A stretch of DNA of 36,290 nt from Erysipelotrichaceae bacterium (GTDB taxonomy: Bacteria; Bacillota_I; Bacilli_A; Erysipelotrichales; Coprobacillaceae), in NCBI GenBank assembly GCA_017633115.1, contig JAGBPZ010000132.1:1-36290 (forward strand), given 5' to 3'. Below, piece by piece: positions 1-36,290 of the stretch. A program made the translations under genes and the position numbers. Positions within the stretch are counted from its first letter, which is position 1. The number at the start of each line of letters is the position of its first letter. The notes under the pieces are model-generated. The model did not search any database. It was given only the letters and a program-made list of their open reading frames with translations, and was not told the DNA's origin.

Positions 1-792
1 AGTTGCGGTTTGACAATTATCATTAACCATATCAACAGAATTCATTCCGGATAACACAACAGTGACTTCTTTTTGATTATATAGCCAGGACAGCGCCCAT
101 TTAGCAGCAGAATAATGACGTGGACTCTTCTCTACAATACGACGAGCTTTTGGTGGTAACATATTGACAAGTTTTCCGCCACGTAAAGGTTCCATGATAA
201 TAACTGGAATCCCTTTATCATAGGCAGCTTTAAGTCCAATAACACCTGCCTGAGTCACTTCATCGAGATAGTTATATTGTATCTGGCAGAAATCCCAGTC
301 ATAATCATTGAGTACCTTTAAGAAGTTGTCACTATTGCCATGATAGGAAAAACCAATATTGTGAATAATACCTTGTTCCTTTTTCTCTTGTATCCATTTT
401 TCAATCCCAAGTTCTTTCAACTTTTCCCATTGAGCAATATCGGTAACGTGATGCATGAGATAGTAATCTATGTAATCTGTCTGCAGACGTTCTAATTCTT
501 CCTCAAGATAACGATCTAATTGTTCATAGCGTCTAATCATATATTGCGGTAATTTTGTCGCGATATAAATTTTATCACGCAATTGATTTCGCTTAACGAT
601 GTCTCCTAAGACTCTTTCACTATCGCCATAAACATAAGCTGTGTCAAAATAATTGACTCCTTGATTATAAGCAGTTAATAATTCTCTTTCAGCTTTTTCA
701 ATATCAGTATGATTGCCTTTTTTGGTGAAACGCATGCAACCATAACCAAGTACAGAAAGCTTATTCCCATATTTATCTTCTCTATATTGCAT
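1..792 (-). CDS. Aldo/keto reductase, C-terminus cut by window edge
   Basis: NAD(P)H-dependent oxidoreductase of the aldo/keto reductase TIM-barrel superfamily; substrate unknown. The frame is open from ATG at 792 to the window edge, giving 264 residues with no stop, so the 3' end lies outside. Visible: the barrel start KLSVLGYGCMRF (11-22), catalytic tetrad candidates Asp50 and Tyr55 (FDTAYVYG), Lys80 (ATK) and His114 or His115 (YLMHH), and the late segment VVLSGMNSVD. The multi-residue layout resembles the long 'predicted oxidoreductase' subgroup that often carries a C-terminal Fe-S segment, but that part is not in view. SD-like GGAAAGGAAAAG precedes the ATG. It is separated from rbfA by a terminator and has its own promoter, so it is a separate transcription unit. 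Confidence 0.9.
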   Translation of the reverse strand, partial: MQYREDKYGNKLSVLGYGCMRFTKKGNHTDIEKAERELLTAYNQGVNYFDTAYVYGDSERVLGDIVKRNQLRDKIYIATKLPQYMIRRYEQLDRYLEEELERLQTDYIDYYLMHHVTDIAQWEKLKELGIEKWIQEKKEQGIIHNIGFSYHGNSDNFLKVLNDYDWDFCQIQYNYLDEVTQAGVIGLKAAYDKGIPVIIMEPLRGGKLVNMLPPKARRIVEKSPRHYSAAKWALSWLYNQKEVTVVLSGMNSVDMVNDNCQTAT

Positions 793-864
793 AACTTTTC
801 CTTTCCTGAACATAATCATTTTTAATTAATGTGATTATTCGATCATCTTGAATTCGCTATTTTA

Positions 865-870
865 ATTATA
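865..870 (-). promoter_or_regulatory. Candidate extended -10 promoter for the aldo/keto reductase
   Basis: On the minus strand TGG-TATAAT matches an extended -10 box; no good -35 is present at 17 bases. Between it and the ATG lies an inverted repeat, ATAATCA at 812-818 and TGATTAT at 832-838, which could be an operator in the leader. Confidence 0.45.
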
Positions 871-909
871 CCATAGTCAAATATAAAAATGAGTTTATTG
901 ACTTATTTA

Positions 910-939
910 TCTGTAACTGATTTATCTGTAACTGATTTA
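910..939. repeat. 15-bp perfect tandem duplication
   Basis: The 15-mer TCTGTAACTGATTTA occurs twice head to tail (910-924 and 925-939) in the spacer between rbfA's terminator and the aldo/keto reductase promoter. Probably a slippage duplication. Confidence 0.8.
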
Positions 940-960
940 ACTATAAACACTCTTATCAGA

Positions 961-988
961 GCAAAATAAAATCCACCAAAATGGTGGA
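961..988 (-). terminator. Intrinsic terminator after rbfA
   Basis: Stem TCCACCA (972-978) / TGGTGGA (982-988) with a 3-base loop, followed on the minus strand by TTTTATTTT. It starts 10 bases beyond the rbfA stop and closes the rimP-nusA-infB-rbfA operon. Confidence 0.85.
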
Positions 989-997
989 CTTTATTAA

Positions 998-1348
998 CTA
1001 TTCTTCTTCGTCATGTTGGATATTTAATCCACGGATGATTTCTTCAATATGATTACCATATTCGAATGATTCATCTCTCATAAACAACAATTCTGGACAC
1101 TTTCTGATTGTTAGTCTTTTGGCGAGTTGAGAACGAATATATCCTTTGCTTCGTTCAAGTGCTTCTAAACCTCTTTTTGGATGTTCATGGAAGACAACAT
1201 AAACTTTGGCATAAGAATAATCATTACTGCAAGAGACTTCTGTAATCGTACAATCTTTGACTTGTGGATCTTTGACCTGATTACGGAAGATCATTGAAAG
1301 TTCTCTTTGAATCGTTGCATTTAAACGTTCAGTTTTAACTTTTGCCAT
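998..1348 (-). CDS. rbfA: Ribosome-binding factor A
   Basis: Small KH-fold protein that binds the 30S precursor near the 5' end of 16S rRNA and helps late small-subunit maturation and cold adaptation. At 116 residues it has the normal family length. Typical features are the N-terminal RLNATIQRELSMIF helix, the KDPQV segment and SKGYIRSQLAKRL (67-79), the interrupted KH turn. ATG at 1348 has an SD (AAAGAGG) about 8 bases upstream. It follows infB by 20 bases and is the last gene of the operon. The ylxP gene found between infB and rbfA in Bacillus is absent, as are truB and ribF downstream. Confidence 0.95.
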   Translation of the reverse strand: MAKVKTERLNATIQRELSMIFRNQVKDPQVKDCTITEVSCSNDYSYAKVYVVFHEHPKRGLEALERSKGYIRSQLAKRLTIRKCPELLFMRDESFEYGNHIEEIIRGLNIQHDEEE

Positions 1349-1368
1349 AAAATGACCTCTTTCACTAA

Positions 1369-3246
1369 CTATTTGCGTTCAACTTCCTGCATGATGTAAC
1401 CTTCAATAATATCGCCTTCTTTGATATCATTGTAGTTTTCAATAGTCATACCGCATTCGAAGCCCTGTTTAACTTCTTTGACATCATCTTTGAAACGTCT
1501 TAAAGAGCCTAGCTGACCTTCATAAATAACGATACTATCGCGAATCAAGCGAATTGAACAATCTCTTCTGATATAACCATCAGTTACAAATGAACCGGCA
1601 ATGTTACCAATTTTAGAAGCTTTGATAACCTGTCTGATTTCTGCCTGACCAGTAACAACTTCTTCGAATTCAGGAGCAAGCATACCCTTCATGGCTGCTT
1701 CAATTTCTTCAACCATCTTGTAGATGACATTATGCAATCTGATTTCAACTTTTTCTTCAGCTGCTTTACGTCTGACGTTAGCATCTGGACGGACATTAAA
1801 ACCATAGATGATTGCCTTTGATGCACTTGCTAACAGGATATCTGATTCTGAGATAGCACCAACTGTTGAACGAATGACGTTAACTCTTGCGCCTTCAACA
1901 TCAATCTTTTCTAATGCACCTTTAACTGCTTCAGAAGTACCATTAACGTCAGCTTTAACGATAACATTTAAGTTAGCAACTTCGCCTTCTTTTAACTGTG
2001 CAAATAAGTCATCTAATGTCATAGCTGCAGACTGAGTACGTTCTTGTTCTTGTTTTTCTTTAGCACGTACTTCACCAATATGTCTGGCAGTTTTTTCATT
2101 TTCAAAGACCATAAATTTATCACCAGCAGTTGGCACTTCGTTAAGACCTGCAATTTCAACTGGAGTTGCTGGAGTAGCTTTTTTGATTTCTCTTCCGGTG
2201 TCATCTAACATCTGTCTGACGCGACCAAAAGCAGTACCGACAACGATTGGATCACCACTATAAAGAGTACCGTTTTCAACTAATAATGTTGCAACAGAAC
2301 CTCTACCTTTATCCAGTCTTGCTTCAACAACTGTTCCATAAGCCATACGTTTTGGATTAGCTTTAAGATCTGCTAATTCAGCAACGAGTGTGATTGCTTC
2401 AAGTAATTCATCAACACCTTCACCATTTCTTGCAGAGATATTGACATAAACAGTATCGCCGCCCCATTCTTCTGGTAACAAGTCAAGTTCAGCAACTTCA
2501 GCTTTAATGCGTTCTGGGTCAGCACCAGCTTTATCAATCTTATTGATTGCAATAATAATTGGAACACCTGCTGCTTTAGCATGGTCAACTGCTTCTCTTG
2601 TCTGTGGCATAACACCATCGTCAGCAGCAACCACGATAATAACAATGTCAGTAATCTGAGCTCCACGAGCTCTCATAGCTGTAAATGCCGCATGACCAGG
2701 TGTGTCTAAGAAGGTAATCTTTTTACCTTTTACACGTACCTGATAAGCACCGATATGCTGTGTAATACCACCAAATTCACCGTCTACAACACGAGACTTT
2801 CTGATTCTATCCAATAAAGTTGTTTTACCATGGTCTACGTGGCCCATAATTGTAACAACTGGAGGACGGCTGACTAAATCTGCTTCATCATCTTCAATGA
2901 TTAAATCTTCGAAATTGACTTCACTGACTTCAACTTTTTTCTTCGCTTCATAGCCATATTCCATACAAATTAATTCGACTTCATCATCTTTTAAATTTGT
3001 ATTGATCGTAATCATCATTCCCAAGTTAAAGAAGATTTTAACGATATTTGCAGGTGTCTGATCAATCTTTTCAGCCAATTCTGCAACTGTGATACCATCA
3101 CTGTATTCAACGATACCATCATTGAGTTTCTTCTTCTCTTCATTTCTTTGTGGGAAATTAGATACAGAACGTCTATTTCTATTATTGCGATTATTGTTGT
3201 TGTTACGTCTTTGCTTATTTTTGTTTTTATTAACTTTCTTTGCCAT
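1369..3246 (-). CDS. infB: Translation initiation factor IF-2
   Basis: GTPase that places fMet-tRNA on the 30S subunit and promotes subunit joining. At 625 residues it is shorter than the 700-900 of many Firmicutes because the N-terminal part is reduced to an Asn/Lys/Arg-rich stretch (1-40) before the IF2-N helix domain (about 43-100). GTPase motifs: G1 GHVDHGKT (135-142), G3 DTPGH (181-185), G4 NKID (235-238). Domains II, III and the fMet-tRNA-binding domain IV follow to the C-terminus. ATG at 3246 has AGGAGG 8 bases upstream and lies only 3 bases after the ylxQ stop, so translation is probably coupled. Confidence 0.98.
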
Positions 3247-3249
3247 AAG

Positions 3250-3552
3250 CTATCCTCCTAACTTTTTCAATAATGATTTCGCAAATCCCTCGTCTGTGAC
3301 TGCTATAGCTACACGATTGGACTTGCCAATTGCATATGATAAGTTATCTGAATCTGAATAGATTCGATAATCAATTTGATAAAAAGCACATTTATCTGTT
3401 AAACGTTTCTTGGTATTATCACTGGCATCTTCTGCAATCAGGACAAGCTTTGCCGTTTTGTTCTGAATAGATTTGATGACGAATTCACCTGTCACGATCT
3501 TTCTTGCACGATTAGCCAGACCAAGTAATTGATCAACTTCTCGATTTTGCAT
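3250..3552 (-). CDS. ylxQ: L7Ae-family RNA-binding protein YlxQ
   Basis: 100-residue L7Ae/L30e-like protein of the nusA-infB operon, expected to bind kink-turn RNA; the physiological RNA is not established. The core LLGLANRARKIVTGE (9-23) and KLVLIAEDAS (35-44) are typical. The reading frame is open further upstream, but ATG at 3552 is preferred: it begins MQNREVDQLLGL, which matches the family start, and has GAGGAGCTGGAAGAG just upstream. It overlaps the end of ylxR by 20 bases in another frame, which suggests coupled translation. Confidence 0.9.
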   Translation of the reverse strand: MQNREVDQLLGLANRARKIVTGEFVIKSIQNKTAKLVLIAEDASDNTKKRLTDKCAFYQIDYRIYSDSDNLSYAIGKSNRVAIAVTDEGFAKSLLKKLGG

Positions 3553-3796
3553 ACTCTTCCAGCTCCTCGTATATAGATTCAGGGATTTCAATATCAAGTG
3601 CACGTTTAAAAATGTTTTTCTTTTTGGCGATGGCGACGGCTTCAACAGATGGTTTAATATACGCACCACGTCCATTTTTCTTGCCTGTCGTATCAACAAA
3701 AACTTCGCCTTCTTTATTCTTGACGACACGAATCAATTCTTTTTTAGGTAATTGCTCCCCAGTAGCAATACAACGTCTCATTGGAATTTTTCTCAT
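3533..3796 (-). CDS. ylxR: RNA-binding protein YlxR (DUF448; RnpM)
   Basis: 87-residue member of the YlxR family, known from the nusA operon; in Bacillus the family has been linked to RNase P modulation (RnpM). Hallmarks MRKIPMRRCIATGE at the start and GRGAYI (about 43-48) are present. ATG at 3796 is chosen because the in-frame GTG at 3805 lies inside the Shine-Dalgarno sequence (TGAGGTGA) that serves this ATG. It follows nusA by about 21 bases and overlaps ylxQ. Confidence 0.92.
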   Translation of the reverse strand: MRKIPMRRCIATGEQLPKKELIRVVKNKEGEVFVDTTGKKNGRGAYIKPSVEAVAIAKKKNIFKRALDIEIPESIYEELEEYAKSRS

Positions 3797-3817
3797 GAAC
3801 GTCACCTCACTTACATA

Positions 3818-5398
3818 TTAATCGTCGTAATATTCATCATACTGATCATAATCGATGTCTTCATCATACTTAGAATCATAGTCATCTTCATAGTAGTCTT
3901 CATCGTCATAATCATCATCATAGTATTCATCATCTTCGTCTTCTGCAGAAACAACTTTGATATATTCATCGTCGTCTTCTTCTCTGCCGATCACGATATT
4001 TTCGATATTAATTGAAGGTTTATCTTCTTCAACTTCTTCTTTTTCCTCTTCTACGATTTCTTCTAAAGGCTGTTCTTCAAATGTTTCATCTTCATCATCA
4101 TCGAACGATTCATCCTCATAGTCATCATCTTCATCATCGTATACAGGTTCATCATCAATGTAGATGTCGTCTTCTTCAGTTGTTTCAACAACAGTATCTT
4201 CTGTAGTTGTTGTTTCTTCGATTTCTTCAACAACATCTTCTACGACTTCGTCTTCTTCAACCAGTTCGTCTTTACTTTCAGCAAGCATTAAACGATACAG
4301 TTCTTCATCAAATGTTGGATCAACACTTAAATCAATACCTAATTCATCAACTTCTGAGCTTGACTTGATATCAATCTTCCAACCAGTCAAACGAGCTGCT
4401 AAGCGAGCATTCTGACCACGTTTACCAATTGCCAGAGATAACTGATTATCAGGAACAACAACTAAAGCACTCTTTTCATCAAGGTCTAGTTTAGTCTGAA
4501 TAACTTTTGCTGGTGATAAAGCATTTGTAATATAGATGCGTGGATCTTCATTCCACTCAATAATATCGATCATTTCATGATTAAGTTCAGCAACAATATT
4601 ACGAACACGAATACCCTTTTGACCTACACAAGCACCTACTGGATCGATATCAGCATCAGTTGTATAAACGGCGATCTTTGAACGTTCACCAGGTTCACGA
4701 GATACTGACTTGACGACTACTTTGCCTTCATAGATTTCAGGAACTTCCTGTTCAAATAAGCGATAAACTAATCCCTTATCAGCACGAGAAACACCGATAT
4801 GAGTACCTTTAGATGTCTTTTCAACATCTGTGACATAAACCTTGATGTTTTGGCCTTCAACGAGAGTTTCACCTGGAATCTGAAGTTTCTTAGGTAATAA
4901 AGCTCCAGTACGACCGATATTGATAATTGCGAATTTTTCTTCAACACGGTCTACAACACCAGTAATAATTTCTTCTTTAGAACCAATGAATTCTTTATAA
5001 AGATTTTCTTTTTCGATTTCTCTGATTTTCTGTCTTAATAACTGTTTAGTCTGAATAGCAGCAAGACGGCCAAAGACTTCTGGAGAAACTTCATTGATCA
5101 CTTCATCACCTAATTCGTATTTAGGATCAATTTCTTTTGCTTCTTCAATAGAATATTCTTTATCTTCGTCATTAACATCATCAACAACGATTCTCTTTTC
5201 GAAAATTCTAATTTTACCGGTAGTATCATCAATTGTGCATTCAACATTAGAATCACTGCTCATATAAAGCTTTTTGTAAGATTTTTCTAAAGCTTCTTTT
5301 AATGCATCGATTATTTCCTGCTTTTTAATGCCACGTTCTTTTTCTAATTTTTCTAATGCATCAATAAATGTTACTTCTTCAGTTTTATATCTAGCCAT
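3818..5398 (-). CDS. nusA: Transcription termination/antitermination factor NusA with long acidic tail
   Basis: RNA polymerase-binding factor that controls pausing, termination and antitermination. Order: N-terminal RNAP-binding domain (1-140), S1 domain (about 145-205), KH1 with GxxG at VGQKG (258-262) and KH2 with IGKRG (324-328). The usual Firmicute protein stops near residue 370-380. Here a further stretch of about 150 residues (378-526) follows, almost wholly Asp, Glu, Tyr and Thr, ending in repeated DYD/EDY units. It is in frame, without any stop or frameshift, and is encoded by GAT/GAA-rich repetitive DNA. SD AGGAGG lies 10 bases before ATG 5398; rimP ends 14 bases upstream. Confidence 0.97.
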   Translation of the reverse strand: MARYKTEEVTFIDALEKLEKERGIKKQEIIDALKEALEKSYKKLYMSSDSNVECTIDDTTGKIRIFEKRIVVDDVNDEDKEYSIEEAKEIDPKYELGDEVINEVSPEVFGRLAAIQTKQLLRQKIREIEKENLYKEFIGSKEEIITGVVDRVEEKFAIINIGRTGALLPKKLQIPGETLVEGQNIKVYVTDVEKTSKGTHIGVSRADKGLVYRLFEQEVPEIYEGKVVVKSVSREPGERSKIAVYTTDADIDPVGACVGQKGIRVRNIVAELNHEMIDIIEWNEDPRIYITNALSPAKVIQTKLDLDEKSALVVVPDNQLSLAIGKRGQNARLAARLTGWKIDIKSSSEVDELGIDLSVDPTFDEELYRLMLAESKDELVEEDEVVEDVVEEIEETTTTEDTVVETTEEDDIYIDDEPVYDDEDDDYEDESFDDDEDETFEEQPLEEIVEEEKEEVEEDKPSINIENIVIGREEDDDEYIKVVSAEDEDDEYYDDDYDDEDYYEDDYDSKYDEDIDYDQYDEYYDD

Positions 5399-5412
5399 AA
5401 TTTGTATTCCTC

Positions 5413-5874
5413 CTAAAACTTGACAGCTAGTCTAATAAATTTAACGTTACTGTATGGAATGACCATCGTTTTCTTGACAGCCTTTAACATATATTGCAGA
5501 GTAATATCTTCACCTTCAATGGCAGTAATCGTACCTTCTACCTGATTCATGCCATTCTTAGGATTTTTAAAATCTATATGAACAAAAGAACCAATGTTCT
5601 GTTGAACTTTTTCAAATGTTTTCAGTTCTCTTTCAATACCTGGAGATGACACTTCTAAATAGTATTCATTGCTGATGACATCAATTTCATCAAGTTTTTC
5701 ACTAATTAATTCACTGACAGCAACACAAGTATCCATATCCAGATAATCATTATTTTTGTCAATGTAAATGCGCAAATACCATTCATTACGTTCATTGACA
5801 TATTCAATGTCTTCCAGAGTACAATTTTGACTTTCAATTAATGGAATAATTGCGGTTTTAATTTTTTCGATCAT
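5413..5874 (-). CDS. rimP: Ribosome maturation factor RimP
   Basis: 153-residue assembly factor for the 30S subunit, first gene of the operon and normally paired with nusA. Visible: N-terminal alpha/beta domain with the YLRIYIDK-like strand (about 32-39), the EVSSPGIERELKT loop (about 74-86), and a C-terminal SH3-like barrel with GTITAIEGEDITLQY. SD CCGGAGGAT is 4-5 bases from ATG 5874. Expression probably depends on the promoter at 5982-6010 and on the structured leader between. Confidence 0.95.
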   Translation of the reverse strand: MIEKIKTAIIPLIESQNCTLEDIEYVNERNEWYLRIYIDKNNDYLDMDTCVAVSELISEKLDEIDVISNEYYLEVSSPGIERELKTFEKVQQNIGSFVHIDFKNPKNGMNQVEGTITAIEGEDITLQYMLKAVKKTMVIPYSNVKFIRLAVKF

Positions 5875-5916
5875 AAATCCTCCGGTATTTTATAATTCTA
5901 TAAGTCAATACGAGAT

Positions 5917-5975
5917 GTGTTGAGACAATAAATAACGAGAGGGTTCCCCCTCTCGTGTAACTATCTATTCAACAC
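5917..5975 (-). promoter_or_regulatory. Nested hairpin leader/attenuator of the rimP-nusA operon
   Basis: On the transcript, GUGUUGA (5975-5969) pairs perfectly with UCAACAC (5923-5917). Inside this stem lies a GC-rich hairpin CGAGAGGG (5955-5948) / CCCUCUCG (5943-5936) with a 4-base loop, followed by UUAUUUAUU. Because a promoter lies directly upstream, this terminator-like hairpin is in the 5' leader rather than only after polC. ACGAGA of the hairpin's 5' arm can also pair with UCUCGU at 5915-5910, an alternative fold. It may serve both to end polC transcripts and to attenuate the operon. The function is inferred. Confidence 0.6.
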
Positions 5976-5981
5976 GTCCAC

Positions 5982-6010
5982 AATATATCATATATTTGTA
6001 AACAAGTCAA
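5982..6010 (-). promoter_or_regulatory. Sigma-A-type promoter of the rimP-nusA-infB-rbfA operon
   Basis: Minus-strand TTGACT (-35, 6010-6005), 17-base spacer, TGA-TATATT (extended -10, 5987-5982). Predicted start near 5975, which is the first base of the outer leader stem. The promoter lies within 50 bases of the polC stop. Confidence 0.75.
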
Positions 6011-6029
6011 ATTTTATTGTAAATATCAA

Positions 6030-9000
6030 CTAATTTAGTAAATCATCAAATAAATCGAAGAAGCTCAACTGGTCTCTTTCAGACAGATGTTCCATAACGC
6101 CAAGCTGGGCCATTTTTTCAATATGGGTATTAGATAATTTTGTACGTTTGCTTACATCTTCTACCGAGGTAAACTGATGATCTTTTCTTGCAATCACAAC
6201 AGATTCACCTGCTGCTGTACCTAGACCATCAATCGAACAGAATGATGGAATAATACCTTTATCATCATTAGGATCAAGAATGAAGTTGGTGACTTCACTT
6301 AGTTCCAAACTGATGTTACTGAAATGATAACCACGTTCAAACATTTCCAAAGCAATCTCAAAGACCGTAATTAAATCTTCGTCTTTCTTGACTGCTTGCT
6401 TATTTGCGCGCAGCTTCAATAATTCAAGGTATCTGTTTAAAACAGCTTCTTTACCTGAAAGTAAAGTATTAATTTCATAGGAATCACAACGGGTTGAGAA
6501 GTAGACAGCATAATATTCTCTTGGGTAATAAAGTTTCCACCATGCCACACGGATTGCACTTAATACATAAGCAGCCGCATGGGCTTTAGGGAACATGTAT
6601 TTAATCTTAAAGCAAGAATCTATATACCATTGTGGAACCTGATGCTGTTTCATGATTTCAACATATCCACGTTCTGGGAAGACTCGTTTTGACTGACCTT
6701 TACGAACACACTCCATGATGTCAAAAGCGTCTTTATTCTCCAATCCTTTATCAATCAGATAGACCATAATATCATCTCGACATCCGATGACTTCTTTTAA
6801 TGTACATGTACCCGTTTTGATCAATGTTTCAGCATTACCCAAATAAACATCCGTACCATGTGACAGTCCTGAGATGATAACCAAATCAGCATAATTAGTT
6901 GGCTTGGTTGCATCAAGCATACCACGGACAAATGGAGTACCAAATTCAGGCAAACCTAAGGCTCCATTGTTACAATTAATAAAACTTAAATCGATTCCCA
7001 TAGCCTTTGTGCTGGTGAATAAACTCATAACTGCTTTATCATTTGTTGGAATTGTATGAGGATCAACACCAGTCAAATCCTGCAACATTCTTATGACTGT
7101 AGGGTCAACATGACCAAGAATATCGAATTTCAAGACATTATCATGAATTTTATGGAAATCAAAGTGTGTTGTATACCATGTTGCTTCAACATCATCTGCC
7201 GGATATTGATATGGTGTAAAATCATAGACAGTCATATGATCCGGTATGACAATAATACCGCCTGGATGTTGACCAGTTGTACGTTTGACACCAGTACATC
7301 CCATAGCTAGTCTTGTCAATTCGGCTTTGGAGATTGTATTGTCAATACCTAAACGTTCGGCATAACCTTTTGCATAACCAAAGGCAGTCTTATCAGCGAC
7401 GGTTGAAATAGTACCAGCTCTAAAGACATGGTCAACACCAAATATCTTTTTCGTAAAATCATGTGCTTTTGCCTGATAGGCACCTGAGAAGTTTAAGTCA
7501 ATATCAGGTACCTTATCGGCATTAAATCCGAGGAATGTTTCAAACGGTATATTCTGTCCATCACCTTTCATTGGTTTACCACAAACAGGACATAATTTGT
7601 CAGGAAGGTCATATCCACTGGCAATTTCTGGATCATCAAAGAATTCACTGTGTTGACAATGTGGACAATAGTAATGTGGCTTTAATGGATTGACTTCTGA
7701 AATCCCCGACATCGTAGCTACAAATGATGAACCTACTGAACCACGGGAACCTACTAGATAGCCATCGTCGTTTGACTGTTTAACTAACAGAGAAGCAATA
7801 TAATAAATAACGGCATAACCATGTTTAATAATATTTGACAACTCATGATCAAGACGTTGAGCAACATATTCAGGTAATGGATCACCATATTGCTTATGAG
7901 CATTTCCATAACAAATATCAGTCAATAATTTATCAACATTATCAATTTTTGGTGGATAAAGCCCTTTTTTTATGACGCCGATATCATCCGTCATATCCGC
8001 AATTTTATTGGTATTGGTGACGACGTAATCAAATAATTCATCATGATCGATATATGGGAAACTTTCCATCATTTCCTGCGTCGTTCTTAAATAAACATCA
8101 GGTGTTGAAGCACGCGGATCACGACGATTCAATAATGGATGAGGACGACCATTGATCGTCAATTTTTCGTTTGTAATAAAGACATTACGGTAGACTTTAT
8201 CATGCTTTTCTAAATAATGGACTTCTCCAGTTGCAACAATTAGTTTCTTGGCTTTCTTAGCAACTTTAATAATACGTTGATATAAATGCTGGATATCATC
8301 AAGAGAATCATAACGATTACGATCAACTAAATATTGAGCCTGATCTAAAGGATGGATTTCAATATAGTCATAGAATGACATCTCATCAAATAATTCTTCT
8401 TCAGTCTTGGTTGCCGCTAAATCAAAGACTTTTGAATTCAAACCGCCACAGCCAATCAATAAATTATCACGATGCTCTTTTAAATAACTACGAGGGATAC
8501 GAGCACCAAGATAAAGATAAGTCGTATTAGCTAACGAGACAATTTTAAAGACTTCTTTCAAGCCTTCAGCATTTTTCGCAAAAATAGTGACTGGGAAGCC
8601 ATGCGCATGCTTGTGTGCATCTGAAAGATGCATCTGTGGAATCTGATCAATATTATCGACACCTTTTTTCAACATCTGAATAAGCATCGCGTTAAATGCC
8701 TGTGACAAAACTTCAGCATCATAATCTGCTCTATGAGCTTCTTCTGAATCATAAGGAATCTTATAATGTGAACAGACTGCTCCTAGTCTATAAGATCTCT
8801 GTAGTGGAATCAAATAACGTGCAAGTGGTAATGAGTCAATCCAAGTATTTTTGATTGGTTCTTGTCCCATACGTTTAAGTGCCTGGTTCAACATTCCAAT
8901 ATCAAATACAGCATTATGTGCTACTAGAATATCATCACCAAAGAAATCTAAGATTTTTGGCATGAATTCTTCGATTGTAGGCGCATTTCTTATATCTTCA

Positions 9001-10358
9001 TTGGTAATATTCGTCATTTGAGAAATGGCGGGACTGATTGGTTTTGGCGAATGAATGAAGGTCTGCAGTCGCCCAACTTCAATACCATTTTGAATCTTAA
9101 TAGCTCCAAATTCAGTAATGTAATCATCAAGACATGATAAACCTGTTGTTTCTAAGTCGAATGAAATGAAAGTCATGTCAGCAAGTGGACAAGACTTAAG
9201 GTTGTGTACGACTGGGAATTCAGTATCTACCATATCAAGTTGTACTCCATACAACATCTTAATTCCTGCTTTTTTAGCAGCTGATTCAGCATCTGGAAAA
9301 GCATGAACGTTACCCGTATCAGTAATCGCAATCGCTTTATGACCCCATTTAGCTGCCTGTGCAACAAAATCACCAATCGCATTTGTACCATCTAAAGTTG
9401 ACATGGTTGAATGAACATTTAATTCAACACGCTTAGCTTCTGCCTTATCCTCATGTTTTTCTAATGGTGGAATGATTTCAACTTTACGACAGTTAATAAC
9501 AGTTTCACTTTCATAACGGTCATTTTCTAGTCGTCCAGAAACACGTACCCATTTCTTACCACCTTTAAGACGTTCAAGTTCTTCTCTAGTCACACGTCCA
9601 TATTCGCGACGTTTACAAATAATACTGTCTTCAAAATCTGTAACATAGAATGACTGGATAAGTTTTTTATCACGTTTTTCAATTGTTTCTTCAAAGAAGC
9701 AATACCCTTCAATCACTACATCACCCATATCAGGTTCGATGTCTTTGATTTTCGTTTTAAAATAATCGTGTTTATAGCTATATCGCTTTTCTTGATTTTC
9801 TGACTGTCGTCTTGATTCATGAAGCTGTTCAATGACCTCTTTTTCAACATAAACTGGTTTTAAGACATCATCGATTGCATCAAGTGTTTCCATGTATTGT
9901 TTATTGTCTTCATCAATTTTAACTAGACACTCAACATCAATACCAAATTCATCAAAATAAGATTCTATATCTTCAAGCAATGCCGCCATATGCATTTCCT
10001 GAAGCTCATTGATGACATTGAAGATAATTTTTCCATCTTCATAAGACATACAGGATTCATCAAGATTAGAAAATCCTGGGTTCGCTGCTTTAAGCGATGC
10101 AAATATATGAGTAGCATAGTCATTGATTGTCTCTTGATCAATACTTTCAAAATCAAAAACTAATGTCAATGGATAAGCAAACAGATATGACTGTTCACGC
10201 AATCTATTAGCTGCCTTGTAATTTAGGGCATATGTTGAATGAATTGTAATTGTAAATTCATTATCAAGATTGACACTGACATGGGCGATTTGGGCATCTG
10301 CATATTCGTCACGGGCAGTGATTTCTAAAGCATCAAGTAGTATATCAAACTTATTCAT
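6030..10358 (-). CDS. polC: DNA polymerase III alpha subunit, Gram-positive PolC type
   Basis: Replicative polymerase with built-in 3'-5' proofreading. At 1442 residues it has the normal PolC length. Order: N-terminal domain, OB fold (about 205-300), PHP part starting at RVELNVHSTMSTLDG (about 305), DEDD exonuclease inserted from about residue 393 with FDLETTG, HNAVFDIGML and HRADYDAE, then PHP remainder, a four-cysteine zinc site (CPHC...CPVC, from about 895), the palm motif PDIDLNFSG (about 950), the fingers, and a C-terminal HhH-type region. SD GGGAGGG precedes ATG 10358. It starts only 16 bases after the U-tract side of a terminator that follows rseP, an odd arrangement; proS, which separates the two in Bacillus, is missing. 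Confidence 0.98.
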   Translation of the reverse strand: MNKFDILLDALEITARDEYADAQIAHVSVNLDNEFTITIHSTYALNYKAANRLREQSYLFAYPLTLVFDFESIDQETINDYATHIFASLKAANPGFSNLDESCMSYEDGKIIFNVINELQEMHMAALLEDIESYFDEFGIDVECLVKIDEDNKQYMETLDAIDDVLKPVYVEKEVIEQLHESRRQSENQEKRYSYKHDYFKTKIKDIEPDMGDVVIEGYCFFEETIEKRDKKLIQSFYVTDFEDSIICKRREYGRVTREELERLKGGKKWVRVSGRLENDRYESETVINCRKVEIIPPLEKHEDKAEAKRVELNVHSTMSTLDGTNAIGDFVAQAAKWGHKAIAITDTGNVHAFPDAESAAKKAGIKMLYGVQLDMVDTEFPVVHNLKSCPLADMTFISFDLETTGLSCLDDYITEFGAIKIQNGIEVGRLQTFIHSPKPISPAISQMTNITNEDIRNAPTIEEFMPKILDFFGDDILVAHNAVFDIGMLNQALKRMGQEPIKNTWIDSLPLARYLIPLQRSYRLGAVCSHYKIPYDSEEAHRADYDAEVLSQAFNAMLIQMLKKGVDNIDQIPQMHLSDAHKHAHGFPVTIFAKNAEGLKEVFKIVSLANTTYLYLGARIPRSYLKEHRDNLLIGCGGLNSKVFDLAATKTEEELFDEMSFYDYIEIHPLDQAQYLVDRNRYDSLDDIQHLYQRIIKVAKKAKKLIVATGEVHYLEKHDKVYRNVFITNEKLTINGRPHPLLNRRDPRASTPDVYLRTTQEMMESFPYIDHDELFDYVVTNTNKIADMTDDIGVIKKGLYPPKIDNVDKLLTDICYGNAHKQYGDPLPEYVAQRLDHELSNIIKHGYAVIYYIASLLVKQSNDDGYLVGSRGSVGSSFVATMSGISEVNPLKPHYYCPHCQHSEFFDDPEIASGYDLPDKLCPVCGKPMKGDGQNIPFETFLGFNADKVPDIDLNFSGAYQAKAHDFTKKIFGVDHVFRAGTISTVADKTAFGYAKGYAERLGIDNTISKAELTRLAMGCTGVKRTTGQHPGGIIVIPDHMTVYDFTPYQYPADDVEATWYTTHFDFHKIHDNVLKFDILGHVDPTVIRMLQDLTGVDPHTIPTNDKAVMSLFTSTKAMGIDLSFINCNNGALGLPEFGTPFVRGMLDATKPTNYADLVIISGLSHGTDVYLGNAETLIKTGTCTLKEVIGCRDDIMVYLIDKGLENKDAFDIMECVRKGQSKRVFPERGYVEIMKQHQVPQWYIDSCFKIKYMFPKAHAAAYVLSAIRVAWWKLYYPREYYAVYFSTRCDSYEINTLLSGKEAVLNRYLELLKLRANKQAVKKDEDLITVFEIALEMFERGYHFSNISLELSEVTNFILDPNDDKGIIPSFCSIDGLGTAAGESVVIARKDHQFTSVEDVSKRTKLSNTHIEKMAQLGVMEHLSERDQLSFFDLFDDLLN

Positions 10359-10374
10359 TCGCTTCCCTCCCTCT

Positions 10375-10405
10375 GGGAATAAAAAGGAACTCTATCAAGT
10401 TCCTT
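10375..10405 (-). terminator. Terminator between rseP and polC
   Basis: Stem AAGGAACT (10405-10398 on the transcript) / AGTTCCTT (10391-10384), 6-base loop, then TTTTATT. It begins directly at the rseP stop and ends about 16 bases before the polC start, leaving no room for a polC promoter after it. Confidence 0.75.
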
Positions 10406-11488
10406 CTATCCTAATAATCTTATGATATCCTGATAAGTCACAAAGAGCATCAAGGCTAATACTAATGTCAGTCCGATAAACTGAATAAAAGCTTTTGTAT
10501 TGACCGGTATTTCTCGATGCATAATACCTTCCGCTATCGCAAATAAGGCTTGAGCTCCATCAAGACCAGGAATTGGCATCAAATTAAAGACACCTATATT
10601 AACTGATAATAATGCCATTAAATAAAACAGTTCACTAAATTGACCAGATTGAGTCACATTAGCTGTAATTGAATAAATGCCAACAGGTCCTGATAATTCA
10701 TGAACCGTTGAAGCAAAACGAGTTACAAGTGAAGCCAGAGCACTGCAGATCAAAAGCGCCATTTGGCCAAAAGTTGTCATTGTATATTTGAAACTATCAA
10801 TAAATCCCAGTGTCTTAGATGCTTGAGTCACACCTAATAAATAGCGATGAGTATCACTGTTTAATTCTGCCGTTACAGGTATGACAAGCTCTTGTCCATT
10901 ACGTATGACAGTGATATTAAATGTCTGCATTGGATCATTGCCTTTTGCAGTTAAAGCAGTTGTCAAATCATTAAAGTCTTTAATTTCAGTCACTTCAGAA
11001 GTTGTAATGTTTTCAACTTTAGTAATCGTATCACCAACTTGAATAGATGCTTTTTCAGCAACACTGCCTTTTGAAATAGCGCCGATCTTTGCATCATCTG
11101 CAGGTACCAGCCCGACCGTCATGCTTAGACACATCAAAATAATGACGGCTAATAGGAAATTGTTGAAAACACCAGCTAAGAAGATAATGAGTTTCTGATA
11201 TGTCTTCTTTCCCTTGAGACTACGCTCAACAGGAATATCTTTAAAATCTTCATTCTCTTCTTGATCTGCTTCCCCTGCCATCGTAACAAAACCACCGATA
11301 GGTATGGCACGAATCTGAAATTCAGTTTCCTTCCCTTTCTTTGCAAATATTTTAGGTCCCATGCCGATGCTAAAAGCACCACAATAGACACCAAAAAATT
11401 TGGCAGCAATGAAATGACCGAATTCATGCACTGTGACGATAGTTGTCAAAATCAATAGAAAAACGAGAATATTAATAATCATTTGCAT
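10406..11488 (-). CDS. rseP: RIP metalloprotease (site-2 protease), RseP/RasP family
   Basis: Membrane zinc protease that cleaves substrates inside the bilayer, typically anti-sigma factors and leftover signal peptides. 360 residues, somewhat shorter than Bacillus RasP. The zinc motif HEFGH is at 21-25 in the first membrane segment; one PDZ domain lies about 120-200; the third zinc ligand motif GLDGAQ (308-313) sits in a later membrane segment. ATG 11488 follows GGAAGTG by 11 bases; ATG 11482 is a possible alternative. It is 6 bases after the dxr stop, so it is part of the uppS-cdsA-dxr-rseP unit. Confidence 0.95.
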   Translation of the reverse strand: MQMIINILVFLLILTTIVTVHEFGHFIAAKFFGVYCGAFSIGMGPKIFAKKGKETEFQIRAIPIGGFVTMAGEADQEENEDFKDIPVERSLKGKKTYQKLIIFLAGVFNNFLLAVIILMCLSMTVGLVPADDAKIGAISKGSVAEKASIQVGDTITKVENITTSEVTEIKDFNDLTTALTAKGNDPMQTFNITVIRNGQELVIPVTAELNSDTHRYLLGVTQASKTLGFIDSFKYTMTTFGQMALLICSALASLVTRFASTVHELSGPVGIYSITANVTQSGQFSELFYLMALLSVNIGVFNLMPIPGLDGAQALFAIAEGIMHREIPVNTKAFIQFIGLTLVLALMLFVTYQDIIRLLG

Positions 11489-11494
11489 ATAAAA

Positions 11495-12637
11495 TTACAC
11501 TTCCTTATAGACAAAATCGCGTGCCCATTGATCAATCTCTAATAACTGATCAAGTGTAGGATCATCTACAACTTCATGAGCATTCATTGCCTTTTCGACT
11601 AGATCATAGATATCGAGGAAGCCAATTTGACCTTTTCTGAAAAGTTCATTAGCGGCTTCATTAGCACCATTTAAGACGCAAGGCAGACTACCTCCTCTGC
11701 GACCCGCACGATAAGCAAGATTAATCGCTGGGAAACGTTTGGCATCCGGCTCTCTAAAATGAAGTGCCTGAATATCTTTGAATGAAAGGCGCACGCCTCC
11801 TGTTAAATCAATACGTTCTGGATAAGTCAACGCATATTGAATTGGCAGGCGCATATCAGGGCTTCCGAGTTGGGCAATGACTGCTGTATCAACGAATTCT
11901 ACCATTGAGTGAATCACGCTTTCAGGATGAATAACGACTTCGATATCATCATAATCGACATCAAAAAGCCATTTAGCTTCCATAACTTCCAAACCTTTAT
12001 TAAATAAAGTAGCTGAATCGATTGTGATTTTTGCCCCCATATTCCAGTTTGGATGCTTGAGTGCCTGCTTAGCGGTGGCATATTTTAATTCTTCATAAGG
12101 TGTATCTCTAAAGCTGCCACCAGAGCATGTCAACAATATTTTTGCAACATCTTTATGACGTTCACCATGTAGACATTGGAAAATAGCCGAATGTTCGCTA
12201 TCTACAGGTAACAATTGAACACCATACTCTTTGACTAATGGCATGATAATATGACCGGCAACAACTAATGTTTCTTTATTAGCAAGTCCGATATCCTTAT
12301 GTGCTTTGATGGCTTCAATTGTAGGTAAAAGACCAGCAAAACCAACGATACCATTAAGCACGATGTCTGTTTCTTCTAAAACAGCAATTTTCAATAATCC
12401 TTCCTGACCACAATAAATATGTCGTTCAGGATATTTTTGACGTAACATTTCTTGATCGGATGCTTCAATCACACATACATGTTGAATTGGCAATTCATCA
12501 AGAATGTTGATTAAAGCTGTCATATTATGACCTGCAGAGACGGCAACAATTTCAAATTGATCCTGGTGATGTTTAACGACATCTACAGTTTGTGTCCCAA
12601 TCGAACCAGTGACACCTAATACTGTCAATTTTTTCAT
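11495..12637 (-). CDS. dxr: 1-deoxy-D-xylulose 5-phosphate reductoisomerase
   Basis: NADPH-dependent enzyme converting DXP to MEP, the committed step of the non-mevalonate isoprenoid pathway; this shows the organism uses the MEP route and fits the neighbouring uppS. 380 residues, normal length. Visible: NADPH loop GVTGSIG (8-14), GLANKE (117-122), metal and substrate motif PVDSEHSAIFQ (144-154) and the conserved ITIDSATLFNKGLEVMEA helix. GAGG lies 8 bases before ATG 12637. It is 10 bases after cdsA. Confidence 0.97.
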   Translation of the reverse strand: MKKLTVLGVTGSIGTQTVDVVKHHQDQFEIVAVSAGHNMTALINILDELPIQHVCVIEASDQEMLRQKYPERHIYCGQEGLLKIAVLEETDIVLNGIVGFAGLLPTIEAIKAHKDIGLANKETLVVAGHIIMPLVKEYGVQLLPVDSEHSAIFQCLHGERHKDVAKILLTCSGGSFRDTPYEELKYATAKQALKHPNWNMGAKITIDSATLFNKGLEVMEAKWLFDVDYDDIEVVIHPESVIHSMVEFVDTAVIAQLGSPDMRLPIQYALTYPERIDLTGGVRLSFKDIQALHFREPDAKRFPAINLAYRAGRRGGSLPCVLNGANEAANELFRKGQIGFLDIYDLVEKAMNAHEVVDDPTLDQLLEIDQWARDFVYKEV

Positions 12638-12647
12638 TTTAAGACCT

Positions 12648-13424
12648 CTACATAAAAATCTTCATTAATAAACCAAAGACCATGGCATTGAAAATAATTG
12701 AATCAAAACGGTCAAGGACGCCACCATGACCTGGGAATATCTGTGAATAGTCCTTAATATCAAAAGCACGCTTAAAGCTGCTAAAAGTTAAATCGCCAAT
12801 TTGACCTGTCGTTGATAATACAAATGCGGATACAACCGTACCAATAGTTGATAATTCAATTGGCAGATAACCTGTTAAAAGAATAGCACCAAGACCTCCA
12901 ACGATAATACCACCAATTGATCCTTCAATTGTTTTCTTTGGTGATAAACGTTCAATTAATTTATGACGACCAAATTTCACACCTACAAAATAAGCACCTG
13001 TGTCAGCGAGTAAAGTTGCAGCTGCTAAAAAGATGACATAGTTGAGTCCATACTGTAAACGTAAAACATAAATCATATGGATACCCAAGCTGACTAAGAC
13101 AGAAGATGTAAAATAGTAAGCCATACGCTGCATTCTCATTGTTTCATCAAATAAAGCAGCTGTAAGCAAAACGATAAGCAATCCGATTATTATGGCATTA
13201 TTGCCACTTAACTCTTTTCCATAAAAAACCTGAGCAACGATGTATATGGCTAAAACAGGATAAAGATAAGGAAGAGGTTTTGGATTATGGGTAATATGAA
13301 GCAGTTCATAAGCTGCACCGATACTTATGAATGCAATGACAATTTTAAATGGTAGAGCACCATAAACGACACATGGAAGAATCACGACGGCTAAGATAAT
13401 ACCGGTTATAATACGTTGTTTCAT
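12648..13424 (-). CDS. cdsA: Phosphatidate cytidylyltransferase (CDP-diacylglycerol synthase)
   Basis: Integral membrane enzyme that makes CDP-diacylglycerol from phosphatidate and CTP for phospholipid synthesis. 258 residues with about seven to eight membrane segments. The family signature is intact near the C-terminus: SSFKRAFDIKDYS followed by FPGHGGVLDRFDS (215-241), and DTGAYFVG with SPKKTIEGSIGG is present upstream. Its ATG overlaps the uppS stop by 4 bases (ATGA), implying coupled translation. Confidence 0.97.
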   Translation of the reverse strand: MKQRIITGIILAVVILPCVVYGALPFKIVIAFISIGAAYELLHITHNPKPLPYLYPVLAIYIVAQVFYGKELSGNNAIIIGLLIVLLTAALFDETMRMQRMAYYFTSSVLVSLGIHMIYVLRLQYGLNYVIFLAAATLLADTGAYFVGVKFGRHKLIERLSPKKTIEGSIGGIIVGGLGAILLTGYLPIELSTIGTVVSAFVLSTTGQIGDLTFSSFKRAFDIKDYSQIFPGHGGVLDRFDSIIFNAMVFGLLMKIFM

Positions 13425-14161
13425 TTAATGACACCTCCAAAACGTCTTTGTCTTTGTTGATAAATATAAATGCATTTATGTAATTCTTTTTCATCAAAAT
13501 CAGGCCAATACATATCCTCAAAAATGAATTCAGAATAACTTAACTGCCATAATAAGAAATTAGATAAACGGTATTCACCGCTACTTCTAACCATTAAATC
13601 GATTTCTGGTAAACCAGCTGTCATCAACTTTGAAGCAAAATAATCTTCATCGATTTGATCGACATCAACTTTGCCTTCTTTGACGTCGACAGCCACCTTT
13701 TTGGCAGCTTCTACGATTTCATCACGTCCGCCATAAATAAAGGCAAAGACAAGTTTAATACCAGTATTATGAGCGGTCTGACGCATACCTTCTCTAATTA
13801 GATCCTGAGTTTCCTTTGGTGCTCGATCTAGATGACCAATAGCCATAATCTGAACATTATTTTCAATAAGCTCTTTAAGATAAGCATCAAAGAATTCTTT
13901 TGGCAATTTAAAAATATAGTCTACCTCACTTGCATCACGTTTGAAGTTTTCTGTTGAGAAAGCATAAACAGTCATTGCTTTGACACCTAAAGCATTTGCT
14001 TCTAATGCTAGAGTACGAATTGTCTTTGTTCCTTCATGATGACCAAATGTGCGAGGCATCATTCTTTTTTTAGCCCAACGGCCATTACCATCCATGATAA
14101 AAGCAATATGGGCGGGAATTCTATTTAAATCTAATGGATATTCTTTAAATTGTTTAGCCAT
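13421..14161 (-). CDS. uppS: Undecaprenyl diphosphate synthase
   Basis: cis-Prenyltransferase that builds the C55 lipid carrier for cell-wall synthesis from FPP and IPP. 246 residues from ATG 14161. Substrate motif MDGNGRWAKKR (23-33) with catalytic Asp24; late motif RSSGEYRLSNFLLWQ and SEFIF are present. The in-frame GTG at 14170 was not chosen because it lies inside GGAAGGTGA, the ribosome site for ATG 14161. First gene of the uppS-cdsA-dxr-rseP operon; pyrH and frr, often upstream in other Firmicutes, are not here. Confidence 0.96.
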   Translation of the reverse strand: MAKQFKEYPLDLNRIPAHIAFIMDGNGRWAKKRMMPRTFGHHEGTKTIRTLALEANALGVKAMTVYAFSTENFKRDASEVDYIFKLPKEFFDAYLKELIENNVQIMAIGHLDRAPKETQDLIREGMRQTAHNTGIKLVFAFIYGGRDEIVEAAKKVAVDVKEGKVDVDQIDEDYFASKLMTAGLPEIDLMVRSSGEYRLSNFLLWQLSYSEFIFEDMYWPDFDEKELHKCIYIYQQRQRRFGGVIK

Positions 14162-14189
14162 TATGTTCACCTTCCTAATCTAGAAAAGA

Positions 14190-14218
14190 ATTATATCATA
14201 AAAAGTACATATTGAAAA
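14190..14218 (-). promoter_or_regulatory. Candidate promoter of the uppS operon
   Basis: TTTTCA (-35, 14218-14213), 17-base spacer, TGA-TATAAT (extended -10, 14195-14190) on the minus strand, about 30 bases before the uppS start. No other distinct element was seen in the remaining 14219-14320 stretch. Confidence 0.55.
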
Positions 14219-14320
14219 TGACGATATGATGAACTCATCTGAACTTTTTTTGACTTCATTTTTAGCAAAAAGTGTATTTTGTGTTTCCTAAAACATTTAG
14301 ATATTATACAAATTATATTT

Positions 14321-14358
14321 ATGAAAAAAGAGTAGGCCATCTTGTCTAACCTACTCTT
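14321..14358 (-). terminator. Terminator after the PNPOx-like gene
   Basis: Stem AAGAGTAGG (14328-14336) / CCTACTCTT (14350-14358), followed on the minus strand by TTTTTCAT. Starts 6 bases beyond the stop at 14365. Confidence 0.88.
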
Positions 14359-14364
14359 CGATAT

Positions 14365-14838
14365 TTATTTTTCGTGTACTAATTTGCCACTCTTGTGATC
14401 AATTGTGATTTCAATTATATGAATACGATTCAATGAGTGCTCGGCATCAGGACGTGCCTGAGCTTTGTTTGGAAAATATTTTAACCCAATATTTGTCAGC
14501 TGATCGAGTTTTAAAGTTTCGTCTTCAACAATTTTAGCTTTACCAAACAAAATAACGCTGCGTACCCACCAAGCCCAGTCACCTTCAACTTTATAACCTT
14601 CATCCATAATATTGATACATACTTTATCGTTATTTAAGATAGCATCCATTTTATGCCCAGTTAATGCACAGTGAAAATATATCTTTCCGTTTTCATATAC
14701 ATAATTGAGTGGCATACAATATGGATAACCATCATCTCCATGAACAGCCATAACCATACGTTTACCTTGAGTAATTACGGTTTCTATTTCTTCATCAGTT
14801 AATGCTTGTTTGAAACGTCTCATTTCTCTAAATGCCAT
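14365..14838 (-). CDS. Pyridoxamine 5'-phosphate oxidase-like flavin-binding protein (NimA-like)
   Basis: 157-residue split-barrel protein. It resembles the small PNPOx-like group that includes the 5-nitroimidazole reductase NimA: MRRFKQALTDEEIETVI at the start, then MAVHGDDGYPYCMPLNYVYENGKIYFHCALTGHK, a typical FMN/substrate strand pair with the His-Lys turn. Role is probably flavin-dependent reduction of a small molecule; substrate unknown, and resistance should not be assumed. ATG 14838 is preferred to an upstream in-frame ATG at 14859, because AGGAGGA lies between them. It follows corA by 11 bases and is probably co-transcribed with it. Confidence 0.85.
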   Translation of the reverse strand: MAFREMRRFKQALTDEEIETVITQGKRMVMAVHGDDGYPYCMPLNYVYENGKIYFHCALTGHKMDAILNNDKVCINIMDEGYKVEGDWAWWVRSVILFGKAKIVEDETLKLDQLTNIGLKYFPNKAQARPDAEHSLNRIHIIEITIDHKSGKLVHEK

Positions 14839-14849
14839 AAATTTTCCTC

Positions 14850-15767
14850 CTATAGCCATTTTTTAATTTTACAATAGATAAGACTACCTATAATGATCAA
14901 TACACTGACAATAATTACAACGGGATAACCATAAGGTGATTCAAGTTCTGGCATGTATTTAAAATTCATGCCATACCATCCAGCAATCAGGGTCAAAGGC
15001 ATAAAAATCGTGGTGACAATTGTCAGAATACTCATGATATGATTCTGTTTGACATCAAGCTGAGATTGATAAAGCTCTCTAATTTGAACCGTATATTCAC
15101 GTACCGCTGCAGCTGAGTCATATAAACGATTGACTTTATTACTGTACATATGAAAAAAACGCAAATTCTCTTCTGCAAAAATCTCGATTTCATTTTCTTC
15201 AAGTTCTTCACACATATCAATCAACTGTTCATAATGATCTCTTAAATCACGCATATCACTGCGTATCTCATTAACACGTTTTAAATTAATGACGTGATTG
15301 TCTAAGAGTTTCTTTTCGATATCTTCTAATTCACGCTCATAACTCATCAATAAGTTATAGTCATCCGCAATTACAGCGACGAGGAAATCATAGAAAAATC
15401 GTTCTAAACTTGGTAAATGCCATTTCTTGTTATGTCGTAATCCTTTCGCATACTGAAGCGCTTTTCCAGTATCATCAACAAACACAATTCCACGATGATC
15501 CATAACAAAAGCAAAACGATTATCCGGACCGGTGATATTCTCACGGTTAGGAATAGAAAAAGTGCCAGTAATCGCGTCATAGTTTGACTCTGCCTTAGTA
15601 TGATGAATTTTTGTAGGATCCCAATCAAATTCTAAGGAATAATGAAATAATTCCCCATATTGTTGCCATTCTTCAAAACTCATAATAATGACAAACTGCA
15701 AGTCATCCTTTAAACACTGTTCAAATGTGCCTTTCTTTAAGTAATCTCTGATTTGATATTGGTTCAT
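14850..15767 (-). CDS. corA: CorA-family magnesium/divalent cation transporter
   Basis: Pentameric Mg2+ channel family. 305 residues: N-terminal cytoplasmic alpha/beta domain, long coiled stalk helix (about 150-240, rich in Glu/Lys/Arg), two C-terminal membrane segments (about 243-265 and 277-298), and the family motif GMN in GWYGMNF at the end of the first membrane helix. The short basic tail CKIKKWL is typical. ATG 15767 is preceded by GAAGGGTGAT. It heads a two-gene unit with the PNPOx-like gene. Confidence 0.92.
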   Translation of the reverse strand: MNQYQIRDYLKKGTFEQCLKDDLQFVIIMSFEEWQQYGELFHYSLEFDWDPTKIHHTKAESNYDAITGTFSIPNRENITGPDNRFAFVMDHRGIVFVDDTGKALQYAKGLRHNKKWHLPSLERFFYDFLVAVIADDYNLLMSYERELEDIEKKLLDNHVINLKRVNEIRSDMRDLRDHYEQLIDMCEELEENEIEIFAEENLRFFHMYSNKVNRLYDSAAAVREYTVQIRELYQSQLDVKQNHIMSILTIVTTIFMPLTLIAGWYGMNFKYMPELESPYGYPVVIIVSVLIIIGSLIYCKIKKWL

Positions 15768-15790
15768 GGTATCACCCTTCTCTAATGTCT

Positions 15791-15796
15791 ATTATA
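15791..15796 (-). promoter_or_regulatory. Candidate -10 box for corA
   Basis: TATAAT on the minus strand 23 bases before the corA ATG; no convincing -35 at the usual distance. Confidence 0.4.
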
Positions 15797-15820
15797 CACA
15801 AATATGTAAATCTGAGATAG

Positions 15821-15851
15821 AAAAAAGACACTTGCTGGTTTCAAGTGTCTT
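15821..15851 (-). terminator. Terminator after the polysaccharide deacetylase gene
   Basis: Perfect 10-bp stem AAGACACTTG (15825-15834) / CAAGTGTCTT (15842-15851), 7-base loop, U-rich TTTTTC on the minus strand. Confidence 0.88.
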
Positions 15852-15859
15852 GTCTCCAT

Positions 15860-16564
15860 TTAGTTATTGACAGGATGATGTGCCGCATATGAATTGATAT
15901 CTAAAGTCTTAAAGACATATCCCTTTTTCTTATAATACTTAATGATTTTTGGCAATGCTTTGACTGTATGTGTTTTTGGTTTAGAGTCATGCATCAATAA
16001 GACAATCGTATTTTTTGATTTACCCTTTTTAGCATTTTTAACTATCCTTGAAGTTTTAGGATTGACAGAAGCTGCATCACCACTAGAAACATTCCAGTCA
16101 AAATATTGGTAACCTTTTTTGCGAACATCTTTGGTTAATTTTTTCATGATTCCTTTCTTATAATGGCGCGAAACAGTATTGCTGCTGCCACCTGGAAAGC
16201 GAATGATATCAGTTTTTTGTCCAGTCTGTTTTACTATAAGATTTTGAATTTTGTTTAAATCTTTATAATAAGATTTTTTGCTTTTATAGATTTTGTAGTT
16301 ATGAGTATATGTGTGAGCACCAATCTTATGTCCGGCATTAAAAGCTTCACCGATGTATTTTGTATACTTGCCCCCGTTACCAGTTACAAAAAATGTAGCT
16401 TTAACTTTATATTGATCCAAAATCTTGAGCACTTTAGGTGTGTTTTTAGATGGTCCATCATCAAAAGTCAAATAAATCACTTTTTCTTTCTTGGCACCTA
16501 CATTACTTATTCCCATTCCAAGACACAAGAAACAAACCATGATTGAAAACAATACTTTTTTCAT
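15860..16564 (-). CDS. Secreted polysaccharide deacetylase (NodB domain)
   Basis: Predicted extracellular metal-dependent deacetylase acting on peptidoglycan or another N-acetylated glycan. From ATG 16564 it is 234 residues: signal peptide 1-24 (KK, hydrophobic core, likely cut after NVGA), then a single NodB domain. Motif 1 TFDDGP (33-38), metal motif HTYTH (84-88), motif 3 RFPGG (122-126), motif 4 DWN (156-158), motif 5 LMHDS (190-194), so all catalytic elements are present. Very basic (many Lys). An upstream in-frame ATG (16591) overlaps the probable -10 and GGGAGGA, so it is unlikely to be the start. Monocistronic between two terminators. Confidence 0.92.
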   Translation of the reverse strand: MKKVLFSIMVCFLCLGMGISNVGAKKEKVIYLTFDDGPSKNTPKVLKILDQYKVKATFFVTGNGGKYTKYIGEAFNAGHKIGAHTYTHNYKIYKSKKSYYKDLNKIQNLIVKQTGQKTDIIRFPGGSSNTVSRHYKKGIMKKLTKDVRKKGYQYFDWNVSSGDAASVNPKTSRIVKNAKKGKSKNTIVLLMHDSKPKTHTVKALPKIIKYYKKKGYVFKTLDINSYAAHHPVNN

Positions 16565-16589
16565 AAATCTTTTGATTCCTCCCGCGAAC

Positions 16590-16595
16590 ATTATA
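16590..16595 (-). promoter_or_regulatory. Extended -10 box for the deacetylase gene
   Basis: TGA-TATAAT on the minus strand, 26 bases before ATG 16564; -35 not recognisable. Its position argues against translation starting at 16591. Confidence 0.45.
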
Positions 16596-16665
16596 TCACT
16601 ATTACTTGTATATGAGGTTTATAAGAAGAAATCTTTAATAGAATTTAAGATTTGTGTTTTAAATA

Positions 16666-16696
16666 GGAAAAAACCCGATTTGAGCTTCAAATCGGG
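16666..16696 (-). terminator. Terminator after the ROK kinase gene
   Basis: 10-bp stem CCCGATTTGA (16674-16683) / TCAAATCGGG (16687-16696) with a 3-base loop, then TTTTTTCC on the minus strand. Confidence 0.9.
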
Positions 16697-16707
16697 CATA
16701 GTAGGCA

Positions 16708-17598
16708 TTAAGCATTTTCGTACATCTGTTTGTAGTTATATAATGCACCAATTAAATTAGAATCGTTTTTGAACTTACAAACAACAATTTGTGGTTTATG
16801 CATTTGGAAAGTATTGTTGTAAATAATGTCGATATATTTACGGATGCCTTCAACAAAGCTTGGCTGTGCAGAGACACCACCACCAATACAAATGACATCA
16901 GGATCAACAATACACTGCAGATTATAACACTGACAGGCAATATTGAAGAACCAGTCATTCATTAAGGCTACAATTTCTTCACGTCCATTAAGATAATAAT
17001 TAAACAATTGTTCACCATTGATATCTTCGCCAATCAATTTTTTAGCTTTGGCAAGAATACCGATTGTCGAATAATAGAAACCAAACTGACTAATCTTCAT
17101 ATTAGCGAAATCTGGGTGTGTGATCTGGAAACTCGCTTCACCTGCCATCAAATTGCCTCCGTGGATGACATGTTTATTAATGACGTTGCCGCCAGCAATA
17201 CCTGTACCAAATGCCAGAATCGAACTGTTTTGATAATCCTTGGCTGCGCCAATCCAAGCTTCAGCTAAAGCAGCACATTTACCATCATTTTCAACTGCAA
17301 CATTAATGCCATCACAACGTTTGGACATTTCTTTACCAATTTCCATGCCATGCAAACACTTAACTGCACCACCAGTAATTTGTTTTCCAGCTTCAACATC
17401 AACTAAACCAGGAATACTAAAGGCAATCCCTTTGATTCCTTTATTTTTATATGCTTGATAGACATCTACCATTGATTGTAAAAAGCCTTCTGCATCATCA
17501 ATAGTTGTAGGTATTTTATCTTTTTCTAATACTTCGCCATGATCATTCAATAAGCCATATTTTATAAATGTTCCACCAACATCAAATACTAAATACAT
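16708..17598 (-). CDS. ROK-family sugar kinase
   Basis: ATP-dependent sugar kinase of the ROK family; glucose, a beta-glucoside or an aminosugar are possible substrates. 296 residues from ATG 17598, placed 6 bases after AAGGAGG; the ATG at 17604 touches the SD and is unlikely. Visible: phosphate-binding FDVGGTFIKYGLL (4-16), catalytic Asp in VENDGKCAALAEAW, second phosphate loop FGTGIAGG, and CIGGGVSAQP. The usual ROK zinc signature CxCGxxGCxE is absent; the equivalent region has HPDFANMKISQFG without cysteines, as in some Firmicute beta-glucoside kinases. No transporter or glycosidase is adjacent, so the substrate cannot be inferred from context. Confidence 0.9.
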   Translation of the reverse strand: MYLVFDVGGTFIKYGLLNDHGEVLEKDKIPTTIDDAEGFLQSMVDVYQAYKNKGIKGIAFSIPGLVDVEAGKQITGGAVKCLHGMEIGKEMSKRCDGINVAVENDGKCAALAEAWIGAAKDYQNSSILAFGTGIAGGNVINKHVIHGGNLMAGEASFQITHPDFANMKISQFGFYYSTIGILAKAKKLIGEDINGEQLFNYYLNGREEIVALMNDWFFNIACQCYNLQCIVDPDVICIGGGVSAQPSFVEGIRKYIDIIYNNTFQMHKPQIVVCKFKNDSNLIGALYNYKQMYENA

Positions 17599-17629
17599 AC
17601 TCATCCTCCTTCGTTTTCATTACAATTCT

Positions 17630-17659
17630 ATTATAATCTTTAAGCATTTCTTGCTTCAA
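17630..17659 (-). promoter_or_regulatory. Promoter of the ROK kinase gene with a palindrome over the -35
   Basis: TTGAAG (17659-17654), 18-base spacer, TATAAT (17635-17630) on the minus strand. A 15-base palindrome, TTCTTGCTTCAAGAA (17648-17662), covers the -35 and could be an operator. Confidence 0.6.
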
Positions 17660-17670
17660 GAAAATGGTAT

Positions 17671-17707
17671 AAAAAAAGAAAAGCAGAACATTAGTTCACA
17701 CTTTTCT
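17671..17707 (-). terminator. Terminator after the MATE gene
   Basis: Imperfect hairpin: AGAAAAG (17707-17701) pairs with CTTTTCT (17683-17677), with an inner GAAC/GTTC pair and TAAT loop, then TTTTTTAT on the minus strand. Confidence 0.75.
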
Positions 17708-17709
17708 GA

Positions 17710-19095
17710 TTAGGAATCAATTTGTTGGAATGACTGAAATTGAGGTTTTGTAGTGATGAATCTGATGGCGTAGTAGAAGATCATATAAGAAGCAATAACA
17801 TTCAATATATCAGCTGTAACCTGAGTCAAGACAACCCCATTCATACCAAACAATGCATTAAAGATGAATAATATAGGAATATTCAAACATAACTGTCTGA
17901 TCACTGCCAACAATAATGAATATGGACCTTCATCAACTGATTGAAAGAAATGGACCATATGGAAACTTAAAAACATAAACGGTGTTGCGAAACAGCGACG
18001 ACGAAGATAAAGAGTTCCATAGTCAATGGTTGTTGCATCATTGATAAATATATTAATGATATAAGGTGCTAAAACATAGTAAAGAACAACACTTATAATT
18101 GAGACAATAAGTCCATATGTTCTTGCCGTCTTAAAGAAATCAAGCATACGCTTTTTATTTCCCTGTGCGTAGTTATAAGCCACCAGTGGTACCATCCCCA
18201 GACAGATTCCAATACCAATATTAAGTGGTAAACGTTCAACCTTTAAAACTATACCAATGGCTGCAAGTTCATAATCACCATGCATAGCTGATAGTTTATT
18301 AATGACAATATTAGTTAAATCAAACAAGAACAAACTTAATGCTGCAGGAATACCAACCAAGAACAATGATTTGACCGAATCCCGCCTGATACTTTCAAAT
18401 CGTCTAGGAATCATCAGGATATCACTGTCTGATTTAATGTAAACATTGAAGAAATAAATACAAACAATAAAGTTTGACAACATTGTTGCAATCGCAGCAC
18501 CCATGACCTGAAAACCATCCGGAAGGATTACGAACATAAAAAGCGGATCTAAGAAGACATTTAACAGTCCACCCATCGATAAACCAAAGCCTGCTTCATG
18601 GGAATAACCAATGTTACGTACCATAAAACTCATTGTGTTGGCAAGTACCGTCGGAATTCCACCTATGACTACTACAAACATTAAATATTGACGGGCATAA
18701 TTAAGAGTATCATCACTTGCGCCAAGAAATCTAAGCATTGGTGTCATAAAGACAAAGCAGAACAGTGAGAAGACGCCAGCACAAATAATAGACATTATAA
18801 ATGAATAATTTGAAACCTTTTTGGCTTCTTCTTCATCATGAATTCCCATTAATCTAACAGCCAATGACCCGCCACCAACACCAAACAGATTAGCTAAAGC
18901 GGAAAGCATGAGATAAACAGTTGACACAAGTGAGAGTGCTGCAACCATATAGTGGTTGTTTGTTCGTCCGATATACCAGGTATCAGCTATATTGTAGATG
19001 AGAATTATTAATTGCGAAATAATCGTGGGGATACACATTTTTCTAAGCGCATGGCTTATGCTTGCAGTTTCAAATAATGCATTTGTATCATTCAA
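17710..19095 (-). CDS. MATE-family multidrug/Na+ efflux protein
   Basis: Twelve-segment membrane exporter of the MATE superfamily, expected to expel cationic compounds in exchange for Na+ or H+. About 461 residues. Two similar halves: ALRKMCIPTIISQLIILIYN near the start and SLFLVGIPAALSLFLFDLTN at the start of the second half; FGVGGGSLAVRLMG is typical. The start is uncertain. The frame is open to 19119, but the only good ribosome site, AAAGGGGTGA, sits 5 bases before TTG 19095, so TTG is preferred. A -10-like TATAAT lies at 19138-19133. Substrate unknown. Confidence 0.9.
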   Translation of the reverse strand: MNDTNALFETASISHALRKMCIPTIISQLIILIYNIADTWYIGRTNNHYMVAALSLVSTVYLMLSALANLFGVGGGSLAVRLMGIHDEEEAKKVSNYSFIMSIICAGVFSLFCFVFMTPMLRFLGASDDTLNYARQYLMFVVVIGGIPTVLANTMSFMVRNIGYSHEAGFGLSMGGLLNVFLDPLFMFVILPDGFQVMGAAIATMLSNFIVCIYFFNVYIKSDSDILMIPRRFESIRRDSVKSLFLVGIPAALSLFLFDLTNIVINKLSAMHGDYELAAIGIVLKVERLPLNIGIGICLGMVPLVAYNYAQGNKKRMLDFFKTARTYGLIVSIISVVLYYVLAPYIINIFINDATTIDYGTLYLRRRCFATPFMFLSFHMVHFFQSVDEGPYSLLLAVIRQLCLNIPILFIFNALFGMNGVVLTQVTADILNVIASYMIFYYAIRFITTKPQFQSFQQIDS

Positions 19096-19161
19096 CTTTA
19101 TCACCCCTTTGATCAACAAAAAACAATTGCCTATTATAAATATTGACTTATTTTATATATT

Positions 19162-19200
19162 AAAAAATGGCTCAGAGTGAGATGTCCTATCTTTCTGAGC
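19162..19200 (-). terminator. Terminator after the cysteine-rich membrane protein gene
   Basis: Stem GCTCAGA (19170-19176) / TCTGAGC (19194-19200) with an inner AGAT/ATCT stem, followed by ATTTTTTA on the minus strand. Confidence 0.8.
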
Positions 19201-19225
19201 TATAGATATTTGATTTGTTCCTATA

Positions 19226-19999
19226 CTAATCGATGAGACGAGGATTACGTAGTTTTTGACAATACTGCGTGCAGAGCTTATCTGTACAATTAGCGCATGA
19301 TAATGTAACATTTGAGATTTCCCAGAAACGTTCCGGATGGATGAGAGTTGCCATTTCCCATACAAACCATACAATCGCTGAAATCACGATGCAGCTTATT
19401 GGGAAAAATCCTTTAATATAAATCATTGGTGTAAACATCATCAGATGATCCCAATTAAATATTCGACAAGTTGTGCAACATTGATTTTTCATGATCAATC
19501 TAAATGGACACCATACAAGAATACAGATCAAGTCACAAACATAAAACGCAACGGTCATCATAAACAATACAGCATCATTATAAAGATGATAAATTCTACC
19601 GATAGTAATGATAACGATTGCTGTCGCCCATATTAAAAAGACAATATACGCAGACTTTGTCGTTTCAATAATATGTCTTTTGATTCTTTCGACTGGAATC
19701 ATTGCGTGATTAGCTTTAAAGCGAAATTTAAAAAGTTTCTGTGATCCTAAAGCAATCGCACTTTTAGATGGTATGATTTGATAGACCATGTCAATCATCC
19801 AAAGAATCCATAGTACATGATAGATTGTGAAACTTTTGAAGAAGTTCCATCCGTAAAGAATATTTAGAGATGAAGGATGTCTAATTGTCATATAAAGACA
19901 TATGAAAAAGACAAAAACACGGAATACGAGTTTAATCATGTAGGTTCGTCTTATTTTTGACATTTTTGGTTTCGTTCCAATAATTTGTTTTGCTTCCAT
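19226..19999 (-). CDS. Unrecognised polytopic membrane protein with two cysteine clusters
   Basis: I cannot name the family. 257 residues from ATG 19999 (AAGG 9 bases upstream). GTG 20044 is in frame but lies upstream of a TATAAT at about 20020, so it is less likely. About five membrane segments: roughly 21-40, 58-77, 116-138, 145-165 and 190-220. Two cysteine groups stand out: QCCTTCRIFNWD between late membrane segments, and a C-terminal tail with C-x2-C-x4-C-x3-C (SCANCTDKLCTQYC). This suggests a metal or Fe-S site at the membrane face, but no function can be assigned. Own terminator downstream; separate from MATE. Confidence 0.75.
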   Translation of the reverse strand: MEAKQIIGTKPKMSKIRRTYMIKLVFRVFVFFICLYMTIRHPSSLNILYGWNFFKSFTIYHVLWILWMIDMVYQIIPSKSAIALGSQKLFKFRFKANHAMIPVERIKRHIIETTKSAYIVFLIWATAIVIITIGRIYHLYNDAVLFMMTVAFYVCDLICILVWCPFRLIMKNQCCTTCRIFNWDHLMMFTPMIYIKGFFPISCIVISAIVWFVWEMATLIHPERFWEISNVTLSCANCTDKLCTQYCQKLRNPRLID

Positions 20000-20137
20000 T
20001 CTGTAGACCTTACTTTGATTTTGATTATAAAGAAATCTTCCCACAATTTGACCAAATGTTCAATTGTTTTTATTCATTTCATATCTTTGGTAATGATCCA
20101 AGTATCGTTAATAGGTTTAAAACAGTTTTTAAATCAT

Positions 20138-20539
20138 TTAAATGTCGATTTCTAATTTGAGAATGTTTTCAAATGGAATTGTTTGTTTTCCACAATGTAA
20201 ACAATGATTATAAAGATCAATTTTTGTCACATAATCATTGATTTGTCTAATCGATCCACCACTTTTATTATGATCAGCCACAAAATAATCAATAAAGATC
20301 TTTGGTATTTCTAAAGTCAATAATACATTAAGCTTTTCATTAATTTGAGTAATTGCTTCGTCACTTAATATAGGTTGAGTATCTGTATATCGGGCAACTT
20401 CCTTCACCTGATCATCATAGCCTTTTAATGCTGCAAATGGAGCAAACTGTGCAGCGCGGTTGTCTATACTCATTGGTTTATGTTTTAAATGGAAATCAAT
20501 GTCAATGATATCATCATAACGATGGCTATGTTTAATCAT
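20138..20539 (-). CDS. YolD-like family protein
   Basis: 133-residue protein of the YolD-like family, recognised by RAAQFAPFAALKGYDDQV (28-45) and its LTLEIPKIFIDYF region. In Firmicutes such genes are typically paired with a Y-family polymerase of the UvrX/YqjW kind, often on plasmids or phages; the molecular role is not settled. Its ATG overlaps the polymerase stop by 4 bases (ATGA), so the two are co-translated. A CxxC (LHCGKQ) near the C-terminus follows a DYVTKIDLYNHC segment. Confidence 0.9.
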   Translation of the reverse strand: MIKHSHRYDDIIDIDFHLKHKPMSIDNRAAQFAPFAALKGYDDQVKEVARYTDTQPILSDEAITQINEKLNVLLTLEIPKIFIDYFVADHNKSGGSIRQINDYVTKIDLYNHCLHCGKQTIPFENILKLEIDI

Positions 20540-22032
20540 GCCTTATGACCTCCAATCTGTTCATTACGTTCTCTTGCCGTAGCACCTTCCTGATAACTTG
20601 AAAGTTTTAAAACGGAATTTTTACCAAACTTCTCTTTAATTTTAATAAGTGTTTCCTGAAGTTCCTTTTCTTCCTGTAATTCTTGATCAAGCTTTTCATC
20701 CTTGGCTTCCTGGTGTGGATCTACTGTAAAAAGATTCAGTTGCTCATAATGGTCGATTTTGGCTTCGTCACTGCCAAATGGAACAACGTGAGCAGCTGTA
20801 ATACTTAAACGTCTGATTAATAAATGTTTTTTAACAATGCGATCGTATAATTTTAATGTCGCTTCATTAATCAATTTCGTAGAAGCCGTAAAACGTTCAA
20901 GATTTTGTGAACCATGTGCTGATTTAGGAACATTACGTCCATAAAAATCGGTTTTAATTTCTCCTGTATAACTGTCATTGATATTACTGATATCATAGCC
21001 TATTGAAATCACAATCTGGTTAGTAACCAACCCTTTTGCTACTAAATCAAGTGATAATGCCTCACTCATTTCCTGCATAACGATTCGTCCTTTATAGAAG
21101 TCATATGGTTCAGGTAATACCTGTCCAGCGCCCAAACTATTATTAGATGGCTTATAAGCTTTAATAGCAGGCATTGTACATGATTCATAGCCCCATGCAT
21201 GGTCGATGAGCAGTTCTGCATTGACACCAAATTCCTTGAATAATTCATCTTCATGTGCAAGTGAATAACGGGCTATATCTCCCATTGTATAAAGATGATA
21301 TTTCTCCAAGCGCTTTTTATAGCCTCTGCCTACACGCCAGAAATCAGTAATCGGACGATGATCCCATAAATAATGACGATAACTTTTGATATCAAGTTCA
21401 GCAATTCTTACACCATCAGCATCGGCTTGTTGATGTTTTGCCCAAATATCCATCGCTACTTTACACAAATATAGATTGGGTCCAATCCCAGCTGTTGCTG
21501 TAATCCCAGTTGTATGGAGAACATCCTGAATCATAGTCATCGCAAATTGATGAGCTGTCATTTTATAGGTATTTAAATATGGAGTTGCATCAATAAAGAC
21601 TTCATCAATTGAATAAACATGAATATCTTCAGGTGCGACATATTTTAAATAAATAGAATAGATCTCCGCACTGCGTTCCATGTATTTGGCCATCTGTGGT
21701 GTTGCAACTAAATAATCCAGTTTAAGTTGACGGTTTTGTGCTAAATCTAATTGATTATAAGAGCTTTTAGTGAACTCTTTTAAACCTGATTTGCGTAATC
21801 GTTTTTGATTAATGGCATCAACTTTTTGGATCACTTCATATAAACGACTTCTACCTGATAGTCCATATTCTTTAAGTGATGGTGAAACAGCCAGACATAT
21901 TGTTTTTTCAGTTCGACTCATATCTGCCACCACAAGATTGGTTGTCAATGGATCAAGATGTCTTTCAACACATTCGACCGATGCATAAAAGGATTTTAAG
22001 TCAATTGCGATATAAGTTTTATTTTGACTCAT
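20536..22032 (-). CDS. Y-family translesion DNA polymerase (UvrX/UmuC-like)
   Basis: Error-prone polymerase predicted to copy past DNA lesions. 498 residues. Catalytic carboxylates are intact: Asp11 (AIDLKSFYASVE) and Asp143-Glu144 (YSIDEVFID). HhH-type thumb around 225-285, little-finger domain to about 415, and a beta-clamp binding motif QLNLF at 431-435. The C-terminus continues with a Glu/Gln-rich helix (440-465). SD GAGGTGA is upstream of ATG 22032. It lies 40 bases after a GNAT gene and overlaps the yolD-like gene. No LexA-type box was found upstream, although SOS control is common for this family. Confidence 0.93.
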   Translation of the reverse strand: MSQNKTYIAIDLKSFYASVECVERHLDPLTTNLVVADMSRTEKTICLAVSPSLKEYGLSGRSRLYEVIQKVDAINQKRLRKSGLKEFTKSSYNQLDLAQNRQLKLDYLVATPQMAKYMERSAEIYSIYLKYVAPEDIHVYSIDEVFIDATPYLNTYKMTAHQFAMTMIQDVLHTTGITATAGIGPNLYLCKVAMDIWAKHQQADADGVRIAELDIKSYRHYLWDHRPITDFWRVGRGYKKRLEKYHLYTMGDIARYSLAHEDELFKEFGVNAELLIDHAWGYESCTMPAIKAYKPSNNSLGAGQVLPEPYDFYKGRIVMQEMSEALSLDLVAKGLVTNQIVISIGYDISNINDSYTGEIKTDFYGRNVPKSAHGSQNLERFTASTKLINEATLKLYDRIVKKHLLIRRLSITAAHVVPFGSDEAKIDHYEQLNLFTVDPHQEAKDEKLDQELQEEKELQETLIKIKEKFGKNSVLKLSSYQEGATARERNEQIGGHKA

Positions 22033-22072
22033 GTCTGTTTCACCTCTTTTCTTAGTTCATTTTCATAATTTA

Positions 22073-22636
22073 TTATTTAGTTTTCAACCATTCATCTCTG
22101 AGAAGACTATAAACACATACATCGGCGATACCATTATTTGATAATGCAGCCTGACGTAAAGTACCTTCATATGTCAATCCACATCTTTTCATAACACTGC
22201 CAGAGCGAGGATTATCGATATCATGTTTCGCCTGAATGCGATTGGCTTTTAAAACTGTAAAAAAATAATCGATTAATACACTAAAGGCTTCCGAAGTAAT
22301 TCCCTGATGCCACCATTGTTGTCCGATGCAATAGCCTATTTCAACCGCATTCGTTTGATCATCATAATTGACAATTGAAATTGAACCAATTGGCTCATTG
22401 ATGTCTTTAAGGACAATGGCCCATTGATAAAAATCACATTCTTCATAGTGACTGGACCATTCTTTTAGAACTTCATTTGTCACTTTGATTGTTTGATGAG
22501 GTGCCCATGTTAAATAACGCGTCACTTTTTCATCATTACACCAGTTACGAAAAGCCGGCTCTGCATCTTCGACTTTAAATTGTCTTAATAGCAAACGCAT
22601 TGTTTCTAATGTTTGAGTACCTGAATGTTTTAACAT
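22073..22636 (-). CDS. GNAT N-acetyltransferase, RimJ/RimL type
   Basis: 187-residue acetyl-CoA-dependent acetyltransferase; substrate unknown. Visible: LETMRLLLRQFKVEDAEPAF start, IGSISIVNYDDQTNAVEIGYCIGQQWWHQGITSEA (substrate strand then the acetyl-CoA loop, with QGIT replacing the usual RGxG/A), and NPRSGSVMKRCGLTYEG. ATG 22636 is chosen with GGAGG 5 bases upstream; the in-frame GTG at 22648 is inside the duplicated SD GGAGGTGGAGG. It precedes the Y-family polymerase by 40 bases without a terminator and may be co-transcribed. Confidence 0.88.
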   Translation of the reverse strand: MLKHSGTQTLETMRLLLRQFKVEDAEPAFRNWCNDEKVTRYLTWAPHQTIKVTNEVLKEWSSHYEECDFYQWAIVLKDINEPIGSISIVNYDDQTNAVEIGYCIGQQWWHQGITSEAFSVLIDYFFTVLKANRIQAKHDIDNPRSGSVMKRCGLTYEGTLRQAALSNNGIADVCVYSLLRDEWLKTK

Positions 22637-22720
22637 AGTTACCTCCACCTCCTGTCTATTGTCTTATTTTACCATAAATCAATGATTCAATTATAATCTT
22701 TACTCATAAAGATAAAGTTA

Positions 22721-22758
22721 TCAAAATAAAAAAACGATCAATAGCATGTTGATCGTTT
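22721..22758 (-). terminator. Terminator after the hypothetical gene at 22763
   Basis: Perfect 10-bp stem AAACGATCAA (22732-22741) / TTGATCGTTT (22749-22758), 7-base loop, then TTTTATTTTG on the minus strand. Confidence 0.9.
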
Positions 22759-22762
22759 AACA

Positions 22763-23236
22763 TTATTGCCAGTTAAATGTCGATGTCATTTGTTGCCACT
22801 CAGTAGCAGCCTGATCCTTCAAAGAATCCCTGACATAAACATAGAAGTAATAAATTGTTTTTTTATATTTCACGACATAAGTCGTACAAGACATATCAAT
22901 ATCATGTGCATGATAATAATAACTAAATCCATCAGCTATTTGTCCACCAAATTTTTCTTTAATAAATCCTCTGAGCTGATAATTATAAGGTGCGTTAGCT
23001 CTTCTTATTGCTTTTTCAGATTTCATAATGATGTCCTTCGTATTCAGCATCATTGCAGCAAATCCATTAATGTTTTTGTGAGCAATAGAGATAATCACAT
23101 GTGATTCTGGATGAGTTAAGCAGACATCACAAGGGCCACCTAGAAATTTGAGTTCCTGCATCTCTGCATCCGTCATTGGACGATAAGATTCAGGATAGTC
23201 AAAAGATAAATTATTATTGATTAAAATTGATTTCAT
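22763..23236 (-). CDS. Hypothetical protein
   Basis: 157 residues, no signal peptide or membrane segment. The opening ILINNNLSFDYPESYRPMTDAEM resembles small cytoplasmic proteins seen in other gut Firmicutes that begin with a 'FDYPE' strand, but I cannot name a family. Alternating strands (HVIISIAHK, TTYVVKYKKTIYYFYVYV) suggest an alpha/beta fold. It lies 30 bases after the membrane-protein gene at 23267 and precedes a strong terminator, so the two probably form one transcript. Confidence 0.75.
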   Translation of the reverse strand: MKSILINNNLSFDYPESYRPMTDAEMQELKFLGGPCDVCLTHPESHVIISIAHKNINGFAAMMLNTKDIIMKSEKAIRRANAPYNYQLRGFIKEKFGGQIADGFSYYYHAHDIDMSCTTYVVKYKKTIYYFYVYVRDSLKDQAATEWQQMTSTFNWQ

Positions 23237-23266
23237 AATAAATTAATCCTTAAAACAGAGATTCTA

Positions 23267-23761
23267 TCAAGGGAATAGAATATGAAATAAATTCTCTGAT
23301 ATTTCTTTCTTAATAGCTTTCCACTTACCAGAGAGCCATAAATGAATTATAAACAATACGCATAAGCCATAAATAACAAGTAAAACAGTTTTTAGGATGG
23401 CATGCATCTTAAACAAAGACAATACGTTGATGCCGATAAATAGAAACAGGCACATAAATGCCAAATAGTTTCTAAATCTGATTACATCACTTGATACCAT
23501 CATGCGATCAAAGAATTCTCCTCTGCTGACAATAATTAACAGAATTGGTAATATGACAGCGTAACAGACAGTTTCTCTAACTGTAAATGGAAAGTTGAGC
23601 ATGTCAAATAAACCTTTGACAATGGCAATCGCAAATACAATGTCAACGATGAATGACAGCTTAATTACCATTGAGGCTTCGTTATTCTCATTTTCATTAT
23701 CGAGGAGTTCCTGATCATCAATGACGATAATATCATCTTCTCTTTTTTCTTCCTCTATCAT
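23267..23761 (-). CDS. Hypothetical membrane protein
   Basis: 164 residues from ATG 23761, which has AAGGAG 11 bases upstream; the in-frame ATG at 23785 precedes that SD. The N-terminal 30 residues are strongly acidic (EEEKREDD, DDQELLDNENENNE), then four membrane segments (about 33-52, 60-77, 100-117, 123-141) and a short basic end. No family recognised. The upstream region holds a perfect 17-base palindrome at 23805-23821. Confidence 0.7.
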   Translation of the reverse strand: MIEEEKREDDIIVIDDQELLDNENENNEASMVIKLSFIVDIVFAIAIVKGLFDMLNFPFTVRETVCYAVILPILLIIVSRGEFFDRMMVSSDVIRFRNYLAFMCLFLFIGINVLSLFKMHAILKTVLLVIYGLCVLFIIHLWLSGKWKAIKKEISENLFHILFP

Positions 23762-23804
23762 ATTTGTAGACACTCCTTGTGACATAAAATATATTATCTA
23801 TTAT

Positions 23805-23821
23805 CATAAAATGATTTTATG
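23805..23821. repeat. 17-base perfect palindrome, possible operator
   Basis: CATAAAAT-G-ATTTTATG, 44 bases upstream of the membrane-protein start. AT-rich symmetry in a promoter region could be a regulator site; no known regulator matches with certainty. Confidence 0.4.
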
Positions 23822-23924
23822 TTTTTCCATAACAAAACGTTATCTTCCTATAATATAAAAATAACACATTTTATGCACTAAAATAAACAGAATTTAAAGA
23901 AAATTTGAAATTTCACATAATACA

Positions 23925-23962
23925 TTTATTAAAAATATAAACGGCAGTTTTACCTGCCGTTT
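23925..23962 (-). terminator. Terminator after the HTH regulator gene
   Basis: 9-bp stem AAACGGCAG (23939-23947) / CTGCCGTTT (23954-23962), 6-base loop, then TATATTTTTAATAA on the minus strand. Confidence 0.82.
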
Positions 23963-23970
23963 CCTATTTA

Positions 23971-24843
23971 TTATTCATGTCTACCAATAACAAGTTCGCT
24001 TTTAAAGCCATTAAGTTCAATAATAGTATCTACATCTTCAGGTTTCAGTGCTTCATCATAGTCAAATTCATAACTGATTGCTGTCTTAATGCCTTTAGCG
24101 ATAGTAGCAAACTCAAGATCTTTTGGAAGGTACATTCTTGATGTAGATGAAATCTGATTGATGTCCAGTTTACCTGTAAAATTATCGACGTTAATTAACA
24201 TGTCAAGATTACAGTTGACTTCAACATGAGACTGAACATTAGTGATTGTCAATTGTTCAATTTTACCATCAAATTCTACATCTTCACAATTAAGCTCAGA
24301 TAAAACAAGTTCATGTGTATTAACAGCAAATTCACAATCATAAATATATTTCTCTGGTAAGACAACTTCAACGACAAGTCCCTGTTTACACTGAGTAATA
24401 GAAATATCATTAAGTCTTTTTAAGTTAATGTCGATACGACTTCTAACATCATCAATTTTGACTTTCATATTTGATGATAAGGTTTCAATTTCGTTTGAGT
24501 AAAGATTGACTAACAGTTTCTCACCATCAGTGCTTCTGATTTTTACCATTGAAGCTGTATCAAGTGATACATCAAATTTTTTTGGTTCATCAATATCATA
24601 CTCAGTGACGCTTTCATATAAATAACTCTTTCCTTTAATAGCGCCCTTTTCTGCGGTCAATAATTCATCGATTGTGATATTAAATAAATGTGCGATTTCA
24701 ATTATATTTTCAACTTCAGGCATCCCTCTTTCTGTCTCCCATTTAGTGACTGCCTGTCTTGATACATTAAGTTTGTCTGCCAGAGTTTCCTGTGACATAC
24801 CATGTGATTTTCTAAGTTCTTTTAATTGATCTGCAAAGCTCAT
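23971..24843 (-). CDS. XRE-family HTH regulator with beta-rich (DUF4097-like) C-terminus
   Basis: 290 residues from ATG 24843 (AAAGGAGGA upstream; ATG 24870 rejected for that reason). The N-terminal Cro/CI helix-turn-helix (about 3-60) is standard: QLKELRKSHGMSQETLADKLNVSRQAVTKWETERGMPEV. After a linker (about 65-90), the rest (90-285) is short alternating strands such as KIRSTDGEKLLVNL, LVVEVVLPEKY, EQLTITNVQSHVEVN, reminiscent of DUF4097/adhesin-like solenoid domains that are usually outside the cell in other proteins. There is no membrane segment. Likely a one-component regulator, perhaps autoregulatory; no clear target nearby. Confidence 0.88.
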   Translation of the reverse strand: MSFADQLKELRKSHGMSQETLADKLNVSRQAVTKWETERGMPEVENIIEIAHLFNITIDELLTAEKGAIKGKSYLYESVTEYDIDEPKKFDVSLDTASMVKIRSTDGEKLLVNLYSNEIETLSSNMKVKIDDVRSRIDINLKRLNDISITQCKQGLVVEVVLPEKYIYDCEFAVNTHELVLSELNCEDVEFDGKIEQLTITNVQSHVEVNCNLDMLINVDNFTGKLDINQISSTSRMYLPKDLEFATIAKGIKTAISYEFDYDEALKPEDVDTIIELNGFKSELVIGRHE

Positions 24844-24868
24844 ATGTCTTTCCTCCTTTGTCAATTTC

Positions 24869-24896
24869 ATTTTAGCTTAGCCACCCTTAAATACAA
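24869..24896 (-). promoter_or_regulatory. Candidate promoter of the HTH regulator gene
   Basis: TTGTAT (24896-24891), 16-base spacer, TAAAAT (24874-24869) on the minus strand, 26 bases before ATG 24843. Confidence 0.5.
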
Positions 24897-24915
24897 GAAA
24901 CATGTGTAAACAATC

Positions 24916-24945
24916 GTAGAAAAAAATGCTACTTTACGTAGCATT
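24916..24945 (-). terminator. Orphan intrinsic terminator
   Basis: Perfect 8-bp stem AATGCTAC (24925-24932) / GTAGCATT (24938-24945), 5-base loop, then TTTTCTAC on the minus strand (seven T in a row counting the stem end). The nearest upstream gene already has its own terminator 150 bases earlier. Confidence 0.75.
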
Positions 24946-25100
24946 AGGTGTTTTTAGTACTTTTTTAGGCTAATTTATTGAATTATTGACAAATGCAAGC
25001 CACAATCTGAAGAGAATAAACGAATCGTAACATGAATATCACAATGATGATTTTTGGAACATAGTTCCTCATTTTAAGTTGAGTGTTATGACATAATTAT

Positions 25101-25154
25101 AAAAAAGAGAAATATCCTAAGAAAATGCCTTGTGAAGCAATTCTTAGGATATTT
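25101..25154 (-). terminator. Terminator after the ABM-like gene
   Basis: Perfect 14-bp stem AAATATCCTAAGAA (25110-25123) / TTCTTAGGATATTT (25141-25154), 17-base loop, then CTCTTTTTTATAAT on the minus strand. Confidence 0.85.
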
Positions 25155-25186
25155 TAGAAATAGAATGTTTTTATGCTAATTTAACC

Positions 25187-25513
25187 TTATTGTCTAATCC
25201 ATTTGTTTTCTGTTTCAGGTGTTTCTTCGCTGACGTAACGTTCTACAGTCATGTGCAAGTCATACTTATCACGTAGAGTCGCAATAGTAGTCATCATCGG
25301 TGATGCATGATGCACATCGATTGCCTCTTGATTTTCCCAGCTGTCGATCAATAAAACAGTTTCAGGATCTTCGAAAGACTGATAATACTCATAACGCAAA
25401 TTTCCTGCTTCAGCACGGATAGCAGCAACAGTTCCACTTTCAGTCATTTCTTTCGCAAACTTTAAAGCACTGCCGTTTTGGCCAGTGTATCTTAAATTAA
25501 CAGTAATTGCCAT
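25187..25513 (-). CDS. Antibiotic biosynthesis monooxygenase (ABM/YgiN-like) domain protein
   Basis: 108-residue single-domain dimeric alpha-beta barrel of the ABM family, which holds quinol monooxygenases (YgiN), haem-degrading enzymes and proteins of unknown role. Visible: AITVNLRYTGQNGSALKFAKEMTESGTVAAIRAEAGNLRYEYYQSFEDPETVLLIDSWENQEAIDVHHASP in order, i.e. the Y-Y-S strand, W-E-N turn and the HH pair expected for this fold, though spread over the full length. No cofactor motif is needed in this family. SD GAAAGGAAATCC precedes ATG 25513. Monocistronic. Exact substrate cannot be assigned. Confidence 0.85.
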   Translation of the reverse strand: MAITVNLRYTGQNGSALKFAKEMTESGTVAAIRAEAGNLRYEYYQSFEDPETVLLIDSWENQEAIDVHHASPMMTTIATLRDKYDLHMTVERYVSEETPETENKWIRQ

Positions 25514-25731
25514 TGGATTTCCTTTCTCTAAGATAATAAAATCTTGAAATAGTTTGATTTAATTGAAATAATTCAAAAAAATCGATGAGAACATTCTTCT
25601 TTTAGTTATATATCTATTACCCTTAATATTACGATATCGCATTTATTATAGTTTGTCAAAGATTCTCGTTATTAAAAGTTATTTTTTTAATTACTATTAT
25701 AACAAATAGACTATAAGTCACTATTTATTTG

Positions 25732-26451
25732 TTAGAACATCGAAATTAAAATCGTTAATATGAGGGCTGGCAGTAGATTTGCGACACGAATCGTCTTTTC
25801 CCAGACAAGGTTAACACCTACACAAAAGATTAGAATTCCCCCAGTCATAGAGACATACATCAACATATGCTCCGTGAACATATTACCAATGAGTGCAGCT
25901 AATAAGGTCATACTACCTTGAACCAGGAATACTGTTACTGAAGAAAAGGCACAACCTTTTCCCATCGACGCAGCCATAGCTAAAATAATGACAAAGTCAA
26001 TTGCCCCTTTTGCGGCTAAAATACTATAGTCACCATAAATGCCATCACTGATTGAACCCATTATAGCCATTGCACCAATCCCTACTGTCAGTGATGAGGT
26101 TACAAAACCTTCAATAAACATATTATCCCCTTCACTACCAGATTTTTGTCGCAACCATATGCCGAACTTTTGTAGATGACCATCGATATCAAGGATTTCC
26201 CCAATGAGGCCACCAAATGCTAATGAAATAAGTATATTCATTGTTCCGATCGTGGAAATCGTTAGATCATTGTTAATCACCAACATTTTTGACAATGTCC
26301 CTGCAGCACCCATAAACATGACCATAAAACCAGTTGCTTTTAACATTGTTTCCTGATAGTTGTCTTTAATAAATCGTTTAAATGTAATTCCGACAATTCC
26401 CCCAGCAATAATAGCGGCTGCATTGATGAGTGTTCCTAGTCCCTTTATCAT
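25732..26451 (-). CDS. DUF554 membrane protein
   Basis: 239 residues from ATG 26451, which has GTGAGG 8 bases upstream; the in-frame TTG at 26472 precedes that SD. Matches the DUF554 (YdfK/YqgA-like) family by its opening GLGTLINAAAIIAGGIVG, the LGGLIGE-like FGGLIGEILDIDG (about 83-95) and SLTVGIGAMAIMGSISDG. About seven membrane segments. Proposed to be transporters, but no substrate is established. It has its own promoter at 26491-26519. No clean terminator downstream: the AACAAATA/TATTTGTT repeat near 25705-25730 lacks a U-tract on this strand. Confidence 0.9.
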   Translation of the reverse strand: MIKGLGTLINAAAIIAGGIVGITFKRFIKDNYQETMLKATGFMVMFMGAAGTLSKMLVINNDLTISTIGTMNILISLAFGGLIGEILDIDGHLQKFGIWLRQKSGSEGDNMFIEGFVTSSLTVGIGAMAIMGSISDGIYGDYSILAAKGAIDFVIILAMAASMGKGCAFSSVTVFLVQGSMTLLAALIGNMFTEHMLMYVSMTGGILIFCVGVNLVWEKTIRVANLLPALILTILISMF

Positions 26452-26490
26452 TTCATTAACCTCACTATTCAAATCTAATCGATATGTTAA

Positions 26491-26519
26491 AGTATATGAC
26501 CTTTTATGGTGATTTTCAA
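26491..26519 (-). promoter_or_regulatory. Promoter of the DUF554 gene
   Basis: TTGAAA (26519-26514), 17-base spacer, TATACT (26496-26491) on the minus strand. Confidence 0.65.
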
Positions 26520-26523
26520 TAGA

Positions 26524-26554
26524 TTAAAAAAGGTCAGACAACGACTGACCTTTT
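26524..26554 (-). terminator. Terminator after the chromate-transporter pair
   Basis: 10-bp stem AAAAGGTCAG (26528-26537) / CTGACCTTTT (26545-26554), 7-base loop, with TTTTTTAATCT on the minus strand. Confidence 0.85.
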
Positions 26555-26561
26555 AAAATAT

Positions 26562-27125
26562 TTATATCAGTGTATAAAGAATAATTCCTGCTAAACCAGA
26601 CCCAGCCATTACCCATAACGGATGTGGCTTAAACTTCCTAAGAATAATAAAAGCAGTTATGCTGATGAATAAAGCAATCGCATCAAATTGTTTTAAATCA
26701 GATGGAAGTGAACGCTGACCGTATAGAGCCATAATCAATAACGAAATACCTGCAGAAGCAATCATGGCAATGACTGCTGGTCTTAAACCAGCTAAAATAC
26801 CTTGAACCATATTTAATCCGCGGTAACGATAATAAATATAAGCCAATGTCATGACAATAACACATGAAGGGAAAATACAGCCTAGTGTCGCAATGACTGC
26901 ACCTGGGAATCCTGCTACTTGTATCCCGACAAAAGTTGCGCCGTTGATGGCAATTGGTCCTGGTGTCATTTCGGCAATTGTCATTATGTCAGCAAATTGT
27001 GTCATAGTCAGCCATGGGTGAACATCCACAACCTGATTTTGAATAAGAGGCATTGCTGCATATCCTCCACCAATACTAAAGAGTCCTATTTGAAAGAAGC
27101 TCCAGAATAATTCCAAATAAATCAT
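26562..27125 (-). CDS. Chromate transporter family protein, second half-size subunit
   Basis: 187-residue single-domain member of the CHR (chromate ion transporter) family, with about six membrane segments. Typical: LFWSFFQIGLFSIGGGYAAMPLIQNQVV (5-32) and MTPGPIAINGATFVGIQVAG (53-72). In half-size CHR systems two different short proteins work as a pair, and this is one of them. Whether the substrate is chromate or another anion is unknown. Its ATG overlaps the stop of the partner gene by 4 bases. Confidence 0.92.
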   Translation of the reverse strand: MIYLELFWSFFQIGLFSIGGGYAAMPLIQNQVVDVHPWLTMTQFADIMTIAEMTPGPIAINGATFVGIQVAGFPGAVIATLGCIFPSCVIVMTLAYIYYRYRGLNMVQGILAGLRPAVIAMIASAGISLLIMALYGQRSLPSDLKQFDAIALFISITAFIILRKFKPHPLWVMAGSGLAGIILYTLI

Positions 27126-27697
27126 TTCACTTCAGCTCCTTTCTTTTCATGAACAACTGTATCAATAGCTCCTATCACACCACATACAAGAATAATAATC
27201 AAGATATTAACGGCATAGAAACGAACAGCGATAAAAGCACCAATGAGTACAAGTAAAGGTAATAAGCGCTTCTTTTTGAAAACAACCTTTGCCATATCTA
27301 TAACGACATCAAAAATAACTGCAGCTACGCCACACAACATCCCTGCCATTGCCATACTTACAATTGGATTATCACGAAATGCCTTATAGAATAATGAAAT
27401 AATTGAGATGATGATAAGTGGAGGTAAAACTGTACCAACGACTGTCACTAACGCACCTAAAACTCCAGCGACATGATAGCCAACAAGAATCGAAGCATTG
27501 ACCGCAATAGCACCTGGTGACGATTGAGCAATAGCTGTTAAATCTAACATTTCCTGCTCTTCTATCCATTCTAGTTCCTGAACGAATTTTTTACGCATCA
27601 ACGGAATAATGACAAAGCCACCACCAAAAGTACAAGCACTAAGTTTAAAAGTTGATGTAAATAATTTGAGATAGCGATTATTTTTTAGATTAGCCAT
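27122..27697 (-). CDS. Chromate transporter family protein, first half-size subunit
   Basis: 191 residues from ATG 27697 (AGAGGTGG 4 bases upstream). The in-frame ATG at 27721 overlaps the -10 box and cannot be the start. CHR domain: LFTSTFKLSACTFGGGFVIIPLMRKKFV (about 13-40) and QSSPGAIAVNASILVGYHVAG (about 63-83). Partner of the gene at 26562, with a 4-base ATGA overlap, so the subunits are probably made in equal amounts. Transcribed divergently from a LysR regulator that likely controls it. Confidence 0.92.
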   Translation of the reverse strand: MANLKNNRYLKLFTSTFKLSACTFGGGFVIIPLMRKKFVQELEWIEEQEMLDLTAIAQSSPGAIAVNASILVGYHVAGVLGALVTVVGTVLPPLIIISIISLFYKAFRDNPIVSMAMAGMLCGVAAVIFDVVIDMAKVVFKKKRLLPLLVLIGAFIAVRFYAVNILIIILVCGVIGAIDTVVHEKKGAEVK

Positions 27698-27719
27698 AGT
27701 ACCACCTCTTTCTTGTCCC

Positions 27720-27748
27720 ATTATAGCCCTTGATTGTTGATAAGTGAA
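27720..27748 (-). promoter_or_regulatory. Promoter of the chromate-transporter pair
   Basis: TTCACT (27748-27743), 17-base spacer, TATAAT (27725-27720) on the minus strand; start near 27713. The two -35/-10 pairs of the divergent promoters interleave. Confidence 0.65.
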
Positions 27749-27758
27749 ATAATATAAT
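27730..27758 (+). promoter_or_regulatory. Promoter of the LysR regulator gene
   Basis: TTGATT (27730-27735), 17-base spacer, TATAAT (27753-27758), on the plus strand. Start expected near 27765. Confidence 0.6.
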
Positions 27759-27784
27759 ATTATTAATTTAATAACTAATATTAT
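27754..27784. promoter_or_regulatory. Candidate LysR operator
   Basis: ATAATATTA (27754-27762) and TAATATTAT (27776-27784) are inverted repeats; inside, TTATTAATTTAATAA (27760-27774) is a perfect palindrome around one base and contains T-N11-A. The block lies just upstream of the transporter -35 and over the LysR start, the usual place for a LysR activator that also represses itself. Confidence 0.45.
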
Positions 27785-27798
27785 ATAAGGAGACTATT

Positions 27799-28677
27799 AT
27801 GACATTACGCCATTTATTAATATTTCGTACCGTATGTGAAGAAGGATGTCATACAACCCACGCTGCCAATAAACTGCACATGAGTCAACCAGCGATATCA
27901 TTAGCCATTAAAGAAATGGAACAATATTATGGTGTTCTGCTTTTTGATCGTATAGGACGCAAACTGCAAATCACAGAAGCAGGCAAACGATTTTTACAAT
28001 ACGCCATTCATATTACAGATTTATTTGACGACATGGAGACGCAATTACGCGATTGGGATACAAAAGGATTACTACGTATTGGTGCGAGTATCACTATTGG
28101 ATCACAGTTCTTACCACAATATGTTAAGGCTTTTAGTCAAACTTACCCAGAAACTGAAGTCCATGTAATTATTGAACAAACAGAACGTCTGATACAAAAA
28201 CTTATCGCCAACGAATTAGATTTTGCTCTTATTGAAGGTATACCTCAAGATCAAAACATTATTATTCATCCATACATGGAAGATCATCTAGCAGTCATCT
28301 GTCCTCTAGAATCCAACTGGTCCATGGGGGAAACTATTTCTCTTAATGAGTTTAAACATGCTTCGTTTCTTTTACGTGAACCTGGAAGTGCAGCTAGAGA
28401 AGTCTTTGATCATGAGATGGAAAAAGCCGGAATTATCATCACTCCTTCATGGGTTTCCATGAGTACAACAGCATTAATTAACGCCGTTATTAACGGCTTA
28501 GGTATATCTGTCTTACCTCATCAACGCGTTAAAGATGTCATTAAAAGTGGAAAGGTTAAAGCTGTCAATGTCAAAGGTATAAGCTTTAATCGTAATTATT
28601 CAATCGTCTATCATAAAGATAAATTCTTAACAACTTCAGCTAAATCATTCATGGATATTTGTAAAAACATGAATTAA
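27799..28677 (+). CDS. LysR-family transcriptional regulator
   Basis: 292 residues, the only plus-strand gene. N-terminal winged HTH (about 3-62): RHLLIFRTVCEEGCHTTHAANKLHMSQPAISLAIKEMEQYYG then LFDRIGRKLQITEAG. The remaining 88-290 is the periplasmic-binding-protein-like effector domain with RIGASITIGSQFLPQYVKAF. SD AAGGAG is 7 bases before ATG 27799. Divergent from the chromate-transporter pair with about 100 bases between starts, so it is most likely their regulator. Effector unknown. Confidence 0.93.
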   Translation: MTLRHLLIFRTVCEEGCHTTHAANKLHMSQPAISLAIKEMEQYYGVLLFDRIGRKLQITEAGKRFLQYAIHITDLFDDMETQLRDWDTKGLLRIGASITIGSQFLPQYVKAFSQTYPETEVHVIIEQTERLIQKLIANELDFALIEGIPQDQNIIIHPYMEDHLAVICPLESNWSMGETISLNEFKHASFLLREPGSAAREVFDHEMEKAGIIITPSWVSMSTTALINAVINGLGISVLPHQRVKDVIKSGKVKAVNVKGISFNRNYSIVYHKDKFLTTSAKSFMDICKNMN

Positions 28678-28678
28678 T

Positions 28679-28711
28679 AAAAAAGGAAATTCAAAAAAGA
28701 ATTTCCTTTTT
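28679..28711. terminator. Bidirectional terminator between convergent genes
   Basis: Perfect 13-bp stem AAAAAGGAAATTC (28680-28692) / GAATTTCCTTTTT (28699-28711) with an A6 loop. T-rich on both strands, it serves the LysR gene and the small membrane-protein pair on the other side. Confidence 0.88.
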
Positions 28712-28717
28712 CAATCC

Positions 28718-29023
28718 TTATTTTTGTAACGTTGCTCTGACCTTGCCTTTAGGATCTGTGATAAGAAGACGTACCAACCAGATGATAAGCCCTAATGCTA
28801 CAACAGATAAACCAAGAAAGGCGTCGTTAACCATATCTGCTAAAGCTGGTGTAAAATATTCTGCATGTAATTCAGAATATTCAAAGATAGCATCAACAAG
28901 CCACATCAAAGAGGCCCCCCAATACATGAAGCACAAAATGCCTAATTGCATGTTATCATCTTTTCTTCTATACCACACAACAGTTGCTACGACAGCAGCA
29001 TAAACAGTAATCAATAATGTCAT
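28718..29023 (-). CDS. Small conserved-looking membrane protein B (unknown function)
   Basis: 101 residues, three membrane segments: about 2-17, 26-45 (LGILCFMYWGASLMWLVDAI) and 66-87. Polar and acidic residues fall inside or next to membrane stretches (Asp in WLVDAIFEYSELHAEYF, Asn-Asp in MVNDAF), unusual for a simple anchor and suggestive of ion or metal handling. Lies 13 bases after protein A (29037) and before the shared terminator, so the two are a transcriptional pair. No family name recognised. Confidence 0.8.
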   Translation of the reverse strand: MTLLITVYAAVVATVVWYRRKDDNMQLGILCFMYWGASLMWLVDAIFEYSELHAEYFTPALADMVNDAFLGLSVVALGLIIWLVRLLITDPKGKVRATLQK

Positions 29024-29036
29024 AAAGATTTCCTCG

Positions 29037-29432
29037 CTATACTGCTTTTTGATCTGTTTCTGGACGTCTTGCTATACTATCAGCAATTTTGCACATTATA
29101 AACCAAACTGAAGTAATAAGCAGTGCCATACATACCCCAACGGTAGCCATTTCATGGAACATTTCCGCTGCGTCTGCAGGATTACTCATCGCTGTTAAGA
29201 ATGGTGACCATGGTACAACCTCACCGTGCCATACATGTTCAAAAGCAAGCAAAACAGCACCACCAATGAGTAAATACTTTAACCATTTTAATTTTCTACT
29301 CATAGGAATAGTCATTTCATCTGCTTTGACATGATTTGTAGATGATTTTAATTGAATTTCTTTCTTTTCAACACTTTTTTCGATAGTGTGAACAACAACT
29401 GCTTCAGCTGCTGAGACTAAAAAACAAGCCAT
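29037..29432 (-). CDS. Small conserved-looking membrane protein A (unknown function)
   Basis: 131 residues. N-terminal hydrophobic start (MACFLVSAAEAVVVHTI), a charged segment (20-45), then two membrane segments (about 50-68 and 93-115). The loop between carries EHVWHGEVVPW and NPADAAEMFHEM, His/Glu-rich motifs that could bind a metal. No family name recognised. SD GAGGAGG is 7 bases before ATG 29432. Upstream is a structured leader (29433-29575) that may control translation; ECF S-component gene precedes it. Confidence 0.82.
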   Translation of the reverse strand: MACFLVSAAEAVVVHTIEKSVEKKEIQLKSSTNHVKADEMTIPMSRKLKWLKYLLIGGAVLLAFEHVWHGEVVPWSPFLTAMSNPADAAEMFHEMATVGVCMALLITSVWFIMCKIADSIARRPETDQKAV

Positions 29433-29440
29433 TTAATAAT

Positions 29441-29549
29441 CCTCCTCTTTTTTATATACTCTTCTGAGGGGTTTAGATCTTCATGATCTCAATTTCTTAA
29501 AAAGCTTTAAACAATGCTTCTGCATCAAAGATGTAGTTCATCTACATCT
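29441..29549 (-). promoter_or_regulatory. Structured leader with two AUGAA-loop hairpins, possible riboswitch
   Basis: On the transcript: hairpin 1 AGAUGUAG-AUGAA-CUACAUCU (29549-29529), then about 40 bases, then hairpin 2 AGAUC-AUGAA-GAUCU (29489-29475). Both perfect stems carry the same pentaloop AUGAA. Hairpin 2 is followed by CCCCUC (29471-29466), which can pair with GAGGAG of the ribosome site (29447-29442) for the gene at 29432, with one mismatch. The geometry suits a translational switch. It does not match a riboswitch class I can name. Confidence 0.4.
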
Positions 29550-29575
29550 CATTTTCAAAACAAATATAATTGTCA

Positions 29576-30103
29576 CTAGGCCGATTTAAATTTACTGAAA
29601 GCATTGACAATCAATGGAATCAAGATTAGTTGCAGAATAATACCAGGAATTGCATTCAACAATGCCCCTGCAAGAAACGCTGCAAATGTAAACTGACCAC
29701 CAGTAATGCCTAATAACACCATCTGTGCAAGACCCCAGACAATACGACCTGAGATCATGGCAATAATTAATGTCACATAGATTTTCGCAAGTTTGTCAGT
29801 ACCGATCATTTCTGCAAGCAAACCACTGACAAAGCCATATGTCATTAATTCAAATGCCATCCCAATTGCCATTGGGAACATGACTGGAAAACCAAATAAT
29901 ACTGATCTTAATAGTGGACAGATTAGACCAACAATCATACCATATTTCCAACCACAGAAGAATCCACATAATAACACTGGGAAATGCATAGGCGAAAGCA
30001 TAACACCAATTTGTGGAATTTGTCCTGTAATAAATGGTAATACCTGCCCTATAGCCAAGAACAAAGCGGCTTTAGTAATATTTGATACAGAATTCTTATT
30101 CAC
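29576..30103 (-). CDS. ECF transporter S-component
   Basis: 175 residues, six membrane segments, the substrate-binding subunit of an energy-coupling-factor vitamin/metal transporter. Typical: N-terminal ALFLA in KAALFLAIGQVLPF, i.e. the AxxxA motif used to dock the T-subunit, and MHFPVLLCGFFCGWKYGMIVGLICPLLRSVLFG. No EcfA/EcfT genes are in the window, so it would be a group II type sharing a common energising module. Substrate not evident. GTG 30103 is preferred (7 bases after AAAGGAGG); ATG 30109 lies one base after the SD. It may be co-transcribed with the two small membrane proteins downstream. Confidence 0.85.
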   Translation of the reverse strand: MNKNSVSNITKAALFLAIGQVLPFITGQIPQIGVMLSPMHFPVLLCGFFCGWKYGMIVGLICPLLRSVLFGFPVMFPMAIGMAFELMTYGFVSGLLAEMIGTDKLAKIYVTLIIAMISGRIVWGLAQMVLLGITGGQFTFAAFLAGALLNAIPGIILQLILIPLIVNAFSKFKSA

Positions 30104-30228
30104 TATCATTCCTCCTTTAGCTCGGTATCATTTGAAAAGTGTTGAAAATATATTATTCAATCACTACAGCTTAATATTATATAGTATTTTTTAGAAAATA
30201 GCTAATATAATGACTTCTTAACCGAATT

Positions 30229-31845
30229 CTAAGCTTTAAGCTCAAGACATAACATTGTTAGATCATCAAATTGAGGTGCATCCCCAACAAAAGTATCGAC
30301 AGAAAGATGAACATTATGGAGAACTTCTTTTGGTGAACTGTCCTTACACTGATTGAGTGTTCTTACCAAACGTTGCATTCCATACATTTCATTATTGCAT
30401 GCAGTTGCTTCAGGAACACCATCAGTATATAGAAATATCTTATCACCCTTTTCTAGTTGAATTTCGAAGTTTCTATAAGGAATATCTTCCATCGCACCAA
30501 CGACGATACCATGTCTTGTTTTAAAGAAATCAAATTCCCCATCATGATAGACAACAGCATCATCATGTCCTGCATTTGCGGCGATTATTTTACCTGTTGA
30601 AATTTCAAGAATGCCAAGCCAGATTGTGATAAACATTTCAGCATCATTATGTTCACAAATACGATTATTAACAGCGAAAAGGATGTCTGCAGGTGTTCCC
30701 CCATTCTTGACTTTTTCCTTAATAATGATATTGGTCGACATCATAAATAAGGCCCCTGGGATACCTTTACCAGATACATCTCCGATGACCATTGCCAGAT
30801 GATCATCGTCAATCAGGAAGAAATTGTAAAAATCTCCTCCAACATCTTTAGCCGGAGTCATTGAAGCATAAATATCGAATTCTGTTCGATCTGGAAAAGC
30901 TGGGAAGATATTTGGAATTGCACCTGTTTGAATCGTTTTCGCAATCAAGAGTTCAGAACTGTTTCTCTCCTGCTCTGCTGTGATTTCTCTTATATGATTA
31001 ACATAATTGATTCTTTCAGTCTCCATGCGATCAATCGAACTAGCAAGACTTGATAATTCTTCATAATGACTTATATTTAGAATATTTGTACCTTTTACAT
31101 TCTCTTTCGCAAAGCGCTTCATTTCACGAGATAACTTTTTAACTGGTGAAACAATTGATTTTTCAATTGCGTAAACAGCCAATAAAGCTGAAGATAATGC
31201 AAAAATAAGTGTTGATAAGGCAATATTACGTATATATGGACGTCGTGCTCTGTTGAGTTCGCTGAATGGTCGTTGCATACATAATAAACCAACGACTTCA
31301 TCATCCGAATTTTCTACTGGAACAATTGTTGTAATATGCGGATGCTGACCATCAGTTGTTTTTATGCGATAAACTGTTTCATAAGCAGATTTCTTTTCAT
31401 ATAAGCGTCGGTATTTTTCTCTATATTCATCGTTCGTTGTATGACGCACATAACCTAAAGGCCACTCATTATAATTACTCTCGTCAACTTCATTAAAGAT
31501 CGGATTAAAAATTGAAGTGAATGATTTATAGTCTTCTTGATTGACACGAATAACATAAATCATTGTTACATTGATTTTATGACAATAAATATCAAGCGAT
31601 TCTTTTGTTAATTCATATTCTTCAGTTTCTTTATCGTTAAGATAGTCTTCTAAATGATCACCTTTGACAAGCGCTGTGGCAGTATCTGCCATATGATATG
31701 TGGCCGTTGAATACTCCTTTTTGAAAGCATTAGTAAAATTCACATAGCCAATCATACTAACAACCATGCCAAAAAAGAACAATAAGACAAAAATCGCACA
31801 AATAATCGTATAGGTCATGCTATTGCGAATTTTCTTAAAAACCAT
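30229..31845 (-). CDS. Membrane-anchored SpoIIE-type PP2C serine phosphatase with sensor and HAMP
   Basis: 538 residues. TM1 (about 12-35), extracellular sensor (36-203, Cache-like), TM2 (about 205-226), HAMP-like linker (about 228-282), coiled region (to 305), and PP2C/SpoIIE phosphatase domain (about 305-538). Metal ligands intact: Asp338 (VGGDFYN), Asp356 (IGDVSGKG), Asp475 (YTDGVPEA), Asp527-Asp528 (FDDLT). Such proteins dephosphorylate an anti-sigma-factor antagonist in partner switching. No STAS or anti-sigma gene is adjacent, so its target is elsewhere or different. Monocistronic or read through to the ECF gene; no clear terminator between. Confidence 0.92.
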   Translation of the reverse strand: MVFKKIRNSMTYTIICAIFVLLFFFGMVVSMIGYVNFTNAFKKEYSTATYHMADTATALVKGDHLEDYLNDKETEEYELTKESLDIYCHKINVTMIYVIRVNQEDYKSFTSIFNPIFNEVDESNYNEWPLGYVRHTTNDEYREKYRRLYEKKSAYETVYRIKTTDGQHPHITTIVPVENSDDEVVGLLCMQRPFSELNRARRPYIRNIALSTLIFALSSALLAVYAIEKSIVSPVKKLSREMKRFAKENVKGTNILNISHYEELSSLASSIDRMETERINYVNHIREITAEQERNSSELLIAKTIQTGAIPNIFPAFPDRTEFDIYASMTPAKDVGGDFYNFFLIDDDHLAMVIGDVSGKGIPGALFMMSTNIIIKEKVKNGGTPADILFAVNNRICEHNDAEMFITIWLGILEISTGKIIAANAGHDDAVVYHDGEFDFFKTRHGIVVGAMEDIPYRNFEIQLEKGDKIFLYTDGVPEATACNNEMYGMQRLVRTLNQCKDSSPKEVLHNVHLSVDTFVGDAPQFDDLTMLCLELKA

Positions 31846-31919
31846 AATTACTTTACCTCATCATACATATTCAAATATTGATATGTTAAAACTGTGATAT
31901 ATGCACATTAATAATAAAT

Positions 31920-32564
31920 TTAACATTCTTTCAGCCTTTTTTGAAGTTCCACTTTTACATCAGATAATTGACTGTTTGTTAAAATAGGTATCAAATCATT
32001 AATCTCATCTATTTCGCAATCCCACCACTTAAATCTAAGTAAAAGATCAATCAGTTCATCATCAAAACGGCGACGTAAAACTTTAGCAGGGTTACCAGCA
32101 ACGATTGTATATGGTTTTACATCACTGCCAACTACACTATTAGCCCCAATGATCGCACCATCACCAACATGGACTCCAGGAAGAATGACGGCATTTTGAC
32201 CAATCCAGACATCGTTGCCAATGATAGTATCTCCTTTATAAGGCATATCCGAAAATTCTGGAGCTTTCATTTCCCAACCTTCCAGGGTATAAAACGGGAA
32301 AGTAGTGACTGCATTCATTTGATGATTAGCATCATTCATGACAAATTCTACACCGGTAGCGATTTGACAGAATTTACCAATAATCAATTTATCTTTACTC
32401 CATGGATAAAAGTGAGTGACATGACTTTCAAACTCTGAATCCGCAATATAGGAAAAATCACCTACAATAATATTGGGATTAGTAATCGTAGGTTTGATAT
32501 AGATTTCATTGTCATATCCTGGTATTGGATGGATGACATTTGGATCAGGGGAATTTTGTCTCAT
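31920..32564 (-). CDS. Vat-like xenobiotic O-acetyltransferase (left-handed beta-helix)
   Basis: 214 residues from ATG 32564 (GAAGGTGG 7-8 bases upstream; ATG 32618 rejected). Belongs to the xenobiotic acetyltransferases that include streptogramin A acetyltransferases (Vat) and CatB. Alignment from memory: FIKP-like YIKPTITNPNIIVGDFSY, YPWSKDKLIIGKFCQIATGVEFVMNDANH with His81 at the Vat catalytic position, GWE, GDTIIGNDVWIGQNAVILPGV, and RFDDELIDLLLRFKWWD. Chromosomal, monocistronic. Whether it confers streptogramin resistance cannot be told: many chromosomal homologues do not. Confidence 0.88.
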   Translation of the reverse strand: MRQNSPDPNVIHPIPGYDNEIYIKPTITNPNIIVGDFSYIADSEFESHVTHFYPWSKDKLIIGKFCQIATGVEFVMNDANHQMNAVTTFPFYTLEGWEMKAPEFSDMPYKGDTIIGNDVWIGQNAVILPGVHVGDGAIIGANSVVGSDVKPYTIVAGNPAKVLRRRFDDELIDLLLRFKWWDCEIDEINDLIPILTNSQLSDVKVELQKRLKEC

Positions 32565-32670
32565 AATAACACCACCTTCGACATATTTATTATATCTTTT
32601 ATGATGTTTGATATCCACTTGATTAACATCAGTTCAATAATTACTTTTATTTTTTGATTATAATTCAACT

Positions 32671-32707
32671 AAAAAGACAAAGTCTGAAAATCAAACTTTG
32701 TCTTTTT
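32671..32707 (-). terminator. Terminator after the LUD-domain gene
   Basis: 13-bp stem AAAAAGACAAAGT (32671-32683) / ACTTTGTCTTTTT (32695-32707), 11-base loop. The T-rich arm serves the minus strand; it could also stop plus-strand transcripts. Confidence 0.78.
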
Positions 32708-32728
32708 ACTCTTAGAGTTAATGAGAAA

Positions 32729-33358
32729 TTAGAAGCCTAAGAAATCATTAACTAAAATAACATGAATTCTATCTGGGTGTTTAGAATAGCGAGTGATAAG
32801 GATTTGACAACAAATAGTATCAGGACTCTTACAGTTCATGCAGCTTCCAGTTTTTGCACAAGGAGTATTAAGTCCAAAACGCTGAGCATTGATTGGAGCA
32901 GCAACATTTCTCGCACGTTTCATAGCACCATCAACATCATCACAAACTTTATTCATCCCAACAATGCAAATAACTTTTTTAGGACCCTGGGCAATAGCAG
33001 AAACACGATTGGCAGTCCAATCAATATTAACCATAATACCATCTTCAGTAATTGCGTTAGCACTGACTAAAAAGACGTCAGCATCATATCCGTCAATCAT
33101 TGCCGCACGTTTGTCTGTATAGGCATCACGATCAATAAAGTTGTAATTGCCGTCTTTAACAGCCTGTACTAAACCAATTTCATGAGCACTCATGGCGCCA
33201 CCCATAGTCACAACACTGCCTTCTGGAATAAGACTTAATGCAATATTCTTTGCTTCTTCTTTATCAGCTGCATAATAACCAGTCATATTTCTTGATTGTA
33301 AACCTTTAATGACCTTTTGTGCTAATAATTCATTTCTTTTTGTAATATTTTCGTTCAT
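32729..33358 (-). CDS. LUD-domain protein (lactate-utilisation LutC/YkgG-like)
   Basis: 209 residues from ATG 33358 (GGAGGGTG upstream). In-frame ATG 33379 is upstream of the expected transcript start and rejected. LUD domain features: GSVVTMGGAMSAHEIGL (47-63), DADVFLVSANAITEDGIMVNID (92-113), GPKKVICIVGMNKV. Unlike LutC it has a cysteine cluster near the C-terminus, Cys167-x5-Cys173-x2-Cys176 and Cys183-Cys184, which could bind an Fe-S cluster. LutA/LutB are not adjacent, so a role in lactate oxidation is not supported by context; similar stand-alone proteins are common in anaerobes. Confidence 0.88.
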   Translation of the reverse strand: MNENITKRNELLAQKVIKGLQSRNMTGYYAADKEEAKNIALSLIPEGSVVTMGGAMSAHEIGLVQAVKDGNYNFIDRDAYTDKRAAMIDGYDADVFLVSANAITEDGIMVNIDWTANRVSAIAQGPKKVICIVGMNKVCDDVDGAMKRARNVAAPINAQRFGLNTPCAKTGSCMNCKSPDTICCQILITRYSKHPDRIHVILVNDFLGF

Positions 33359-33377
33359 AACACACCCTCCTAAAAAC

Positions 33378-33406
33378 ATTCTATCACGTAATAATTAATT
33401 TGAAAA
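33378..33406 (-). promoter_or_regulatory. Candidate promoter of the LUD gene
   Basis: TTTTCA (33406-33401), 17-base spacer, TGA-TAGAAT (33383-33378) on the minus strand, 20 bases before ATG 33358. Layout resembles the uppS promoter. Confidence 0.5.
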
Positions 33407-33445
33407 TCTAAGTCACTTGCAAATTTTTAGTAAAACTATACTACT

Positions 33446-34687
33446 TTATTCATTAACATCAGCATTTTGCCAGACAAATAAGCCAACAGACTGAGCAAGA
33501 GCTTTAATCAAATTAATACTTCTTTCATCAGCATTATAAACTGTCAAATATGTATCGTCATTGTTGATCACAATAAGTGTTTCTGTATCAGGAACAAAGA
33601 ACTGAAGTGTACCCTTTTCCATTGTTTTAGCCATAATGTCACAAACAGTATCTGGATCAGCATTTTTAGTCCAGGTGTTTTTATCAACATAACGATTATA
33701 AACATCATGATAACAACTGAACTTGATGACCATCTCGGCAAATTTATCAAGCAGTTTGAAATGACGATCTTTTTCTAAATAGAACTTCTCAACTTCTGCA
33801 TAACGCTCGCCTCTTTCAGAAGGTACCTTTTCTGGAAGAATATCAACAATCCAATAAGGTTTTGATAATAATCCTTCAATATGATCAGATATGAGGTCAT
33901 AACCTCTTGTCAGTGCGTTATAGATACCGTCTTCTGAAAGCACACCACGTTTGAGATTTTCAGGTAAAAGATTGTTTTCATCATCTTTAAAATCTCTCTT
34001 ATATTGAGGACTTTGATAGTAAGTATCAAGTTCATTTAATGTGTCAAGTAATGCCACAATATCACTGCCAGTTATATTTTCTGCAGTTATCATTGAATCT
34101 ACTTTATCTAGGAGTGTTTCATTATGTTCAATACGTGTAATTTGATCAGGATCAATTTCTTCATTTTCTATAATTTCAGCTACCTGATTTGTAGATGTTT
34201 CGCTGACTGATAGCCAAGGGTATAACTGCATAATGAACATTTCCCACTGAACTAACCCTTTTTTGCCACCTAATGGTACATGTAATTCTAAAGTCCAGCT
34301 AGGGTCGATCAGATTTAATGCGCCATCAAATTTTTCCAGATTATTTAAAATACGGAACATAGCACAAGCCAGGATTTTTTGAATGTGTACAGAAAAAACA
34401 ATTTTTATAGTTTTTGAAATGATATCTTGCTCAACAGATTGAATGCCCCATTTAGAAAAAACTTCAATAATACTTTCCTTAGCTGATTGTGGCAATTCAT
34501 CAAATGCTCTAGGACTAAGAATATGTCCTGATCTATCCTGTAATAAAACACAATGTTTACGTGCTTCTTTAAGAGCCTGGATTTCTAAGATTTCCATTTG
34601 TCTTTCTAAATCAGCATTACCAGCGACTTTTTCGTAAACCAGATCGATTTCATCAAAAGTGCCATTCTTCCATTCTAATCGTCTCAT
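33446..34687 (-). CDS. Unrecognised 413-residue cytoplasmic protein
   Basis: I do not recognise the family. From ATG 34687 (AAGAGGG 6 bases upstream; the in-frame ATG at 34708 precedes that SD). No signal peptide, membrane segment or obvious catalytic motif. The N-terminal 160 residues mix charged helices with hydrophobic strands; the middle (about 165-235) is acidic, with IIENEEIDPDQITRIEH and VALLDTLNELDTYYQ; the C-terminal part has LQFFVPDTETLIVINNDDTYLTVYNADERSINLIKALAQSVGLFVW, which looks like a small beta-sheet domain. Single gene with its own promoter; neighbours are unrelated. Confidence 0.75.
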   Translation of the reverse strand: MRRLEWKNGTFDEIDLVYEKVAGNADLERQMEILEIQALKEARKHCVLLQDRSGHILSPRAFDELPQSAKESIIEVFSKWGIQSVEQDIISKTIKIVFSVHIQKILACAMFRILNNLEKFDGALNLIDPSWTLELHVPLGGKKGLVQWEMFIMQLYPWLSVSETSTNQVAEIIENEEIDPDQITRIEHNETLLDKVDSMITAENITGSDIVALLDTLNELDTYYQSPQYKRDFKDDENNLLPENLKRGVLSEDGIYNALTRGYDLISDHIEGLLSKPYWIVDILPEKVPSERGERYAEVEKFYLEKDRHFKLLDKFAEMVIKFSCYHDVYNRYVDKNTWTKNADPDTVCDIMAKTMEKGTLQFFVPDTETLIVINNDDTYLTVYNADERSINLIKALAQSVGLFVWQNADVNE

Positions 34688-34703
34688 ATGTATCCCTCTT
34701 CCT

Positions 34704-34716
34704 GTCATCCTATGAC
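34704..34716. repeat. Palindrome GTCAT-CCT-ATGAC in the leader of the unknown gene
   Basis: 13 bases, just upstream of the AAGAGGG ribosome site for ATG 34687. Could be an RNA hairpin or operator; no known match. Confidence 0.35.
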
Positions 34717-34746
34717 GACAAATTTAATCATAATAAATACGCTTAC

Positions 34747-34752
34747 ATTATA
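34747..34752 (-). promoter_or_regulatory. Extended -10 box for the unknown gene at 33446
   Basis: TGT-TATAAT on the minus strand, 60 bases before ATG 34687; -35 weak (TTATGT at 17 bases). Confidence 0.45.
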
Positions 34753-34770
34753 ACATAATACAAGCCAACA

Positions 34771-34826
34771 CATAAAAACATGTCGCTTGTAATCAATATA
34801 TTTTATTCTTGATTACAGACATGTTT
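34771..34826 (-). terminator. Long terminator hairpin after the GNAT-LbH gene
   Basis: Outer stem AAACATGTC (34776-34784) / GACATGTTT (34818-34826); inner stem TGTAATCAA (34788-34796) / TTGATTACA (34809-34817), with a 3-base bulge on one side and a 12-base loop. On the minus strand it ends in TTTTTATG. Confidence 0.78.
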
Positions 34827-34843
34827 ATATAAAAAATCGTTTT

Positions 34844-35896
34844 TTAACCAATCTTTTTAATAACACGACACGGTGTGCCGGCAGCGTAACTATTATCTGG
34901 AATATCTTTTATAACATTACTTCCTTTTTCAATAATACAGTTTTTACCAATTGTTACGCCCGGTCCTAAAGACACTTGATCGCCGATTTGGCATCCATCA
35001 CCAATAGTGATCGCTTTGGCATTCTCGTATTTTTTGATATTGCCTGATTCATCAAAAAACGCAAGACGATTGATGCAATGATCAGGTATACATCCTGAAA
35101 AAGCATAAAATGCAGAACCTATACTGACATTATCACCAATAAAGAGTCCCCCATCATCTTCGGCATTAAACCCACTTTCTGCATAAAAGTTTTTTCCAAT
35201 ATGAACTGTTGTACCAAAATTAAATTGAATTCTCCCTTTAAAGACTGGATGATCCGCATGAGGCAAAATGAGAGACAATATTTCTTCACGCTTTGGATCG
35301 TTTGCCTCTAATGAATTATATTGTTCACACAATTCATGTGTTCTTGTTCTCATTTGACGAAGTTCCCTATCAAATGAGTCATATTTGTAACCACTTATCA
35401 TTTTTTCATATTCGGTCATTGACTTCAGCTTAATTCGTTTTTTTCGATCTTGAAGTGAATTTCCCATTAAAATGACTTGCTTTTCACGCTCAAAACCATG
35501 TTTTTCATAAAAAGACGGAAGAATACCATCAGCTGCAGTAATAAGATTGACGCTGCACATTCCTAATTCTTCCATATCACATAAGCAATGTTCAAGTAAT
35601 TCACTGCCAATACCTTTTCCCTGATATTGAGGGTCAACTGCAAGATCATTAATTTCAAATACTCTTCCATAATGAAACAACATAGATGTTCCCAATAAAA
35701 AGCCAATGACTTCACCTTCAACAACATATTCTAATCCATATGATTGCTTTGAGTCTAATAATTCACTGACATGAATTTGTGCATCATCAGGGTCCCAAGG
35801 ATCATTCCAAGGTTCACCACTGAAAGCATTAGCATAGATTTCCCCATAACGAGTGAGATGTTCTTTAGTGATTGGTCTGATAAAATTATTTTCCAT
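34844..35896 (-). CDS. Fused GNAT N-acetyltransferase and LbH (Maa/LacA-like) protein
   Basis: 350 residues in one frame, two acetyltransferase folds joined. Residues 1-150 are a GNAT domain with acetyl-CoA loop QGKGIG (92-97) and FYEKHGFERE. Residues 160-350 start like a maltose/galactoside O-acetyltransferase (TEYEKMISGYKYDSFDRELRQMRTRTHEL is the Mac domain) and continue as a left-handed beta-helix (IGKNFYAESGFN, IGDNVSIG, IGDGCQIGDQVSLGPGVTIG, AAGTPCRVIKKI). Set against LacA from memory, the catalytic His of TGHP falls on Ile270 and the NFN active-site segment reads ESGF, so the second domain may be inactive or altered. SD AAGGAGAAG precedes ATG 35896. Confidence 0.9.
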   Translation of the reverse strand: MENNFIRPITKEHLTRYGEIYANAFSGEPWNDPWDPDDAQIHVSELLDSKQSYGLEYVVEGEVIGFLLGTSMLFHYGRVFEINDLAVDPQYQGKGIGSELLEHCLCDMEELGMCSVNLITAADGILPSFYEKHGFEREKQVILMGNSLQDRKKRIKLKSMTEYEKMISGYKYDSFDRELRQMRTRTHELCEQYNSLEANDPKREEILSLILPHADHPVFKGRIQFNFGTTVHIGKNFYAESGFNAEDDGGLFIGDNVSIGSAFYAFSGCIPDHCINRLAFFDESGNIKKYENAKAITIGDGCQIGDQVSLGPGVTIGKNCIIEKGSNVIKDIPDNSYAAGTPCRVIKKIG

Positions 35897-35976
35897 AAGA
35901 CTTCTCCTTATTCTTTATCATTCCAAAATGTTTAATGAATAATATTAACAAGTGATTAACGATTCTACTTTTTGCT

Positions 35977-36290
35977 TTATTTAGTTAAGTCGAGATACAT
36001 ATAGACGAGTTCTTGATAGCCAGAATAACGTGACTTAAAACCTTTTGGATTTCGTCCAAATTCCTTAAATCCAGCTTTCTTATACATCCTTATAGCATTG
36101 TCATTTTCGCTTACCACATTTAGTTCTAGCTGTTCATAACCTGCATTTTTAGCACATTCGATACATGCATTAAGTAAAGCTGTGCCAATACCTAAATACC
36201 AATAGGCTTGATCAATACTAATCCCAAGTTCAACGCGATGTTTGATTTTTTCTCTGCCTCCAATAGCATCAATACCAGCAAGACCGACTA
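35977..36290 (-). CDS. GNAT N-acetyltransferase, N-terminus cut by window edge
   Basis: The frame ends with TAA at 35979-35977 and runs to the window edge, giving 103 visible residues. They contain the end of a GNAT fold: VELGISIDQAYWYLGIGTALLNACIECAKN (substrate strand and acetyl-CoA loop, with YLGIGTAL matching the QxxGxG/A position), LNVVSENDNAIRMYKKAGFKEFGR, and a short C-terminal tail YMYLDLTK. The start is outside the window. It lies about 80 bases from the GNAT-LbH gene; the two might share a theme but not obviously a transcript. Confidence 0.88.
   Translation of the reverse strand, partial: VGLAGIDAIGGREKIKHRVELGISIDQAYWYLGIGTALLNACIECAKNAGYEQLELNVVSENDNAIRMYKKAGFKEFGRNPKGFKSRYSGYQELVYMYLDLTK

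Follow-up and report, generated by a model that had tools for sequence, protein, structure and literature searches.

The locus raises the question of what controls a pair of small membrane proteins and which signal their leader might read. The window, i.e. the whole stretch of 36,290 nucleotides that was analysed, carries on its minus strand a leader between the gene of an ECF transporter S subunit (P0003) and that of a 131-aa membrane protein (P0001), whose usual partner is a 101-aa membrane protein (P0002). No family was found for P0001 in Pfam or NCBIfam, and a structure search yielded nothing; at least 581 relatives were confirmed, and the best 80 of them originate mostly from rumen and gut Firmicutes. 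Further neighbors in the window are a relative of Vat-like streptogramin A acetyltransferases (31920-32618; 259.9 bits versus a cut-off of 300) and a split two-gene chromate transporter (26562-28677) that is divergent from a regulator of the LysR family. The features of the locus are as follows.

29576..30109, minus strand: P0003, ECF transporter S subunit, neighbor upstream of the leader
29563..29590, minus strand: possible promoter TTTAAA-16-TATATT, a weak consensus match (9/12) that ends 13 nt upstream of hp1; the number of equally good promoter-like sites is not far above chance
29512..29550, minus strand: module 1 as a whole, loop-to-loop distance 15 nt
29550-29528, minus strand: hp1 of module 1, GAGATGTAG-ATGAA-CTACATCTT, 9 pairs
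29527-29512, minus strand: hp2 of module 1, TGATGC-AGAA-GCATTG
29459..29489, minus strand: module 2 as a whole, loop-to-loop distance 14 nt
29489-29475, minus strand: hp3 of module 2, AGATC-ATGAA-GATCT, 5 pairs
29466..29471, minus strand: anti-Shine-Dalgarno (anti-SD) strand CCCCUC (DNA CCCCTC), overlapping the 5' strand of hp4 and paired with the Shine-Dalgarno (SD) site in the minimum-energy fold
29468-29459, minus strand: hp4 of module 2, CTC-AGAA-GAG
29441..29447, minus strand: SD site GAGGAGG of P0001, predicted to be 97-100% paired, one bulged base excepted
29037..29432, minus strand: P0001, 131-aa membrane protein (MACFL...FEHxWHGE), first gene controlled
28718..29023, minus strand: P0002, 101-aa membrane protein

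The earlier note had drawn attention to two perfect hairpins with the identical pentaloop AUGAA on unlike stems and to a CCCCUC segment facing the ribosome site. Both hairpins (hp1 and hp3) are present, and so is the anti-SD segment, with CCCCUC (29471-29466) opposite GAGGAGG (29447-29441). Their interpretation as one two-hairpin unit is not supported, as the leader comprises four hairpins in two tandem modules, each consisting of an AUGAA hairpin followed by an AGAA hairpin; hp1 and hp3 occupy equivalent positions of the two repeats, and hp2 and hp4 had been overlooked. A pair of perfect hairpins (at least five Watson-Crick pairs) with the same pentaloop no more than 80 nt apart occurs once in the window, read on either strand, and is absent from 60 local shuffles. 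Taken alone, the whole leader has an unremarkable fold energy (z = -1.9), and the case for this candidate element rests on comparison and not on energy. A -10 box upstream of hp1 is also found in several relatives.

Both strands of 505 kb of fetched loci were searched with a strict descriptor for the two-hairpin module; each of its seven distinct matches lies in the leader of a P0001-family gene, and shuffled sequence gave none. The covariance model R1, which was built from 12 modules with none taken from the window, detects module 2 (29454-29492; 29.3 bits, E 2.3e-4) as well as module 1 (29510-29549; 20.5 bits, E 0.034) in a search of 0.5 Mb, and module 2 is the top match of a genome-wide search in the window genome (E 9e-4). 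At E<=0.1 all 25 matches of R1 are on the coding strand and within 5' leaders, and about half of them lie outside the training set. A single copy of the element was found in the window genome, where the remaining R1 matches fall into coding sequence or are chance-like. Matches in L106-L108, located inside coding sequence, were dropped, and those of a second model (R2) in L182 and L188, which are antisense to the gene, were taken as chance.

A total of 46 module copies was compared, partly picked for having hairpins, so that the following figures for pairing and covariation are inflated: 92% of the cells are paired, and double changes were computed for 162 cells, compared with 48 for the shuffles and 17-62 for the slid controls (fitted alignment). 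The first loop is ANGAA or AGAA (ATGAA in 22 copies, AGGAA in 11 and AAGAA in five), the second is of the NGAA type (AGAA in 18, TGAA in 15), and the loop-to-loop distance amounts to 14-16 nt in 39 of the 46. The loop-closing pair is mostly C-G; hp1 of the window, closed by an inverted G-C pair, is the sole such case, all others being C-G, U-G or U-A. The unbiased evidence is the held-out detection, the position and the gene context. It might be objected that any resemblance to the hairpin loops of ordinary terminators and leaders is fortuitous, given that AT-rich leaders often contain short hairpins and that the z-value of the fold is only -1.9. We give this objection practically no weight, and it is already contradicted by the held-out detection, the fixed spacing, the lack of shuffle matches and the 16 of 16 blind matches in one gene set described below.

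Across the leaders of homologues the stems vary and the loops stay constant, in agreement with the selection on the loops that the earlier note had proposed, and the comparative evidence supports its view of a regulatory leader. Its expectation that the AUGAA loops recur in homologues held for about a quarter of the P0001 family, as the tandem module heads 18 of the 79 sampled genes, and failed for the other three quarters. The latter indeed lack the paired hairpins, the condition named at the outset as a refutation, but these genes carry other leaders. A palindrome of the CCCCCC-GGGGGG type, located upstream of the -10 box, is frequent among motif-less homologues (L011, L032, L034, L047, L048, L049, L057, L059, L070, L077, L084) and is followed by CTTGT or TTGCG in several of them. 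It is probably the operator of a DNA-binding regulator, which is perhaps metal-responsive.

When 397 Lachnospiraceae and 391 Clostridia genomes were scanned blind with model R2, 16 distinct leaders emerged, all of which precede members of one gene set, namely, the P0001 family (six), ECF-S subunits (six), larC (one), a NikA-like substrate-binding protein and the ABC operon it belongs to (one), a methyltransferase with a NikB-like permease (one) and a DUF3842 gene (one). Additional copies are located upstream of NikA-like operons (L160, L165, L166), a methyltransferase-permease operon (L167), larE (L162), larC (L017) and a methyltransferase (L024), and larB, larC and larE were found within linked operons. 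ECF-S leaders with the motif are those of L110, L121, L139, L141, L142, L144 and L145, and P0003 of the window shares 58% identity with two S subunits that elsewhere carry motif leaders. Leader and genes occur across Erysipelotrichaceae, Lachnospiraceae and Oscillospiraceae, and the carriers are mainly rumen and gut Firmicutes. For the window itself, synteny with an Erysipelotrichaceae MAG (L017) fits better than an origin in Negativicutes. The common denominator of the gene set is nickel and the nickel-pincer cofactor, which takes the place of the vitamin theme suggested by the earlier note. The ABC and ECF transporters are assigned to nickel by similarity only, and the NikA-like scores lie under the NCBIfam cut-offs. 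We infer that the membrane pair P0001/P0002 itself handles nickel. In three Erysipelotrichaceae relatives of the window (L002, L003, L005), whose pair lacks the motif, genes for urease gamma and beta plus a small membrane protein are located downstream of P0001/P0002. The larC gene of the window genome (G000) is apparently split across the ends of two contigs, C63 and C95 (L114, L112), and no motif was found in its leader.

We regard it as likely that the leader as a whole is a tandem-module, ON-type attenuator of a regulon for nickel uptake and the nickel-pincer-nucleotide (NPN) cofactor. Points against this attenuator are the single copy in the window genome with its motif-less larC, the inverted loop-closing pair of hp1 in the window, and the three quarters of P0001 homologues without the motif.

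The computed structures of the relatives provide the basis for its proposed mode of action. Among 30 3'-most modules, about 26 have an intrinsic terminator that begins 0-1 nt past the hp3 loop and uses the 3' arm of hp3 as its own 5' arm; hp4 often forms the terminator apex. Because the terminator starts right after the hp3 loop, hp3 and terminator are mutually exclusive, and a stabilised hp3/hp4 should thus prevent termination. No terminator was found in the leader of the window; its ribosome site is predicted to pair with CCCCUC. The fold of this leader over 72 nt reaches -10.5 kcal/mol with the SD site sequestered versus -5.8 with hp4 enforced, whereas over 175 nt the minimum is -34.0 kcal/mol and all four hairpins enforced give -32.2; the balance of ON and OFF hence depends on the stretch folded. 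Terminator and SD platforms predict one and the same sign, i.e. that a bound module would correspond to the ON state.

According to the proposed mechanism, the leader would act as a cis-acting attenuator with two tandem copies of a two-hairpin candidate binding module. Without effector the OFF fold would prevail, which in most relatives would be the terminator sharing the hp3 arm and in the window the helix of CCCCUC with the SD site. An effector that signals the need for nickel or NPN would bind the hairpin loops and stabilise hp3 and hp4, neither terminator nor SD helix could form, and the gene pair would be expressed.

The nature of this effector leaves three candidates. A small ligand read directly by the RNA is a serious possibility that falls a little short of an even chance; the tandem modules would then form a riboswitch that, like the two-hairpin aptamers of guanidine-II, involves no protein, and its ligand could be an NPN precursor, some metal complex or a different metabolite. 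The very short conserved loops and the two tandem modules fit such a riboswitch, as do the terminator or SD platform, the narrow gene set and the occurrence of leader and genes in all three families. However, the ANGAA and NGAA loops are not complementary, so that a binding pocket of kissing loops as in guanidine-II is not evident, and free nickel as the ON ligand of nickel uptake genes would have the wrong sign.

The second candidate is the protein DUF3842 (PF12953), which, itself or through a partner, may sense the nickel or NPN status and bind the paired loops as an antiterminator, akin to ANTAR proteins that bind dual hairpins. It is present in 23 of 25 motif genomes versus 69 of 299 random Lachnospiraceae (Fisher 5e-12, relatedness ignored). 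Among genomes with P0001 the motif occurs in all six that harbor DUF3842 and in none of the 20 that lack it (p 4e-6), the latter corresponding to the Lachnospiraceae examined in which P0001 has no motif, 20 of 20 being also devoid of DUF3842. The DUF3842 gene is often the direct upstream neighbor of genes with the motif, and in L138 it has a motif leader of its own. The motif label on the DUF3842 tree requires two changes versus 11 in shuffles, and the fixed loop spacing is compatible with a dimeric protein. Yet DUF3842 was found neither in the window genome (95.9% complete) nor in G076, and its absence from the former counts against a role as necessary partner. Moreover, the co-occurrence is equally expected of a mere member of the pathway, and the predicted Rossmann-like fold, with poor PDB matches, gives no hint of RNA binding. 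No paper mentioning DUF3842 was found in the open literature. The protein mostly has the QGGG form in motif genomes and mostly the QGG[RK] form where the motif was not seen (L015-L168).

We consider DUF3842 an unlikely effector, albeit the best protein candidate, rate the directly sensed small ligand somewhat above it, and judge another protein to be rather improbable as well. The confidence placed in the attenuator overlaps with that in the DUF3842 and direct-ligand readings, because both describe the same switch with a different effector.

The element is not mentioned in the open papers searched, no description of an NPN riboswitch was found in them, and the main text of two surveys of new RNAs contains no nickel or lar motif; a prior description of the element is unlikely, with the 224-motif survey falling outside the literature search. 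We tentatively propose, at somewhat less than even probability, that a new RNA class reads the state of NPN synthesis or the nickel supply, directly or via DUF3842, and that P0001/P0002 form together with the ECF-S subunit a new uptake system for nickel or an NPN precursor. If true, this would be the first NPN-linked riboswitch, or DUF3842 would represent a new family of RNA-binding proteins. The element would offer a regulatory handle on genes that serve nickel or the nickel-pincer cofactor in bacteria of the gut and rumen, link the uncharacterised P0001/P0002, ECF-S and DUF3842 families to one pathway through shared control, and supply a compact RNA for direct testing of a new ligand class or RNA-binding protein family.

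Like riboswitches in general, the element combines a conserved structured leader with a terminator or an SD platform. It resembles guanidine-II (mini-ykkC) in that its two hairpins have similar loops but different stems, and differs from it in the fixed spacing, the non-ACGR loops and the lack of guanidine genes. Guanidine-II requires ACGR loops in both hairpins, whereas the 46 copies have ANGAA/AGAA plus NGAA, and the rejection of this class by the earlier note was thus justified. At the gathering score Rfam has no relevant match (guanidine-II, NiCo) in the window, at 16 leader loci and at another 20 loci, and at E<=10 it yields three weak unrelated matches in the leader.

The NiCo (czcD) riboswitch responds to nickel and cobalt and is associated with efflux genes. 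The nickel/cobalt theme is shared, but its architecture is different, the genes controlled here serve uptake and cofactor synthesis, and the Rfam search gave no covariance-model match to NiCo.

The closest parallel in style is provided by the targets of ANTAR antiterminators of the NasR/EutV type, with which the element shares the small hairpin pair, the conserved loops, the fixed spacing and the control by preventing termination. The overlap of the second hairpin with an intrinsic terminator is present in the relatives, the window itself having no terminator. Urea and ammonium genes are among the ANTAR targets (PMC3369931), and the element could accordingly be such a target in front of nitrogen genes, which we hold to be very improbable. 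ANTAR target loops are hexanucleotides with A1 and G4 (PMC3369931, PMC8934654), whereas the 46 copies have loops of the ANGAA/AGAA and NGAA types. An ANTAR domain was found neither in the window genome, in a search whose control genomes were likewise silent, nor in seven of 19 motif genomes, strong ones included. Of five ANTAR loci examined, two (L118, L119) are next to an apparent glutamine synthetase, and none of the five has nickel genes as neighbors. With its two modules in tandem, its nickel and NPN genes and many carriers devoid of ANTAR proteins, the element appears to represent an undescribed class of tandem two-hairpin attenuators that broadly resembles dual-hairpin antiterminators in style, placed by the tests run outside guanidine-II, ANTAR and NiCo.
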